A stretch of DNA of 64,000 bases from the NCBI GenBank assembly GCA_028288625.1, contig JAQBNI010000093.1, positions 21,036 to 85,035 on the forward strand, written 5' to 3'. Each line of letters begins with the position of its first letter. The stretch's first letter is position 1. The notes beneath the pieces were generated by a model. That model had not been told where the DNA came from and did no database searches. It saw only the letters and a program-made list of their open reading frames with translations. The stretch is from Bacteroidota bacterium. GTDB lineage: Bacteria > Bacteroidota > Bacteroidia > Chitinophagales > JADIYW01. A program made the translations under genes and the position numbers. Shown here piece by piece: positions 1 through 64,000 of the stretch.

Positions 1-192
1 AACAATATCTATTTCTTCTATCAGGCTCTGCTGTGCGAGTTTTATCGCGTGACCTGCATATTTTGTAGGATAAATATCATAAGTATATTTTTCAAGATCG
101 AGATGGTGTTTCACCATTCTTTCTGTCAGGCGTGTTCTGAAATTTCCACCTGATTTCGGGTTAACGATAAAACGTACTCTTTTCTTTTTCAA
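1..192 (-). CDS. Diacylglycerol kinase family lipid kinase, N-terminal part
   Basis: Only the first 64 codons lie in the window; the gene runs off the left edge. The translation starts with a basic stretch followed by VRFIVNPKSGG, which matches the nucleotide-binding opening (IxNPxSG) of the DAGK/YegS/BmrU catalytic domain. These enzymes phosphorylate diacylglycerol, sphingoid or related lipids with ATP at the inner membrane face. No ATG is in frame between the preceding 50 bases and the motif; a TTG at 192 sits directly before KKKRVRF and is the most likely start. The family call rests on a short N-terminal stretch, so the substrate cannot be given. Confidence 0.7.
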   Translation of the reverse strand, partial: MKKKRVRFIVNPKSGGNFRTRLTERMVKHHLDLEKYTYDIYPTKYAGHAIKLAQQSLIEEIDIV

Positions 193-239
193 TAGAAATG
201 GTTTTGATTCACAAATTATCCGCGGTAAAAATATGATTT

Positions 240-1091
240 TTATTTTATCTCAGCTTTTAAACTGAGATCCAGGCTATTAACGGAATGCGTTAATCCACCT
301 ACAGAAATAAAATCAACGCCGGTTTCTGCATAGGAGCGTATCGTTTCTACAGTAATTCCTCCGCTTGCTTCCGTTTCATAACTTCCGTTGATGAGTTCAA
401 CAGCAGCCTTCACATCATCTGCTGTAAAATTATCGAGCATAATTCTATGTATTCCGCCGCATTTGATCACTTCTTTTACATTATCCAGGTTGCGTGTTTC
501 CACTTCAATGCGAAGATCGAGATTATTTATTTTCAGATAATGATGAACTTTAAGAATCGCCTGCGTAATGCCGCCGCAAAAATCAATATGATTATCCTTC
601 AACAATATCATATCATATAAACCGAAGCGATGATTTGATCCGCCACCAACAGTTACCGCATATTTTTCCAGGAAGCGGATATTCGGAGTGGTCTTCCTGG
701 TATCAATCACTTTTGCTTTCGTTCCTTTGATAGCGTCCACATATTTCCCGGTCATAGTAGCGATGCCGCTCATGCGCTGCATGCAATTTAATACGAGGCG
801 TTCTGCAGTTAAAATAGAAGTCGCATTTCCGCTCACATGAAATGGCACGTCACCATATTTTACAGTTGCACCTTCTTTAATATGCATTGAAGTTTCCAGC
901 GTTGCATCCACCTTATTAAAAATAGCTTCTGCCACGCGCAAACCGCAAAGAATGCCTTCACCCTTTACTAATAATTTTGCAACTCCCTGTGTATTCCTGT
1001 CAAGTGCAGCTAAAGAAGTATGATCGCCGCCACGTACATCTTCATATAATGCATTGTCGATAAACTGACTGAGTTCCTGTTCATTTAACAT
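240..1091 (-). CDS. nadC: Quinolinate phosphoribosyltransferase (decarboxylating)
   Basis: Converts quinolinate and PRPP to nicotinate mononucleotide, CO2 and pyrophosphate in de novo NAD synthesis, in the cytoplasm. The 283-residue length fits the family. Visible signatures are TRKTTP (131-136), the HRFGLYDMILLKDNH block (154-168) that holds substrate-binding His and Lys residues, EVE near 198, IMLDNF and EASGGI in the C-terminal barrel. The neighbouring gene in the same direction is the lipid kinase, about 50 bases downstream. nadA and nadB are not in the window. Confidence 0.96.
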   Translation of the reverse strand: MLNEQELSQFIDNALYEDVRGGDHTSLAALDRNTQGVAKLLVKGEGILCGLRVAEAIFNKVDATLETSMHIKEGATVKYGDVPFHVSGNATSILTAERLVLNCMQRMSGIATMTGKYVDAIKGTKAKVIDTRKTTPNIRFLEKYAVTVGGGSNHRFGLYDMILLKDNHIDFCGGITQAILKVHHYLKINNLDLRIEVETRNLDNVKEVIKCGGIHRIMLDNFTADDVKAAVELINGSYETEASGGITVETIRSYAETGVDFISVGGLTHSVNSLDLSLKAEIK

Positions 1092-1150
1092 AAAACAAGA
1101 TTAAGGATTTTTGCTGAAAAAAAGAGAATAAATGAGATGGAGAAAAAGTA

Positions 1151-1543
1151 TTATTCTTTTTCAAATCGGATTTCCTGTGTATAATTTACACCGTCAGATT
1201 TCTTGATATAAACATATGTCCTGTAAGAACCTGCATTTGTTTTCAGGCTGCCGATAATATATTGTGCGCCATCTTTGGAAACACCTTTATGTACAATAGA
1301 AAAATCGCGGCTGGAAAATTTACCGAGAAAACTTTTCAGGATCATCTCCGCTTGCTCGCTGCTGTAATTATCTGCGTTCTCATCTATCGTGATATCTACA
1401 CGCTTGTCAAAATTTTTCGCGATCGCCGAAGCATTTGCAGTCTTTATAGCACCGGGAATAGAACTGATAATATCCTGGGCTTTTAATTGATTGAAAAGTA
1501 GCAGACAAAATATAAATATAAACAGTGACCTCAAAACCTTCAT
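1151..1543 (-). CDS. Exported DUF4783 family protein
   Basis: A 130-residue protein with a signal peptide (MKVLRSLFIFIFCLLLF, then LKAQ as cleavage region) and a small alpha+beta domain. It fits the Bacteroidota DUF4783 family, which resembles small NTF2-like periplasmic folds; no function is known. I start it at the ATG at 1543 because the 14 residues upstream in the open frame are not signal-like. In this phylum it commonly sits beside nadC, as here (60-base gap). Divergent from gpmI. The family assignment is by recall of sequence character, not by search. Confidence 0.75.
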   Translation of the reverse strand: MKVLRSLFIFIFCLLLFNQLKAQDIISSIPGAIKTANASAIAKNFDKRVDITIDENADNYSSEQAEMILKSFLGKFSSRDFSIVHKGVSKDGAQYIIGSLKTNAGSYRTYVYIKKSDGVNYTQEIRFEKE

Positions 1544-1550
1544 AAAATCG

Positions 1551-1558
1551 TATTTTTG
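1551..1558 (+). promoter_or_regulatory. Bacteroidota -7 box upstream of gpmI
   Basis: TATTTTTG matches TAnnTTTG exactly. It lies about 70 bases before the gpmI start in the gap between divergent genes. No good -33 TTTG is seen at the usual spacing, so this is a partial promoter match. Confidence 0.5.
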
Positions 1559-1569
1559 TAATCTATAAA

Positions 1570-1582
1570 GCACATTTTGTGC
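1570..1582. repeat. 13-bp palindrome in divergent promoter region
   Basis: GCACATTTTGTGC is a perfect 5-bp inverted repeat around TTT. It sits just downstream of the predicted transcription start of gpmI and upstream of the DUF4783 gene, the position of an operator. No regulator can be named. Confidence 0.4.
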
Positions 1583-1627
1583 CAAACTTAAGCTAAAAAT
1601 AAAGATTTTAATTAAATATTAACTACT

Positions 1628-3169
1628 GTGACCATATTACCCCAAAAAGCAATGTTGATAATTATGGATGGATGGGGAATTAACCGAAATCCTTCTATCA
1701 GTGCCATTGAAGCTGCAGATACGCCCTTTGTGGATAGTTTACTGCTGAAATACCCGAATACGGGCTTGTTGACGCATGGCGATTATGTTGGTTTGCCTTC
1801 TCACCAGATGGGAAATTCGGAGGTGGGTCATATGAATTTAGGTGCAGGAAGAGTCGTTTACCAGGATCTCATGCTGATCAATAAAAAGATACAATCGGGA
1901 GAACTAAATGAAAATAAAGTCTTATGTGAAGCATTGGATGATGCCGTAAAGAATAATAAACCCGTGCATTTTATGGGATTGGTTTCTGATGGTGGTATTC
2001 ACTCGCACATAGATCATTTAAAAGCATTGGTCTCAGAGGCAAAAAAAGCTGGTGTGCAGAAAAGTTTTGTGCATGCATTTACAGATGGCAGGGATACGGA
2101 CCCGGAAAGTGGTATACACTTTTTAGAAGATCTTCAAAATTTTTGCAAAGACACTTCTACAAAAATTGCTTCGGTATGCGGAAGGTATTACGCGATGGAC
2201 AGGGATAAGCGATGGGAGCGTATTAAGCTTGCCTATGATTTATTGGTGAACGGAACGGGCGAAAAATTTTCAAACGCTGTTGATGGAATAAAAGCATCAT
2301 ATAACAATAAGGTTACAGATGAATTTATAAAACCAATTGTGATCACGGATGAAAGTGGAAATCCTTTAACGAAAATTGAAAAGGATGATGTTGTGATCTG
2401 CTTTAATTTTCGCACAGATAGATGCAGGGAAATTACTATCGTGCTTACGCAGGAAGACAAGCCGGAATTTCAAATGAAAACAATCCCGCTGTATTATGTT
2501 ACCATGTCAATATATGATGACCGGTTTAAAAATGTAAAAACGATTTTTGGAAAAGAAAATGTAACCAATTCGCTTGGAGAGATCATTTCAAAAAAAGGAT
2601 TAACACAATTGCGCATTGCGGAAAGTGAAAAATATCCTCATGTTACATTTTTCTTTTCCGGTGGAAGGGAAAAAGAATTTACAGGAGAAGAACGCATCAT
2701 GATCCCTTCGCCTAAAGTAGCTACTTATGATCTGCAGCCGGAAATGAGCGCAAATGGCATCAAGGATGCAGTGATTGAAAAGATAGAAAAAGATGCGCCT
2801 GATTTTATTTGCCTCAATTTTGCGAATACCGATATGGTTGGGCATACAGGTGTGTTTTCCGCTGCTGTAAAAGCTGCAGAAACCGTGGACAAATGTGTAA
2901 ATGCAGTCGTTACAAAAGCATTGGAAAAAAACTACTTTATTTTTTTAACGGCAGATCATGGGAACTCCGATTACCTTGTCAATGAAGACGGTTCACCGAA
3001 TACTTCTCACACAAAAAATATAGTTCCATTATTTTTGATCAGCAATACTTATCGGGGAAAAGTACAACCCGGGAAACTTGCGGATCTCGCGCCGACAATT
3101 TTAAAAGTGATGAACATTGAAATTCCAAAGGAAATGGATGGAACTATTTTAATTCCGGATGAAAATTAA
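1628..3169 (+). CDS. gpmI: Cofactor-independent phosphoglycerate mutase
   Basis: Interconverts 3- and 2-phosphoglycerate in glycolysis and gluconeogenesis, using two Mn2+ ions and a phosphoserine intermediate. The 513 residues cover the full family length. DGWG (14-17) supplies a metal ligand, and NSEVGHMNLGAG around Ser64 is the catalytic serine motif. ADHGNSD near residue 444 and the following HTKN provide further metal ligands. The start is GTG at 1628; an internal ATG at codon 9 would also keep the first motif. The next gene overlaps its 3' end by 11 bases in another frame, so the two are probably co-transcribed. Confidence 0.96.
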   Translation: MTILPQKAMLIIMDGWGINRNPSISAIEAADTPFVDSLLLKYPNTGLLTHGDYVGLPSHQMGNSEVGHMNLGAGRVVYQDLMLINKKIQSGELNENKVLCEALDDAVKNNKPVHFMGLVSDGGIHSHIDHLKALVSEAKKAGVQKSFVHAFTDGRDTDPESGIHFLEDLQNFCKDTSTKIASVCGRYYAMDRDKRWERIKLAYDLLVNGTGEKFSNAVDGIKASYNNKVTDEFIKPIVITDESGNPLTKIEKDDVVICFNFRTDRCREITIVLTQEDKPEFQMKTIPLYYVTMSIYDDRFKNVKTIFGKENVTNSLGEIISKKGLTQLRIAESEKYPHVTFFFSGGREKEFTGEERIMIPSPKVATYDLQPEMSANGIKDAVIEKIEKDAPDFICLNFANTDMVGHTGVFSAAVKAAETVDKCVNAVVTKALEKNYFIFLTADHGNSDYLVNEDGSPNTSHTKNIVPLFLISNTYRGKVQPGKLADLAPTILKVMNIEIPKEMDGTILIPDEN

Positions 3170-3746
3170 AGACAGCATTTATCAATTCAAATTTTTGTCC
3201 GGTACCCTGCCGTTGATTTGTTTAATGGCGGTTTTGGTTTCTTCGTGCAACGAACAGCAACCCGGAAAAAATGCAGGTGAAAAGCTGTATTTTGATCTCG
3301 CTGCTGTAGTGCAAAAAGATATCGATTCCAATTCAGCTCATCATTGCGGTGAAGAAAAATCCGTTTTGGTGGATCATGTTACAGAGGTAAAAACAATCAG
3401 TGATGTGGACTGGAAAAAGGAATTGCTTCCCTTGTCTGAATGCGATATTAATAAGCCTGCATGGAAGACAAAATTTTCAGTGGACACCATAAAAAATACT
3501 GAAGGAACAAAAATTCAGTATCATGCATTGTCAGATAAAATAAACGTCAGGTCCATGATGGTGAGTATAAAGAATAATGAAGTTGAAAAAATAATCATCA
3601 CTAAAAAAATTAATTCTATTATCTTTTCGTCAGATCAAAGGGTAGAATATTTTCCGGGAAAAGGATTTTCTGTTCGCGGCGAACAAAAAGCTGCGATGAT
3701 GAAAAATTTTGAAATAAATGTAGATGTAAAATATAGGTGTAAATAG
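3159..3746 (+). CDS. Lipoprotein of unknown function
   Basis: A 195-residue protein with a type II signal: a hydrophobic stretch (residues 15-26) ends in the lipobox LVSSC, with Cys30 as the lipidation site. The mature part is hydrophilic, has a few other cysteines (for example in HHCGE and SECD) and ends in YRCK. I do not recognise the family. It overlaps the end of gpmI by 11 bases and ends 5 bases before hisS, so it probably lies in a gpmI-lipoprotein-hisS transcript. It is likely anchored in the outer or inner membrane facing the periplasm. Confidence 0.7.
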   Translation: MKIKDSIYQFKFLSGTLPLICLMAVLVSSCNEQQPGKNAGEKLYFDLAAVVQKDIDSNSAHHCGEEKSVLVDHVTEVKTISDVDWKKELLPLSECDINKPAWKTKFSVDTIKNTEGTKIQYHALSDKINVRSMMVSIKNNEVEKIIITKKINSIIFSSDQRVEYFPGKGFSVRGEQKAAMMKNFEINVDVKYRCK

Positions 3747-3751
3747 AAGAC

Positions 3752-5053
3752 ATGTCAAAAATAAAACCAAGAACATTTAAAGGAGCGCGTGATTTTTTAC
3801 CGGAAGATATGCTGCATCGTGAGCGCATATTGCAGGTGATGCGCGACATTTTTAAAAAGTATGGTTTTGATCCTGTGGAGACGCCGGCTATAGAATATTT
3901 GGATGTGCTCACGGGAAAATATGGCGAAGAAGCAGACCGTTTGATCTATCGCCTGAATTATAAAAACGGCACAAAGGACGAAGCTGCATTGCATTACGAC
4001 CTGACAGTTCCCTTTTCGCGTATGGTGGCTATGCATCCTGAATTAAACTTGCCGTTCAGGCGTTACCAGATGCAGCCGGTTTGGCGCGCAGATCGTCCGC
4101 AGCCGCACCAGGGGAGGTTCCGGGAATTTTATCAATGCGATGTGGATTGTATCGGAACGGATTCGATGATCGTGGATGCAGAGTTGATCGCTATTACACA
4201 TGAAATTTTATCAGTACTAAAAATTCCGGGCTTTCTTATCAAAATAAATAACAGGAAGATATTGAATGGAATTTCCGAATACATCGGCGCAGGCGATCAG
4301 TTTTCGGATATTTATACTTCTATTGATAAGCTCGATAAAGTGACGTGGACGGAAGTGGAAGCTGAATTGAAAGAAAAGAAAGTTCCGTCTTCAGCGATTG
4401 AAAAATTACACAGCCTCATCAGCAAGGAACTCACTCTGGATGCTTTAAAAAATGAATTGAAGAATATTGAAATCGCCCAGCATGGAATAAAGGAAGTGGA
4501 GGAAGTTATTTCTTACTTAAAGATTCTAAATGTCCCTGAATCCCATTACAAATTCGATGTTTCTTTAGCGCGTGGTTTGGATTATTATACCGGGACGATT
4601 GTAGAAACAAAACTTCCTGCATATCCGCACATCGGTTCTTTAAATGGCGGAGGAAGATATAATGGATTGATCGCATCCTTCGGCGGAAAAGATACACCTG
4701 CTGTTGGAATTTCCATGGGACTAGATCGGATCTTTACCGCGATGCAGCAATTAAATTTAATTGAAGAAGTAAAAACCGCTACGAAAGTTTTAGTGGGTAA
4801 TTTCGGAAAGGAAACACTCGAAGCATCTTTAAAATTAGTGGCATATCTTCGTGCAAATAATATCAACACCGAGTTTTACCCGGAAGATGCAAAGCTCAAA
4901 AAACAATTTTCATATTGCGATAAAAAGAATATTCCCTACATGTGCATCATCGGAGAAAGTGAATTACAGGAAAATAAAATTTCCCTCAAAAAAATGAAAG
5001 ACAGCACACAGGTATCCTTATCTTTAGAAGACATAGCTGCTGCGATCCTATAA
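3752..5053 (+). CDS. hisS: Histidyl-tRNA synthetase
   Basis: Class II aminoacyl-tRNA synthetase that charges tRNA-His. The protein is 433 residues, in the family range. The N-terminus carries FKGARDFLP. Motif 2 is seen as YQMQPVWRADRPQPHQGRF. The histidine-binding signature ARGLDYYTG starts near residue 272, and motif 3 is VGISMGLDRI. The C-terminal 95 residues form the anticodon-binding domain. It starts 5 bases after the lipoprotein gene. Confidence 0.97.
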   Translation: MSKIKPRTFKGARDFLPEDMLHRERILQVMRDIFKKYGFDPVETPAIEYLDVLTGKYGEEADRLIYRLNYKNGTKDEAALHYDLTVPFSRMVAMHPELNLPFRRYQMQPVWRADRPQPHQGRFREFYQCDVDCIGTDSMIVDAELIAITHEILSVLKIPGFLIKINNRKILNGISEYIGAGDQFSDIYTSIDKLDKVTWTEVEAELKEKKVPSSAIEKLHSLISKELTLDALKNELKNIEIAQHGIKEVEEVISYLKILNVPESHYKFDVSLARGLDYYTGTIVETKLPAYPHIGSLNGGGRYNGLIASFGGKDTPAVGISMGLDRIFTAMQQLNLIEEVKTATKVLVGNFGKETLEASLKLVAYLRANNINTEFYPEDAKLKKQFSYCDKKNIPYMCIIGESELQENKISLKKMKDSTQVSLSLEDIAAAIL

Positions 5054-5101
5054 ATATCAGCTTAAAACATTTATTACTTCTTTCGTGTTATACATGTTGC
5101 T

Positions 5102-6070
5102 ATGAATGTCATACTGCGGAAAAATTCAACTTCTTTTAGGATACTCTTAAATATTGCGGGGTTCTACCATTTATTAGGAGGCATCTTTATAATTGTATCG
5201 CCGCAATTTTTCTTTAAGCTCGGTAACCTGCAGCCCCCTAATTATATAGGACTTTGGCAGATGTTGGGTGTGTATGCTGCAATATTAGGTATTGGCTATC
5301 TGCTTGCATCTTCTAATGCAATACGACACTGGAGAATTGTGCTGCTTGGATTCATTAATAACCTTGTAGTAGTAACGTGGTTTGTGCTCAGTGTTTTCCG
5401 GGGCAGTACAAATTCCTTTATATTTAAAATGATATTTATTAATCATTTGATATGGCTGTTTCCATTCTTCATCATATTGTATAATGCATATAAGCAGGAG
5501 TTTGTGGTAGATAATGAGCTTATAAGAATGAACCACTTATCTGCAGACGAATTGTTACAGATATTTACCACCAATAAAATGCATACCGTTACGGAATTAG
5601 CAAATCAGCAACCCGTGATGCTTGTTTTCCTGCGACATTTCGGTTGTACATTTTGCAAGGAGACTTTGTTGAACATAAAAAAAGTGCAGGCACAGATAGA
5701 GCACATGGGCACAAAGATCGTTTTTGTAAATATGCTGGATGAAAAAAGTTGCATGCAGGAATTAGCCAAATATAATTTTAAAGATGTAGAATATATTTGC
5801 GATTCGGAATCCTTATTATATAAAGCATTCAAGCTCAAAAGAGGCTCTATTTCACAATTATTCGGGTTAAAAGTTTTCGCGCGAGCTTTATACTTATCAT
5901 TCGTGAAAGGCATTTTTTCTTCTTCCCCATTAGGCGCAGATATTTACCAGATGCCCGGTATTTTTCTGATCTACAAAGGAGCCATCGTCAAGCAATATAT
6001 CTATGAATCCGCTGCAGACAATCCGCCGTATCTCGATCTGGCGCGCTGCGATATCAGGCTGGCGTCTTAA
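5102..6070 (+). CDS. Membrane protein with C-terminal thioredoxin-fold (PRXL2/SelL-like) domain
   Basis: A 322-residue two-part protein. Residues 15-34, 50-70, 78-98 and 108-128 are four hydrophobic segments. From about 145 a soluble domain follows with the redox motif GCTFC (Cys182, Cys185) in FLRHFGCTFCKE and a beta-alpha pattern ending in PGIFLIYKG. That domain resembles AhpC/TSA_2, the PRXL2/SelL peroxiredoxin-like family, where the motif may be CxxC or selenocysteine-containing; here both positions are cysteine. A role in thiol-disulfide exchange or peroxide reduction at the membrane is inferred. Which side of the membrane the domain faces is not known. Its end lies about 90 bases before the VWA gene start. 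Confidence 0.7.
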   Translation: MNVILRKNSTSFRILLNIAGFYHLLGGIFIIVSPQFFFKLGNLQPPNYIGLWQMLGVYAAILGIGYLLASSNAIRHWRIVLLGFINNLVVVTWFVLSVFRGSTNSFIFKMIFINHLIWLFPFFIILYNAYKQEFVVDNELIRMNHLSADELLQIFTTNKMHTVTELANQQPVMLVFLRHFGCTFCKETLLNIKKVQAQIEHMGTKIVFVNMLDEKSCMQELAKYNFKDVEYICDSESLLYKAFKLKRGSISQLFGLKVFARALYLSFVKGIFSSSPLGADIYQMPGIFLIYKGAIVKQYIYESAADNPPYLDLARCDIRLAS

Positions 6071-6161
6071 AAATTTCAAAGCACAATCTTTACATAAATT
6101 ATACAACGGATATCGTTTTAATTTTGCAATATTGCTTAAATTCAATTCTCAATTTTATTTA

Positions 6162-7265
6162 ATGATTGGCTATCGTTTTACAGATTATATTCCCATTCTC
6201 GATCCTGAGTCGACGAGCTTTGACCAGCTGTTTAATATTTTGCGCCAATTGCTCACGTATACTTCCGGTGATGTTCGCGAGGCATTGGAATGGATGACAA
6301 GCCTGGATAAACAATATAACCTCACGAACAATGAATATGGAATGGGTGATTTTATCCGCGATCTTGTAGATAAAAATTATCTGCAACAGGAAAATCCCCG
6401 AAGCGATAAATTGAAGATGACTTCCAAAATGGAAAAAACAATCCGTCAAAGATCGCTGGAAGATATTTTCGGAAAAATAAAAAAATCTAGAAGAGGAAAT
6501 CACAAATCAAATTTTGGAGGAAACGGCGACGAACCCACAGGTGATATCCGTCCCTACCAGTTTGGCGATAAACCCGAACAGATCCTGATGACCGAATCGC
6601 TTCGCAATGCACAGATCAACAATAATTCGGAAGATTTTTTATTGCAGGAAAGTGATCTTGAAGTAGTGGAACAGGAATACCAGGCACAATCTTCCACCGT
6701 GCTGATGATTGACATTTCGCATTCTATGATCCTATACGGTGAGGACAGGATCACACCTGCAAAGAAAGTGGCGATGGCTTTATCGGAATTGATCATGACG
6801 CGCTATCCGAAAGATACACTGGATGTGATTGTATTTGGAAATGATGCATGGCAGATCCAGGTAAAAGACTTGCCATATCTTGAAGTGGGTCCATATCATA
6901 CGAATACCGTGGCAGGGATGGAGCTGGCGATGGATATTTTGCGCAGGAGAAAAAATCAAAACAAGAATATTTTTATGATCACGGATGGAAAACCGACTTG
7001 TTTAAAAGAAGGATTGACTTATTATAAAAATAGTTTCGGGCTCGACAGGAAGATCATCAATAAATGTTATAACTATGCAGCACAATGCAGGCGCATCAAT
7101 ATCCCGATCACCACATTTATGATCGCAAAGGATGCATACCTGCAGCAATTTGTTCATGAGTTTACAGAAATAAATAAAGGAAAAGCTTTCTACACTTCTT
7201 TGGATGGATTAGGTGATTTTATTTTTGAGGATTATGAAAGGAATAAAAAAAGAAGAGTAAGATAA
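6162..7265 (+). CDS. VWA domain protein (ChlD/CoxE-like)
   Basis: A 368-residue cytoplasmic protein with a C-terminal von Willebrand factor A domain (about 178-368). The metal-ion-dependent adhesion site is visible as DISHS (184-188), a threonine near 247 in HTNTVAG, and TDG (274-276). The N-terminal 150 residues are charged and look helical, followed by a Gly/Asn-rich linker. I start at the ATG at 6162; the upstream 53 codons of the open frame overlap the previous gene and are basic and non-conserved looking. Such proteins work with MoxR-type AAA+ ATPases, and one is encoded two genes downstream. Stop and next start overlap as TAATG, so the genes are coupled. Confidence 0.85.
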   Translation: MIGYRFTDYIPILDPESTSFDQLFNILRQLLTYTSGDVREALEWMTSLDKQYNLTNNEYGMGDFIRDLVDKNYLQQENPRSDKLKMTSKMEKTIRQRSLEDIFGKIKKSRRGNHKSNFGGNGDEPTGDIRPYQFGDKPEQILMTESLRNAQINNNSEDFLLQESDLEVVEQEYQAQSSTVLMIDISHSMILYGEDRITPAKKVAMALSELIMTRYPKDTLDVIVFGNDAWQIQVKDLPYLEVGPYHTNTVAGMELAMDILRRRKNQNKNIFMITDGKPTCLKEGLTYYKNSFGLDRKIINKCYNYAAQCRRINIPITTFMIAKDAYLQQFVHEFTEINKGKAFYTSLDGLGDFIFEDYERNKKRRVR

Positions 7266-7798
7266 TGCAATTACAAAAAGAGTTAATCAACCTGCTGCAG
7301 CTCGCGCATTCCGCAGAAAAGGCTGCTGCGTATGCTTACCAGGGTCACGCAGGTTCTGTTAATGACGCGGGAATAAAAAAAACTATAAAAGTTATTGAAG
7401 AGGATGAATGGGAACACCGGGCTGAGGTCCTGAAAATTATGAACGGGTACAACATCCCGGTTTCTAAATGGTATGAATTCAAATATGCCTTTATCGGAAG
7501 GTTAATCAGCAGCAGTTGTTATGTCATTGGTTGGTTTATGCCGATGTACTTTGCGGGAAGATTGGAAAGTGGAAACGTGAATGAATATTTTATTATGAAA
7601 GATCTTTTTAATGCATTGAATATTTATGATCATGATGCAATTCTAACAGAAATGGGATTGAAAGAAAAGGAGCACGAAGTTTTTTTTCTTGGACAGATCA
7701 GGCAGCATAAATTGTTGCCGGTGTTTGAAAAAATATTTAATTGGGGTGCAAATAAAAGCTTTAATACAATTCCGGAAGAAATTGAAAATCCGGTATAA
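7265..7798 (+). CDS. Ferritin-like di-iron protein
   Basis: A 177-residue helical protein. Candidate di-iron ligands are Glu18 (HSAEKAA), the ExxH pair Glu48/His51 (EWEH), Glu101 or Glu107, and a second ExxH pair Glu134/His137 (EKEH). This E...ExxH...E...ExxH layout is that of the ferritin-like superfamily, closest in spacing to Coq7-type hydroxylases. A weakly hydrophobic central stretch (78-98) could contact the membrane, as in Coq7. Its substrate is unknown. It is sandwiched between the VWA gene (1-base stop/start overlap) and the MoxR gene (29-base gap), an unusual place for a ferritin-like protein. Confidence 0.7.
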   Translation: MQLQKELINLLQLAHSAEKAAAYAYQGHAGSVNDAGIKKTIKVIEEDEWEHRAEVLKIMNGYNIPVSKWYEFKYAFIGRLISSSCYVIGWFMPMYFAGRLESGNVNEYFIMKDLFNALNIYDHDAILTEMGLKEKEHEVFFLGQIRQHKLLPVFEKIFNWGANKSFNTIPEEIENPV

Positions 7799-7827
7799 CA
7801 ATTTTTAAAAATTGATGTTCAATACAA

Positions 7828-9345
7828 ATGAAGTATCAGAAAATAACAACACTGGGTCAGCTGAAAAAATCTGGATATAAACCGAAATCCATTAAGCAGG
7901 AATTGCGGGATAACCTGGTAGAGCGGCTGAAGTCGCATAAAAAAACATTCGACAAGATCGTAGGATTTGATACAACGGTGATTCCAGATGTGGAACGCGC
8001 AATTTTATCCAAGCACAATATTTTATTACTGGGTTTGCGCGGACAGGCAAAGACGCGCATGGCGAGGCAAATGGTGAATTTACTGGATGAATATATTCCG
8101 ATTGTTGCGGGCAGCGAAATACTGGATGATCCTTTTCAGCCATTGTCAGTTTTTGCAAAAAATTTAATTGAAATAAATGGAGATGAAACTCCGATTGCCT
8201 GGGTGCATCGTGATGAGCGCTTCGGAGAAAAACTGGCAACGCCGGATGTTACTGTAGCGGATCTGATTGGCGATGTAGATCCGATAAAAGCAGCAACGCA
8301 AAAATTGCATTACGCCGATGAGCGCGTGTTGCATTTTGGCATTATCCCGCGATGTAATCGAAGTATTTTTGTCATCAATGAGCTGCCCGATCTTCAGGCA
8401 CGAATCCAGGTTGCGCTGTTTAATTTACTGGAAGAAGGCGATTTGCAGATCCGAGGATTCAAGCTCCGTTTTCCATTGGATATTTTATTTGTGTTTACGG
8501 CAAACCCGGAAGATTATACAAACCGTGGAAGTATCGTAACGCCTTTAAAAGACAGAATTGAATCGCAGATCCTTACACATTACCCGAAAACAATCGAAGA
8601 TGCGAGACAAATCACAGCGCAGGAATCAAAATTATCAAAAGAACAGGTAGAGAATATTGTTGTTCCTGACTTAGTGAAGGATTTGGTGGAACATATAGCA
8701 TTTGCTGCACGCGACAGCGAATTTGTAGATGAGAAAAGCGGGGTGTCTGCGCGGTTGACAATTTCTGCAATGGAAAATTTGGTGAGTACTGCTGAGCGCA
8801 GGGCGCTGATGAATAATGAAAAGCAAACGGTCGTGCGGATCTCTGATCTCGCCGGTGTTTTTCCTGCCATTACCGGAAAAATTGAAATGGTATATGAAGG
8901 AGAACAGGAAGGTCCGGTACGCGTTGCGCAGAATATTTTAGACAAAGCGATCCGCAATTTATTTGTGCAATATTTTCCGAACCCGAGCAAGCCTAAAAAA
9001 AGAAAATCACAGCAGGAAGAGGTGCTGGTGTTTAATACGGTGAGAAAATATTTTGAAGACGGAAATGTCGTTGATCTGCTCACCGATGTTCCTGAAAAAG
9101 AGTATGAAGAAAATTTAGATAAAGTGACCGGCTTACGTGACCTGGTATTAAGTAAAATACAAGGTGTAAAAAAGATCGAATTGAATATATGGATGGAATT
9201 TGTGCTGCATGGCATGGCGGCGTATTCTTTGTTGAGTAAATTCCAGTTGGAACAAGGAAATAAGTTTACGGATATTACTTCCGCGATGTTCAATTTTGCA
9301 AGAGAAGAAGATGTGGATGATGATTTGAAAGAGCTCTTTAAATAA
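7828..9345 (+). CDS. MoxR/ChlI-type AAA+ ATPase
   Basis: A 505-residue AAA+ protein. The Walker A motif is GLRGQAKT (69-76). The Walker B region is replaced in part by FVINELPDL, followed by a block resembling magnesium chelatase subunit I (VALFNLLEEG, FTANPEDYTNRG, PLKDRI). MoxR-family ATPases act as chaperone or assembly motors on partner proteins, usually with a VWA protein such as the one at 6162. The C-terminal 150 residues, after a KPKKRK stretch, are not recognised. It probably forms one transcript with the two preceding genes. Confidence 0.88.
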   Translation: MKYQKITTLGQLKKSGYKPKSIKQELRDNLVERLKSHKKTFDKIVGFDTTVIPDVERAILSKHNILLLGLRGQAKTRMARQMVNLLDEYIPIVAGSEILDDPFQPLSVFAKNLIEINGDETPIAWVHRDERFGEKLATPDVTVADLIGDVDPIKAATQKLHYADERVLHFGIIPRCNRSIFVINELPDLQARIQVALFNLLEEGDLQIRGFKLRFPLDILFVFTANPEDYTNRGSIVTPLKDRIESQILTHYPKTIEDARQITAQESKLSKEQVENIVVPDLVKDLVEHIAFAARDSEFVDEKSGVSARLTISAMENLVSTAERRALMNNEKQTVVRISDLAGVFPAITGKIEMVYEGEQEGPVRVAQNILDKAIRNLFVQYFPNPSKPKKRKSQQEEVLVFNTVRKYFEDGNVVDLLTDVPEKEYEENLDKVTGLRDLVLSKIQGVKKIELNIWMEFVLHGMAAYSLLSKFQLEQGNKFTDITSAMFNFAREEDVDDDLKELFK

Positions 9346-9351
9346 TGTTTG

Positions 9352-9858
9352 CTATCCCTTCAGTAACGCTTGCTTTATTTTACTATCCTTCGGTTTTTTT
9401 CCGACATACATATTGAAAATAGTTTCTGCGAATAATTTACCATCCTTATTAGAATAAATTTCTCTTTCATTCTTATAAAGTTTCAACTCCCCGGACGGCG
9501 AGTAATAGATGTCGATCGTGTCTTTATACTGCACGCCCGATTTTTCAATTACACTTCTCATTTCCTCTAAAGGTTTCTGCTGTTGGTGATATAAATTGCC
9601 GAGACCTTCCTTCATCCCGTTCTGAATATTCTCGCTCACTGCTTTTGAAGTTGCGAGCGGTGTAATGATCTGCATACGTAAGCTTCTTTCCACCTTGCTT
9701 TCTATCGCAGTTTTTTCATCACGGATCGGCGTTTCTGAATAAAGCGAAATAATATAAGTTTGAATAAAAAATTTGGTGCGGATGGCAGCTCCGTTTAAAG
9801 TCAGTTCTTTATTATTTAAGCTGATCTTTTGCGGCAATTCGATTCCTGCAAGTTTCAT
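9352..9858 (-). CDS. Chalcone isomerase-like protein
   Basis: A 168-residue protein matching the bacterial chalcone_3 / chalcone isomerase-like fold: it opens with a short strand (AGIELPQKI), then LNGAAIRTKFFIQTYIISLY, and ends with a conserved Phe-rich helix (FAETIFNMYVG). Bacterial members are not flavonoid enzymes and may bind fatty acids. Most relatives have a signal peptide; here an in-frame TAA lies two codons before the ATG, so no export signal is encoded. It converges on the MoxR gene with a 6-base gap. Confidence 0.7.
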   Translation of the reverse strand: MKLAGIELPQKISLNNKELTLNGAAIRTKFFIQTYIISLYSETPIRDEKTAIESKVERSLRMQIITPLATSKAVSENIQNGMKEGLGNLYHQQQKPLEEMRSVIEKSGVQYKDTIDIYYSPSGELKLYKNEREIYSNKDGKLFAETIFNMYVGKKPKDSKIKQALLKG

Positions 9859-9890
9859 AGTTTATTTTTTTATAATTTCATTTCAATGTG

Positions 9891-9932
9891 GCCGCCTTGC
9901 GGCAATATTCCAGCGGACAAGTATGCCGCTGG
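9891..9932. repeat. Double GC-rich hairpin element
   Basis: Two perfect inverted repeats lie side by side: GCCGC-CTT-GCGGC (9891-9903) and CCAGCGG-(9 nt)-CCGCTGG (9910-9932). They are far richer in G+C than the flanks and lie between the GNAT pseudogene and the chalcone-isomerase-like gene. No U-run follows on either strand, so this looks like a REP-type or mobile repeat remnant rather than a simple terminator. Confidence 0.6.
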
Positions 9933-9940
9933 AGCATCTT

Positions 9941-10496
9941 TCATAATTTTGATCTAACAATTACTTTTCGTTCGCTTGGTCGCGCAACTTCTTTAAACCC
10001 TGCTTTAAGATAGGCGTTTAAAGTACCTGTAAAGATGAATGGCGCCGGCGATTCTTTTTCTACATTATTCGGGTAACCTTCTATCCACTTTGCGCCTTGT
10101 TGCTTTGTATATTTTTTGGCGAATTTCAACAACTCAACAGAATACCCTTTTCTCCTGTATTCCTTCGCAATAAAAAAACAGGTAACAGACCACACAGGCA
10201 GTTCATCGATGCGTTTCATCGTTCTTGTCTTTTCCAGCTGCGGATAATTTTCCCGCGGTTCCCAGCACACCATCCCACCGCTTTTTCACCTTCATACAAT
10301 AATATTCCCGTGATAGTTTTTTTTCAGCGATCGATCTGATCAGTTTTTTATTTCCGTCGCCTTTATTAGCCGCAAAATCTTTCCTTCCCAATTTCCACCA
10401 CATGCACCAGCATCCGCCGCACGCGCCGTTGCTGCCGAAAAGAATTTCAAAATCTTTCCAGGTTTCTTTTGTCAGCGGCTTATAAGAAGTTTTCAT
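9941..10496 (-). pseudogene. GNAT family N-acetyltransferase, two frameshifts
   Basis: The N-terminal part begins at 10496 (KPLTKETWKDFEILFG, then a Cys/Gly/Trp-rich segment typical of a Bacteroidota/Firmicutes GNAT family). The C-terminal part ends at 9941 and carries VWSVTCFFI, the acetyl-CoA loop region YRRKGYSVELL and GTLNAYLKAGFKEV. The frame changes twice. Adding one A to the run of eight (10317-10324 on the + strand as T) and one G to the GGG at 10261-10263 restores one continuous reading frame through ITGILLYEGEKAVGWCA and EPRENYP. It is either a young pseudogene or carries two uncorrected sequencing indels. It starts 1 base after the tdk stop. Confidence 0.8.
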
Positions 10497-10497
10497 T

Positions 10498-11076
10498 TTA
10501 TTTAATTTCACTTCCTTTTCGGAAACATTCCCTGCAACGCGGTTCATACGTTTCTTTTTCTCCCAGCAAAACCTTCGTATCGCTTTCCACCAATCGGTAC
10601 GAATGATTCGCCAGCGCGCCGCATCGCACACAGATCGCATGCACCTTTGTAATGTATTCAGCGCGTGCAAGTAATGCAGGAACAGGACCAAATGGATTAC
10701 CTAAATAATCCATATCTAATCCGGCGACGATTACGCGAATGCCTTTATTTGCTAATGTTTCGCATACTTCCGGCAATCCCTCATCAAAAAACTGCGCCTC
10801 ATCCACGCCAACAACATCAACATCGCTGGAAAGCAATAAAATATTTTGCGAACTGCTTACCGGCGTGCTTAAGATCGTATTTGAATCATGCGAGACAACA
10901 TGCGTTTCATGATAACGCGTATCGATCATCGGTTTAAAAATTTCTACATTTAAATTCGCGATTTTTGCGCGTTTTAATCTGCGAATTAATTCTTCGGTCT
11001 TTCCTGAAAACATAGAACCGCATATCACTTCGATCCACCCTATTTTAGACTTATTAACATTTGGTTCTAAAAACAT
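10498..11076 (-). CDS. tdk: Thymidine kinase
   Basis: Phosphorylates thymidine to dTMP in the pyrimidine salvage pathway. The 192-residue type II (TK1-like) enzyme shows the P-loop GSMFSGKT (20-27), the Walker B-like VDEAQFFD (91-98) and a structural zinc site made by Cys149/Cys152 (CVRC) and Cys181/Cys184 (CREC). The GNAT gene follows immediately. Upstream, a 51-base gap separates it from the divergent acidic protein gene. Confidence 0.96.
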
Positions 11077-11127
11077 TTATAAACTTTAAGTTTTACCTTT
11101 TAATTTCGGGACAAATTACTAAAACAG

Positions 11128-12504
11128 ATGGAAATAAGGAACGCTTTGCAGAAAATTGAGAACTATTTGACCGTAGTTTCTAACCTCAATAAGACGATCT
11201 TGTCTGAAGGTACAATGTCACGCGATGAATTATTGTTGATGAAAAAATATCTGTACACAAGTATAGATAGAATTGAAGATATAGAGCGCCTTTTAATTAT
11301 TGACCGCAAAGATGAAAAATCATTTACACCAACTGAAACGATTATAGAAAGTTATGTTCCGCCAAAAGCGAAAGAGATCGTGGAAGTGCCGGAAAATACA
11401 CATATAGAAGAAGCAGAGGCTACTTTAAGCAGCCCGGAAATATTGGAAGTAGAAGCTGCACTCGAAGAGATTCATGCAGAAATTGAAAAGGAAGAATCTG
11501 AAGTGGTTGGTGAAATTGATCAGGTAAAAACACCTGAAGAAAATATTGAAGTTGAAATGCTGCAAGCTCCGGTAATGGAAGAAGAAGTTGAAAAGGAAGA
11601 AACGCAAATTTCTACTTTTGAGATTTTACCGGTTATCGAAAATATTATTACGGAAGATTTCGCGGTTGACAATATTATCACTGAAGATTTTGCAGTTGAT
11701 AATATTATTACGGAAGATTTTGCAGTGGATGAATTAAAGCAAACAGAATTAATTCCTGCACCGGAAATTAAAGCAGAAGAAAAGCCTCTTGTCGTTAATG
11801 AAGTGAAAGAAGAAGTTAGAGAAATTCCTTTCATTAATAAAATTGAAAAAGACGAAGAAACAATTGCTGCAAAATTCGGTGAAAATAAATCCCTGACATT
11901 TGCAGAGGAAATGGCAAATAAGAAAAGCGAAACTTCATTTTTTGAACAGTTTAAGGAAAAGTTAGCGACAGTAACACAGCCTCAGCTCTTTGAAATGTTT
12001 GATGATCATAAAGAAGAGTTACATGAAACATTTTCTTCACCGGAACCTTTAACCAACAATTTTGAAAAGAACACCGGTTATGCTAATGAAACAGTTTTAG
12101 TAGCAGAAAAAGAGGTGGAAACTATAGTAGAGCACCTGACGCCGTCTTCTTTAAATGACATTTTCAAACCTCAGACAGTAGTTGAAAAACCGCAACCAAT
12201 TTTAGAAAAGCCGGTTGTGGTTCCTGAAGTAAAGTCGCAAACAGTTGTTGAAAATGTAAATGCAAAGATCAGCAAAACATTTAGTGAGTCGATTGCTTTA
12301 AATGATAAGTTTATTTTTGTGCGTGAATTGTTTGGTAATCAGTTTGCTGAATATGAAAATGGGTTAAAGCAATTGGATGCATTAAGCTCGTTTTCTGCTG
12401 CAGAAAGCTATTGTAGAGAGAACCTGTGGAATAAATTTAAATGGAATGAAAAGCCAGTTGCGGTGGATCGCTTTATGGAGTTATTACAAAAAAGATTTGA
12501 TTGA
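11128..12504 (+). CDS. Acidic low-complexity protein with conserved C-terminal domain
   Basis: A 458-residue Glu-rich protein without signal or membrane segments. Residues 1-65 look helical, 70-390 are acidic low-complexity sequence rich in E, V, P and T, and 395-458 form a compact domain (NDKFIFVRELFG, then AAESYCRENLWNKFKW). That C-terminal block resembles one I associate with uncharacterised Bacteroidota proteins; no function is known. Within the acidic part the decamer NIITEDFAVD occurs three times in a row (residues 172-201). The gene ends at a strong terminator. Possible roles as a scaffold or an interaction hub are speculation. Confidence 0.75.
   Translation: MEIRNALQKIENYLTVVSNLNKTILSEGTMSRDELLLMKKYLYTSIDRIEDIERLLIIDRKDEKSFTPTETIIESYVPPKAKEIVEVPENTHIEEAEATLSSPEILEVEAALEEIHAEIEKEESEVVGEIDQVKTPEENIEVEMLQAPVMEEEVEKEETQISTFEILPVIENIITEDFAVDNIITEDFAVDNIITEDFAVDELKQTELIPAPEIKAEEKPLVVNEVKEEVREIPFINKIEKDEETIAAKFGENKSLTFAEEMANKKSETSFFEQFKEKLATVTQPQLFEMFDDHKEELHETFSSPEPLTNNFEKNTGYANETVLVAEKEVETIVEHLTPSSLNDIFKPQTVVEKPQPILEKPVVVPEVKSQTVVENVNAKISKTFSESIALNDKFIFVRELFGNQFAEYENGLKQLDALSSFSAAESYCRENLWNKFKWNEKPVAVDRFMELLQKRFD
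11641..11730 (+). repeat. Three tandem 30-bp units inside a coding region
   Basis: Units 11641-11670, 11671-11700 and 11701-11730 each encode NIITEDFAVD. They differ at a few mostly silent positions. The unit is an exact multiple of three, so copy number can change without frameshift. Confidence 0.9.
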
Positions 12505-12523
12505 GAATCATAAATAGCAATTG

Positions 12524-12552
12524 AACGCTTCCATTTTTGGAAGCGTTTTTTA
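12524..12552 (+). terminator. Rho-independent terminator after the acidic protein gene
   Basis: A 9-bp perfect stem AACGCTTCC / GGAAGCGTT (12524-12532, 12539-12547) with loop ATTTTT is followed by a T-run. It lies 20 bases after the stop and separates this gene from convergent waaA. Confidence 0.9.
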
Positions 12553-13725
12553 TTTTAAAATTTCTGAGACGATTTTTTCCGAACTATTATTTTGCTCATC
12601 AAAATAATTTTCAAGCTTCTCTTTAATCACTGTTCGCAATTCGCTGTTATCCAGTAATAATTTTATTTTTTCTTCAAACTCACTATAATTACGAATTGGG
12701 AAAGCCGTATGAATATTTACCAGGTCAACAGTTTCTTCAAACTTCAAATAGTTCGTTCCGAAAATTGTTGGAATGCCGTACACTGCAGCTTCCGAAACAT
12801 TGTGTACAGTTTTTTCCAGTCCGCCCCCGATAAAAGCAAGATCCGCAAATCGATAAGCATATTTTAATATTCCCTTTTTATCTAAAAATAATATGCGCGG
12901 ATTTCTTTCCCCTTCATACTTGCTGTAACGGAAGATCTTTTGTCCAAATATCTTTTCCAGCGTGCGCTTTCTATCTTTATCATATTCATGCGGTGCAATG
13001 ATCACTTTTAAATGGAGATACTGCAATTCATTTTTTCTGAAAAATTCTCCCATCATTCGTTCTTCCTCCTGCCAGCTGCTTCCTAAAATAATTACAAAGC
13101 TATTAGCGCAGAAATGTGTCAGTGTGTCGTCTTCAAATTTATATTCGCGGTTTTCACAAACGCGTTCCAGTTTTGTATTGTATGTTGACGCATCAAATAT
13201 TTTTGTAAAGAACTTGTAAGCATTGTCCAGATATCTTTGATAGAAATAATTTCGCTCCTGTTTCAAATTTGAATTCACGAGATATGAAGGAATATTTTTT
13301 TCTTTCAAAGTGGAAAGTATATTCCACCATACTTCGTTCCTGATAAATATTGCGAAGAAAGGTTGAAGAATATTGAGCATTTTTTTTGCATTCGTACGGG
13401 TATCTAATGGAAAATAAAAAAAAACATCCGCCAAGCCGGATTGATAATAATGCTCGTAACCGGATGGAGAAAAAAAACTTACTGCAATCGCTAAATCAGG
13501 TCGCATTTTTCTGATCGCTTCAATTACGGGAATTGCCTGTTCAAATTCGCCTGCGGACGCACAATGGATCCAGCAATATGGCTTTTGTTTTGGAACTTTA
13601 TCTTTTAAGTCTCTGAACCAGTCTTTTCTCACATTTACCCATTTTCGCGCTTTTTCGTTAAAAAAAGCGGCAAAATGCATGAAAATGCCATAAAAACAGA
13701 TGAAGAGCGAATAATAAAAAGCCAT
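12550..13725 (-). CDS. waaA: 3-deoxy-D-manno-octulosonic acid (Kdo) transferase
   Basis: Adds Kdo to lipid A precursor at the cytoplasmic face of the inner membrane, a step of LPS core assembly. The 391 residues fit this GT30 enzyme. Visible are an N-terminal membrane-anchoring segment (about 3-22), the family motif WIHCASAGEFEQ (52-63), SFFSPSGYEHY, the acceptor-side Glu in IRNEVWW, and the C-terminal nucleotide-sugar-binding part with FIGGGLEKTVHNVSEAAVYG. Divergent from the UDP-sugar dehydrogenase gene. Confidence 0.95.
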   Translation of the reverse strand: MAFYYSLFICFYGIFMHFAAFFNEKARKWVNVRKDWFRDLKDKVPKQKPYCWIHCASAGEFEQAIPVIEAIRKMRPDLAIAVSFFSPSGYEHYYQSGLADVFFYFPLDTRTNAKKMLNILQPFFAIFIRNEVWWNILSTLKEKNIPSYLVNSNLKQERNYFYQRYLDNAYKFFTKIFDASTYNTKLERVCENREYKFEDDTLTHFCANSFVIILGSSWQEEERMMGEFFRKNELQYLHLKVIIAPHEYDKDRKRTLEKIFGQKIFRYSKYEGERNPRILFLDKKGILKYAYRFADLAFIGGGLEKTVHNVSEAAVYGIPTIFGTNYLKFEETVDLVNIHTAFPIRNYSEFEEKIKLLLDNSELRTVIKEKLENYFDEQNNSSEKIVSEILK

Positions 13726-13823
13726 AATTTGGAGAATTAATTAATGGGATGCAACGAAGCGGAAATTTAAGCAAACTTATTATTTGTTAACCGATTACAC
13801 TAAAATTAGACCTAAAGTTTTCG

Positions 13824-13831
13824 TATTTTTG
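13824..13831 (+). promoter_or_regulatory. -7 box of the polysaccharide segment
   Basis: TATTTTTG matches TAnnTTTG exactly, 17 bases before the dehydrogenase ATG. No -33 element at ideal spacing is visible. Confidence 0.5.
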
Positions 13832-13848
13832 CTGTTCGGAGAAGTAAA

Positions 13849-15156
13849 ATGACTGATTCACAACACTTTATTGCCAATTTTACTAAAAAAGATAAGATAA
13901 TCGGAGTAATTGGCTTAGGTTATGTTGGCTTGCCAATTGCATTAGAACTGGCTAAGAAATTTAAGGTGATCGGTTTTGATATCAACCAAAGCCGGGTGGA
14001 TATGATGCAAAAGCAAAACGATCCGAGTAACGAATTGCCTCAAACAGCTTTCCGGGATTGTGACATTACTTTTACAGCGGATACTGAGATTTTAAAAAAG
14101 GCAACATTTTATATTGTTGCAGTTCCAACTCCTGTTGATGAACATAATGTGCCTGATTTGAATCCGTTGACGAAGGCATCTATTACCATCGGGAAAGTGA
14201 TTAAGAAAGGGGATTACGTGGTGTTTGAATCTACGGTTTACCCGGGTTGCACAGAAGAAGATTGTGTGCCGCTGATCGAGCAGCATTCCGGTTTAAAATA
14301 TAAAGAGGATTTTAAAGTAGGTTATTCCCCGGAAAGAATTAATCCCGGTGATAAATTACATACGCTTACAAAAATAACGAAGATCGTTTCGGGTTGTGAT
14401 GAAGAGGCGTTGGAAAATATTGCAGCCGTTTATGACGCGATCATTGAGCCGGGAGTATTTAAGGCAACTTCTATTAAAGTAGCGGAAGCCGCAAAGGTCA
14501 TTGAAAATACACAGCGCGATTTAAATATTGCATTGATGAACGAACTGTCTCAGATATTCAGTTTGATGAATATTGATACTTCTGATGTACTTGAAGCTGC
14601 AGGAACGAAATGGAATTTTTTAAAATTTCAACCCGGACTCGTTGGCGGACATTGCATCGGCGTGGATCCTTATTATCTCACTTATAAATCGAATGAGTTG
14701 GGATATAAGCCGCAGATCATTTTGAGTGGAAGAAGTATCAACGACGGCATGCCGCATTATATTGCAAAGAAGGTGGTGCGTTCACTGCTGGGTAAAGGAA
14801 AAAATCCTTCGCAGTGTCGCGCGCTGATCATGGGTGCTACGTTTAAAGAAAATGTAACGGATATTCGCAATTCAAAAGTATTCGATCTTTATCGGGAGTT
14901 GCAGGATTATCATGTGGAAGTAGAAATGACGGATCCCTTTGCAAGTGCACAGGAAGTACATGAAGAATATAATGTTGACCTGAAGAAAGAAGCAACAGGC
15001 AAATATGATGTGATCATTGTGGCAGTTCCGCATGATGCTTATAAACAACTGGAGGAGAATTATTTTCTTAACTTAGCAAAGGAAGATGGTATTTTAGTTG
15101 ACATAAAAAATTTATACAAGTCGAAAATCTCTACGTTATCGTATTGGACGTTATGA
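13849..15156 (+). CDS. UDP-N-acetylhexosamine 6-dehydrogenase (nucleotide sugar dehydrogenase)
   Basis: NAD-dependent four-electron oxidation of a UDP-sugar to the uronate, for surface polysaccharide synthesis. The 435 residues contain the Rossmann motif VIGLGYVGLP (20-29), the central helix with KVAEAAKVIENTQRDLNIAL, and the catalytic cysteine in GGHCIGVDPYYLTYK near residue 268. The sequence is closer to the WbpA/TviB/WbpO group (UDP-GlcNAc or UDP-GalNAc) than to UDP-glucose dehydrogenase, but the substrate cannot be fixed by eye. Its stop overlaps the rfbB start as ATGA. Confidence 0.92.
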   Translation: MTDSQHFIANFTKKDKIIGVIGLGYVGLPIALELAKKFKVIGFDINQSRVDMMQKQNDPSNELPQTAFRDCDITFTADTEILKKATFYIVAVPTPVDEHNVPDLNPLTKASITIGKVIKKGDYVVFESTVYPGCTEEDCVPLIEQHSGLKYKEDFKVGYSPERINPGDKLHTLTKITKIVSGCDEEALENIAAVYDAIIEPGVFKATSIKVAEAAKVIENTQRDLNIALMNELSQIFSLMNIDTSDVLEAAGTKWNFLKFQPGLVGGHCIGVDPYYLTYKSNELGYKPQIILSGRSINDGMPHYIAKKVVRSLLGKGKNPSQCRALIMGATFKENVTDIRNSKVFDLYRELQDYHVEVEMTDPFASAQEVHEEYNVDLKKEATGKYDVIIVAVPHDAYKQLEENYFLNLAKEDGILVDIKNLYKSKISTLSYWTL

Positions 15157-16205
15157 AAACAATTTTAATTACAGGAGGCGCAGGCTTCATCGGTTCACAT
15201 GTAGTCAGGTTATTTGTCACTAAATATCCTGAATATACGATTGTGAATTTAGATAAGCTGACCTATGCCGGTAACCTGGAAAATCTTCGTGATGTGGAAG
15301 GCAAGCCGAATTATATTTTTGAAAAGGTAGATATTGTGGATGCTAAAGAAGTGGATCAGCTTTTTAATAAATATGCATTAGACGGCATCATTCATTTAGC
15401 AGCAGAATCTCATGTCGACCGCTCTATTGAAAGTCCGCTCGAATTTATTATGACGAATGTAGTTGGAACCGTCAACTTATTAAATGCTGCAAAAGATAAA
15501 TGGAAAAATGATTTTGCAGATAAAGTTTTTTATCATGTTTCTACCGATGAAGTTTACGGAAGCCTGGGTGAAACAGGATTCTTTACGGAAGCAACCGCTT
15601 ACGATCCGCAATCGCCATACTCCGCATCTAAAGCAAGCTCTGATCATTTTGTAAGAGCTTATCATAACACTTACGATTTACCAATTGTGATTTCAAATTG
15701 TTCTAACAATTACGGTTCTTACCAGTTTCCTGAAAAACTAATTCCGCTCTTCATCAACAATATTAAAAATAATAAATCTCTGCCTGTTTATGGCAAAGGA
15801 GATTATACAAGAGATTGGCTTTTTGTGGAAGATCATGCTGCTGCAATCGATGAGATTTATCACAAAGGAAAAAAAGGAGACACTTATAATATCGGTGGTT
15901 TCAATGAATGGAAAAATATCGATCTTATAAAATTATTATGTTCGGTGATGGACAGGAAATTAAACCGTGAAGAAGGAACCTCGGAAAAACTGATCACATA
16001 TGTGAAAGATCGCCCGGGACATGATAAGCGCTATGCGATCGATGCATCAAAAATAAATGAAGAATTGGGATGGAAGCCATCATTGCAATTCGAAACAGGA
16101 TTAGAGAAAACGGTAGACTGGTATTTAAGCAACGATGAATGGCTGAAACACGTCACTTCAGGAGAATACCTGAGTTATTACAAAAAGCAATATGAACCGG
16201 CTTAA
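15153..16205 (+). CDS. rfbB: dTDP-glucose 4,6-dehydratase
   Basis: Makes dTDP-4-keto-6-deoxyglucose, the precursor of rhamnose and other deoxysugars. The 350-residue extended SDR protein shows GGAGFIGSH at the N-terminus, HLAAESHVDRS, the catalytic STDEVYGS and YSASKAS (Tyr-xxx-Lys) motifs, NNYGSYQFPEKLIPL and RDWLFVEDH. I start at the ATG at 15153, which overlaps the preceding stop by two bases. rfbC lies three genes down; rfbA and rfbD are absent here. Confidence 0.96.
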   Translation: MKTILITGGAGFIGSHVVRLFVTKYPEYTIVNLDKLTYAGNLENLRDVEGKPNYIFEKVDIVDAKEVDQLFNKYALDGIIHLAAESHVDRSIESPLEFIMTNVVGTVNLLNAAKDKWKNDFADKVFYHVSTDEVYGSLGETGFFTEATAYDPQSPYSASKASSDHFVRAYHNTYDLPIVISNCSNNYGSYQFPEKLIPLFINNIKNNKSLPVYGKGDYTRDWLFVEDHAAAIDEIYHKGKKGDTYNIGGFNEWKNIDLIKLLCSVMDRKLNREEGTSEKLITYVKDRPGHDKRYAIDASKINEELGWKPSLQFETGLEKTVDWYLSNDEWLKHVTSGEYLSYYKKQYEPA

Positions 16206-16248
16206 GATGATCCGTAAATTCATCTCACGATATAAATAAAAAATTGAA

Positions 16249-18978
16249 ATGAAAAATATAAAGAAAGGATTACTTTTTAATTTCTTAATACTCTGTTTTG
16301 TTTTTTCCAAAGCGCAATTGGTGAACCCGTTTATTCCACCGGTGAATCCTGAGCCAACCGTGAAAGATATCTTCAAAAAAATTGAAGATACTTTGCAGAT
16401 CAAGCAGGGCGATTTGAAAATAGAAGAAACCAAAAAATCCCAGGAGATATCCAAGGGGTTCTCACCTCGTGCTAAAGATGCTGACGAACAATCAGGAGCC
16501 ATCGGTAACGCACAAAATGCATCTGAAGTAAAAGGAAATATCAATTCCCCCGACAAGTTGTTGAAGGAAGCGCAAAAAGCTTCTGAAACAGTGGAAAAGA
16601 TTACCGCCACTGCAACAAGAGAATTGCGTGCGAGGTTAGATACCGTAGATATTTACGGGTTTACTTATTTCAGGCAAAAGGATGTAAAAATATTTAATAA
16701 CGCCGTTGATATTAAGCCGCCATCAAATTACATTTTAGGAGTAGGTGACCAGATCGTAATTTCAATTTGGGGATATGCAGATTATAACCGATTGTTCTAT
16801 ATAGATAAAGACGGATATATCCAGCAGGAAAATATCGGAAGAATATATTTAAAAGGATTAACGCTTGAGCAGGCAAAAGAACTTTTACGAACGCGTTTTG
16901 CAAATGCATATATGATCGAAAAATCCGATTTCGATGTATCTATCAATTATTCCCGTGTAATTACAATTAACGTTGTAGGTGATGTAGAGAATCCCGGCTC
17001 CTATACTTTCCCGGCAATTAATACAGCTTACAATATTCTTGCTTATGTGGGTGGTCCTTCAAAATCAGGCTCTATCAGGGATATACAAATTAAGAGAGGT
17101 GGAAAGATTATAAAACATTTTGACTTGTATCAATTTTTATTTACTCCGGAAAAACAGGATGATATTTTTCTTGATAACAATGATTACATCTATGTTCCTG
17201 CACAAAAAAATATTGTGAAAATAGAGGGTGCAGTGAACCGGGAGGGCAAGTATGAAATGATGCCCGGTGAAACTTTTGATGATATCTTAAAATATTGCGG
17301 AAATTATAAGCCGGATGCGTTTACAAAAGTGGTGCAGATCCGAAGATACCAGGAAAATAAGCAGATCCTTATCGATTATGATCTCGATAGTGTAAGAAAT
17401 GCAGGAGGTAAAATTGAATTAAAGAACGGGGATGTTATTTCTGTCAGAGCTATTCCCGATAAAATTAAAAACTATAACGAGATCACGGGTGCGGTTTTAT
17501 TGCCGGGAAGATATGAGTGGAGAGAAGGCGATCGTGTTTGGGATCTTATTCAAAAAGCACAGGGTTTAAGAGAAGATGCTTACCTCGACGAAGCAGTTTT
17601 GGTGCGGACCAATTTTGATGACTTTAGAAAACATTCTTTTAAGATCGACTTAAATAAAGTTATTGCCGATCAAAATTCGGAAGACAACATGCTGCTTACC
17701 TTCCGTGATGTTATCGAAGTATATGCGAAAACCGATTTCTTTGATAAGTTCGATATTGAAATAAAAGGTGAAGTTAGAAAACCAAGACATTTTGAATCTG
17801 AGAAAGGAATGTCGTTAAGAGATGCGATCATTATGAGTAACGGCTTGAAGGAAGAAGCGCTGTTAGATAAGATAATTATTTATCGTGTAAACGATGATCT
17901 CACAGAGAGGTTGATTTCTTTCCGTATAGATACCACCGACAACATGGCGAATCTTGATACGTTCAAGTTGAAGAAGCGTGATAAAATTTATGTCTTGAAG
18001 GACCTGAGAAGAATTGACCGTTATTATGTGGAAGTAAACGGTATGGTGCGTAAGCCGGATACGTTTCCTTATATGGAAAGTATGACCTTAGCAGATGCGT
18101 TGATCTTAGCGCAGGGATTTAAAATGGAAGCTGCTTCAAACAGGATAGAAATTGCGCGAATCGCAAATTATGATAAGGCTATTTCGCAATCAGTGCCAAC
18201 GCAGGTAACCATACTGAACTACAGCATAAGTAAAAATATTGGTAAGGACCCTGTGGCTAATTCCATTAAGCTGCAGCCTTTTGACCAGATATATGTTCGT
18301 CCTACACCTGAATTTGAGTACCAGATGAAAGTGACTGTACGGGGGGAAGTCTTGTACCCCGGCGAATATGTGCTTACAACAAAGGATGAGCGGCTCTCGT
18401 CCCTTATTGAACGTGCCGGAGGATTAACAAGATTTGCATATGCGGATGGAGCAAGGTTATACAGAATAGAAGATGGAATTGGGAATGTTTTGACGGATGT
18501 AAACCGGGCTTTAAAAAATAAGACCTCAAAATTTAATTATGTTTTGAAAAAAGGTGACGTCATTGAGATCCCTGCAATAAAGGATCTGGTTTCCTTAAGA
18601 GGCGCATTTAATTATCCTGCAGATAAAAAACCTGAGAATTTATATGTACCCTTTACAGAAGGCAGGGATGCTAAGTTCTACATAGATAAATATGGCGCCG
18701 GCTTTAGCGACAGTGCATATAAGATCAGAACGTATGTTATCCGTCCTAATGGACAAATATTGGGAACGCATAGAACAGTATTCGGGAAAAATTATCCAAA
18801 GGTTGAGAAAGGATCGGTCGTTGTGATTCCTTCTAAAGCACCTAAGAATAGAGAAAAACGCGCGCATACTGTAAATGGGTCAATGCTTCAGAAAGCAGTA
18901 ACCGGCACAATTGGAGCAATAACATCAGCGCTTACCTTATACCTGCTTTATTTAACTGTTAGAAATACGAACAAATAA
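16249..18978 (+). CDS. Polysaccharide export protein, Wza-like with SLBB repeats
   Basis: A 909-residue exported protein. A signal peptide (residues 1-22, ending SKAQ) is followed by a Pro/Lys-rich linker. The polysaccharide export domain is at about 155-240 (PPSNYILGVGDQIVISIWGY). A series of SLBB beta-grasp repeats fills most of the rest, each with a pattern like V-x-G-x-V-x-x-P-G-x-Y. A hydrophobic segment lies near the C-terminus (about 882-905). It is more than twice as long as E. coli Wza. It probably forms or feeds the outer membrane polysaccharide channel, together with the Wzz-like protein encoded 7 bases later. Confidence 0.9.
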   Translation: MKNIKKGLLFNFLILCFVFSKAQLVNPFIPPVNPEPTVKDIFKKIEDTLQIKQGDLKIEETKKSQEISKGFSPRAKDADEQSGAIGNAQNASEVKGNINSPDKLLKEAQKASETVEKITATATRELRARLDTVDIYGFTYFRQKDVKIFNNAVDIKPPSNYILGVGDQIVISIWGYADYNRLFYIDKDGYIQQENIGRIYLKGLTLEQAKELLRTRFANAYMIEKSDFDVSINYSRVITINVVGDVENPGSYTFPAINTAYNILAYVGGPSKSGSIRDIQIKRGGKIIKHFDLYQFLFTPEKQDDIFLDNNDYIYVPAQKNIVKIEGAVNREGKYEMMPGETFDDILKYCGNYKPDAFTKVVQIRRYQENKQILIDYDLDSVRNAGGKIELKNGDVISVRAIPDKIKNYNEITGAVLLPGRYEWREGDRVWDLIQKAQGLREDAYLDEAVLVRTNFDDFRKHSFKIDLNKVIADQNSEDNMLLTFRDVIEVYAKTDFFDKFDIEIKGEVRKPRHFESEKGMSLRDAIIMSNGLKEEALLDKIIIYRVNDDLTERLISFRIDTTDNMANLDTFKLKKRDKIYVLKDLRRIDRYYVEVNGMVRKPDTFPYMESMTLADALILAQGFKMEAASNRIEIARIANYDKAISQSVPTQVTILNYSISKNIGKDPVANSIKLQPFDQIYVRPTPEFEYQMKVTVRGEVLYPGEYVLTTKDERLSSLIERAGGLTRFAYADGARLYRIEDGIGNVLTDVNRALKNKTSKFNYVLKKGDVIEIPAIKDLVSLRGAFNYPADKKPENLYVPFTEGRDAKFYIDKYGAGFSDSAYKIRTYVIRPNGQILGTHRTVFGKNYPKVEKGSVVVIPSKAPKNREKRAHTVNGSMLQKAVTGTIGAITSALTLYLLYLTVRNTNK

Positions 18979-18985
18979 TAAATAG

Positions 18986-20068
18986 ATGGAGGAAAAAGAG
19001 GACATAGAAGTTGTTGGTAAGGATATCAGGGATTCAAACCATGAGGCTGCTGTTGAAACACAGGATCAGGGTTTGAAACAAGTAATATCTATTCTCAAAG
19101 AATTGTTTTCTATAGTTCGCACTTATGCTCTTCTGTTTGTTATTCCCATCATTCTAACAGGCTTATATGGGTTTTATAAAGGAAAGCAGGTAAAGCCAAC
19201 ATATACTGCAAAAATTACTTTCTTTTTATCTGAAGAGCGTCCGCAAATTGCAGGTGGCGGGTCTTTTGCAAACCTTTTGCAAACTACGAATGCGAATTTC
19301 GGAAATCCAAAAAAATTAAAAGAATATGCCTTTACAGAAAAGGTTGGTTCTAAAATGGTTTTTAAAAAATATGTTTACCGCGGGAAGGAAGACTACCTCG
19401 CCAACCATTATCTCCGGTTAATGGCAGGATATAAGGATAGCTATTTTAAGGATTTTACTACGGTTAAAGAAATGAGCATACCCGATTACCTGGTATTTAA
19501 AGGAATACTTAGTGGGATCAGGGGTATGGTGACCATCGATTACAACGAAGCGGAAATTTATTCCATTTCAATTACTTCAGGTGATGAAGAATTTTCAAAA
19601 TTATTATGCGAATGCTTTTATGAAAATTTAATAGATTATTACATTGAGCGTGCAACCCGAAAAGCAAAGATCACGGTTGACTTTTTAGAAGAAAAATTAG
19701 CGTATGTAAAAGCGCAGCTGGAAAATTCAGAATTTAATCTTGCAGATTATAAAGATAAAGCAAATAACCTGGTCACATTTAAAGCGGATTTGAATGAAAC
19801 CCGGTATATAAGAAATAAAGCACTTTTGGAAGGATTATATGCACAAACTGCAACAGGTTTGGAAGCATCTAAAACCAATTTGCAATCTATCATGCCTTTA
19901 TTCCAAACTATTGATGAGCCGCATCTTCCCTTACAAAGAAATGTAGTGTCTACAAGGAATCAAACGCTGATGTATACTTTCTTAGGCGGTATTGTTGATA
20001 TCCTTATTGTCGTCTTTATATTTTTCAGGAGACATTACTGGAAGTCATTAAAAGCACTGTTCAATTAA
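18986..20068 (+). CDS. Wzz-like chain-length determinant / co-polymerase
   Basis: A 360-residue inner membrane protein with an acidic cytoplasmic N-terminus, a first membrane segment at about 46-65, a periplasmic region with predicted coiled coil (about 225-290), the Pro-rich region near 312-318 (IDEPHLPLQ) and a second membrane segment at about 330-350. This is the topology of Wzz/PCP proteins that set polysaccharide length. No Wzc-type tyrosine kinase domain or Tyr-rich tail is fused. It probably partners the exporter encoded just upstream. Confidence 0.85.
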   Translation: MEEKEDIEVVGKDIRDSNHEAAVETQDQGLKQVISILKELFSIVRTYALLFVIPIILTGLYGFYKGKQVKPTYTAKITFFLSEERPQIAGGGSFANLLQTTNANFGNPKKLKEYAFTEKVGSKMVFKKYVYRGKEDYLANHYLRLMAGYKDSYFKDFTTVKEMSIPDYLVFKGILSGIRGMVTIDYNEAEIYSISITSGDEEFSKLLCECFYENLIDYYIERATRKAKITVDFLEEKLAYVKAQLENSEFNLADYKDKANNLVTFKADLNETRYIRNKALLEGLYAQTATGLEASKTNLQSIMPLFQTIDEPHLPLQRNVVSTRNQTLMYTFLGGIVDILIVVFIFFRRHYWKSLKALFN

Positions 20069-20087
20069 AAAAAAGCGTTACCCAGGA

Positions 20088-20648
20088 ATGAAAATTATCC
20101 CAACTCCATTAAAAGATTTATACATTATTGAACCTGCGGTATTTAGTGACAACCGCGGTTTTTTTTATGAAAGCTTTAATGAAAAGAAATTACATGAAGC
20201 CGGTTTAAATTATAATTTTATCCAGGATAATCATTCAAAGTCGGGATATGGTGTCTTGCGCGGATTACATTACCAGAATAATCCCTATGCACAGGCAAAA
20301 TTAGTTCGCGTTACACAGGGCAGAGTGTTGGATATTGTTGTCGATATCAGAAAAGGTTCTCCTACATTCTTACAGCATTTCGCATTGGAATTATCTGATG
20401 AAAATAAATTGCAATTACTGATACCAAAAGGATTTGCGCATGGTTTTGCAGTATTGTCGCAAACCTGCGAATTCCTGTATAAATGTGATAACTATTATGA
20501 TAAAGCATCTGAAGGTGGAATTGCTTACAACGATCCATCTTTAAAAATTAACTGGATGATATCCGAAAAAGATATTATACTCAGTGAAAAAGATAAGCAT
20601 AACCCTACTGTTGAAAACGCAAACTTTAATTTTACTTATTCTTCTTAA
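20088..20648 (+). CDS. rfbC: dTDP-4-dehydrorhamnose 3,5-epimerase
   Basis: Epimerises dTDP-4-keto-6-deoxyglucose at C3 and C5 in dTDP-rhamnose synthesis. The 186-residue cupin protein has the catalytic His61 in VLRGLHYQ, the block QAKLVRVTQGRVLDIVVDIR, PKGFAHGFAVLS and the later YKCDNYYD. It belongs functionally with rfbB. Its stop (TAATG) overlaps the start of cysQ by one base, so translation is probably coupled. Confidence 0.96.
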   Translation: MKIIPTPLKDLYIIEPAVFSDNRGFFYESFNEKKLHEAGLNYNFIQDNHSKSGYGVLRGLHYQNNPYAQAKLVRVTQGRVLDIVVDIRKGSPTFLQHFALELSDENKLQLLIPKGFAHGFAVLSQTCEFLYKCDNYYDKASEGGIAYNDPSLKINWMISEKDIILSEKDKHNPTVENANFNFTYSS

Positions 20649-21418
20649 TGATACGGAGTGTAATTGATATTGCTGTTAAAGCAGGTGATGCCATCCTCGA
20701 CATTTATAAACAGGAATTTACAGTGGAATTAAAGAACGATAATTCTCCATTGACCACTGCTGATAAAAACGCGAACGCAATTATCATCGCGGGATTAAAA
20801 AATATTGCCGGTTCCATACCTATCATTTCAGAGGAAAATAAATTGCTCGACTATTCGATCCGAAAAAACTGGTCTTCCTGCTGGATCGTCGATCCCTTGG
20901 ATGGTACTAAGGAATTCATTAAAAAGAACGGAGAGTTTACGGTGAATATAGCATTGGTAAAAGATGGCCTTCCTGTCTTGGGTGTAATACATGTTCCTGC
21001 ACAAAATATTACGTACTATGCAGAAAAAGGCAAAGGCAGTTTTAAAATTGAAAATGAAAAAACTTCCCGATTAGAGATCCGCAATTTAGCAGAAGACGGC
21101 ACACTAAAGATCGTTGGTAGTCGTTCCCATCAAACACCCGAGCTGCTTGAATATGTTGAACAGCAGAAACAATTTTTTCCAAATGTTGATTTTGTTGCAG
21201 CAGGAAGCTCGCTGAAATTTTGTCTCCTGGCAGAAGGAAAAGCGGATGTGTATCCCCGCCTGGGTCCTACAATGGAATGGGATACCTGCGCCGGACAGAT
21301 CATTGCAACAGAAGCCGGGGCAGTAGTTTTGCGATGGGATAATAATGAGCCATTGTTGTATAACAGGGAAGATCTGCTCAATCCATATTTTATTGTTAAA
21401 AATCCTCTTCTACATTAA
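20648..21418 (+). CDS. cysQ: 3'(2'),5'-bisphosphate nucleotidase
   Basis: Hydrolyses PAP to AMP and phosphate, recycling the by-product of sulfate activation or sulfotransfer. This 256-residue member of the inositol monophosphatase superfamily has SEEN (61-64), the metal-binding DPLDGTKEF (82-90) and the C-terminal [15 protein letters not shown] motif. Its place at the end of a polysaccharide segment is common in Bacteroidota. The last 23 bases overlap the 3' end of convergent folD. Confidence 0.93.
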
Positions 21419-22310
21419 AGCTTAGCGTTTTTTTATAAAACTCTTCCTTTGCAGCACTAAGCGTATTTTGCAATAAGGAAACTACAGTCATCAAACCGAT
21501 CCCGCCGGGCACGGGAGTAATATAACCTGCCTTCTTGCTTACATCATCAAAGTCAACATCACCCGATAACCTGTATCCTGATTTTTTCGTTTCATCTTCA
21601 ACTCTTGTAATGCCCACATCTATAACAACAGCACCTTTTTTTACCATGTTTGCTTTCAGGAATTCGCTTTTACCCAATGCAGCAATGATGATATCCGCGC
21701 GCAACGTTTCTTCTTTTAAATTTTCTGTTTTACTGTGGCAAAGTGTAACGGTACAATTCCCGGGATAACCTTTTCGCGCTAATAAAATACTTATCGGCAA
21801 GCCTACAATATTACTTCTCCCGATCACCACGCAATGCTTACCTTCCGTTTCAATTTTATAGCGCTTCAGAATTTCTAAAATACCTTTTGGCGTTGCCGGA
21901 ATATAACACGGAATATTCAATGTCATCCTTCCAATATTCACCGGGTGAAATCCGTCCACATCTTTTTCCGGTGCTATACAAAGTAAAACTTTTTGTTCGT
22001 TAATATGCTTTGGCAACGGCAATTGCACAATAAATCCATCAATGGAATCATCGTTATTTAATAAGTTGATGTGTGTGAGCAGTTCGTTTTGAGTAATGTC
22101 TTTCTTTAATTTTATGAGTGAAGACCTGAAGCCCACTTCCTGGCACGATTTGACTTTGCTGCTTACGTAAGCCTGGCTTGCACCGTCATCACCCACGAGT
22201 ATCGCCGCGAGATGTGGCACTTTTTTACCTTTGTTTTTCAGTTTTTTTACTTCTGCTGCAATTTCATTCCTGATTTCCTGCGATATTTTTTTGCCATCCA
22301 ATAATTGCAT
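21396..22310 (-). CDS. folD: Methylenetetrahydrofolate dehydrogenase / cyclohydrolase
   Basis: Bifunctional folate enzyme that interconverts 5,10-methylene-THF and 10-formyl-THF with NADP. The 304-residue sequence has the catalytic Tyr-xxx-Lys in [25 protein letters not shown], the NADP-binding GRSNIVGLP and the C-terminal PGGIGLMTV. The ATG at 22310 gives the usual N-terminus ([10 protein letters not shown]); the open frame extends 31 codons further but with unlike sequence. Confidence 0.96.
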
Positions 22311-22354
22311 TATAAAAATTTGTCTTAAAAATAGGTAAGATATTTTCGTTTGAT

Positions 22355-22362
22355 TAGTTTTG
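22355..22362 (+). promoter_or_regulatory. -7 box upstream of udk
   Basis: TAGTTTTG matches TAnnTTTG, 21 bases before the udk ATG at 22384, in the gap between divergent folD and udk. Confidence 0.45.
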
Positions 22363-22383
22363 AGAAATATTTTTATAAACAAC

Positions 22384-23055
22384 ATGCAGCAAAAGCCATT
22401 CATTATTGGTATTTCGGGAGGAAGCGGCAGCGGGAAAACTACCTTCGTGCGCGATCTCGCACAGAGTTTTTCAATTGACGAATTGTGTATCCTAAGTCAG
22501 GATAATTACTACAAGCCACGGGAAGAACAACAGACCGATGCGAATAATGAAAAGAATTTTGATTTGCCGGAATCATTTAAAGAAGCGGAATATCATAAAG
22601 ATGTTTTAAGGTTGTTGAATGGAGAAGATGTAGTGCTGAAAGAATATACATATAACAATCCATTAGCTGAACCTAAATTAATTACATATAAAGCTGCACC
22701 GATCGTTATAATTGAGGGGATTTTCGTTTTCCATTTTGCAGATGTTTCAAGCCTGATGGATTACAAAATATTTATTGATGCAGATGAACATATCAAACTG
22801 ATCCGCAGAATTCAGCGCGACCAGATCGAACGTAACTATCCGTTGGAAGATGTGCTGTATCGTTACCAGCACCATGTATATCCTTCTTATCAGAAATACA
22901 TTTTGCCGTACAAAGAAAATTGTGACATCGTTGTAGATAATAATATAAGCTTTGACAGCGCTATGCAAATTATAAAATCCTCTATCCGCGAGAGACTTGA
23001 CACTTTCCAATCAGGCGCACTGCCTCCATCAATGGAAACACTGAAGAATTTGTGA
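22384..23055 (+). CDS. udk: Uridine kinase family protein
   Basis: Phosphorylates uridine (and cytidine) in pyrimidine salvage. The 223-residue P-loop kinase has [13 protein letters not shown] at the N-terminus, QDNYYKP, the nucleoside-binding FDLPESF, EGIFVFH and the lid with [13 protein letters not shown] choose the ATG at 22384; a TTG eight codons upstream is also open but would fall inside the -7 box. Convergent with the porT gene. Confidence 0.92.
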
Positions 23056-23066
23056 AGTGATTTTAA

Positions 23067-23792
23067 TTATCCTTCGAAATTTATCGAAAATGTAAATGAA
23101 CGGTTGTATAAACCCTTCATGTATTTTGAATATGGGATGTCATCCTGCTTATGAATATTCAGTACTGAATTGAATACTTTAAATTCAGGACAAAAAATAA
23201 ACAACGGAAAATGTATTTCCATTCCAACTCCGTAGTCTACACCAAAATCATGCGCGGATTGTTTTGGCATATCTTCCCTTTTTCTCGCTTTAAAACTCCC
23301 ACCGATATCATAGGAATATTTCACGCCTGCAAGAATATAAAATTTGATATCCTTTAAAGGTTCTGTTTTAAATTTCATTTCCACGGGAAGGTCAAAATAA
23401 ACCTGTGAGATCGTTTTGCTTCGCGTGGTAAGATCGCCGAAATTATAAGTGAGGTTTTTATCAAAAAATGCAAAGCTCGGAACAGACCGCACTTCAACAA
23501 ATCTGTTGATGTGATAGCTCATTACTGCACCGATCTCAAAGCCCACGCCGTATTTGGATTTTATGGATAGTATGCTGTCGCTTGATGCAAACAATTCATT
23601 TTGCTTGATCTTAAAATCAGAAATACCAACTCCCAGGTGTATACCGAAGTGATAAGGTTTGCGGGAATACTTCATATCATTTTCCAAAACATTGCGCTGG
23701 CTAAACGCAAATGCAGGAAAGAAAATGAATACGCTGAGTATTATTTTTCTGCAATATATATGGTGCTTATTCCAAAGCTTAATGGTATGCAT
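23067..23792 (-). CDS. porT: PorT-family outer membrane protein (type IX secretion)
   Basis: A 241-residue protein with a signal peptide (KIILSVFIFFPAFAFSQ ending near residue 32) and alternating beta-strand pattern ending in FTFSINF, as in an 8-stranded beta barrel. It fits PorT, a component needed for type IX protein secretion and gliding in Bacteroidota. The pairing with menG/ubiE just upstream is a conserved arrangement known to me from this phylum and supports the call. The ATG at 23792 overlaps the upstream gene by 52 bases; no later start would keep the signal peptide. Confidence 0.75.
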   Translation of the reverse strand: MHTIKLWNKHHIYCRKIILSVFIFFPAFAFSQRNVLENDMKYSRKPYHFGIHLGVGISDFKIKQNELFASSDSILSIKSKYGVGFEIGAVMSYHINRFVEVRSVPSFAFFDKNLTYNFGDLTTRSKTISQVYFDLPVEMKFKTEPLKDIKFYILAGVKYSYDIGGSFKARKREDMPKQSAHDFGVDYGVGMEIHFPLFIFCPEFKVFNSVLNIHKQDDIPYSKYMKGLYNRSFTFSINFEG

Positions 23793-24454
23793 TCTGTGTT
23801 TTTAAATCCCGCAAGTTGCAGTAAATCTATAAATTTTTTTCCATCGGGAAACTGCCGCACGCTTTCCGGTAAATACGTATAAGCGCGTGCATCTTTCGAA
23901 ATGAGTTTTCCGACAAATGGTAAAACGTTGCAAAAATAGAAATAGTATATGTTTTTTATCAGCCAATTTGCAGGTTTTGAAAACTCGAGAATAAAAAGCT
24001 TTCCGCCCGGTTTCAATACTCTTCGCATTTCACTCAATCCTGAATTTACATTTTCAAAATTTCTCACACCAAATGAAACACTCACGGCATCAAATGTATC
24101 TTCTGAAAAATTCAGATTTTCACCATCGCCGGTTTGCAATTCTATGACCGGGAATCTTTTGGTTTTCTCCCGCCCAACTGCAAGCATTTTTTCGGAAATA
24201 TCTATTCCAATGATTTTTTCAGGGTTCAATTTTGTTTCAGCGATCGCAAGATCAGCTGTGCCTGTTGCAACATCCAGTATCCATTTTGGATTGGATCTTC
24301 CAATAAGGGTAACCAGTTTATTCCTCCATAATTTATCTATACCCAGTGAAAAAAAGTGATTCAGAAAATCGTACGTAGGTGCAACATTATTAAACATCGT
24401 TGCAACCTGCTGCTTCTTGCTTTCACCTGAATTATATGGGGTTACCTGAGTCAT
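23741..24454 (-). CDS. ubiE: Demethylmenaquinone methyltransferase
   Basis: SAM-dependent C-methylation of demethylmenaquinone, the last step of menaquinone synthesis (MenG function; Bacteroidota use menaquinone). The 237-residue protein has YDFLNHFFSLGIDKLWR, the SAM motif ILDVATGTADLAI, GDGENL, VSFGVRNFEN and RVLKPGGKLFILEFSKP. The product feeds quinol to the alternative complex III encoded at 39 kb. Its 3' end overlaps the porT start. Confidence 0.96.
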   Translation of the reverse strand: MTQVTPYNSGESKKQQVATMFNNVAPTYDFLNHFFSLGIDKLWRNKLVTLIGRSNPKWILDVATGTADLAIAETKLNPEKIIGIDISEKMLAVGREKTKRFPVIELQTGDGENLNFSEDTFDAVSVSFGVRNFENVNSGLSEMRRVLKPGGKLFILEFSKPANWLIKNIYYFYFCNVLPFVGKLISKDARAYTYLPESVRQFPDGKKFIDLLQLAGFKNTECIPLSFGISTIYIAEK

Positions 24455-24459
24455 GAATC

Positions 24460-24524
24460 GTAAGTCATAAGTCCTAAGCCGATGAAAAAGTTGAAATCTT
24501 ACGACTTACAACTTACGGCTTACA
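24460..24524. repeat. Imperfect inverted and direct GTAAGTC-type repeat
   Basis: The left arm at 24460-24478 and the right arm at 24498-24516 are reverse complements at 16 of 19 positions, with a 19-base spacer. Each arm consists of degenerate copies of a unit like CTTACGA/CTTACAA, and a further copy follows at 24517-24524. It fills the gap between ubiE and engB. Confidence 0.6.
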
Positions 24525-24601
24525 ACTAATCTCCAAAAGTACAATATTCTCCTTCAATCTGTCAAAAATAGTATTCATCTTTGCATTAATAAATTTCAAA
24601 C

Positions 24602-25198
24602 TTGATACAGTCTGCAAAATTCATCGGAGCTTTTCCAAAAACTGACGATTGTCCGCAATCGGAAATGCCGGAATTTGCATTCATCGGTAGAAGTAATGTT
24701 GGAAAATCATCGCTGATCAACCTGATTACAAATAGAAAAGAGCTGGCAAAAGTTTCAAAAACGCCCGGTAAAACGCAAACGATCAATTTTTTTTTAATAG
24801 ATGAAAGCTGGCACTTGGTGGATTTACCCGGGTATGGATATGCGAAGGTTTCTAAAAGTTCACGTGAAGTTTTCAATAAGATGATCCGGTATTATCTTAC
24901 GCATCGCGAGCAGTTAAAAAATGTATTTGTACTTATTGATTCAACGATCTCACCTCAGAAAATAGATATGGAATTTATTAATTGGCTTGGTGAAATGCGC
25001 ATTCCATTCTCAATTATTTTTACAAAGTCTGATAAAGAAAAAGCATTGATCATCCAAAAAAACATAAAAAGTTTCAGATCGAAAATGCTGGAAAATTGGG
25101 AAAATATACCACCTTTCATTCTTACTTCATCTGAAAAAAACCGCGGCGGAAAAGAGATCATGAGTTTTATTAAGGAAGTGATGAATGATAAAGAGTAA
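24602..25198 (+). CDS. engB: Ribosome biogenesis GTPase EngB (YsxC/YihA)
   Basis: GTPase needed for assembly of the large ribosomal subunit. The 198-residue protein has the G1 motif GRSNVGKSS, the switch region KTPGKTQTINFF, the G3 motif DLPGYG and the G4 motif TKSDK. The start is probably the TTG at 24602: the residues after it (IQSAKFIGAF) match the usual EngB N-terminal strand, and the first in-frame ATG would remove it. A near -7 box (CATCTTTG) lies about 20 bases upstream. Confidence 0.95.
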   Translation: MIQSAKFIGAFPKTDDCPQSEMPEFAFIGRSNVGKSSLINLITNRKELAKVSKTPGKTQTINFFLIDESWHLVDLPGYGYAKVSKSSREVFNKMIRYYLTHREQLKNVFVLIDSTISPQKIDMEFINWLGEMRIPFSIIFTKSDKEKALIIQKNIKSFRSKMLENWENIPPFILTSSEKNRGGKEIMSFIKEVMNDKE

Positions 25199-25239
25199 TG
25201 CTGAATGTTGAATTGAGACATTATCTCGATTCTTGATTC

Positions 25240-25274
25240 TCACATCCCACATCCCACATCTCATCTCTCATATC
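25240..25274. repeat. Degenerate 7-bp tandem repeat
   Basis: Five consecutive 7-mers (TCACATC, CCACATC, CCACATC, TCATCTC, TCATATC) lie between engB and the next gene. Array too short and unspaced for CRISPR. Confidence 0.7.
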
Positions 25275-25315
25275 TGAAACCATCAACCATCGGCTAATAT
25301 TTCGCAGAATTCCAT

Positions 25316-25323
25316 TACTTTTG
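25316..25323 (+). promoter_or_regulatory. -7 box abutting the start codon
   Basis: TACTTTTG matches TAnnTTTG. It ends 6 bases before the ATG at 25330, so transcription would begin at or next to the start codon. Confidence 0.5.
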
Positions 25324-25329
25324 TATCCA

Positions 25330-26319
25330 ATGAGATACCTTCTTTTCCTTTTATTATTTTTTCCATTTCTTTCAAAGGCACAGGATATTGACGGCAAATG
25401 GACGGGCACATTTGTTCAGTACATTCACAATACATATGATGTTGAGTTGATCGTACAAAAATTGCCTGCGGGAAATACATTTTCTGCACGTTTAAAAATT
25501 ACTGATGGTCGTTATTTTGGTGAATTCCAGATAAGCGGATTTATTTGCGAGAAACAAAACCTCGAAATATCAACTATAATTTTAGTAAGGGAAAATGACA
25601 ACAGCACCTGGATAGATTGCCTTGACGGTACTTTTGATCTCAATGAAGATGAAAATGAATTGACATTTGGAGATACGTGGCTACAAAAATATAAAAGAAA
25701 CAATACGTGTAAGCTGAAATTTATTCAGAAAGATATGTTCCAATGTCTGCGGTCTGCATATTTCCGTAAAGAAAAATATCCTGAGGCTGTAGCGGAATTT
25801 GAAAAATTCTGGAATGAAAACAACACTCAAAGACCTAAACCTGCTTCTCCGAATGAGCCCGGAAAAATTGCAAAAGCTGAAACTCCTGTATTACCGAAGG
25901 AAATGAAATCGGAAACCAGGATCGTAGAAAAAAATGAGGATCGTGCGCCGGTGATCGACACTTTTGAAAGCATCAAAATGCGCCCCGTTATTGTAAAAGA
26001 TGAAATTGAAGTAAGCAGCGCAGATATCACTATTGAATACTGGGACAGGTATACTGAAGATGGCGACTCCATTAATTTATTTATGAATAAAACACTCATA
26101 CTGGAAAATGTCCGGCTTACAAAGGTGAAGAAAAGCATACAGGTTCACCTCGACCAAAAAAATAATTATCTTGTCGTCCATGCGGTAAATCTTGGTACCG
26201 AGCCGCCGAACACGGCATCTGTTACGGTAAAAGATGGAAAAAAGATCCAAAACGTTTCGCTAACATCTAACCTGAGAACAAGCGGGGGGCTAAAGATCAC
26301 TCTAAAAAAATCTCCCTGA
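25330..26319 (+). CDS. Exported protein of unknown function
   Basis: A 329-residue protein with a clear signal peptide (MRYLLFLLLFFPFLSKAQ). Residues 19-130 start with IDGKWTGTF and alternate like an antiparallel beta barrel or sandwich, including several cysteines. A short helical stretch (140-165) and a Lys/Pro/Glu-rich linker follow. The last 95 residues form a second beta-rich domain with EYWDRYTEDGDSINLF and LRTSGGLKITL. I do not recognise either domain with certainty. The protein is probably periplasmic or at the surface. The ATG at 25330 is preferred over a TTG at 25321 inside the promoter box. Confidence 0.75.
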   Translation: MRYLLFLLLFFPFLSKAQDIDGKWTGTFVQYIHNTYDVELIVQKLPAGNTFSARLKITDGRYFGEFQISGFICEKQNLEISTIILVRENDNSTWIDCLDGTFDLNEDENELTFGDTWLQKYKRNNTCKLKFIQKDMFQCLRSAYFRKEKYPEAVAEFEKFWNENNTQRPKPASPNEPGKIAKAETPVLPKEMKSETRIVEKNEDRAPVIDTFESIKMRPVIVKDEIEVSSADITIEYWDRYTEDGDSINLFMNKTLILENVRLTKVKKSIQVHLDQKNNYLVVHAVNLGTEPPNTASVTVKDGKKIQNVSLTSNLRTSGGLKITLKKSP

Positions 26320-26427
26320 TAATCAATAGAATGCGATAACGGTATTTGTATAACCCCCCGTAAATCTTTTCAATATTAATAATTTATAAAAACCCGGAAC
26401 AGATGCAAAAGCTTTAAGGAAAATTTG

Positions 26428-26435
26428 TATCTTTG
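26428..26435 (+). promoter_or_regulatory. -7 box upstream of rpmE2
   Basis: TATCTTTG matches TAnnTTTG, 20 bases before the L31 ATG. The spacing and strict match make it one of the better promoter candidates here. Confidence 0.6.
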
Positions 26436-26455
26436 CAGACTCAAAATTAATTGAA

Positions 26456-26704
26456 ATGAAACCAGATATCCATCCGAAAGAATACAGATTAGTTGTTTTT
26501 AAAGACTTTTCCTGCGACTATACATTTTTAGCAAAATCTTGTGCCAGCTCAAGAGAGACCATCAAATGGGAAGACGGCAATGAATACCCGCTGGTAAAAT
26601 TAGAAGTTTCAAACATGTCGCACCCGTATTATACAGGTAAGATGAAATTACTGGATACTGCAGGTCGTATCGATAAATTCAACAAAAAATACGCTAAGAA
26701 ATAG
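26456..26704 (+). CDS. rpmE2: 50S ribosomal protein L31 type B
   Basis: Component of the large ribosomal subunit. The 82-residue sequence opens with [18 protein letters not shown] and ends with [13 protein letters not shown]. It is the longer type B form without the CxxC zinc ribbon of type A; the cysteines seen at FSC and KSC do not make the type A site. In Bacteroidota this is normally the housekeeping copy. It is monocistronic: promoter box before it and a strong terminator after it. Confidence 0.96.
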
Positions 26705-26731
26705 TTTATTTATTTTGAAGATATTTTATTA

Positions 26732-26760
26732 AAGTCGCAACATTACGTTGCGACTTTTTT
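26732..26760 (+). terminator. Rho-independent terminator after rpmE2
   Basis: Perfect 10-bp stem AAGTCGCAAC / GTTGCGACTT (26732-26741, 26747-26756) with a 5-base loop is followed by a T-run. It lies 28 bases after the stop. Confidence 0.95.
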
Positions 26761-26771
26761 ATTTTTACACT

Positions 26772-27962
26772 ATGCCGATCCAACACCTTGTTCTTTTTGA
26801 CGGAATAGAGCGCAACAATTTACTTCCCCTGGCAGCTACCCGCGCACTTGCGGATTTCCGGGTTGGTATTTTAACCATCCGCGAAAAATGGGAAAAGCAT
26901 TTTCACATGCCCGCAGATATTCTTACACAGGAATACTTACAACCAAAATATCACTATACGCAAAAAGATAAATGCGTTTTTATCAATGCCTGCATTTTAC
27001 CGGATATGGTATTGCTAAATGAAATAGAAAAGCTGCCGGATAATTCAGTGCTCAAAGATCAAAACACGATCATCGCCATAAAAACCGATGCAACGATAAA
27101 TAACCTGGATGACCTGTTGAAGACAGATACAGCAAATGTAAAAAATGTAAAACACGATATCCAGATCCGGTTTCCGTGGCATATTTTTATACTGAACGGA
27201 CAGGAGATCAAAAGCGATATTGAATTGATGCAATTAAAACCTAACGGTGAGATGTTATCAAAAAGCAACACGATCTTCGGGATGGAAAATGTGTATGTTA
27301 ACGGTAAGATATCCTGCGAATGCGCTGTGATCAACGCAACAAAAGGTCCCGTGTATTTAGGACGGGAAAGCGAGATCATGGAAGGGACTACGATTCGCGG
27401 CAGTTTTGCGCTTGGCGAACAATCTACATTAAAAATGCAGAGTAAGATATATGGCGATACAACTATTGGTCCGCATTGCAAAGTTGGCGGAGAGCTAAGT
27501 AACGTAGTCATGTTTGGATACAGCAACAAAGCACATGATGGTTTTTTAGGAAACTCTGTAATAGGCGAGTGGTGTAATCTTGGGGCAGATACAAACAATT
27601 CCAATCTTAAAAATGATTACGGAAATGTAAAAGCGTGGAATTATACCGCTAAGGAGTTTATAAATACAAGCCTGCAGTTTTGTGGCTTGATCATGGGAGA
27701 CCATACTAAAAGCAGTATCAATACCATGTTTAATACCGGTACAGTAACAGGAGTTGGCGCTAATGTGTTTGGAAGCGGTTTCCCTCCTAAATTTATTCCC
27801 GATTTTTCATGGGGCGGAGCGCAGGGCTTTGAAGTTTTCACTTTGGAAAAAGTAAATGAAGTTGCACAGCGCGTTATGGAAAGAAGAGGAATAGAATTAA
27901 CGGATATTGATAAAAATATCCTGAAGTATATTTTTGAAGAAACAAAAGAATTCAGAAAGTAG
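26772..27962 (+). CDS. GlmU-like sugar nucleotidyltransferase
   Basis: A 396-residue protein. The N-terminal 180 residues begin LVLFDGIERNNLLPLAATR, the opening of the NTP_transf_4 nucleotidyltransferase-like domain known from Bacteroidota GlmU family proteins. From about 185 the sequence shows hexapeptide-type beta-helix turns (for example ATKGPVYLGRESEIMEG, IYGDTTIGPHCKVGGE). It probably transfers a nucleotide or acyl group to a sugar phosphate; substrate unknown. The start is set at the ATG at 26772, because the open frame upstream runs into the rpmE2 terminator. tpiA follows after 1 base. Confidence 0.82.
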   Translation: MPIQHLVLFDGIERNNLLPLAATRALADFRVGILTIREKWEKHFHMPADILTQEYLQPKYHYTQKDKCVFINACILPDMVLLNEIEKLPDNSVLKDQNTIIAIKTDATINNLDDLLKTDTANVKNVKHDIQIRFPWHIFILNGQEIKSDIELMQLKPNGEMLSKSNTIFGMENVYVNGKISCECAVINATKGPVYLGRESEIMEGTTIRGSFALGEQSTLKMQSKIYGDTTIGPHCKVGGELSNVVMFGYSNKAHDGFLGNSVIGEWCNLGADTNNSNLKNDYGNVKAWNYTAKEFINTSLQFCGLIMGDHTKSSINTMFNTGTVTGVGANVFGSGFPPKFIPDFSWGGAQGFEVFTLEKVNEVAQRVMERRGIELTDIDKNILKYIFEETKEFRK

Positions 27963-27963
27963 C

Positions 27964-28725
27964 ATGAGAAAAAAAATAATTACCGGAAACTGGAAGATGA
28001 ATGCAGATAAAAATGAAGCTGTATCGCTGGTTAACGGTTTATTAGAAAAATATGGAGAATTAAATTTATCTGAAAATAAAATTGTAGTCATTGCGCCGCC
28101 ATTTCCATATATACATTACATCTCTTCCGTGTTTATAAAACATCCTTACTTTTTTGCAGGCGCGCAAAATTGCAGCGAATATGAGAAAGGTGCATACACG
28201 GGAGAAGTTTCCGCGAAGATCATTGCATCCCTGGATGTGAAGTATGTTATTATAGGACACAGCGAGCGGCGGCAATATTTTCGTGAAACCGATGAGATTC
28301 TTTTACAGAAAATTTATCGTGCACAAAAAGAAAAACTCATCCCGATCTTTTGCTGCGGTGAATCTCTCGAATCAAGAGAAGCCGGAGATCATTTTACTTT
28401 TATAAAAAAACAACTGGATGATTGTGTATTTCATTTGACGGAAGAAGAATTTGGCAATATCGTCATCGCTTATGAACCCATATGGGCGATAGGTACAGGA
28501 AAGACTGCTTCACCCGAACAGGCTCAGGAAGTACATCAATTCATAAGACAGCAGATCAAAGAAAAATATAGCGAATCAACCGCGGAACAAACGACCATAC
28601 TTTATGGAGGCAGCGTAACAGCAAAAAATGCATCCGAATTATTTGCAGAAAAAGATATTGACGGAGGATTGGTTGGCGGCGCCTCACTCAAAGCTGATGA
28701 ATTCGCAGCAATCATTAAAGCGTAA
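27964..28725 (+). CDS. tpiA: Triosephosphate isomerase
   Basis: Interconverts dihydroxyacetone phosphate and glyceraldehyde 3-phosphate. The 253-residue barrel shows GNWKMN (with the catalytic Lys), IIGHSERRQYF (catalytic His) and AYEPIWAIGTGKTAS (catalytic Glu), plus LYGGSVTAKNA and GGLVGGASLK for phosphate binding. The ATG at 27964 gives the canonical MRKKIITGNWKMN start. It lies in a row with the GlmU-like gene and prmA. Confidence 0.97.
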   Translation: MRKKIITGNWKMNADKNEAVSLVNGLLEKYGELNLSENKIVVIAPPFPYIHYISSVFIKHPYFFAGAQNCSEYEKGAYTGEVSAKIIASLDVKYVIIGHSERRQYFRETDEILLQKIYRAQKEKLIPIFCCGESLESREAGDHFTFIKKQLDDCVFHLTEEEFGNIVIAYEPIWAIGTGKTASPEQAQEVHQFIRQQIKEKYSESTAEQTTILYGGSVTAKNASELFAEKDIDGGLVGGASLKADEFAAIIKA

Positions 28726-28747
28726 AATTTCTTTCACAAATTATAAA

Positions 28748-29569
28748 ATGACTTACATCTTCCACATACCTTATCCTGTCGAAATTGAAAATGAAGAGTT
28801 TTCGGGATTATTTTCTGCTTTGGATATTGAAGGAATGGAAGAAAAAGAAAATGAATTGTGTATTTATTTAGATGAAACTGTTGCTGAAGAAGGCGAAACT
28901 TTGATCCGCGAAATTTGCGACAGCTATAAGCTTTCTTATCAAAAAGAAGAACTCGAAAATAAAAACTGGAACCAGCAATGGGAAAGCAGTTTTCAACCGA
29001 TGCAGATCGATGATTTTGTTTTAGTACGAACTACATTTCATCCTGAAAATAAAAATGTGCAATACGAGATCATTATAGAACCGAAGATGTCATTCGGTAC
29101 CGGGCATCATCCGACCACTGCACAAATGATCAGAAGCATGCGCTTGCTTGATCTTAGAAATAAATCGGTATTGGATTGCGGCTCCGGTACCGGGATCTTA
29201 TCTGTGCTTGCAGAAAAAATGGGAGCGAAAAACTGCATCGCTCTCGATAATGATATATGGTGTTACCAGAACTGCATAGAAAATATTGAATTGAATGAAA
29301 GCCTTGTTGTACAGCCGCAGACCGGCGAACTGGAAACTGTAAAAGATTATACTTTTGATTGTATTTTAGCAAATATCCACAGGAACTTTTTAACAGCGAA
29401 TATGTCTATATTATCGCAGCTTTTAATATCAAACGGCAACCTGCTGGTTTCCGGTTTTTATTCAGAAGATGCAAAGCTCATTTTAGATAAGGCTTTGGAA
29501 TATGATTTGATAGCTAACTATCACACATCGCAAGACAACTGGGATTGTATTGTATTCAAGAAAAAATAA
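28748..29569 (+). CDS. prmA: Ribosomal protein L11 methyltransferase
   Basis: SAM-dependent methyltransferase that trimethylates L11 lysines. The 273 residues show the substrate-recognition N-terminal part, the PrmA signature MSFGTGHHPTT, the SAM motif VLDCGSGTGILS and ANIHRNF (in place of NIL/NPP-type motif IV). The ATG at 28748 begins with YIFHIPYPVE; the open frame upstream is the tpiA region out of frame. Four bases separate it from the next gene. Confidence 0.93.
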   Translation: MTYIFHIPYPVEIENEEFSGLFSALDIEGMEEKENELCIYLDETVAEEGETLIREICDSYKLSYQKEELENKNWNQQWESSFQPMQIDDFVLVRTTFHPENKNVQYEIIIEPKMSFGTGHHPTTAQMIRSMRLLDLRNKSVLDCGSGTGILSVLAEKMGAKNCIALDNDIWCYQNCIENIELNESLVVQPQTGELETVKDYTFDCILANIHRNFLTANMSILSQLLISNGNLLVSGFYSEDAKLILDKALEYDLIANYHTSQDNWDCIVFKKK

Positions 29570-29573
29570 AAAA

Positions 29574-32500
29574 ATGCGTAAACTGTTTTTCACCCTTAGC
29601 TTTTTCCTGGCGGCTTATCAATTTACATTCGCGCAATACCCGAAAGAATTCCCGGGTGATAATGCAGGTTTCGGAAAAGCTTATGCTGAATTTATAAAAA
29701 CATGCACGCGGGATGATTGCAAGCAGGTAGCAGAAAAATTTCCTGCGACAATTACTTCCGGAAAAGCATCAACCTATTTTTTTAAAATAAAAGGAATTAC
29801 ACAATCCATACTCGTTAAGAAAGCTCCGGCATATCCCGTCTTCATGCAATTTGCAACATTATTAATGACCCTTGATGCTACAAAAGCAGGAGGAGCTGCG
29901 ATTGATAAAAATTTTGATATCCTGCAATCGATTATAGACAAATCTAAACCCGGCAATTTAAAAGAGTTCAGTAATTATATCGAATATCTTACGAACCTTT
30001 ATTCAAAGAATGCCTTGTATTACACCAATACCAATGCATGGCAGGCTACCGGAGATTATACAGTGGATTTTAAAGATGACAAACCTGTTTTTACTTTTTC
30101 TTCTACTGATCTTATTGGTACATCCACTGCTGATACATTAACTATAAAGAATGAGCGCGGTAAATATTATCCGTTAGAAAATTTATGGGTAGGTACGAAT
30201 GGCACCATTACTTTACAGCGTGCAGGATTCGACCCTACGAATAATTTTGTCAACTTTAGTAACCACCAGATCAATTTTACTAAATCAGATATCGTTATTG
30301 ATTCTGCAAAATTTACTTTCAAGCCTGTTTTAAATGAAGTGTTATTAGGAACATACATAGATAAATTATTACAAGCAAGATCGCAGGAAAAGTTATATCC
30401 GAAATTTCGTTCTTACAGCAACAACGTAAACTTCAATACATTCGGAAAGGAAATTAAATTCAGCGGCGGCTTTCAACTCGAAGGCACTAATATTTATGGC
30501 GTAGGATCGGATACCATTCTTCCGAGAATTTCCCTCTCAGGAAAAGATGGAAAAGAAGTGGTTCGCGTTGCTGCAAAACGAATACAGATTAAAGATTTTA
30601 AAGACATCAGTATAGAAGATGCCTCGATGACGATCCTTCTAAAAGATAATACGATCAGCCACCCGTTTGTAAATTTTACTTACTACTCAAAAACCAAGGA
30701 TATAAAAGTTTATCGCGATGTTAAGCCCTTGTCGAAACAGCCTTTCACCAGTGAGTATCACAAAATGTTTTTATATATAGATGAGCTGAAATGGAATTTA
30801 GACAGTACAACAATGAAGTTCAGCATGATCACTTTGTCCGGCGATAAACCTGCAGTGTTTGAATCGTTCAATTATTATCAGCCTAATCTAGAAAATAAAT
30901 ATAAAGGACCATCGGAACAGGGACCCATCGATAAAATTTATCGCGCCTATGAAGGCAGCGGCGACCGTTTCGTTGATGCGCAGGGATTAGCGCTGGATAT
31001 CAATCCCGGTGCGCCCTTTTCAGCAACGCAGCCAATATTTTTTAAATTGATGGAGGACGGTTATATCAATTATGATCCAAACCTGCGACGCATTGAAGTA
31101 AAAGAAAAACTCGTTAACCAGGCGTTGGCTGCACGGGGAAAACAGGATTACGATTTTATAAAATTCGCATCCTTTAAAAGAAACCTCAATGCCATTCTGG
31201 ATATCAAATCAAATATTCTTGAGGTGTATGGTGTGGAAGAAATTAATATGAGTACGAAATCGGGTGTGAAGTTTATTCCGAATAACGATACTGTAAGGAT
31301 CGGAAAAAATCGTGTGATGACGTTGGGTGGAAAAATTGTTGCCGGCAAATTTGATTTCGTCGCAAAAAAAGTAGATTTCGATTATGATACTTATGCATTC
31401 AATATGAAGAATGTGGATTCAATGGTGATCTATATTCCGGAAGGAAACGGAAAGCCGAATGAAAGAGGAGAGGTAAAACTTATCCGCTCAAAATCGCCTA
31501 TTCAAAATATTACAGGCTCGTTGCATATTGCTGCACCAAATAATAAATCGGGAACTAACAACGACAGGAAATATCCGTTTTTCTCCAGCGGCGATACGGC
31601 AAAAGTGTTTTATGATAAAGGACAAAACGGGGATAAATACAACAAGGATAAATTTTATTACCAGGTCTTTCCTTTTGAGCTCGATAGTTTAAATGAGATC
31701 GTTACGGAAAACCTGCAATTGAGTGGTCAGCTGATCTCAGGTGGTATCTTCCAGCCTATACAAACAGGTTTAAAATTGCAGGAGGATAAATCGTTTGGGA
31801 TTAACGTGGAGACAGGTTCTAAAGGCTACAACCTGTTTGGAAACAAGGGAAAATATACTTCTGATATCAACCTGAACAGTAATGGCTTGTCCGGAAAAGG
31901 ATTGTTTGAATTCGGTCCGGCAAAACTCTATGCGGACACTGCATTCTTCTTCATGGATAGTGTGTACGCACAACTGGATAGCGTCAGAATTACGGAAGAT
32001 AAAACAGCGAATTTACCGCAGACAAATATTAACCAGTCGTCCTTCACTTGGAATGTCAAAAAAGATTCGTTGGTGATATCGGAAGGCAAGGATGAAAAAT
32101 TTGCGATGTATAACGGGACAACAATATTCGACGGTAAACTCATCCTCAATAATAAAAATTTATATGGTGTTGGCGTGCTTTCCTGGAACAGAACAAAATT
32201 ACAATCTGATGACATCACTTTCCGCGCAAAACAAATGGATGCAAAAAAAGGAAAGTTGAATTTAACGACGGATGATGGTCGATCGTTGCTGGCATCGAAC
32301 GATGTGAATGCGAATTTCGACGTTGACAAAAAAGTGGCAAATATTGAATTAAATAAAAGTGATACCATTCCGCTTGAATCTTTCAAATATGTAGCAAATC
32401 CTAAATTCCTGCGTTTTGATCTCGCAAATAACAAGCTTACGTTGAATGCAGTTTCACCGACGGCAAAATTCTTTTTGTTATCCACTGATCCCTCAAAAGA

Positions 32501-34412
32501 CTCTTTAAAATTTGTTACTGCTGAAGCGGAATTAAATCTGAATGACAATTCTATTCACTTTGCAGGGATTAATGAATTGCGTTTAGCGGATTCCAAAATT
32601 ATTCCGGATAAGGGAGAGATATTTATTGAACAGGACGGAACTGTGCGCACTTTAAAAAATGCACAGGTCTTATTTAATGCAGATAGTTCTTATCATACGG
32701 TGAAGGATGCGGAAATAACTATTGTAGGCAGGAATGAATTTTCGGGAATGGGAAATTATTATTTCAAAATGAATAATGGCAGTATTGAAACAGTGCCTGT
32801 AGCGGAAATTAATGTCAATAATCCGTACAAAGGACAATCGGTGCAGGAAGGTAAAAAAGGAAAGAGAGTGGTTGCAGAAGCAAGAGATATGAGCAAGATC
32901 TTTACGTTTGCAAAAACAAGTATTCCTGAAGAGGCAAATTTCAAGCTGGATAATAAGATCTACTATAAAGGCAAATTCGATTTCGATTCAAAACATAAAG
33001 ATATTTTCCTCGATGGAGCTGTGAAGATAGATATTGCAAGCAGTTCGAGCGATTGGATCCCGAACGTCCAGGCGCTCGATCCTAAGAAACCTGCGATCAG
33101 CATGGACAGTATTCTGAGCCAGGCAAACAATTTATTTGTCGGGTTGATGCTCGATAAAAGTATTCCTGAATTTTATCCCGCAGTTTTGCAGGATAAGCGA
33201 AATCCAAGCGATGCAAGTATCGTCACAATTAAGGGATCGATGGCATACAGCAAAACTGAGCCGAACATTATAATATTCGGAGATGAAAATGCTTTCCGTT
33301 CGCAATATTCTCATAGCTCTTGTTTGAAATACAACGAGAATACAAAACAAATTGATGCGGCAGGAGAAATTGGTTTTGGACTGAAGGTAGAACCATGCAA
33401 AATTACCACAGTAGGTAATTTATCCTTCACACCGGGAAATCAAAACCTCGAGGTGCCTGCTGATCTTGCAATTAAATTTATGATGAAGGATGATATTGCA
33501 AATTCGATCATCAACGATTTTGTTTTATCGGATAGCGTAGCCACTTTTGTGGGATACAAGCGAAATAAATCGATCCAGAGAACAATGTCTGTTTTAACAA
33601 AGGACACACTGGAATCGAACAGGCTGATCGCCGGTTTATTTATGGGTGATTCTATGTTTATCCCGCATAGCTTTAATTACAATCTCCTATTCAACGGCAC
33701 AAAATTTTATTGGGATGCTCAGGATGCTTCCTTTAAAAGTGTTGAAAAGATCAGTATTGCTATTTTCGGAAGTTATGTAGTTAAAAGACAATACAATGCT
33801 TATGTGGAATTGGGTTACTCAGGCGAAAGTGATTTTGTAAATATTTATTTGCAAAACAAAACGGGTGCATGGTTGTTCTTAAAAATACGGCACGGACAAA
33901 TGGGTGTCGCTTCTTCGATACCGGAGATATATAATACAATAATGATGCAAAAAGATGCAGACAGAGTTTATCGTGAAGGCAAGAATGTTGTGTTTCAGTT
34001 TATGCCGGCAGATCTTGGCTTGCGCGATAATTTTGTAGCGAGAATGGAAGATTTTAAAGAACGCTTTAAAGGCAGATTGATAAATAGCACGGGCACTATG
34101 AATTCACCTTCATATATGCCGCCGGTTTATACAAAACCCCAGGATGTTCCGACACCTCCCGAAAAAACGGAAGCACCGGCAGAAATAAAACCCGCAGAGA
34201 TAAAAGATGATTTTAAAGCAAAGCCTAAAAAACAATTTTCTCTTACGCCGGGATTGGAAAAAACAAAACAGGTTCCTGAAGATACCACCGCACCGGTAGA
34301 AGAAATTCAAAAGGATACTTCGGCAGTAATACCGCAGGATTCTATAACTGTAAAACCTAAACCAAAGGTGAAGACAACTCCTAAAACGGGAACAAAACCG
34401 AAACCGAAATAA
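29574..34412 (+). CDS. Very large exported protein of unknown function
   Basis: A 1612-residue protein, the largest in the window. It has a signal peptide (MRKLFFTLSFFLAAYQFTFAQ). Residues 30-130 are helical-looking, and the long remainder is beta-rich with recurring short strands of the type VxFDYDTYAF, LNLTTDD, LNLNDNSIHF. These are reminiscent of stacked beta sheets as in OstA/AsmA-type bridging proteins, but I see no diagnostic motif. The C-terminal 120 residues are Pro/Lys/Glu/Thr-rich low complexity ending in KTGTKPKPK. It has no obvious type IX C-terminal signal domain. It lies between prmA (4 bases) and the M48 lipoprotein (11 bases), so it is probably co-transcribed with both. Confidence 0.8.
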   Translation: MRKLFFTLSFFLAAYQFTFAQYPKEFPGDNAGFGKAYAEFIKTCTRDDCKQVAEKFPATITSGKASTYFFKIKGITQSILVKKAPAYPVFMQFATLLMTLDATKAGGAAIDKNFDILQSIIDKSKPGNLKEFSNYIEYLTNLYSKNALYYTNTNAWQATGDYTVDFKDDKPVFTFSSTDLIGTSTADTLTIKNERGKYYPLENLWVGTNGTITLQRAGFDPTNNFVNFSNHQINFTKSDIVIDSAKFTFKPVLNEVLLGTYIDKLLQARSQEKLYPKFRSYSNNVNFNTFGKEIKFSGGFQLEGTNIYGVGSDTILPRISLSGKDGKEVVRVAAKRIQIKDFKDISIEDASMTILLKDNTISHPFVNFTYYSKTKDIKVYRDVKPLSKQPFTSEYHKMFLYIDELKWNLDSTTMKFSMITLSGDKPAVFESFNYYQPNLENKYKGPSEQGPIDKIYRAYEGSGDRFVDAQGLALDINPGAPFSATQPIFFKLMEDGYINYDPNLRRIEVKEKLVNQALAARGKQDYDFIKFASFKRNLNAILDIKSNILEVYGVEEINMSTKSGVKFIPNNDTVRIGKNRVMTLGGKIVAGKFDFVAKKVDFDYDTYAFNMKNVDSMVIYIPEGNGKPNERGEVKLIRSKSPIQNITGSLHIAAPNNKSGTNNDRKYPFFSSGDTAKVFYDKGQNGDKYNKDKFYYQVFPFELDSLNEIVTENLQLSGQLISGGIFQPIQTGLKLQEDKSFGINVETGSKGYNLFGNKGKYTSDINLNSNGLSGKGLFEFGPAKLYADTAFFFMDSVYAQLDSVRITEDKTANLPQTNINQSSFTWNVKKDSLVISEGKDEKFAMYNGTTIFDGKLILNNKNLYGVGVLSWNRTKLQSDDITFRAKQMDAKKGKLNLTTDDGRSLLASNDVNANFDVDKKVANIELNKSDTIPLESFKYVANPKFLRFDLANNKLTLNAVSPTAKFFLLSTDPSKDSLKFVTAEAELNLNDNSIHFAGINELRLADSKIIPDKGEIFIEQDGTVRTLKNAQVLFNADSSYHTVKDAEITIVGRNEFSGMGNYYFKMNNGSIETVPVAEINVNNPYKGQSVQEGKKGKRVVAEARDMSKIFTFAKTSIPEEANFKLDNKIYYKGKFDFDSKHKDIFLDGAVKIDIASSSSDWIPNVQALDPKKPAISMDSILSQANNLFVGLMLDKSIPEFYPAVLQDKRNPSDASIVTIKGSMAYSKTEPNIIIFGDENAFRSQYSHSSCLKYNENTKQIDAAGEIGFGLKVEPCKITTVGNLSFTPGNQNLEVPADLAIKFMMKDDIANSIINDFVLSDSVATFVGYKRNKSIQRTMSVLTKDTLESNRLIAGLFMGDSMFIPHSFNYNLLFNGTKFYWDAQDASFKSVEKISIAIFGSYVVKRQYNAYVELGYSGESDFVNIYLQNKTGAWLFLKIRHGQMGVASSIPEIYNTIMMQKDADRVYREGKNVVFQFMPADLGLRDNFVARMEDFKERFKGRLINSTGTMNSPSYMPPVYTKPQDVPTPPEKTEAPAEIKPAEIKDDFKAKPKKQFSLTPGLEKTKQVPEDTTAPVEEIQKDTSAVIPQDSITVKPKPKVKTTPKTGTKPKPK

Positions 34413-34423
34413 AATTTAATTTT

Positions 34424-35221
34424 ATGAAAAAGCTGATCCTTTTTATATTTTCTCTTGCAATATTCGCATGCAGTCAAAACCCGATAACCGGCAGAAAACA
34501 ATTAATGCTCGTTTCAGATGCACAAATGGATAGCATGGGCTTCCAGGAATACCATCAATTCCTTACAGAAAATAAAACGAAGGTTGCCACAAGCGGTAAT
34601 GACGTAACACTTGTAAAAAAAGTGGGAACCCGGATTGCTGCTGCCGTTACACAATATATGACAGAAAAAGGATTGGCGGATAAAATGAAAGGATACAATT
34701 GGGAGTTTAACCTGGTAAATGATCCTACTGTGAATGCGTGGTGTATGCCAGGAGGAAAAGTTGTGGTGTATTCGGGGTTACTTGCTATCACCAAAAATGA
34801 AACGGGATTGGCAGTGGTTTTAGGACATGAAATTTCACACGCGATAGCAGGTCATGGTAATGAAAGGATGAGTGCGGAAATGGTGCAGCAGTTAGGAATT
34901 TCGGCGCTCGATGCAGCCTTATCCAGCAAACCCGCACAAACCAGGCAATTATTCGAAGGCGCAGTTGGAATGGGAGCGCAGGTAGGTATTATGCTGCCCT
35001 TTAGCAGGAAACAGGAAAGTGAAGCAGATCATATGGGATTGATATTTATGGCGATGGCGGGATATGACCCCAGCTATGCTGTTTCATTCTGGAAAGATAT
35101 GGCTGCTCAAAGCCAGGGCTCACCTCCGGCATTCTTAAGCGATCACCCGAGCGATGCAACAAGAATTAGTGACATTCAAAATAAATTCCTGCCCGAAGCG
35201 CTAAAGTATTACAAGAAGTAA
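34424..35221 (+). CDS. M48 family zinc metalloprotease lipoprotein
   Basis: A 265-residue envelope protease. The lipobox IFAC puts the lipidated cysteine at residue 16, followed by SQNPITGRKQL, a typical start of BepA/LoiP-like M48 lipoproteins. The zinc site HEISH is near 135-139, followed by AIAGHGNERMS; the third ligand is the Glu in ESEADHMG. By analogy with BepA and LoiP it may degrade or help fold misassembled outer membrane proteins. The large secreted protein encoded 11 bases upstream is a possible partner or client; that link is inference. Confidence 0.92.
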   Translation: MKKLILFIFSLAIFACSQNPITGRKQLMLVSDAQMDSMGFQEYHQFLTENKTKVATSGNDVTLVKKVGTRIAAAVTQYMTEKGLADKMKGYNWEFNLVNDPTVNAWCMPGGKVVVYSGLLAITKNETGLAVVLGHEISHAIAGHGNERMSAEMVQQLGISALDAALSSKPAQTRQLFEGAVGMGAQVGIMLPFSRKQESEADHMGLIFMAMAGYDPSYAVSFWKDMAAQSQGSPPAFLSDHPSDATRISDIQNKFLPEALKYYKK

Positions 35222-35305
35222 TTGTATCATATTTAATCAGGTCACTGAAGTTGGCACAACGAACAATAAATATTTTCTTTTAAATGTTTACTAATATGCA
35301 ATTGG

Positions 35306-35509
35306 GTGACATACCTTGAAAAATCAATAGAAAATTATAAGGAAGCCTTAAGTGCATATGGAGAATACATGGAATCGTTAAGGACGTTTAGCAATAGGTC
35401 GGTTACTCAATCAAACAGGGCAAAATGGAGGGAATTGGTTCAAAGAAATAAAGAGTTTAATAAGTACGTTCAGGATAATAATTTGACTCATGAGAAGTAT
35501 TCTGAATAA
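35306..35509 (+). CDS. Small hypothetical protein
   Basis: A possible 67-residue charged, helical protein (KSIENYKEALSAYGEYMESL). It starts at a GTG; no ATG fits, and a nearby ATG at 35296 is in another frame and ends after 7 codons. Composition (E, K, N, Y, S) is protein-like and no competing gene overlaps it. No relatives are recognised. It might instead be the remnant of a longer gene. Confidence 0.45.
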   Translation: MTYLEKSIENYKEALSAYGEYMESLRTFSNRSVTQSNRAKWRELVQRNKEFNKYVQDNNLTHEKYSE

Positions 35510-35621
35510 TGACATCGAGAGCAGAAAAACTTTCTATTGTATATCCATCCATCTTACTAATTAATACAATACTATCAGGAGAATTAACGGGATGAAAGTA
35601 TAATCATATATTTACATCTCC

Positions 35622-36278
35622 GTGAATCCATTCAAAAAATTGCTCAGCTACCTCATTGATATTCCCATAGAGAAAAGGCAAAGTCAGTACAGCGGAAAAG
35701 TCGCAGTCTCTTTTCACCGGGGACAATACAAGCTCAGTACAAAAAATGCGGTGTATTCCTTCGGAAAAAATTATACTTCTTTTTCTACGGCATTTGATGT
35801 TATTGAAATCCAGGACAAAAAAATAGAAAGCGTTTTAGTACTCGGTTTCGGATTGGGAAGTGTCGTGAATTTGTTTGAAGATCATTCGGAGATAAAAAAT
35901 ATTACAGCAGTAGATGCCGATAAAATAATTATTGAACTTGCAGAAAAATATCTTCATTCACCTCTTAAAAAAAAGATTGAATTTATTTGCCGTGATGCAG
36001 AAACATTTGTGAATTCCCTTCAGCAGAAATACGATCTTGTTTTATTTGATGTATTTATAGACGATGTAACTCCCGCAGAATTTATCCGGAAAGAATTTCT
36101 TTTACAGCTAAAAAAATGCATCAGTAAAAACGGAATTTTGTTGTATTCTAAATTGGAAATTGACAGAAAAAATCAAATTGAAAATGACCAGTTTGGAAAA
36201 ATATTTACAGAAGTTTTTCCGGGATCTTTTTCAATAGATGCAGAAGGGAATAAAATTTTTGTGATTACTAATTACTAA
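35622..36278 (+). CDS. Spermidine synthase-like methyltransferase-fold protein
   Basis: A 218-residue Rossmann-fold protein. VLVLGFGLGSVVNLF (about 70-84) is the nucleotide-binding loop, VDADKIIIELA the acidic ribose-binding strand, and YDLVLFDVFIDDVTP the segment matching the spermidine synthase catalytic Asp region. The N-terminal tetramerisation domain of true SpeE is short, and the substrate-binding Tyr/Asp set cannot be confirmed, so it may be a fold relative with another substrate. The start is GTG at 35622; TATATTTA, one mismatch from a -7 box, lies about 15 bases upstream. Confidence 0.75.
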   Translation: MNPFKKLLSYLIDIPIEKRQSQYSGKVAVSFHRGQYKLSTKNAVYSFGKNYTSFSTAFDVIEIQDKKIESVLVLGFGLGSVVNLFEDHSEIKNITAVDADKIIIELAEKYLHSPLKKKIEFICRDAETFVNSLQQKYDLVLFDVFIDDVTPAEFIRKEFLLQLKKCISKNGILLYSKLEIDRKNQIENDQFGKIFTEVFPGSFSIDAEGNKIFVITNY

Positions 36279-36289
36279 CTACTCAATAC

Positions 36290-37042
36290 TTACTTTCTCT
36301 TAAAATTCCTTCTGTGTAAAAAAGGAGTCAGCGTGCCAACCAGTGCGCCCACTGCATAACCCGTGATCACATCTGTCCAGTAATGCTTACCCGCCTTATA
36401 TCGCGTAATGCCCGTTAGCGCAGGGATAATTGCTGCTCCCGTCCACATCAAAGGTCTCCATTTTGAATTCGGATGATAATCGGCATACACCATCGCGATA
36501 AAAAATGTACTTGCAGCAGTAATAGCTGTATGTCCCGACCAGAATGAAGAGGTCGCATCGCTGCCGTACTTGTTACCATTGCCGTAATCTGAATAAACAT
36601 ATGGGCGTTTTCTCTGCGTTAGTCCCTTTGTAAAAGTGGTGAGCGCCGTTGTAATTGCAAAAGTTTCGATCCAGATCGGCATTACGGTTTTCCAGTCCTT
36701 CCTCACATTCTTATCAATAAATAATAATGCCGGGGAAACTATCATAGTATATTGTAATACATCACTTGTAATAGAAGCTGCTCTTGAATGCTGGTAGATG
36801 GCGCTTCTGTCAAATTTATTTATATCGGTTGGCTGTAACGCGCTGATCTCCGCAAGAGTGAGCGGCTTTTTTTTATGCTGCATGATCAGCCCGGTTCCTC
36901 CGGTGCCCAGCGTAATTAAGCCGATAGGAATATCAAGTCCTAACCTGAATCTATAAACACTTTGTCGCTTTAAAGAATCCTGCGCATCAACATGAAATAA
37001 AAACAGGAATGCAAGAATAAGAAGAAGGGATTTTTTTAACAT
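36290..37042 (-). CDS. PAP2 superfamily phosphatase
   Basis: A 250-residue membrane phosphatase with a signal-like N-terminus. The three motifs of the acid phosphatase superfamily are visible: KGLTQRKRP (motif 1), FWSGH (motif 2; Trp in place of the usual Pro) and TRYKAGKHYWTDVITG (motif 3). Several hydrophobic helices flank them. Relatives remove phosphate from undecaprenyl pyrophosphate, phosphatidate or lipid A; substrate not predictable. Convergent with the gene at 35622 and divergent from the VWA protein. Confidence 0.9.
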   Translation of the reverse strand: MLKKSLLLILAFLFLFHVDAQDSLKRQSVYRFRLGLDIPIGLITLGTGGTGLIMQHKKKPLTLAEISALQPTDINKFDRSAIYQHSRAASITSDVLQYTMIVSPALLFIDKNVRKDWKTVMPIWIETFAITTALTTFTKGLTQRKRPYVYSDYGNGNKYGSDATSSFWSGHTAITAASTFFIAMVYADYHPNSKWRPLMWTGAAIIPALTGITRYKAGKHYWTDVITGYAVGALVGTLTPFLHRRNFKRK

Positions 37043-37122
37043 AATATAAAAATAGTATAAAAAACGCAGTCGAAAATAAAAATACGAAACTATAAGTTTA
37101 ATTTAGAAGTACAATTTTGAAT

Positions 37123-38058
37123 ATGAAGCATGTATATACCCTCCTTTTTATTTTTTACACATTGCTTGGTTTTGCAGATGGCATGCATATTAAAGGTGTC
37201 ATCAAGGATATGGATAGCAACCACCCCGTAAAAGATGCTGCCATTACCGTAACATTTTATTCCGGTCTTGATGCTTTCGGATCAACGGACTCTCTCGGTC
37301 GCTATGAAATAACTTCCAAAGAAGAAGTGCCGGAAGGTGATTACAGTATACAAATACAGGCGAAAAATTATTACAGTGTATATGGTTTTATACATGTAAA
37401 GAAAGAATCTTTTATTGAGCAAAGATTAAAAAGAAAATCAACTGCACCGCCTGAACTTACTGCAATAAATACTGCGCCTGTAAAACCTGTACTCGAAGGT
37501 TATGCAACAAATAATCTTGTTTTTTTAATCGATATATCTTCTTCAATGAATACTGCGCAAAAGTTTCCATTGCTTAAAGAATCACTAAAATATCTCGTAA
37601 ATGAATTGCGCCCTACGGACAGAATTGCGATCCTGACGTTTTCGAGTAATGTAAAAGAAGTATTGCCATCCACTCCGGTTACGCAGAAAGAATTAATTTT
37701 AAAAACTATAGACGGACTGAGCTTTGGAAGTACAACACAAGGAGGCGCAGCCCTTGATATTGCGTATAAAACGGCGCTTAGGGATTTTGTAACAAAAGGA
37801 AATAATCGTATCGTTTTAGCAAGTGATGGTTTGTTTACAGCAGGTGAAAAGGATTATAAAAAAATGGAACAGGTGATCCAGGATGGCTCGGAAAAAAATA
37901 TTGCATTGTCCGTTTTTTGTTTTGGAAAGAACACGGAATATGTAAACGGGAGACTTAAAAAACTAACAAGCACAGGTCATGGAAACTTTGCAACGATCAA
38001 CAATATTGACGAAGCAAAATTATATATGCTGGAGGAAGCAAAAGCGGTGAAGGATTAA
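37123..38058 (+). CDS. Exported VWA domain protein with carboxypeptidase-regulatory-like domain
   Basis: A 311-residue protein. Signal peptide at 1-20 (HVYTLLFIFYTLLGFADG); a CarboxypepD_reg-like beta domain at about 22-105 (HIKGVIKDMDSNHPVKDAAI); and a VWA domain at about 130-305 with the metal site DISSS in VFLIDISSSMN, then a Thr in SFGSTTQGG and ASDGLF. This is an extracytoplasmic binding or signalling protein; partner unknown. I choose the ATG at 37123, two codons after a TTG. Confidence 0.87.
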   Translation: MKHVYTLLFIFYTLLGFADGMHIKGVIKDMDSNHPVKDAAITVTFYSGLDAFGSTDSLGRYEITSKEEVPEGDYSIQIQAKNYYSVYGFIHVKKESFIEQRLKRKSTAPPELTAINTAPVKPVLEGYATNNLVFLIDISSSMNTAQKFPLLKESLKYLVNELRPTDRIAILTFSSNVKEVLPSTPVTQKELILKTIDGLSFGSTTQGGAALDIAYKTALRDFVTKGNNRIVLASDGLFTAGEKDYKKMEQVIQDGSEKNIALSVFCFGKNTEYVNGRLKKLTSTGHGNFATINNIDEAKLYMLEEAKAVKD

Positions 38059-38071
38059 ACCTATAAGGTTT

Positions 38072-38665
38072 TTAACTGCAGACAACAAGTTTCTTCGTCT
38101 CAAAAAATTCTTCTTCAAAAAAATCTTTCAACTCAACAACGCGGATATTTTTTCTGATGTCTTTCAACTCATCTTTTAAATCTCCGCCTTTTAAAGCGAT
38201 CAGTTTTTTTGCATGTTTGTTCCTGCTCCAGTGTAAAAGATCAGAAGTTTTTGCAACAGCGCGCGATACAACGTAATCAAAATCTTCCTTAATATTTTCT
38301 GCACGCGCCGCCTTTGTAACCACATTTTTTAATTGCAATGCTTTCACCACTTCATCTACCACAAGAATTTTTTTACCAATAGAATCTGTCAGTATAAATT
38401 TTGTTTCCGGAAAATAAATAGCCAGTGGAATTCCCGGGAACCCGCCCCCCGTTCCGATATCCAAAATCCTTTCGCCTTTTTCAAAAGTAAAAATCTTTGC
38501 AATAGATAAGGAATGCAGTACATGCCGCTCATAAAAATTTTCCAGGTCTTTCCGGGAGATCACATTTATTTTCTCGTTCCACAAAGTGTATAAAGGAAGC
38601 AGCTCAGCGAATTGTTCGAACTGTTCAGTAGTAAGATCAGGAAAATATTTTTTCAGGATTTCCAA
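38072..38665 (-). CDS. rsmG: 16S rRNA (guanine-527-N7) methyltransferase
   Basis: Methylates G527 of 16S rRNA. The 197-residue protein shows NEKINVISRKD, HVLHSLSIAK, the SAM motif ILDIGTGGGFPGIPLAI, TDSIGKKILVV and VSRAVAKTSDLL, all typical of RsmG/GidB. Mutations in this family change streptomycin sensitivity. It is convergent with the VWA gene and divergent from actA across a 340-base gap. Confidence 0.96.
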   Translation of the reverse strand: MEILKKYFPDLTTEQFEQFAELLPLYTLWNEKINVISRKDLENFYERHVLHSLSIAKIFTFEKGERILDIGTGGGFPGIPLAIYFPETKFILTDSIGKKILVVDEVVKALQLKNVVTKAARAENIKEDFDYVVSRAVAKTSDLLHWSRNKHAKKLIALKGGDLKDELKDIRKNIRVVELKDFFEEEFFETKKLVVCS

Positions 38666-39005
38666 TGTTGTTTTTGTAAAGATAAAAATCCATCTTCAAC
38701 AACATTATTTTTATAACGCTGTTATTGCTCCAGTAAATCGTCAAAAAATTGAGCCAGATCAATCCACAAATTCACATCCAACTTCAGAAAAATTGAAATA
38801 GTTCCTTGTAATTTTTTTTAAAAGTCAAGAAATGTTAAGTGTACATTAAATTCTTACTTTAGATGGCAAACCACTTTTAATTGTATACTGAATATCAACA
38901 CAATACCCCTTATTTAAATTGAATCTAAATAGCAGATTTATCCACATTTAATACTATCTAAATATCCGAATACTATATTTGCAACCGAGAAAAAATTAGC
39001 CGATA
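38666..39005. other. 340-bp AT-rich intergenic region
   Basis: No open frame of note. It holds one exact DnaA-box-like 9-mer (TTATCCACA, 38938-38946), a weaker AATCCACA copy near 38761, and the actA promoter box at 38974-38981. There are no iteron arrays and no clear hairpins. Confidence 0.6.
38974..38981 (+). promoter_or_regulatory. -7 box of the respiratory cluster
   Basis: TATATTTG matches TAnnTTTG, 24 bases before actA. It is the only clear box before the 15.5-kb cluster, so it may serve the whole run. Confidence 0.6.
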
Positions 39006-40295
39006 ATGCATTGTTGTAAACCAATCAGAGGAGTCCTCCAATTAATAGCACTTATTTTATTTTTATCCTTGTCTTCAGCCGCTTTTGCAGCTGTTGCTGT
39101 GCCTGATGTAAACCCATCGGATGCTGCTTCAGTCGATAAAGCAAAGCAGGGAATGGAATTATTTAAAGCGAACTGTACCTCCTGCCATGCGATAGACAGA
39201 AAAGTTACCGGTCCGGCGCTTGCAGGCGTTTATGACCGATGGGATAGCGATACTAAGATCGTAGAGTGGGTACATAATTCACAAAAACTCATCGCCAGCG
39301 GAGATCCGTATGCGAACAAAATATTTAATGAGAATAATAAGTCAGTGATGACTTCATTTCCTCAGTTCAGCCCTGAGCAAATTTCTAACATTCTTATTTA
39401 TGTAAAAGCAAAAGCCAACGGTGTTGCGTTGCCGTTTGATGCAGTTGCTGCTACTCCGGCAACAGGCGCAAACACACCATCTACCACTCCGGCTACTCCG
39501 GACTGGTATATCTGGATACTTATTTCTTTCTTACTTGTCCTCGTAATACTATTAGTAAGCGTTACTTCCAAACTGGATAAAGCCGTTAGAGAAAAAGCGG
39601 GAGAAGTAGTAGTAGATGTTTCCATCGATAAAAAAATATTCAGCAAAAAAACTTTAAAAGTATTGCTGCTGATCGGCTCTATATTACTTGTATTTAATAT
39701 TTTCAACGGCGCTATCGATTTCGGTCGCTCACAAGGTTACGAACCGTATCAGCCGATCCGCTTTTCGCACGCTTTGCACGTTGGACAAAACCAGATCGAA
39801 TGCCAGTATTGTCATACGGGTGTAGAGAAAAGCCGTCATGCAAGTATTCCCGGCACACAGATCTGTATGAATTGTCATAAATATGTACAAAATGGTCCTA
39901 AATACGGCAAGGATGAGATCAATAAGATCTATGCTTATGCAGGCTGGGATCCGGAAAAACAAAAATTCGTACAGGCTCCGAAAAATATCGAATGGGTGAA
40001 GGTCCATAATTTACCTGACCACGTTTATTTCAATCACTCTCAACACGTAAAAGTTGGTGGCATTAAATGCCAGACTTGTCACGGTAAAGTAGAAGAATAT
40101 GAAACGATGAAACAGTTTGCACCTTTATCTATGGGATGGTGTATCAACTGCCACAGGAATACGGAAGTGAAGTTTGCAGAGAATAAATATTATTCCATTT
40201 TCTCAAAATATAAAGACGAGTTAAAGAAAGGAACTAGAGCTAAAGTTACTGTCGCAGATATCGGCGGTACCGATTGTCAAAAATGTCATTATTAA
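39006..40295 (+). CDS. actA: Alternative complex III, multiheme cytochrome c subunit ActA
   Basis: Electron-transfer subunit of the quinol:electron acceptor oxidoreductase. The 429-residue protein has a signal peptide ending near AAFAA and an N-terminal class I cytochrome c domain with CTSCH (57-61). Two hydrophobic segments follow (168-188 and 216-236), then a pentaheme domain with CQYCH (266-270), CMNCH (287-291), CQTCH (355-359), CINCH (379-383) and CQKCH (424-428). Six heme sites in total: the usual five plus an extra N-terminal domain. First gene of the act operon, 57 bases before actB. Confidence 0.94.
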   Translation: MHCCKPIRGVLQLIALILFLSLSSAAFAAVAVPDVNPSDAASVDKAKQGMELFKANCTSCHAIDRKVTGPALAGVYDRWDSDTKIVEWVHNSQKLIASGDPYANKIFNENNKSVMTSFPQFSPEQISNILIYVKAKANGVALPFDAVAATPATGANTPSTTPATPDWYIWILISFLLVLVILLVSVTSKLDKAVREKAGEVVVDVSIDKKIFSKKTLKVLLLIGSILLVFNIFNGAIDFGRSQGYEPYQPIRFSHALHVGQNQIECQYCHTGVEKSRHASIPGTQICMNCHKYVQNGPKYGKDEINKIYAYAGWDPEKQKFVQAPKNIEWVKVHNLPDHVYFNHSQHVKVGGIKCQTCHGKVEEYETMKQFAPLSMGWCINCHRNTEVKFAENKYYSIFSKYKDELKKGTRAKVTVADIGGTDCQKCHY

Positions 40296-40352
40296 AATTG
40301 CAGCAGACGCAGGAATGTGTCGTAATAAATCAAAAGTTATAACATTATATAA

Positions 40353-43300
40353 ATGAGTAACAAAAAATATTGGTCGAGCCTGGATGAGTTGAATGAAACT
40401 CCTCAGTATATAGAGAAAGCTTCAAAGGAATTTAATTATGAGATAGATGCTGATGATGCCGGTGAAAACGACGGCCCTAGCCGCCGCGATTTTTTGAAAG
40501 CAATGGGTTTTAGCGTTTCTATCGCTGCTCTGGCATCTGCTTGTAAGATGCCGACACACAAAGCAATTCCATACACCTTCGATTTAAGAAAGCCAGTTCC
40601 TGAAGTAGTTCCGGGTGTCGCAGATTTTTTCGCATCTACTTATTACGAAGGCGGAGATTTTGTAAGCATCCTTGTAAAAACCCGCGAAGGTCGCCCGATT
40701 AAAATTGAAGGCAACAGTGGTTCGCCCCTCACTTTGGGTGGAACAAGCGCGCGTGCACAGGCATCGGTTTTAAGTTTATACGATGTAACGCGTTTAGCAA
40801 CTCCAACAAAAAAAAATAAAAAGGCAGATTGGAAAACAGTGGATGCGGAAATCATGCAAAAGCTTGCGGGTATTGCAACTTCAGGAGGAAAAATTGCATT
40901 AGTAACCGGTACAGTTGCTTCTACTATTACTAAAAAAGCAATTGAAAAATTTGTTTCCAAATTTCCGGGCACAACAGTAGTAAGCTACGATGCGGTTTCC
41001 AGTTATGCAACACGAAAAGCAAACCAGATAAGCCTGGGTTCTCCAATCATTCCTACTATTAATTATGATAAGGCGGATGTGATCGTTGGCTTTAACGCAG
41101 ACTTTTTAGGAACCGGAATTTCAACAGTGGAAGCTGCAAAAAAATATGTGGCAACACGTGTTCCTTCGAAAACAAATCCGAAGATGTCGCGCCATCACCA
41201 GTTTCAGTCTACCATGAGTATGACAGGTGCAAGTGCTGATTATCGCTACCCGGTTGCTCCATCTGAAGAAAAACAAGCGTTGATTAATTTACTCTCTGCT
41301 GTTGGTGGTTCAGTAAGCGGCGTTGCTAATCTGAAAAATCAGATTGCAAACGATGGCATTAAAAAAGTTGCAGCCGAGTTGCTCGCTGCAAAAGGAAAAT
41401 CTGTTATAGTATCCGGAACGAACGATGTAGATATTCAATTGCTCGTAAATGCTATCAACGGTGTACTCGGAAATTACGGAAGCGTAATCGATACTGCGGG
41501 TGCATACAATTTAAAATCAGGAAATGACGAAGCGCTCGCAGCATTAGCAAGCGATTTGGAAAAAGGTATATATAAAGGTATTGTATTGCTGGGATCAAAC
41601 CCGGTTTACGACACACCTTACGGCGAAACATTTAAGAAAGCAATTCAAGGCGCAGAACTTTCAGTTTCTACTGCCGACAGAACAGATGAATCTGCACAGT
41701 ACTGCCAGTATGTTTGTCCTGATTCACATTATCTCGAATCATGGGATATCGTTTCTCCTAAAACAGGATTCTACGGATTCGTACAGCCTGCGATTGTAAA
41801 TTTATTTGACACGCGCCAGGCGCAGTCATCTTTATTGACTTGGTCAGGAGATACAACTCCGATCGGACAGTTTGTACAAAATGAGATTGCAGCTTTAACA
41901 GGCGGAAATTATCAAGCTGCTGTACAAACAGGATATTTTGGAAACGCAACATCCGGAGGCGCCGGTGCAAATGTGGGTGCGTCCATAGCAGCAGTAAAAA
42001 CGGGCGCTTCAGCACCAAAGGGAATGGAAGTGTTTTTCTATGAAAAAGTTGCGATAGGAGATGGCAAGCTTGCAAACAATCCTTTCCTGCAGGAAATGCC
42101 TGATCCGGTAGCGAAAGTAACATGGGACAACTATGTTTGTGTTCCTTATTCTTTTGCTAAGGACAAAGGAATTGATGTGATGCCTTATGATAAGAAAGTT
42201 CCGATTGCTAAGGTCGTGGTTAACGGAAAAGCTTTTGAATTACCTGTTGTAGTGCAATTTGGACAGGCGCAAAACACATTGGCAATCGCGATGGGTTACG
42301 GACGTGAAAGAGCCGGTCGTGCAGGCAGCATGGTGGGGAAAAATATGTTCCCGTTTATAAAATCAACAAACGGTATTTCTACCTATGCAACAGACGGCGC
42401 ATCCATTGAATTTACAGGCGCTACTTATGATCTGGCACTCAACCAAACCTATCATACTTTAATGGAAGACAGGAAACTTCCGGGCAAGAAGCTGCAATAT
42501 CGTGGTATGGTGGTGAAAGAAACGACGCTTAAAGATTATCAAAAGAAAGATAATGCAGGAAATGAAGACCGCGAAAAAATCAAGGAAGAATTACACTCTT
42601 TATATGATGGCTACAAGCCGCATGATTACAAGCAGGGTCATCACTGGGGAATGACGGTGGATCTTAATGCGTGTATTGGCTGCGGAGCTTGCGTAGTTGC
42701 ATGCAGTATAGAAAACAATGTACCTGTTGTGGGAAGACGACAAGTTTACCGCAGCCAGGAAATGCAGTGGATACGCATCGACCGCTATTACAATGGGAAT
42801 CCGGATAATCCGGATGTTTCTTTCCAGCCGATGATGTGCCAGCATTGCAACAATGCGCCATGCGAAAACGTATGCCCCGTGAATGCAACGAATCACAGCT
42901 CGGAAGGATTGAACCAAATGGTATACAACCGTTGCATCGGAACAAAATATTGCGCAAATAACTGTCCTTACAAGGTGCGCCGTTTTAACTGGCTCGATTA
43001 CCAGGGTAACGATAGCTGGGGCAAGTTTAATGACGGGAAGCGTTCCTTCACTGATACAGAAGCGCAATCTTATATGTTTGAAGATCTCACACGCATGGTA
43101 TTGAATCCGGATGTAGTGACGCGTACGCGTGGAGTAATGGAAAAATGTTCATTCTGTGTTCAGCGTATCCAGGAAGGAAAATTAAATGCAAAGAAGGAAG
43201 ACCGTCTTTTACAGGATGGCGAAATTAAAACGGCATGCCAGTCTGCTTGTCCGACAAACGCAATTACTTTCGGTGATCAGAACAATAAAGAAAGTGCAGT

Positions 43301-43448
43301 TGCAAAAACATTTGCAGAAAACGGAAGAAACTATTTCATTTTTGAAGAGCAACACTTTATTCCTGCAGTAGGATACCAGGTGAAAGTGAGAAATAAAAAC
43401 GAAGAGCCGATCCGTGGATTTATACAAAACGAAGAACCATATTTATAA
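40353..43448 (+). CDS. actB: Alternative complex III, iron-sulfur subunit ActB (molybdopterin-oxidoreductase-like)
   Basis: A 1031-residue peripheral subunit. The N-terminus carries a twin-arginine motif, SRRDFLKAMGF (43-53), followed by a hydrophobic stretch and Cys64, as in TAT-exported, possibly lipidated ActB. Residues about 75-740 form the molybdopterin-oxidoreductase-like domain, which in known ActB proteins has no cofactor. The last 260 residues form a ferredoxin-like domain with four Cys clusters: CIGCGACVVAC (near 773), CQHCNNAPCENVCP, CIGTKYCANNCP, and CSFC with CQSACP (near 961). It passes electrons from quinol toward the ActA/ActE hemes. Confidence 0.95.
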   Translation: MSNKKYWSSLDELNETPQYIEKASKEFNYEIDADDAGENDGPSRRDFLKAMGFSVSIAALASACKMPTHKAIPYTFDLRKPVPEVVPGVADFFASTYYEGGDFVSILVKTREGRPIKIEGNSGSPLTLGGTSARAQASVLSLYDVTRLATPTKKNKKADWKTVDAEIMQKLAGIATSGGKIALVTGTVASTITKKAIEKFVSKFPGTTVVSYDAVSSYATRKANQISLGSPIIPTINYDKADVIVGFNADFLGTGISTVEAAKKYVATRVPSKTNPKMSRHHQFQSTMSMTGASADYRYPVAPSEEKQALINLLSAVGGSVSGVANLKNQIANDGIKKVAAELLAAKGKSVIVSGTNDVDIQLLVNAINGVLGNYGSVIDTAGAYNLKSGNDEALAALASDLEKGIYKGIVLLGSNPVYDTPYGETFKKAIQGAELSVSTADRTDESAQYCQYVCPDSHYLESWDIVSPKTGFYGFVQPAIVNLFDTRQAQSSLLTWSGDTTPIGQFVQNEIAALTGGNYQAAVQTGYFGNATSGGAGANVGASIAAVKTGASAPKGMEVFFYEKVAIGDGKLANNPFLQEMPDPVAKVTWDNYVCVPYSFAKDKGIDVMPYDKKVPIAKVVVNGKAFELPVVVQFGQAQNTLAIAMGYGRERAGRAGSMVGKNMFPFIKSTNGISTYATDGASIEFTGATYDLALNQTYHTLMEDRKLPGKKLQYRGMVVKETTLKDYQKKDNAGNEDREKIKEELHSLYDGYKPHDYKQGHHWGMTVDLNACIGCGACVVACSIENNVPVVGRRQVYRSQEMQWIRIDRYYNGNPDNPDVSFQPMMCQHCNNAPCENVCPVNATNHSSEGLNQMVYNRCIGTKYCANNCPYKVRRFNWLDYQGNDSWGKFNDGKRSFTDTEAQSYMFEDLTRMVLNPDVVTRTRGVMEKCSFCVQRIQEGKLNAKKEDRLLQDGEIKTACQSACPTNAITFGDQNNKESAVAKTFAENGRNYFIFEEQHFIPAVGYQVKVRNKNEEPIRGFIQNEEPYL

Positions 43449-43466
43449 GAAGATTAATAATAATAT

Positions 43467-44909
43467 ATGTCAAGTCATTTTGAATCACCCATTCGCGAAC
43501 CTCTGATATTAGGGAATAAAACCTGGAAGGATGTTACGCGTGATATAGTGAAACCTACGACGGGAAAATTACAGCCCAAGTGGTTATTCTGGACATCTAT
43601 CGCTGCAACAGTGGCAAGCTTTGGCGTATTTTGTATTGCATGGGAAGTAGCGTTCGGGATAGGTACATGGAATGTCAATAAAACTGTAGGTTGGGCGTGG
43701 GACATTACGAATTTCGTTTGGTGGATCGGTATCGGTCACGCAGGAACGCTGATCTCTGCGATCTTGTTGCTGTTCCGTCAAAAATGGCGTACCGGTGTTA
43801 ACCGCGCAGCAGAAGCAATGACGATCTTCGCGGTAATATGCGCGGGCTTGTTTCCCGTATTTCACATGGGAAGAGTTTGGGATGCGTTCTTTATCTTTCC
43901 TTATCCGAACACGCGCGGTCCTCTTTGGGTAAATTTTAATTCACCGTTATTATGGGACGTATTTGCGATCTCGACATATTTCACAGTTTCCATATTATTC
44001 TGGTACACGGGCCTTGTTCCGGATTTTGGAACGGTCCGGGACCAATCAAAAACTTCGGGACGATGGAAGTTCTACAATTTCTTGTCCTTCGGATGGATCG
44101 GCTCCGCTAAGCATTGGGAAAGATGGGAATCGCTCTCATTAATATTAGCAGGCTTATCTACACCACTCGTGCTTTCCGTTCACACGATAGTATCGTTTGA
44201 CTTTGCTACATCGGTTATCCCCGGGTGGCACACGACGATCATGCCTCCGTACTTCGTTGCGGGTGCGATCTTCTCAGGCTTTGCGATGGTATTGACACTA
44301 ATGATAGTCGCGAGGTATGTGATGAATTTGCAGGATTATATTACACTCGCGCATATCGAATCGATGAATAAGATTATGTTGCTGACCGGAACGATGGTAG
44401 GTATCGCATACTTAACAGAAATTTTTACGGCATGGTACTCCAGCGATCCATATGAGATGTATTCCTTTGCCAATAAATCGCAGGGACCATACTGGTGGGC
44501 GTACGCGAGCATGATGTTTTGTAATCTCGTGTCGCCGCAAGTGTTTTGGATCCGCAAATTCAGAAGAAATATCGCGTTGACATTCTGTATGTCGATCGTC
44601 ATCAACATCGGTATGTGGTTCGAGCGTTTCGTGATCATCGTAATTTCTTTACACAGAGATTATTTGCCATCAAGCTTTTTATACTATTCACCAACGTGGG
44701 TGGAAGTGGGCACATTTATCGGAACGATTGGCATCTTCATGACGCTGTTCTTATTGTTCTGCCGTTTCTTCCCTGCCATTGCGATCGCGGAAGTAAAAGC
44801 AATCCTGAAAGTATCAGGCGATAAAGCGAGAGTAAGACAGCTTGAAGAAGTAAAAGATGAGAAAGCGTATGAAAATATAACCGTTACTTCCGGTGCATGG
44901 GATCATTAA
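43467..44909 (+). CDS. actC: Alternative complex III, membrane subunit ActC (NrfD/PsrC-like)
   Basis: A 480-residue integral membrane protein with about ten hydrophobic segments, belonging to the NrfD/PsrC family. It likely holds the quinol-binding site next to ActB. Recognisable stretches are GIGHAGTLISAILLLFRQKWR, ending helix 2, and LSVHTIVSFDFA. The ATG at 43467 lies 18 bases after actB. It is the partner of ActF, which has a related fold. Confidence 0.94.
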   Translation: MSSHFESPIREPLILGNKTWKDVTRDIVKPTTGKLQPKWLFWTSIAATVASFGVFCIAWEVAFGIGTWNVNKTVGWAWDITNFVWWIGIGHAGTLISAILLLFRQKWRTGVNRAAEAMTIFAVICAGLFPVFHMGRVWDAFFIFPYPNTRGPLWVNFNSPLLWDVFAISTYFTVSILFWYTGLVPDFGTVRDQSKTSGRWKFYNFLSFGWIGSAKHWERWESLSLILAGLSTPLVLSVHTIVSFDFATSVIPGWHTTIMPPYFVAGAIFSGFAMVLTLMIVARYVMNLQDYITLAHIESMNKIMLLTGTMVGIAYLTEIFTAWYSSDPYEMYSFANKSQGPYWWAYASMMFCNLVSPQVFWIRKFRRNIALTFCMSIVINIGMWFERFVIIVISLHRDYLPSSFLYYSPTWVEVGTFIGTIGIFMTLFLLFCRFFPAIAIAEVKAILKVSGDKARVRQLEEVKDEKAYENITVTSGAWDH

Positions 44910-44930
44910 TAAAAAAGATATCATAAAAAT

Positions 44931-45458
44931 ATGAGCGATATAAAAAAATACCTGGTAGGAATGTTTGACGACGACGACGTGCTGTTGCACGCGGTTAGTC
45001 ACATTCGCGGAGCTGGATATGAAATTACAGATGCGTTTACGCCGTTCCCGGTGCATGGCCTCGAGCACGAGCTAGGATTGCAGCCTACGCGTCTTCATAC
45101 CGCGGGATTCTTCTTTGGCGCAACGGGTTTAACCGTGGCATTAAGTATGATCTTTTTTATCAATAAATTTAATTACCCGACGGATGTAGGCGGAAAACCA
45201 TTTTTTGGTTTACTCGCGTATGTTCCAATTTGCTTTGAACATACCGTATTATATTCCGCAATCGGGATGACGGTTTCATTTTATTACTTATGTAATTTAT
45301 ATCCCGGAAAAACGCCGAAGATCATAGACGAACGTACGACAGATCATTTGTTCTCATTGACATTTGACCTGGAAAACCGCGACGCAGCATATATTAGTGC
45401 AGTAACTGAATTATTGAAAAAAGAAGGTGCCATCGAAGTTTATCAAAAAGAAATATAA
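44931..45458 (+). CDS. actD: Alternative complex III subunit ActD (DUF3341)
   Basis: A 175-residue protein. The soluble N-terminal part opens with KKYLVGMFDDDDVLLHAV, the typical DUF3341 start. Two hydrophobic hairpin helices follow (about 57-80 and 98-125), and the C-terminus is a small alpha/beta piece. ActD is a small membrane-attached subunit without cofactors. It ends 2 bases before actE. Confidence 0.93.
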   Translation: MSDIKKYLVGMFDDDDVLLHAVSHIRGAGYEITDAFTPFPVHGLEHELGLQPTRLHTAGFFFGATGLTVALSMIFFINKFNYPTDVGGKPFFGLLAYVPICFEHTVLYSAIGMTVSFYYLCNLYPGKTPKIIDERTTDHLFSLTFDLENRDAAYISAVTELLKKEGAIEVYQKEI

Positions 45459-45460
45459 TC

Positions 45461-46066
45461 ATGTTGAAGAGATACCATATCATATTTTTGTTGTTCATAC
45501 TTGGATGTGTATCCTGCATACGCGATCCTAAACAACCGGGAAGAGCGTACATGCCGGATATGCAATATTCGACTGCGTACGATGCAGGCTCTCCGAATCC
45601 GATTTTTAAAGATGGAAAAACTGACGAGCTCGCTCCCCCGGGAAGTGTAGGTGTTGGAAAATATTTATATCCGCTTGCGGATTCGGAATATGAAAAAGCA
45701 GCAACTGCAATTACTAATCCTTTTACATTTACAAAAGAGCAAATAGAAGGTGAAGGAAAACATTTGTTTCTCATGAACTGCGCTATTTGCCATGGAGAAA
45801 AAGGAGATGGACAAGGACATCTTGTGCAGATTCAGAAATTCCCGCCGCCTCCTTCTTATCTCATAGAACCTTTGTTATCAAAGCCCGAAGGACAGCGATA
45901 CCATACTTTGATGTACGGGAAAAACATGATGGGTTCTTATGCAAGCCAGCTTGATCATAGGGAAAGATGGCTGGTATTGAGTTACGTAAAGTCTTTGCAA
46001 ATGGCAGCGGTGGCGCAAAGCAAACCTGCAACAGCTGCAAAAACAGATTCAACTAAAACAAAATAA
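45461..46066 (+). CDS. actE: Alternative complex III, monoheme cytochrome c subunit ActE
   Basis: A 201-residue lipoprotein cytochrome. Lipobox-like LFILGC gives Cys16 as the lipid site (Cys19 is an alternative). A single heme site CAICH is at 107-111, with a candidate axial Met in KNMMGSYASQ. It probably passes electrons from ActA to the terminal oxidase. The C-terminal 20 residues are Ala/Thr/Lys-rich. Confidence 0.93.
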   Translation: MLKRYHIIFLLFILGCVSCIRDPKQPGRAYMPDMQYSTAYDAGSPNPIFKDGKTDELAPPGSVGVGKYLYPLADSEYEKAATAITNPFTFTKEQIEGEGKHLFLMNCAICHGEKGDGQGHLVQIQKFPPPPSYLIEPLLSKPEGQRYHTLMYGKNMMGSYASQLDHRERWLVLSYVKSLQMAAVAQSKPATAAKTDSTKTK

Positions 46067-46081
46067 ATTAAACACCCGGAA

Positions 46082-47422
46082 ATGAATAGATACATTTTTG
46101 AATCGAGCACTAAGAAGAAAATTTTATACGCCTTTTTAATTGGCATTCTTCTTTTTGCAGTGGGCGCTGCTAAAAAATATTTTGAGGATAAAAGTGAATT
46201 CTCTGGAAATGAGGAAGCGAAAACAGAAATGACAAAAACCTCTGAATCCGGACAAGAAAAATTTACGGCTCCGGCGACACACCGTGTTGAAAAAAAGACT
46301 GCTACCGAAGAAGAATATAAAGAAGGTTCTTTAGGAATGACGATCCTTGCAAATACGTACAGTATATTTTATTTCGGATTTTACATTGCGCTTGCTGCTA
46401 TGTTTTTCCTTGCGGCTACAACGGTTGCATGGGGAGGATGGCAAGTTCAGATACAGAAAATTTTCCTCGCGCTGGCAGCACCAATCGTCATGTTCCTTGG
46501 GCTCTTGCTGGTGATGTTTATTTTCTTCCGTCATGATCTTTTTCTCTGGACGCATGACGAATTGTATAAAGCGGGAAGTGAAACGTATGATAAAGTATTA
46601 GTGATCAAACACGACTTTCTCAACATGCGCGTCTTCTGGACATTCTATGTGATCATTGCAGGAATTTGTGTAAGTCTTGTTGGATACTGGTGGAAAACTT
46701 TAAATGCAATCGATATCAATCCAACGCGTCAATTATTTTCAAAGACCCGCGTTATCGGTGCAATCACGATCGTTACCACGGCGTTTATCATTAATACATT
46801 TGCAACATGGTTGTGGTCGATGTCGATCCAGCCGCACTGGTACAGCACGATGTTCACATGGAATACGATGGCAGGAGCAGTGGAAGCAGTACTGTCCATC
46901 ATTCTTCTCTTTATTTATTTCTTAAAACAAAAAGGATATTTGCCGGGTGTGAATGAGAACCACGAGCATGATGTTGCGAAACTTATGTTTGCGATCAGCA
47001 TTTTCTGGACTTATACATGGTTCGCGCAATATATGCTGATCTGGTATGCGAACTTACCGGAAGAAACAGAATATTTCAGGTTGAGAAGAAATATGGATAA
47101 CTACGGTTTCCTTTTCCATCTCGCATTTATCTGCAACTTCGTATTGCCGTTCCTGATCTTATTAACGCGCGGTGCTAAGAGAACAAAATGGATATCTCTG
47201 TTATCAGCATGGATCATCATCTTCGGACAGTCCGCATGGTTCTTCCTGATGAATTGTCCTGAGTTGCTGCCGAAAGGAGGATTTGGTTTGATCAGTATAG
47301 GATTGTTGTTTATAGTGGGAAGTATATTCATATTTGTAACGCTGAAGCTGCTCGAAAAAGTGAAAGACCTGGCATCGACCACGCACCCGTATGTAAAAGA
47401 AAGTTATCAATTTAAAATTTAA
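46082..47422 (+). CDS. actF: Alternative complex III, membrane subunit ActF
   Basis: A 446-residue integral membrane protein with about ten hydrophobic segments and a hydrophilic, charged N-terminal insertion (about 35-75). ActF resembles ActC in fold and helps form the membrane core, possibly with a proton path. It is followed after 6 bases by coxB, showing that the act and cox genes form one unit. Confidence 0.92.
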   Translation: MNRYIFESSTKKKILYAFLIGILLFAVGAAKKYFEDKSEFSGNEEAKTEMTKTSESGQEKFTAPATHRVEKKTATEEEYKEGSLGMTILANTYSIFYFGFYIALAAMFFLAATTVAWGGWQVQIQKIFLALAAPIVMFLGLLLVMFIFFRHDLFLWTHDELYKAGSETYDKVLVIKHDFLNMRVFWTFYVIIAGICVSLVGYWWKTLNAIDINPTRQLFSKTRVIGAITIVTTAFIINTFATWLWSMSIQPHWYSTMFTWNTMAGAVEAVLSIILLFIYFLKQKGYLPGVNENHEHDVAKLMFAISIFWTYTWFAQYMLIWYANLPEETEYFRLRRNMDNYGFLFHLAFICNFVLPFLILLTRGAKRTKWISLLSAWIIIFGQSAWFFLMNCPELLPKGGFGLISIGLLFIVGSIFIFVTLKLLEKVKDLASTTHPYVKESYQFKI

Positions 47423-47428
47423 GCAGAC

Positions 47429-48478
47429 ATGTCAATTTTATTAGGGTTATTAACGTTAGTGTTGTTGTATATCGTAATTGTACAGATAAGCAAGGCGTCC
47501 GATTTAATTAAAACATTGCGCTCGGGCGATAAGCAGGAAGAATCATTTGGAAACAGTGCGGTGTTCTTATCCGTTATCGGGTTTGCAATTCTCGTGTATT
47601 CGATTGTTACCTGTTTTACTTACGCGCATACATTGCTTCCGCCATCGGCATCTGAACAAGGCGAGTGGATCCAATGGCTGATTGATATTACATTAGTACT
47701 CACAGCTATCGTTTTCGTAATTACACAGGCGTTATTATTCTGGTTCGTTTATAAATATCATTACAGGAAGGATAGAAAAGCATATTTCTTTGCAGACAAT
47801 AATAAACTCGAAGCGGCATGGACAGTAGTTCCTGCAATTGTCTTAACATTTTTGATCGGCTTCGGTCTTCAAAAGTGGTTTAAAATTTATTCACCAACTC
47901 CGAAAGATGCAGTGTTGATTGAAGCAACAGGAAAACAATTTTTGTGGACGATCCGTTATGCAGGATTAGATCATGCACTGGGAAACAGGGATTTTACTTT
48001 AGTGAACGGAGATAACGAATTGGGTATAAACTGGAATGATCCTGCAAGCCGCGATGATTTTATGGCGGATGAAATTGTGCTGCCCGTAAATAAGCCGGTT
48101 TCAGTAAACATTGGCGCACTGGATGTGCTTCATGATTTTTATTTGCCGGAGTTCAGGTTGATGATGGATGCAGTTCCGGGAATACCGACACACATCTGGT
48201 TTCGTCCGATCATTACAACGGAACAGATGCGGAAGATCACAAAAAATCCCAAATTTGATTATGTTTTGGCGTGCAATAAATTATGCGGGTCAGGACATTA
48301 CAACATGCAGAAGAAAGTGCGTATTGTAACTCAGGAGGAATTCAACACATGGGAAAAATCGCAGAAGTCCTATTATGAAACTGTGGTGAAACCCGCTATG
48401 GATAACGGCACTTACAAACAGGTTGAAGTTGCACCCTTACAAAGTACAACGGTAGCAGAAATGGCAAAAAAGAAATAA
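47429..48478 (+). CDS. coxB: Cytochrome c oxidase subunit II
   Basis: CuA-carrying subunit that takes electrons from cytochrome c. The 349-residue protein has hydrophobic segments near the N-terminus, at about 47-70, 87-108 and 130-150; the first one or two are extra compared with the usual two-helix subunit II. The cupredoxin domain shows LHDFYLPEF, THIWFRP and the CuA loop CNKLCGSGHYNM (about 282-293; two Cys, His, Met). No C-terminal cytochrome c domain is fused, so electrons must come from ActE or another cytochrome. Confidence 0.95.
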   Translation: MSILLGLLTLVLLYIVIVQISKASDLIKTLRSGDKQEESFGNSAVFLSVIGFAILVYSIVTCFTYAHTLLPPSASEQGEWIQWLIDITLVLTAIVFVITQALLFWFVYKYHYRKDRKAYFFADNNKLEAAWTVVPAIVLTFLIGFGLQKWFKIYSPTPKDAVLIEATGKQFLWTIRYAGLDHALGNRDFTLVNGDNELGINWNDPASRDDFMADEIVLPVNKPVSVNIGALDVLHDFYLPEFRLMMDAVPGIPTHIWFRPIITTEQMRKITKNPKFDYVLACNKLCGSGHYNMQKKVRIVTQEEFNTWEKSQKSYYETVVKPAMDNGTYKQVEVAPLQSTTVAEMAKKK

Positions 48479-48502
48479 TTTATAAAGTCCTAAATCGAAA
48501 AT

Positions 48503-50329
48503 ATGGAAACGACATCAGTTATTGACCCCATTGCACAGTCCGGACACGGCACTGAACATGCGGAACATCAGCATCATCATACGGAAACATTTATATCAAA
48601 ATATATTTTCAGTCTTGATCACAAAACCATCGGTAAACAGTTTTTATTCCTTGGAATGTTTTGGGCGGTGATCGGCGGATTAATGTCTGTTATCTTCCGT
48701 ATTCAATTAGGCTGGCCTGATGAAACTTTCCCATTCATGGAAAGATTATTCGCTGCCTGGTTTACAGATGGCAAATTAAATCCGGAAGCATATTATTCAC
48801 TTGTAACCATGCATGGTACTATCATGGTATTCTTTGTATTGACAGCAAGCTTAAGCGGAACTTTTGCGAATGTATTAATTCCTTTGCAGATCGGTGCGCG
48901 TGATATGGCTTCTCCTTTAATGAATGCAATTTCCTTCTGGTTATTTTTTACCGCAGGTGTTGTGATGTTCTCTTCTATATTCTTACCAACAGGCGCTGCT
49001 TCAGCAGGGTGGACGATCTATCCGCCATTAAGTGCATTGCCGCAAACATCGCCGGGCTCAGGCACAGGGATGACGATGTGGTTAATAGCGATGGTGATAT
49101 TTATTGGATCAACTTTAGTTGGTGGTTTGAATTATGTTTCTACCGTTTTAAATTTACGCACAAGAGGAATGACGATGTTCAGGTTGCCGTTAACGGTATG
49201 GGCATTATTCTTTACAGCGATCATCGGTATCTTATCATTCCCGGTGTTAGTTTCCTGTTGTGTATTATTATTGTTCGACAGAGGCTTAGGCACAAGCTTT
49301 TACTTATCAAATATCGTTATCGGCGGAAAGGCATTGCCATACGCAGGCGGTTCACCGATCTTATTCCAGCACTTATTCTGGTTCCTCGGTCACCCCGAAG
49401 TATATATCGTAATTCTTCCTGCTATGGGCATGGTTTCAGAAGTATTAGCAGTACAATCGCGCAAGCCGATCTTCGGTTATAAAGCGATGATCTTCTCTAT
49501 ACTTGGAATTACCATTTTAGGGTTTTTCGTTTGGGCGCATCACATGTATGTAACAGGAATGAATCCGTTCATCGGTTCGATATTCGTTTTATTTACATTA
49601 TTGATCGCTGTTCCTTCCGCAGTAAAAGTATTTAACTGGATCACTACATTATGGCGTGGAAATATACGCGTCAATCCTCCGACTATGTTTGCGGTAGGAT
49701 TTGTTTCTATGTTTATTTCCGGCGGCTTAACTGGAATATGGTTAGGAAATGCAACGATCGATATTCAATTGCATGATACATATTTCGTAGTGGCGCATTT
49801 CCATATTGTAATGGGTATTGCTGCATTCTTTGGTATGTACGCAGGTATCTATCATTGGTTCCCGCGCATGTTTGGACGAATGATGAATGATACGATGGGT
49901 TACATACATTTCGCAATTACATTTATCGGTGCGTATTTAATTTTCTGGCCCATGCACTTTTTAGGATTGGCAGGCGTACCGCGAAGATATTATACGTTCA
50001 ACGAATTTGCAGCATTCTCGCAATATGCGAATTTGAATAAAGTAATTTCTATCACAGCGATCGTAGTTTTTCTTGGTCAAATATTATTCCTCATAAATTT
50101 TATCTGGAGTATTTTCAAGGGAAGAAAATCTCCTCAGAATCCATGGCAGGCAAATACTTTGGAATGGACTTCTCCTATAGAAGGAATTCATGGAAACTGG
50201 CACGGAGAAATTCCTGAAGTATATCGCTGGCCTTATGACTATAGCCGCGATCCGAACAGTGATGTGGATTTTATTCCGCAGAATGTTCCTTTGTCAGAAG
50301 CTGAAAAGAAAGATTACGTTCATCATTAA
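48503..50329 (+). CDS. coxA: Cytochrome c oxidase subunit I
   Basis: Catalytic heme-copper subunit that reduces O2 and pumps protons. The 608 residues contain twelve membrane helices. Heme a ligands are in MHGTIMVFFV and HFHIVMG. GARDMASPLMNAISFW marks the D-channel entrance. GHPEVYIVILP gives the CuB His, the cross-linked Tyr and the Glu of A1-type oxidases. AHHMYVTGM supplies two more CuB His, SAVKVFNWITTLW the K-channel lysine, and HDTYFVVAHFH the heme a3 His. An A-family enzyme is clear. A His-rich N-terminal tail (HGTEHAEHQHHH) is noticeable. Confidence 0.97.
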   Translation: METTSVIDPIAQSGHGTEHAEHQHHHTETFISKYIFSLDHKTIGKQFLFLGMFWAVIGGLMSVIFRIQLGWPDETFPFMERLFAAWFTDGKLNPEAYYSLVTMHGTIMVFFVLTASLSGTFANVLIPLQIGARDMASPLMNAISFWLFFTAGVVMFSSIFLPTGAASAGWTIYPPLSALPQTSPGSGTGMTMWLIAMVIFIGSTLVGGLNYVSTVLNLRTRGMTMFRLPLTVWALFFTAIIGILSFPVLVSCCVLLLFDRGLGTSFYLSNIVIGGKALPYAGGSPILFQHLFWFLGHPEVYIVILPAMGMVSEVLAVQSRKPIFGYKAMIFSILGITILGFFVWAHHMYVTGMNPFIGSIFVLFTLLIAVPSAVKVFNWITTLWRGNIRVNPPTMFAVGFVSMFISGGLTGIWLGNATIDIQLHDTYFVVAHFHIVMGIAAFFGMYAGIYHWFPRMFGRMMNDTMGYIHFAITFIGAYLIFWPMHFLGLAGVPRRYYTFNEFAAFSQYANLNKVISITAIVVFLGQILFLINFIWSIFKGRKSPQNPWQANTLEWTSPIEGIHGNWHGEIPEVYRWPYDYSRDPNSDVDFIPQNVPLSEAEKKDYVHH

Positions 50330-50343
50330 TTTGTTTTATAAAA

Positions 50344-51249
50344 GTGAAGACAACCGCAATACAATTAGAGAAGCCATCATTCGGCAAACTGGTTTCGCTT
50401 AAAGTGAAAGACATCACAGAATTGACAAAATTTCGTTTGTCGTTTCTCGTAGTGTTTTCTGCTGTGATGGCTTACCTGCTTGCTTTACATGCAACTTCCG
50501 TCGATGCGTTGAAAATAATTTTTTTATCACTTGGAGGTTTTTTAGTGACAGCGTCTTCAAACACAATCAACCAGATCATAGAAAAAGATTCCGATAAACT
50601 GATGGACAGGACAAAGAATCGTCCGCTGCCTGCAGGAAGAATGAGATCTGTGGAAGCATACTTAATTGCAGGAATTACAGGCGTTGCCGGAATATTTATT
50701 TTAGGCGTGATGTTTAACCCGATCAGTGGTTTGTTAGGTGCACTGGCGTTAATTTCTTACGCATTCATTTATACACCGTTTAAAAAGATAAGTCCCGGTG
50801 CAGTATTCATCGGTGCAATACCGGGCTCCATCCCTTTATTAATTGGATGGACGGCAGCAACAGGAAGTATTGGAATCGGCGGTGTGGTTTTATTTGCAGT
50901 TCAGTTTTTCTGGCAGATCCCGCACTTCTGGTCTATAGCGTGGTTGTTAAACGATGATTATCTGAAAGGCGGTTATAAATTATTGCCGGGAGATGGAAAA
51001 ACGAGGACCACCGCATTGCAAACGATTCCTTATTTATTATGCCTGATCGCAGTGAGTGTTCTTCCATATGCATTTGGAATGTGCGGAAAGATATCACTTG
51101 CAGTTTCATTAATTACAGGATTATTTTTCCTCATTAAAGGAATCCAATTGGCTACAGATCTTTCTGATAAAAGCGCAAGAAAAATGATGTTTGCATCGTT
51201 TATTTATATACCGGTGGTTTTTATTTCATTTGTGATAGATAAAATCTAA
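50344..51249 (+). CDS. ctaB: Protoheme IX farnesyltransferase (heme O synthase)
   Basis: Converts heme b to heme o, the precursor of heme a for the oxidase encoded around it. The 301-residue UbiA-family membrane protein has the prenyl-diphosphate-binding motif NQIIEKDSDKLMDRTKNRPL and the second loop WLLNDDYLKGGYKLLPG. Start is a GTG 14 bases after coxA. The heme A synthase gene (ctaA) is not in the window. Confidence 0.95.
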   Translation: MKTTAIQLEKPSFGKLVSLKVKDITELTKFRLSFLVVFSAVMAYLLALHATSVDALKIIFLSLGGFLVTASSNTINQIIEKDSDKLMDRTKNRPLPAGRMRSVEAYLIAGITGVAGIFILGVMFNPISGLLGALALISYAFIYTPFKKISPGAVFIGAIPGSIPLLIGWTAATGSIGIGGVVLFAVQFFWQIPHFWSIAWLLNDDYLKGGYKLLPGDGKTRTTALQTIPYLLCLIAVSVLPYAFGMCGKISLAVSLITGLFFLIKGIQLATDLSDKSARKMMFASFIYIPVVFISFVIDKI

Positions 51250-51250
51250 A

Positions 51251-51874
51251 GTGGCAACAACAGCAAAATATACAAACAACAACCAGGGAGCACAGCGCTT
51301 TACGATGTGGTTATTTCTCGTTACGATCTGCATGATATTTGCAGGTTTTACAAGCGCATTCTTAGTGCGAAAGGGAGCAGGCGGAGCATGGACGCATTTC
51401 GATATTCCCGGCATTTTTAAAGTGTCAACATTTTTGATCTTGTTGAGCAGTGTGTTTTTACAAGTGGCGCATGTCGCTAATAAAAAACAACACCGGGTAA
51501 TGACATCCGTTGGATTATTTTTCACGTTCGCCCTCGGATTATTATTTTGCTATTTTCAATTCCAGGGATGGAAACAATTAACCGATATGGGTATTTACTT
51601 ATCGTTTAATCCAAATCCTGCCGGACCATTTTTCTACGTGATCACATTTATTCATGCCTTGCATGTTGCGGGCGGAATTTTATTTTTATCGGTTGCATTT
51701 ATTCATTCGTTGATATTATTGAGAAGACCTGTGAGTACGGAAATTTTGAATGAAATTGAAACCACCGGTAAAGGGATACTCAGGATCCGAACTGATCTGC
51801 TGATCTTGTTCTGGCATTTCATCGGCATTCTCTGGGTGTATTTATATTTCTTTTTATCTTACAATTTAAAATAA
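51251..51874 (+). CDS. coxC: Cytochrome c oxidase subunit III, first copy
   Basis: A 207-residue membrane protein with five hydrophobic helices, the size of bacterial five-helix subunit III. Typical stretches are RFTMWLFLVTICMIFAGF, FYVITFIHALHVAGGILFL and FWHFIGILWVYLYFFL. The GTG start lies 1 base after the ctaB stop. A second subunit III gene follows after 8 bases. Confidence 0.9.
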   Translation: MATTAKYTNNNQGAQRFTMWLFLVTICMIFAGFTSAFLVRKGAGGAWTHFDIPGIFKVSTFLILLSSVFLQVAHVANKKQHRVMTSVGLFFTFALGLLFCYFQFQGWKQLTDMGIYLSFNPNPAGPFFYVITFIHALHVAGGILFLSVAFIHSLILLRRPVSTEILNEIETTGKGILRIRTDLLILFWHFIGILWVYLYFFLSYNLK

Positions 51875-51882
51875 AACTATAA

Positions 51883-52626
51883 ATGGCAGAAGTTTTAGAA
51901 ATACAGGAAGAGCATCACATAGATCATTTACCGACGCCGAATAACGGGGAAGGTGGTGAAGATTCTCCCATGAAGATCAGTTATGGCAAAACCATGATGT
52001 GGTACTTTTTATTATCGGATGCATTTACATTTTCCGCATTCCTGATATCGTACGCAGCAATAAGGATCGCTCAGCCATGGTGGCCAAACCCTAATAAGGT
52101 ATTTAATTCATTTCCGGGAATGGGACATGCAAATGTACCGCTTGGATTTGTGAGCGTAATGACATTCGTGCTGATCTTAAGTTCAGTTGCTGTTGTCCGT
52201 GCGGTACAGGAAGGTCATAGGATGAATCAGAAAGGAGTAATGTTCTGGATGGTGTTCGGAATTTTAGGAGGAGTTGCTTTCTTAAGTTGCCAGGCATGGG
52301 AATGGAATCACCTGATACATGAAGGACTGCGACCATTCTATAATCCATTCGGACCTGATGCAAACGGTATAACTCATATCGTAGAAGAGCACCAGCGATG
52401 GTCGCCCGGACCGATAGCATTTGGAGCTTTATTTTTTGGTATTACAGGCTTTCACGGTTTCCACGTTTTTACTGGAGTGCTATTAAATATCTGGGGCTTT
52501 ACAGCAACTTCAATGGGCGTTTTCCATAGAAGAGGACATTATGAAATGATTGAAAAGCTGGGGTTATACTGGCACTTTGTGGATCTGGTTTGGGTATTCG
52601 TTTTCCTCGCATTTTATCTAATGTAA
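51883..52626 (+). CDS. Cytochrome c oxidase subunit III, second copy
   Basis: A 247-residue membrane protein. It has an acidic, His-rich N-terminal tail (about 1-35) and then five hydrophobic helices with KTMMWYFLLSDAFTFSAF, FFGITGFHGFHVFTGV and YWHFVDLVWVFVFLAFYL, which mark it as subunit III. The insertion between helices 3 and 4 is longer than in the first copy. Both copies probably belong to the same enzyme. Confidence 0.9.
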   Translation: MAEVLEIQEEHHIDHLPTPNNGEGGEDSPMKISYGKTMMWYFLLSDAFTFSAFLISYAAIRIAQPWWPNPNKVFNSFPGMGHANVPLGFVSVMTFVLILSSVAVVRAVQEGHRMNQKGVMFWMVFGILGGVAFLSCQAWEWNHLIHEGLRPFYNPFGPDANGITHIVEEHQRWSPGPIAFGALFFGITGFHGFHVFTGVLLNIWGFTATSMGVFHRRGHYEMIEKLGLYWHFVDLVWVFVFLAFYLM

Positions 52627-52647
52627 TTATCAAATAAAAAAAATAAT

Positions 52648-52977
52648 ATGTCAGCAGGTCATTTATCAGAAGAAGATTATATATCAGCAAAAGCGGCGGT
52701 CTGGAGAGCTACTGCGATCTTAGGCGTAGTAACTGTAGTAGAAGTTGCAGCCGCGCTGATCTTAGGTCCGAAATTGCCTAAAATATTAATGAATTCATTC
52801 TATGCAATAGCAAGTTTGGCAAAAGCATTTTTTATTGTAGGAGAATTCATGCACTTGAAATATGAAAAACGTGCCTTCATGATATCGCTGGGCGTACCGT
52901 TGGTATTTTTGATTTGGGCGATCATTGCATTTGCATCAGAAGGACACAGCTGGTTCTTGATGAACCACCCGAAATAA
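52648..52977 (+). CDS. Cytochrome c oxidase subunit IV
   Basis: A 109-residue protein with three hydrophobic helices of the COX4_pro/CyoD type: ATAILGVVTVVEVAAALIL, FYAIASLAKAFFIVGEFMHL and the last helix with SLGVPLVFLIWAIIAF. A small accessory subunit of the oxidase. It lies 21 bases after the second subunit III gene. Confidence 0.88.
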   Translation: MSAGHLSEEDYISAKAAVWRATAILGVVTVVEVAAALILGPKLPKILMNSFYAIASLAKAFFIVGEFMHLKYEKRAFMISLGVPLVFLIWAIIAFASEGHSWFLMNHPK

Positions 52978-52995
52978 TTTTTCAATTTTCATTTA

Positions 52996-53736
52996 GTGGC
53001 TAACAGCAGAAGAACAGGTTTTTTTATCGCACTAACAGTCGTATTCATTTTTCCGCTTGTCTTTTTTATCTATTTTTATTACTTACACAATCACCGTCCC
53101 ACTTTAGAAATTGATAAATGTTTGCCGATCTACGGACCTAAGGAACCGTATGAAAGCAAGGATGAAAAAGGCAAAACAAAAATTGATACCGCTTATTTTC
53201 ATGTTCCTCCTTTTAAATTTTTAGATCAGAATGGCGATACCGTAACGGAATCTATCATGATCGGGAAAATTGTAGTGGTAGATTTCTTTTTCACAACCTG
53301 CAAAAGTATTTGTATTGATATGACGAGGAACATGAAAAGGGTTGAGGAAACATTTGCAAAGGAGGAGAGAAGGGATGTAATGATCTTTTCTCACACCGTA
53401 GATCCGGAAACCGATTCTGTCCCGCAACTGTTCAAATATTCTGTAGACCATGAGATCAACTCGAATATGTGGCGATTGCTGACCGGCGATAAAAAAGCAA
53501 TTTACAACCAGGCGCGTTACGGATATTTTATTACGGCATTGCAGGGCGATGGCGGACCAAATGACTTTATTCATGATCAGAAATTTGTATTGATCGATAA
53601 AGAGGGCAGGATAAGAGGATATTATCAGGGTACGGATGATGCTGCTGTCGACAGGATGATAAAAGATATCCAGACCTTATTGGTCAGCTATCTTGTTCCG
53701 ATGAAATCAAATACCCCGAGAGACGGCGATCTCTAA
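52996..53736 (+). CDS. SCO1/SenC copper chaperone
   Basis: Delivers copper to, or reduces, the CuA site of subunit II. The 246-residue protein has one N-terminal membrane anchor (about 9-30) and a thioredoxin-fold domain on the outer face. The copper ligands are Cys102 and Cys106 in FTTCKSICIDM, and His193 in FIHDQKFVLID. Start is a GTG 18 bases after the subunit IV gene. Confidence 0.94.
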   Translation: MANSRRTGFFIALTVVFIFPLVFFIYFYYLHNHRPTLEIDKCLPIYGPKEPYESKDEKGKTKIDTAYFHVPPFKFLDQNGDTVTESIMIGKIVVVDFFFTTCKSICIDMTRNMKRVEETFAKEERRDVMIFSHTVDPETDSVPQLFKYSVDHEINSNMWRLLTGDKKAIYNQARYGYFITALQGDGGPNDFIHDQKFVLIDKEGRIRGYYQGTDDAAVDRMIKDIQTLLVSYLVPMKSNTPRDGDL

Positions 53737-53743
53737 CATCTTT

Positions 53744-54283
53744 ATGCTTAAGAATACTTCAGAAAGATCAGTAAACATTGTTATCGCCGCAATTTCTATT
53801 ATTGTACCAACGCTGGTCGTTGTGTTGCTAAAGATCACACCACCGGAAATAAAAATCGGTTTCAATTTAAATTTCTTTCCAAAATTTCATGCGATATTAA
53901 ATTCACTAACCACGCTGGCATTGCTGGTTGGTTATTTCCATATTAAAAGAAGAAAAGACATTGTTAGACACCGTTATTCCATGTTCACTGCATTGATATT
54001 GTCTTCCATTTTTTTATTATCGTACGTTATCTATCACACTTTGAAAGCAGAAGATACGCGTTTCGGCGGCGTGGGTTTTATTCGCTATTTGTATTTCTTT
54101 GTATTGATCTCCCACATATTTCTGGCGACGATCATTTTGCCGCTGGTTTTGAAAACATTTTCGAAAGCCTTAATGGGCAAGATCGAACAGCATAAAAAAT
54201 GGGCGAAGTGGACTTATCCATTGTGGCTGTATGTTGCTGTAACCGGCGTGCTGGTCTATGTTTTCTTAGCGCCTTATTATTGA
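53744..54283 (+). CDS. DUF420 membrane protein
   Basis: A 179-residue protein with about five hydrophobic helices. RHRYSMFTALILSSIFLLSY and HIFLATIILPLVL are typical DUF420 segments with conserved His residues. DUF420 (CtaM-like) proteins are needed for oxidase assembly in Gram-positive bacteria; a similar role is inferred here from position behind the SCO gene. Confidence 0.88.
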   Translation: MLKNTSERSVNIVIAAISIIVPTLVVVLLKITPPEIKIGFNLNFFPKFHAILNSLTTLALLVGYFHIKRRKDIVRHRYSMFTALILSSIFLLSYVIYHTLKAEDTRFGGVGFIRYLYFFVLISHIFLATIILPLVLKTFSKALMGKIEQHKKWAKWTYPLWLYVAVTGVLVYVFLAPYY

Positions 54284-54337
54284 ATAATTAACCTCTCTTA
54301 TCAGGCATTTTTGCAAGCGAATGCGTAATTTTAACGC

Positions 54338-54568
54338 ATGAATATCCGCAGATATATTCCGTTCGTCCTGACACTTGTATTAGTGTGCTTTGTATTTTTT
54401 ACGTGCGATGCGCAATGTGCGATGTGTAAAGCCACTGCAGCAAAATCAGATTATGCAAAAAGCCTGAATACCGGGATTATGTATTTACTGCTGGCGCCTA
54501 TAGTTGTTTTAGGAAGCGTGCTGCTGATCTGGTACAGGAACAAGGACAAATTCGCCAGCAAGCAATGA
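54338..54568 (+). CDS. Small cysteine-containing membrane protein
   Basis: A 76-residue protein with an N-terminal hydrophobic segment (8-22), a short exposed stretch with Cys23, Cys27 and Cys30 (DAQCAMCKAT) and a second helix (46-65) ending in a basic tail. The CxxC between two membrane segments suggests copper or heme handling, or thiol redox. Similar small proteins occur at the end of respiratory clusters in Bacteroidota as far as I recall, without a defined function. Its start codon lies inside a 6-bp inverted repeat (54321-54339). Confidence 0.75.
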   Translation: MNIRRYIPFVLTLVLVCFVFFTCDAQCAMCKATAAKSDYAKSLNTGIMYLLLAPIVVLGSVLLIWYRNKDKFASKQ

Positions 54569-54621
54569 TCATTGTTGCGTGATAGTTTCCATCTCTTTTT
54601 ATTTTTCCGTAGTATTGCAGT

Positions 54622-55869
54622 ATGTCGTCCCTGTGCAGCATTCAAAAGCCTCTTCATTCATTTATCAAAGGTTCTGTTCAATTAAACGGTTCGAAAAGTA
54701 TCAGCAACCGCGTGCTGATCATTGACGCTTTATGTGGTCACCGCATCACGATGGAAAATCTTTCCAATGCTGATGATACCATTGCGTTACAAAAAATATT
54801 AAGTAGTGACGAAAAAGTTTTAGATGCGGGCGCAGGCGGAACTACATTTAGGTTTCTTACAGCTTATTTATCAACTCAGGAAGGACGGGAAGTAATATTG
54901 ACCGGAAGCGAACGGATGCAACAGCGACCTATAAAAATTTTAGTAGATGCCTTGCGAGCTTTAGGAGCGGATATTCAATATCAGGATAATGAAAACTTTC
55001 CGCCGTTAAAGATTATGGGAAAAAAATTAAAAGGAGGGAAAATTTCGTTGCCTGCAGATACATCATCCCAGTTTATTACCGCTTTATTGTTGATCGCTCC
55101 AACATTAGAGCAGGGTTTGGAATTGGAATTAAAAGGTACCATTGTTTCATTGCCATATATAAAAATGACTTTGAGGATGATGGAATATTTTGGAATTCAA
55201 ACTTCATTTGAAAAAAATGCAATTGTTATTCATTCCGGAGATTATCAACCACTGCCTTTTTTTATTGAAGGAGATTGGAGCGCAGCGTCATATTTTTATT
55301 CCCTTGCGGTTTTATCAGAAAATGCAGAAATAGAATTAAAGGGCTTAACAGACCAGCAAATACAGGGAGATTCAGTGATCCATAAAGTTGCAAACGACTT
55401 TGGCGTCGAAACAATATGGAAAGAAAATGCAGTCACGATAAAAAAAATAGTAAATCCAAATATTACATCTTACGATTTTGATTTTCTCGAATGTCCTGAT
55501 CTTGCGCAAACCGTAGTTGCTTTTTGTGCAGGTACAGGGATCGAATTGAGTTGCCATGGTCTGCAAACATTAAGGATCAAAGAAACGGATAGAATTGCTG
55601 CATTAAATACGGAATTGGAAAAACTCGGTCTGGCTTCACTGATAGAAATAGATAAAAATAACTGGCAGTTAAATATTAATCGAAATAAACCGGTCAACCC
55701 GGTTATTGCCGTAAGGACATATGAAGATCACCGGATGGCAATGGCGTTTGCACCGTTAGCTTTAAAATTAAATACGTTGAAGATTGAAGAACCAAATGTA
55801 GTGAGTAAATCCTATCCTCTATTCTGGGAAGATCTTAAAAAATTGGGCTTTCAAATAAATTTTGACTAA
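54622..55869 (+). CDS. aroA: 3-phosphoshikimate 1-carboxyvinyltransferase (EPSP synthase)
   Basis: Joins shikimate 3-phosphate and PEP in the shikimate pathway. The 415 residues are at the short end of the family. Motifs: LNGSKSISNRVLIIDAL (N-terminal Lys/Ser/Arg binding S3P), DAGAGGTTFRFLTAYL, ERMQQRPIKILVDALRALGA, DTSSQFITALLL, LRIKETDRIAAL and YEDHRMAMAFAPLAL. The AGAGGTTFR motif has Ala and Thr where many bacteria have NAGTAMR, a common Bacteroidota variant. Its stop codon directly abuts the stop codon of the convergent START gene. Confidence 0.94.
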   Translation: MSSLCSIQKPLHSFIKGSVQLNGSKSISNRVLIIDALCGHRITMENLSNADDTIALQKILSSDEKVLDAGAGGTTFRFLTAYLSTQEGREVILTGSERMQQRPIKILVDALRALGADIQYQDNENFPPLKIMGKKLKGGKISLPADTSSQFITALLLIAPTLEQGLELELKGTIVSLPYIKMTLRMMEYFGIQTSFEKNAIVIHSGDYQPLPFFIEGDWSAASYFYSLAVLSENAEIELKGLTDQQIQGDSVIHKVANDFGVETIWKENAVTIKKIVNPNITSYDFDFLECPDLAQTVVAFCAGTGIELSCHGLQTLRIKETDRIAALNTELEKLGLASLIEIDKNNWQLNINRNKPVNPVIAVRTYEDHRMAMAFAPLALKLNTLKIEEPNVVSKSYPLFWEDLKKLGFQINFD

Positions 55870-56478
55870 CTATTTTATGAGTTCTTTCAGTTTTTCCAGC
55901 ATAGAATAAGGCGCATCCACAATTCCTAAATTTGCAATAGCTTCCGGCAACGAGCCTCCTGTAGAACTTAATGCCTGGTGTGTAACTTCTACCTTTCCAT
56001 TTGGCAGCGGTACAAATTTCCAGTACGCTTTCATTCTGGGAATGCGTATATATTTGTCGTTTAGCGGAAGAAGATCGGGAGCTGCATCAAGATTTACAAC
56101 AATGATACCTTTTGGATCTGGTTTATTAAATACAAAATGTGTGATAGATTCCCTGCTCTTAATAAATGGAGCGCTCATAGTCATTAAAATGTAATAGTCA
56201 TTATCGTCATTTTTCTTAACGAGTTTTACACTTCCTTCATCCACCTTGTACATCCATTTATCAAATAAGGTATAGTTTTTAAAAAACGAAATTAATTTAG
56301 AAGTAGTGGTTTCTATAATTGTGGTCGCTTTGTATTCCTTTAAAGTAGCATTTGCCGGCTTACGGGTCCATACTTTAATTCCGTCCTTATCTTTTTCGAG
56401 TTTCCAGTTGCTTTCGGCAGCAGCTTGTATATAGAACACACAAACAATACAGAGAGCAGCTAAAATTATCTTTTTCAT
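55870..56478 (-). CDS. Exported START-domain lipid-binding protein
   Basis: A 202-residue protein with a signal peptide (KKIILAALCIVCVFYIQAAA). The mature part begins WKLEKDKDGIKVWTRK and continues with YKATTIIETT, FDKWMYKV and ESITHFVFNKP, the pattern of START/SRPBCC domains, which bind lipids or sterol-like ligands in a deep cavity. Periplasmic lipid binding is inferred. The ATG at 56478 is preferred; nine upstream codons in frame lack signal character. Confidence 0.87.
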   Translation of the reverse strand: MKKIILAALCIVCVFYIQAAAESNWKLEKDKDGIKVWTRKPANATLKEYKATTIIETTTSKLISFFKNYTLFDKWMYKVDEGSVKLVKKNDDNDYYILMTMSAPFIKSRESITHFVFNKPDPKGIIVVNLDAAPDLLPLNDKYIRIPRMKAYWKFVPLPNGKVEVTHQALSSTGGSLPEAIANLGIVDAPYSMLEKLKELIK

Positions 56479-56501
56479 TAATGGTGCAATTTTTTTCAAA
56501 A

Positions 56502-56531
56502 ACAAACATCTTTTAGGAATGTTTGTGCGAA
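56502..56531 (-). terminator. Possible terminator downstream of the VOC gene
   Basis: A perfect 8-bp inverted repeat ACAAACAT / ATGTTTGT (56502-56509, 56519-56526). Read on the - strand it is followed by a T-run (positions 56501-56495). The stem is AT-rich and lies about 100 bases past the VOC stop, so it is a weak candidate and could also be an operator of the START gene. Confidence 0.4.
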
Positions 56532-56624
56532 ATGTAGCCGTTCCGCAATATGAAATTATAAAAGTTTTATGCGAAATAATATTAATATCAAATTAAATTT
56601 CCGCCGTTAACAAAATTTAAAGAA

Positions 56625-57020
56625 TTACAGTGAAGTTGTGTCCTCCCACAATTCAATCAGGTTGTTTTCGATGTCTATAATGTGTGTGAATTTTCCTTCA
56701 GAATATTCCTCGATGTCTTTAACAGTAACGTCTTTTAATCTCAGGTGCTGCACCAGCTCTTCAATATTATTTACGCGAAGATTAAGACAGAAGGCATTAA
56801 AATCAAGTTTGGGTCTGCGATTACTTTGGAGGATGGAAAATGCCGTATAAAATTTCTTTTTGTCGTTTGTATCGGGATAAGGATAAGAGGCAAAATACGC
56901 TTGATAGTCTTCAGTATATTCAAAAGCTATCCCGAAACAATTGGTATACCATTCCGCTAACGTCTTTGCATTTTCAGAGTAAATAAAAACACCGCCGATA
57001 TGCGCAATAAAATCTTTCAT
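56625..57020 (-). CDS. Glyoxalase/bleomycin resistance (VOC) family protein
   Basis: A 131-residue protein with two beta-alpha-beta-beta-beta modules. The first begins HIGGVFIYSENAKTLAEWY and the second ends with HIIDIENNLIELWE. His and Glu at the classical metal positions (HIGG, IELWE, FTHI) are present. Substrate unknown; glyoxalase activity is not implied. It lies 37 bases downstream of the lolA-like gene in the same direction. Confidence 0.85.
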   Translation of the reverse strand: MKDFIAHIGGVFIYSENAKTLAEWYTNCFGIAFEYTEDYQAYFASYPYPDTNDKKKFYTAFSILQSNRRPKLDFNAFCLNLRVNNIEELVQHLRLKDVTVKDIEEYSEGKFTHIIDIENNLIELWEDTTSL

Positions 57021-57057
57021 CTGATTTTACTTATTACTTATACCTTACTATACCTTT

Positions 57058-57711
57058 TTACATTCTCAGATCTTCAACATGCACTCCCGGATGGCTCGCT
57101 GCATCAAATTTAAAAAAGTTATCATCTAAATTTGCCTTCGTTTTAAATGAGGTCACATTGTACACATACAAGTTGCCATTCTTGTCGAATACTTTCATAC
57201 GCTTAATGTATTTCGCATTTTTATCGATCCAGATACGGACTTTAAAAAAAGGTTTTCCTTTATCCTTCGGCATGAGATCCACCATGTAGCAATTTGTTTT
57301 TTCCACCATTTCTTCACCGCTCATCACATAATTAAAATCATTCTGGTAAATGGTAAAAATATTGGAAGGCGTGATCTCGTCCTTGTTGGCTTCATAATCA
57401 TTTATCTGAACTTCGTTGATGTCTTTCAGGTAAGTCCAAACACTTTGTTTATCACAAAAGATCTCCTGCTTTCCCATCACAATTTTATATTTCTCTCCCT
57501 TAATAAAAACATTACCGGTTTGTGTAGTGGTTTTATTTTGAGATGGATTAATAATATTTAAAGTGATGTCTGCCTGGATGGAAGAAAAGCCTTTATAAGT
57601 TTTGCTGACAGCATCCAGCAGCGTTTTTGCCTTAGGGTCATTGAGTTGCTTGTCAGCCTGATAACTAAAAAGGGATAGAAGCAAATTAAAGATGGAAAAA
57701 AGCTGGATCAT
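57058..57711 (-). CDS. lolA: LolA-like outer membrane lipoprotein carrier
   Basis: A 217-residue periplasmic protein. A short hydrophobic N-terminus (IQLFSIFNLLLSLFSYQA) acts as signal. The mature part shows LLDAVSKTYKGFSSIQADI, QTGNVFIKGEKYKI, CDKQSVWTYL and the beta-sheet pattern of LolA, which shuttles lipoproteins from the inner to the outer membrane. It follows ftsK in the same direction (75-base gap); this ftsK-lolA order is familiar from many bacteria. Confidence 0.87.
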   Translation of the reverse strand: MIQLFSIFNLLLSLFSYQADKQLNDPKAKTLLDAVSKTYKGFSSIQADITLNIINPSQNKTTTQTGNVFIKGEKYKIVMGKQEIFCDKQSVWTYLKDINEVQINDYEANKDEITPSNIFTIYQNDFNYVMSGEEMVEKTNCYMVDLMPKDKGKPFFKVRIWIDKNAKYIKRMKVFDKNGNLYVYNVTSFKTKANLDDNFFKFDAASHPGVHVEDLRM

Positions 57712-57786
57712 CGTTGCTGTTTGGGTAATAGTTGGTGTAAAACAAGGGAAAAAATCACATTTAACCTATTACGGATAACTATTTGG

Positions 57787-60312
57787 TTAATCTTCGCCTA
57801 TTTCCTGCAAAATTCGTTCCAATTCGTCATCGGTTTTAATGTATACTTCGCGGGCTTTGCTTCCGAGATTTGGACCAACAATTCCTGTAGCTTCGAGCTG
57901 ATCCATTAAGCGACCGGAACGCGCATATCCTAAAGCTAATTTTCGCTGTATTAGAGAAGTTGAACCTATTTGATTCCTGACGATCAGCCGCGCTGCATCT
58001 TCGAATAATTCATCGCGGTCACCCGTGTCCATCTGCCTGTCGTTATTTGCTTCCTTCGGATCAATATATTCCGGTAATTCATAAGGTGTCAATCCTTTTT
58101 GATCGCCGATAAATTTCGCGATGTGTTCCACTTCCGGCGTATCTACGAACGGGCATTGCAAGCGCGTAATTTCCCCGCTTTGCGATAGCAGCATATCACC
58201 TCTGCCTATCAATTGATCTGCACCGCCTGCATCGAGGATCGTTCTCGAATCCACTTTCGCCGTGACTTTAAATGCAATACGTCCCGGGAAATTCGCCTTG
58301 ATCGTACCTGTAATAATATTTACGGAAGGTCGCTGTGTCGCGATCACTAAATGTATGCCGATCGCGCGCGCAAGTTGTGCAAGCCTTGCAATCGGACCTT
58401 CAACTTCTTTTCCTGCAGTCATCATCAGGTCTGCAAATTCATCCACGATCAAAACTATATATGGTAAAAAGCGATGACCATTGTTTGGGTTTAATTGTCG
58501 GTTTAAAAATTTCTGGTTGTACTCCTTGATATGGCGAACATGTGCAGTCTTTAGTAATTCGTAACGCTGATCCATTTCTATGCATAATGCATTTAAAGTA
58601 TAGATCACTTTTTTATTATCCGTGATGATCGCATCTTCCTCATTCGGCAATTTCGCGAGATAATGATTCTCAATTAATTTATATAAAGTGAGTTCCACTT
58701 TCTTCGGATCCACTAAAACAAATTTTAATTCTGCAGGATGTTTTTTATATAAAAGTGAAACTAAGATCGCGTTCAATCCCACTGATTTTCCTTGCCCTGT
58801 TGCTCCTGCCATAAGTAAGTGCGGCATCTTTGCGAGATCGATTACGAAGTCTTCGTTTGAAATTGTTTTTCCTAAAGCGATCGGTAATTCCGCATCTGAT
58901 TTTTGGAATTTATCACCGGCGATGAGTGACTTCATTGATACAATACTTTTTTTCACGTTCGGCACTTCTATACCAATTGTTCCTCTGCCAGGGATTGGTG
59001 CAATAATACGGATGCCCAATGCTGCAAGGCTTAGCGCGATATCATCTTCCAGGTTTTTTATTTTTGAGATACGCACACCTTTCTCCGGAACGATCTCATA
59101 TAACGTTACCGTTGGTCCAACAGTGGCTTTAATTTTTTCGATGCCGATATTGTAATTCAATAATGTTTGTACGATCTGGTTTTTATTTTGTTCGAGCTCT
59201 TCTTTATTTATTTCGATCTGTCCGCTGCCATGTTCTTCCAATAGATCAATCGGTGGGAATTTATATTTCGATAATTCCAGCCTCGGATCAAAATTTGTAC
59301 CGATTCCGAAATGTTCAGGTTCAGTTTTAACAACGGGCTTTTGCGTTTCATCAACTGTTCCGAACGCCTGTATCTCTTCTATTTCAAAATCAGGTTCCAA
59401 TTTGAATTTTTCTTTTTTAACGGGAGTTTCTTTCGGTTTCTCTAGTTCAATTTCAGCAACAGGCGTGTCGATCAATTCCATTACAGGTTCTACCTGCTCA
59501 TTTAATACTTCAAAGGTTTCATCCTCGAAATGCGGCGTAGGAATTTCTACTTCTTCCGGTAAAATACTTTCCATATCATATCCATCTTCTTCCTTCAATA
59601 CTTCCTCTTTGAAGAATTCGTCCACCGGCGTTATGATATGTTCTTCCTCCTCGATCGCGAGTTCTTTTCTTCTTTCATCCCATTGCTGTTTCCACTGTAC
59701 CAATTTTAAATAAGTGTCCTTGATATTGAAACCTAAAAAAGTAAATGCAATCAAGCCGAGTAAAATTCCGAGACCTAATCTTCCCATTAAAGAAGAGAGC
59801 CATTCATAATTGTTTCTTCCCAAACCACCACCAAATGGAAATGAAGCATCCGAAAATATAAATGCCCCTAATGTTGAAATAAAAACGATCCAGAAAATAG
59901 AGGTGAATAATATTTTCGTTACACGAAATATTTTTTCCTTAAAAGCAAGGTTGATGCCGATCGTGAAAAAAATATAAGGCACAATAAATGCTGCAATGCC
60001 AAAAAAATCAAAAAAGAAAAGGTGGGATAAATATGCACCGATCCTTCCCATTTTATTTTCAACAAGTGCTTCCTTACTGAAAATAATTTTCCACGAGAAA
60101 TTCAAGATTTTATCCTGGTCGTCTTTCCAGGTAAATAAATAAGAACAGAACGCGATAAACAAGACCACGGCAACAAAAAGGAAAAACAATCCGCCGGCAG
60201 TTTTTACGGTTTCCGTATCGATAAACGGTGCCGGTGTGCCTTCCTCAATATTTTCCGGTTCGATTGCTTTCTTTGTGCGTTTTACCTTTTCTTTTACAAC
60301 TTCATTTGCCAT
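57787..60312 (-). CDS. ftsK: DNA translocase FtsK
   Basis: Septal ATPase that pumps DNA and activates dimer resolution at division. The 841-residue protein has four to five N-terminal membrane helices (about 35-190), an acidic linker (about 215-350), the alpha/beta motor domain with Walker A GATGQGKS (about 501-508) and Walker B YIVLIVDEFADLMM, and a C-terminal winged-helix gamma domain (SLIQRKLALGYARSGRLMDQLE) that reads KOPS. A -7 box adjoins its start codon. Confidence 0.97.
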   Translation of the reverse strand: MANEVVKEKVKRTKKAIEPENIEEGTPAPFIDTETVKTAGGLFFLFVAVVLFIAFCSYLFTWKDDQDKILNFSWKIIFSKEALVENKMGRIGAYLSHLFFFDFFGIAAFIVPYIFFTIGINLAFKEKIFRVTKILFTSIFWIVFISTLGAFIFSDASFPFGGGLGRNNYEWLSSLMGRLGLGILLGLIAFTFLGFNIKDTYLKLVQWKQQWDERRKELAIEEEEHIITPVDEFFKEEVLKEEDGYDMESILPEEVEIPTPHFEDETFEVLNEQVEPVMELIDTPVAEIELEKPKETPVKKEKFKLEPDFEIEEIQAFGTVDETQKPVVKTEPEHFGIGTNFDPRLELSKYKFPPIDLLEEHGSGQIEINKEELEQNKNQIVQTLLNYNIGIEKIKATVGPTVTLYEIVPEKGVRISKIKNLEDDIALSLAALGIRIIAPIPGRGTIGIEVPNVKKSIVSMKSLIAGDKFQKSDAELPIALGKTISNEDFVIDLAKMPHLLMAGATGQGKSVGLNAILVSLLYKKHPAELKFVLVDPKKVELTLYKLIENHYLAKLPNEEDAIITDNKKVIYTLNALCIEMDQRYELLKTAHVRHIKEYNQKFLNRQLNPNNGHRFLPYIVLIVDEFADLMMTAGKEVEGPIARLAQLARAIGIHLVIATQRPSVNIITGTIKANFPGRIAFKVTAKVDSRTILDAGGADQLIGRGDMLLSQSGEITRLQCPFVDTPEVEHIAKFIGDQKGLTPYELPEYIDPKEANNDRQMDTGDRDELFEDAARLIVRNQIGSTSLIQRKLALGYARSGRLMDQLEATGIVGPNLGSKAREVYIKTDDELERILQEIGED

Positions 60313-60316
60313 GAAA

Positions 60317-60324
60317 CAAAGATA
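60317..60324 (-). promoter_or_regulatory. -7 box abutting the ftsK start
   Basis: On the - strand TATCTTTG matches TAnnTTTG and ends 4 bases before the ftsK ATG, so the transcript would be leaderless or nearly so. Confidence 0.5.
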
Positions 60325-60418
60325 ATCGGATGTGTGAAATTCGGGTCACTGGATAATGCACAAATATTGATAACTTATCCGCAGAGAATTAATTGGGAAT
60401 TACAATAATTTCAATGAA

Positions 60419-60832
60419 TTAACGTATCCGGTCCTTTACGGGAATTACAAGTTTCAAGCCCGACCAGGTTTCGTCAACGGCGCAAACCTTGATATCCACC
60501 AGTCCATTTTCTAAAACTATTTTCCTGATCATATCTTCGGTGATATCTGTAGGTACTTTGGATGCTTTTTTTGGCCACGAGATCCAAATAATTCCGTTCG
60601 ATTCTATTTCATTTTTTAATAAAGGGATTTGTTTTTCGACTTCTTTTAATTCTTTAGTAAAAAGATGAATGAAGTCAGCTTTGTTTTTGTTGTTGCGGGC
60701 AATCGTAAGTTTTCCGGGCAGATCAGCAAATAAATTAAAATAATTTGAAGGCTCATTAATTAAGCGGATCCGAAATCCATCCTTTATGCCTAATTTTTTC
60801 GCGAGAGGCGTTTCCGAGTAATCTGCTGTCAT
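60419..60832 (-). CDS. DUF3052 family protein
   Basis: A 137-residue cytoplasmic protein. TPLAKKLGIKDGFRIRL and GIIWISWPKKASKVPTDI are typical of the DUF3052 family, small Rossmann-like proteins without a defined role. The ATG at 60832 gives this canonical start; the open frame continues 33 codons upstream into the repeat element with unlike sequence. Upstream of ftsK in the same direction with a 106-base gap. Confidence 0.82.
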   Translation of the reverse strand: MTADYSETPLAKKLGIKDGFRIRLINEPSNYFNLFADLPGKLTIARNNKNKADFIHLFTKELKEVEKQIPLLKNEIESNGIIWISWPKKASKVPTDITEDMIRKIVLENGLVDIKVCAVDETWSGLKLVIPVKDRIR

Positions 60833-60877
60833 AGGTATTATTTGAAATAGAAATGTACAAAAAAAGCAGACTATCTT

Positions 60878-60903
60878 CCCCTTATCAAGGGGGATTAAGG
60901 GGG
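60878..60903. repeat. G-run hairpin/direct repeat element
   Basis: CCCCTT-ATC-AAGGGG (60878-60892) is a perfect 6-bp hairpin, and AAGGGGGATT / AAGGGGGATG (60887-60906) is a 10-bp direct repeat. It lies upstream of DUF3052, unlike the AT-rich flanks. Confidence 0.6.
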
Positions 60904-60981
60904 ATGAGACCATTAATTTTTTCAATATCATATGTAATCTTTATTTCATCTTCGTTTATAAAAGTTCCTGTTGATTTTTTC

Positions 60982-60989
60982 TAATTTTG
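60982..60989 (+). promoter_or_regulatory. -7 box upstream of the thiolase gene
   Basis: TAATTTTG matches TAnnTTTG. It would leave a leader of about 110 bases before the ATG at 61105; no riboswitch fold is recognised in that leader. Confidence 0.4.
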
Positions 60990-61104
60990 GGCGAAGAAGT
61001 TAATCCAGATCAAATACTTTTTCAGGAGCAACTTTTTGTAAATAATTCATGTTCTTAAATTATCGCCTTCACAGGCAAATCACTAAAATAAAACCAGTTA
61101 TAAA

Positions 61105-62280
61105 ATGCAAGAAGTATTTATTGTATCCATGGCAAGAACGCCGATCGGAAGTTTGAGCGGAGTATTATCCGGAGTTACCGCAGTAGAATTAGGACGAACC
61201 GCAGTTAAAGCCGCTATGGATCGTGCCGGTATCAACGGCGACCAGGTAGATGAAGTATATCTCGGAAATGTACTGCAGGCAAATGTGGGTCAGGCTCCCG
61301 CGCAGCAAGTGTCAATAGCTGCAGGCATTAACACGAACACACCTTGTACCACGATCAACAAAGTATGCGCATCCGGAATGAAATCTATTATGCTCGGCGC
61401 CCAATCGATAATGCAGGGCGATAACAATGTGGTTGTTGTCGGCGGTATGGAAAGCATGAGCAATGCACCGCATTATATTCCAACCGGAAGAACAGGTATC
61501 CGCTACGGCAACGGGGAAATTATTGATGCGATCGTGCGCGACGGTTTGCAGGATCCTTACAAAAAATATATGATGGGAAATGCCGGGGAAGTTTGTGCAA
61601 AGCATTATAATTTCAGCAGGGAAGAACAGGATAAATATGCTATCGCATCTTATAAAAGAGCACAGGAAGCTTATGCAAATGGTTATTTCAAAGATGAATT
61701 GGTTCCGGTGGTGATTGCATCAAAAAAAGGCGATATCTCCATTACGGAAGATGAAGAATACAAAAAATTTGATGAATCAAAAGTAGCAGCATTAAAACCT
61801 GCATTTGAAAAAGAAGGAACGATCACTGCGATCAATGCATCTAAAATAAATGACGGCGCGAGTGCGATGGTGTTAATGAGCGGTGAAAAAGTAAAAGAAT
61901 TAGGCGTGAAACCATTGGCAAAAATTTTAGGTTTTGCGGATGCTTCACAAGACCCGGAATGGTTTACAACAACGCCTTCAAAAGCAATTCCAAAAGCATT
62001 ACAAAGAGCAAATATAAAAATGGAAGATGTCGATTTCTTTGAGATCAACGAAGCTTTCGCAGTTGTTGCATTGGCGAATATGAAAGAGATGAATATTTCC
62101 CACGAAAAAATAAATGTATTTGGTGGTGCAGTTGCGCTCGGTCACCCGATCGGAAGTTCAGGCTGCAGGATCGTTGCTACACTTATATCTGCCCTTAACC
62201 ATAAAGGTGGTAAAATTGGTGCAGCAGGCATTTGTAATGGCGGCGGCGGCGCAAGCGCAATGGTTGTGGAAAAAGTGTGA
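61105..62280 (+). CDS. Acetyl-CoA C-acetyltransferase (thiolase)
   Basis: Condenses two acetyl-CoA to acetoacetyl-CoA or cleaves it. The 391-residue enzyme has the active-site Cys in NKVCASGMKS (near 90), GGMESMSNAPHY, the His in NEAFAVV, and the C-terminal GHPIGSSGCRI with the second active-site Cys, followed by CNGGGGASAMV. It resembles biosynthetic AtoB/PhaA-type thiolases more than the long-chain FadA. It has no neighbours of the same pathway here. Confidence 0.95.
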   Translation: MQEVFIVSMARTPIGSLSGVLSGVTAVELGRTAVKAAMDRAGINGDQVDEVYLGNVLQANVGQAPAQQVSIAAGINTNTPCTTINKVCASGMKSIMLGAQSIMQGDNNVVVVGGMESMSNAPHYIPTGRTGIRYGNGEIIDAIVRDGLQDPYKKYMMGNAGEVCAKHYNFSREEQDKYAIASYKRAQEAYANGYFKDELVPVVIASKKGDISITEDEEYKKFDESKVAALKPAFEKEGTITAINASKINDGASAMVLMSGEKVKELGVKPLAKILGFADASQDPEWFTTTPSKAIPKALQRANIKMEDVDFFEINEAFAVVALANMKEMNISHEKINVFGGAVALGHPIGSSGCRIVATLISALNHKGGKIGAAGICNGGGGASAMVVEKV

Positions 62281-62342
62281 ATAAGATAAACAATGGGATG
62301 GTTTACTTGTTAATCGGTATATATTCAGTAATTTTTAAATCA

Positions 62343-62350
62343 TACATTTG
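62343..62350 (+). promoter_or_regulatory. -7 box of first exported paralogue
   Basis: TACATTTG matches TAnnTTTG, 20 bases before the ATG at 62371. Confidence 0.55.
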
Positions 62351-62370
62351 CTGAAATAAAATAAACCATT

Positions 62371-63006
62371 ATGAAAAAACTAAGTAAACTTTTAATCGTA
62401 TTAGGGTTGATCGTAACGACTAATACATATGCAGAAGAGTTAGGATTAAAATTGTCCAACTTAAATTTAGGTCCCGCAGCTAAAGGTAAAGACAAAGGTG
62501 GCAGTGGTGACGGAATACATAAAGGACTTATACAATTTGATGCAAGTTTTACTCTTGGCGGACATGGAGCAGTAGCACCTGCAACATCAACGGGTTTTGG
62601 AGTTGCACCCGGTGCTATGTTTAATGTAGACGTTGCAGTACATCCTTATGCAAGTGTAGGTGGGTATTTTGGTATATTCGGAGAGATAGGTGGTGGACGT
62701 GGACTAGGAGTTACTGTTAATACTGGAGGAGTTGGTATAGGTGTTGGTGCTCGAGGAGTATTTCATATCTACCAGTTAATTGCTGATAAAACAAACACTA
62801 AAGTAGATGCCAGTAAACTGGATTTTTATTTTCCTCTTCACATGGGTGTATTAATAGGAACCGCCGGTGGTACAAGAGCGGGCTTTGCAATAGGGGCGGG
62901 TTTAGGTGTACGTTATTATTTCACAGACATGATCGGTATAATGTCAGAAGTGGGTTGGTTGGAAACAAGTGTGTTTAAAGTAGGCTTAGCAATGAAATTC
63001 AAATAA
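62371..63006 (+). CDS. Exported glycine-rich protein, tandem family member 1
   Basis: A 211-residue protein with a signal peptide (KKLSKLLIVLGLIVTTNTYA) and mature start EELGLKLSNLNLG. A Lys/Gly-rich stretch (35-50) precedes an alternating Gly/aromatic pattern that ends with VRYYFTDMIGIMSEVGW and FKVGLAMKFK, as in small outer membrane beta barrels. Family not recognised. The same layout, with a near-identical last section, recurs in the next gene; the third starts with the same EELGL. It has its own promoter box and terminator. Confidence 0.78.
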   Translation: MKKLSKLLIVLGLIVTTNTYAEELGLKLSNLNLGPAAKGKDKGGSGDGIHKGLIQFDASFTLGGHGAVAPATSTGFGVAPGAMFNVDVAVHPYASVGGYFGIFGEIGGGRGLGVTVNTGGVGIGVGARGVFHIYQLIADKTNTKVDASKLDFYFPLHMGVLIGTAGGTRAGFAIGAGLGVRYYFTDMIGIMSEVGWLETSVFKVGLAMKFK

Positions 63007-63034
63007 TCAAAACCATAATTTTATTTATAAAAGA

Positions 63035-63067
63035 AATAGTCCCGTTTTGTCGGGACTATTTTATTTT
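63035..63067 (+). terminator. Rho-independent terminator after first exported paralogue
   Basis: Perfect 10-bp stem AATAGTCCCG / CGGGACTATT (63035-63044, 63051-63060) with loop TTTTGT and a following T-rich run, 28 bases after the stop. Confidence 0.93.
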
Positions 63068-63105
63068 AAAAAAGAATAACAACAAAATACTCTAACAATA
63101 ATGTT

Positions 63106-63113
63106 TAATTTTG
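63106..63113 (+). promoter_or_regulatory. -7 box of second exported paralogue
   Basis: TAATTTTG matches TAnnTTTG, 16 bases before the ATG at 63130. Confidence 0.55.
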
Positions 63114-63129
63114 GCATTGAATTTTTACT

Positions 63130-63783
63130 ATGCAAAAAATATCCATCACAATAATAATTCTTCTTTTTCTTGCTGCAGAAACATTTGCTTCTGACTTCGG
63201 AATAAAAAATTATTTTAATTCATTTTCAAAAGATAGCAGCAAGCATCATAAAACATCAATGGCTTTAGGACAAGGTGCGTCTGCAAAAGGAAGACTGGTT
63301 ATTCAGCCTGCATTAAACTTTGGACATCACTTAGGTTTTGGAAAATTAAATTATGGTGGAAATAATTATGGCAGCGGATTGATACCGGGAGTTACGCTGA
63401 ATATTGATTATAATGTTCACGATTACGTAAGTGTAGGTGTGTTTTATTCTGCCGCATTCAGGAATTATAAAACGGCGGATGTTTTTTACCTGGGAAATGC
63501 ATTCGGCGCGAGGGTTGCATTTCATTGGTGGCAATTACTGGACGATAAACTCGACGCAGATCTTTTCTCATCAAAAGTAGATTTCGATGTGCATGCACAT
63601 TTCGGCGCTTATCTTGTGTCCTATAAGGATAAGATCGCAAATACAAAAACTAAAGCAAAAGGTTTTAATGCCGGTGGAGGAATTGCTATCCGGTATTATT
63701 TCGTAGATCACTTTGGTGTAGCCATAGAATTTGGCTACGAAGAAACCTCCTGGGCAAAGCTTGGCTTTGCAATAAAGATCTGA
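63130..63783 (+). CDS. Exported beta-barrel-like protein, tandem family member 2
   Basis: A 217-residue protein with a signal peptide (QKISITIIILLFLAAETFA), mature start SDFGIKNYF, a Lys/His/Gly-rich stretch and then alternating strands. Shared landmarks with member 1 are PGVTLNIDYNVHDYVSVG (against PGAMFNVDVAVHPYASVG), a W/Y-QL-x-D-K motif followed by SSKVDF / ASKLDF, and the last section IRYYFVDHFGVAIEFGYEETS. Overall identity is modest, so the duplication is old. Function unknown; probably an outer membrane or surface protein. Confidence 0.78.
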   Translation: MQKISITIIILLFLAAETFASDFGIKNYFNSFSKDSSKHHKTSMALGQGASAKGRLVIQPALNFGHHLGFGKLNYGGNNYGSGLIPGVTLNIDYNVHDYVSVGVFYSAAFRNYKTADVFYLGNAFGARVAFHWWQLLDDKLDADLFSSKVDFDVHAHFGAYLVSYKDKIANTKTKAKGFNAGGGIAIRYYFVDHFGVAIEFGYEETSWAKLGFAIKI

Positions 63784-63876
63784 TCCACACAACGTGCATC
63801 TCATTTGTAATTTGCAACGTGTGAATCTTATAAAGTATACATATAGTTGTGTAAGCCTCCTCCTATGATTCAGGTA

Positions 63877-63884
63877 TAGTTTTG
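63877..63884 (+). promoter_or_regulatory. -7 box of third exported paralogue
   Basis: TAGTTTTG matches TAnnTTTG, 36 bases before the ATG at 63921. Confidence 0.45.
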
Positions 63885-63920
63885 TGATGACATAATTATG
63901 TTTAACTTAAATTAATACAC

Positions 63921-64000
63921 ATGAAAACTATCATTCAGATATTCACAGTATTCAGCTTCTTATTTTTTACAAAAGCGATGGAAGCCGAAGAATTAGGACT
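63921..64000 (+). CDS. Exported protein, tandem family member 3, N-terminal part
   Basis: The gene is cut by the right edge after 26 codons. The visible part is a signal peptide (KTIIQIFTVFSFLFFTKA) followed by MEAEELGL. The EELGL after the signal is the same as in member 1, which is the reason to place it in this family; the rest is unseen. Confidence 0.6.
   Translation, partial: MKTIIQIFTVFSFLFFTKAMEAEELG

Follow-up and report, generated by a model that had tools for sequence, protein, structure and literature searches.

The question of how phospholipids reach the outer membrane has started to find answers only of late, mainly in Proteobacteria, through AsmA-like proteins. These proteins carry an inner-membrane anchor (PMC12045153). 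The genome of the Bacteroidota bacterium studied here contains OstA, LptC and TamB genes and, apart from all three, a gene for a giant exported protein. This giant gene lies within the window, the whole stretch of 64,000 nucleotides that was analysed, among the following genes:

26748..27962, + strand: glmU-like nucleotidyl/acetyltransferase, often conserved upstream of the giant gene
27934..28725, + strand: tpiA, triose-phosphate isomerase, conserved upstream of the giant gene
28628..29569, + strand: prmA (ribosomal protein L11 methyltransferase), the neighbour conserved on the upstream side of the giant gene
29574..34412, + strand: giant exported beta-rich protein of an unnamed family (from the frame and its homologs)
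34424..35221, + strand: M48 metalloprotease, a LoiP/BepA-like lipoprotein; a minority of genomes have it downstream of the giant gene
35622..36278, + strand: speE-like methyltransferase, usually next downstream in members of the genus

The giant gene is a single uninterrupted frame that opens with the ATG at 29574 and closes with the stop ending at 34412, encoding 1612 residues. Its product starts with MRKLFFTLSFFLAAYQFTFA followed by Q, a Bacteroidota-type signal peptide with the end FA/Q, and the Gln at the cleavage-site position is conserved in nearly all N-terminally complete relatives; the Q-rule for Bacteroidetes signal peptides has been described previously (PMC5837995). With the signal peptide removed, the protein is predicted to be soluble and un-anchored. 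The first-pass annotation had described an exported, beta-rich protein of this length with a Pro/Lys tail and no recognised domain, and the frame, the signal peptide and the predicted strand content agree with that description. The last 117 residues indeed hold 19 Pro and 20 Lys, and this tail looks dispensable because the versions in most congeners stop near residue 1507–1546 without it. Searches of Pfam, NCBIfam and PDB sequences, with the protein alone and as a family, likewise returned no meaningful match, and a Pfam scan of 29 family members gave no convincing family match in any of them. The invariant residues of the family are mostly Gly, plus scattered Asp, Pro and Tyr, and an enzyme reading was dropped as these residues include no obvious catalytic cluster.

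Full-length homologs with 20–79% identity were found in dozens of genomes, as a rule in one copy per genome, and they share a conserved core of ~1490 residues (about residues 1–1500). The family is present in 55 of the 61 genomes of relatives searched (order Chitinophagales) and, convincingly, in 14 of 393 sampled Bacteroidota genomes, all from the same class; two more matches in the phylum sample (E about 2e-4 and 5e-4, with 50–60 positions covered) were left out of the 14. Its distribution is thus patchy across the phylum, and within the order it is core except in family f21 and part of f19. A degenerate-pattern scan for relatives was built on a six-sequence alignment, the 29-sequence alignment being short of conserved stretches. 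By their labels, the named relatives belong to Chitinophagales, Saprospirales, Sphingobacteriales, Crocinitomicaceae and other Flavobacteriales, and Marinilabiliaceae and other Bacteroidales, with cultured Phaeodactylibacter, Neolewinella and Alkaliflexus among the carriers. A literature search found the family nowhere described. The giant protein is best regarded as real, unnamed and widely conserved, with a predicted fold that is plausibly of the bridge type.

The structure was predicted with AlphaFold2 on two overlapping pieces, residues 21–1060 and 560–1500, using 49 and 53 sequences, respectively, drawn from the retrieved loci and the window itself. The mean pLDDT was 89.0 and 87.6, with pTM values of 0.63 and 0.57, and the two pieces have the same secondary structure at 98% of the overlap residues. 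Together with the sequence and a profile self-comparison, the models divide the protein as follows:

29574..29633, + strand: signal peptide, residues 1–20, predicted cleavage before Gln21 (Bacteroidetes Q-rule; from sequence)
29661..30008, + strand: N-terminal helical domain of seven helices, residues 30–145 (AlphaFold2 model)
30033..30866, + strand: first beta region, residues 154–431 (AlphaFold2 model)
30444..30869, + strand: internal repeat R1, residues 291–432 (profile self-comparison)
30888..31133, + strand: helical insertion, residues 439–520 (AlphaFold2 model)
31161..33479, + strand: second long beta region, residues 530–1302 (AlphaFold2 models, both pieces)
31815..32000, + strand: internal repeat R2, residues 748–809 (profile self-comparison, E 2e-9 against R3)
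32112..32486, + strand: internal repeat R3, residues 847–971 (profile self-comparison)
33489..33644, + strand: helical hairpin, residues 1306–1357 (AlphaFold2 model)
33684..34070, + strand: C-terminal beta region, ended by a closing helix, residues 1371–1499 (AlphaFold2 model, alignment)
34071..34409, + strand: Pro/Lys-rich low-complexity tail, residues 1500–1612 (sequence; absent or different in most relatives)

Residues 155–1480 are predicted to be 50% strand and 11% helix. In the models, the N-terminal helical domain is followed by about 96 strands of at least three residues, 34 of which have at least eight. The second beta region has a short low-confidence break near residues 1091–1102, and the closing helix (residues 1481–1499) marks the end of the conserved core at residue 1499. 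Prediction in overlapping pieces, a check proposed in the first-pass annotation, gave an extended all-beta protein and not separate adhesin domains. A strand module occurs three times along the chain (E 2e-9 to 2e-5 in the self-comparison), and the alternation of hydrophobic and polar residues in 45 strands exceeds that of within-strand shuffles (z 5.4), although amphipathic strands also fit ordinary beta sandwiches. By arithmetic only, two sheets of about 48 strands each at 4.8 Å per strand could form a rod near the width of the periplasm.

Foldseek comparison of the first piece with the PDB returned, as its local matches of highest quality, LptC (3my2; probability 1.00, TM on target 0.53, r.m.s.d. 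3.5; and 6mit chain C; probability 1.00, TM on target 0.51) and LptA (2r19_B; probability 0.99, TM on target 0.58, r.m.s.d. 4.6), these LptC/LptA matches being local and with weak E-values of 0.01–0.12. The same piece matched LptD repeatedly (E 2e-5 to 8e-4, TM only 0.09–0.18), and the second piece gave weak matches to LptD and ApoB100. In a viral library, second and third place go to VPS13-like chorein-domain proteins (E 4e-5 and 1e-4; TM 0.12 and 0.16–0.17). The best E-value belongs to teneurin; teneurin and tail-fibre matches, at TM 0.04–0.10, were set aside as noise. Since full-length TM scores are low (0.06–0.17) and teneurin stands on top, the global matches may reflect long antiparallel beta meanders and nothing more. 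Two separate structure libraries point to groove-type folds that handle lipid. The long beta groove that had been proposed from the sequence gains some support from the extended all-beta AlphaFold2 model, the local LptC/LptA matches and the global LptD/chorein matches, while the groove itself is something we infer from these models.

By gene order, the conserved partner of the giant gene is prmA and not the M48 gene. Only 4 bases separate the end of prmA from the start of the giant gene, and prmA is directly upstream on the same strand in 56 of the 68 loci with enough upstream sequence, with tpiA ahead of it in most of them and often the glmU-like gene as well; the first-pass annotation had passed over this neighbour. 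(In all locus counts, loci noticed as found by two routes were entered once, and a few closely related species are still included.) Downstream, the order is variable: among 57 loci, plsY is directly next in 10, the speE-like gene follows in 8, and the M48 gene lies immediately 3′ in 6 and at most two genes away in 10. The fullest order, in locus L066, reads glmU-like, tpiA, prmA, giant gene, plsY, M48, speE-like. The name plsY rests on the gene's own sequence and, in other genomes, on its match to the G3P_acyltransf family. It does not occur in the window, and PF02660 was not found in 11 of 17 Bacteroidia genomes, the window's own among them, where another acyltransferase presumably takes its place. 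Two genomes that lack the giant gene keep parts of this order: G057 (L153:9181-11604) has prmA, about 20 bases, plsY and then M48, and G032 (L152:9567-11133) retains plsY-M48 with prmA not beside them. The G057 arrangement appears to be an empty site for the giant gene. We also noted a 332-residue frame at 25321-26319 of the window, upstream of the glmU-like gene, which has no Pfam match and a weak relative in locus L091. An OstA (LptA-like) gene lies about 23–33 kb from the giant gene in G005:C6 and G020:C6 (loci L007, L123, L014 and L119), and the two genes are on separate contigs in the other genomes checked.

The explanation that we tentatively prefer is that the giant protein is a soluble beta-groove protein of the periplasm that deals, between the two membranes, with lipid or outer-membrane protein. 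The strands would stack into a long trough lined by hydrophobic side chains, and this trough would either carry lipid acyl chains (of phospholipid or LPS) or shield unfolded outer-membrane protein between both membranes. The protein would reside in the periplasm in soluble form and may dock on partners via its helical N-terminal domain and its C-terminal end. The explanation builds on an export signal, a conserved full-length core and strand repeats, together with some 96 confidently predicted, largely amphipathic strands and a local LptC/LptA-like fold in the predicted structure. By analogy, lipid seems a likelier cargo than outer-membrane protein for two reasons: the closest folds (LptA, LptC, LptD and chorein rods) are lipid movers, and plsY, which encodes the first acyltransferase of phospholipid synthesis, recurs directly downstream of the giant gene. 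Counting against such a link, plsY is a neighbour only in a minority of loci, and prmA and tpiA are housekeeping genes. It is conceivable, if doubtful, that the protein represents a novel kind of lipid bridge, a single chain of about 1,500 residues that would span the periplasm without an anchor and that many Bacteroidota would use alongside Lpt and TamB. The giant gene is core in a major order of diderms, where it accompanies Lpt and TamB and does not replace them, and its clean absence from neighbouring families offers a direct genetic test of another bridge in Bacteroidota.

The first-pass annotation had also coupled the giant protein to the M48 protease, and a functional pair of the two now appears very improbable. 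The M48 gene does begin 11 bases past the stop of the giant gene, as annotated, and adjoins it also in loci L009, L010, L011, L024 and L072; its product matches Pfam Peptidase_M48 at 2.4e-34, with BepA/LoiP NCBIfam matches below model cut-offs. The co-occurrence check, however, came out against the coupling: immediate adjacency is confined to 6 of 57 loci, and five congeners (L003, L005-L008) have the giant gene followed directly by the speE-like gene, with M48 missing there. M48 genes of the same type are also kept in genomes without the giant gene, beside plsY in two cases, and genome G014 carries the giant gene with zero M48 matches. From order alone, we infer as the simplest reading that these genes once formed one old block and that the giant gene, plsY and M48 were each lost from it separately. 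On this evidence, the M48 protease is a neighbour of the giant gene and not a conserved partner.

Two further readings retain the beta-rich protein and change its role. In one, which is rather unlikely, it is a large beta protein of many domains that serves a structural purpose or acts at the surface (as cell-surface layer, adhesin or matrix), and its likeness to Lpt proteins is a generic feature of antiparallel beta meanders. Teneurin as the top Foldseek match, the low global TM scores and the low-complexity tail would suit such a role. Adhesins change fast, however, whereas the giant gene is single-copy and conserved over its whole length at one position across the entire order, and adhesin, Ig-like and type IX sorting domains gave Pfam matches in 0 of the 29 members. 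The other reading, also unlikely, is a scaffold for outer-membrane protein assembly whose groove or strands would escort unfolded barrel proteins to BAM or TamL; in the genomes that keep it nearby, the M48 lipoprotein may serve as a quality-control protease. TamB with TamL, a comparable beta-groove system, has been linked to the homeostasis of outer-membrane proteins in Bacteroidota (PMC12045153), and the BepA/LoiP-like protease adjoins the giant gene in some genomes; against this, the M48 linkage is unconserved, no POTRA or barrel domain was recognised by Pfam in the 29 family members, and TamB and lpt genes exist separately.

Set beside the known systems, the giant protein shows, at weak E-values, a local predicted likeness to the beta-jellyroll bridge proteins LptA and LptC. 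It has amphipathic strands as they do, and it is exported and predicted to be un-anchored as is LptA, but it is about eight to ten times longer and adds a helical domain and insertions. Profile comparison of the family with OstA, LptC and TamB found no homology, the hhalign probability against OstA and LptC staying at or below about 1%, whereas the positive control, OstA against LptC, scored 84%; PF13100 (OstA) and PF06835 (LptC) matched 0 of 29 members. LptD gave repeated Foldseek matches over long stretches at TM of only 0.08–0.18, and in contrast to the LptD barrel there is no evidence of a transmembrane barrel in the giant protein. The TamB (DUF490) and AsmA Pfam domains were not found in the protein or the 29 members, and TamB is a separate gene in 17 of 17 genomes tested. 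In these 17 genomes a second TamB copy occurs in 4 of 5 without the giant gene and in 4 of 12 with it, a tendency that is at most a weak hint from too few genomes and confounded by kinship. An identity as LptA/OstA, LptC or TamB was ruled out by the profiles, the separate genes and the predicted lack of an anchor. In size, repeated strand pattern and elongated all-beta prediction, the giant protein resembles TamB/AsmA and the VPS13/chorein proteins, the chorein-domain proteins giving a weak full-length structural match. Where TamB/AsmA have an inner-membrane anchor, the giant protein instead has a signal peptide with a predicted cleavage site and, because of the conserved Gln at that site, would be free of such an anchor.
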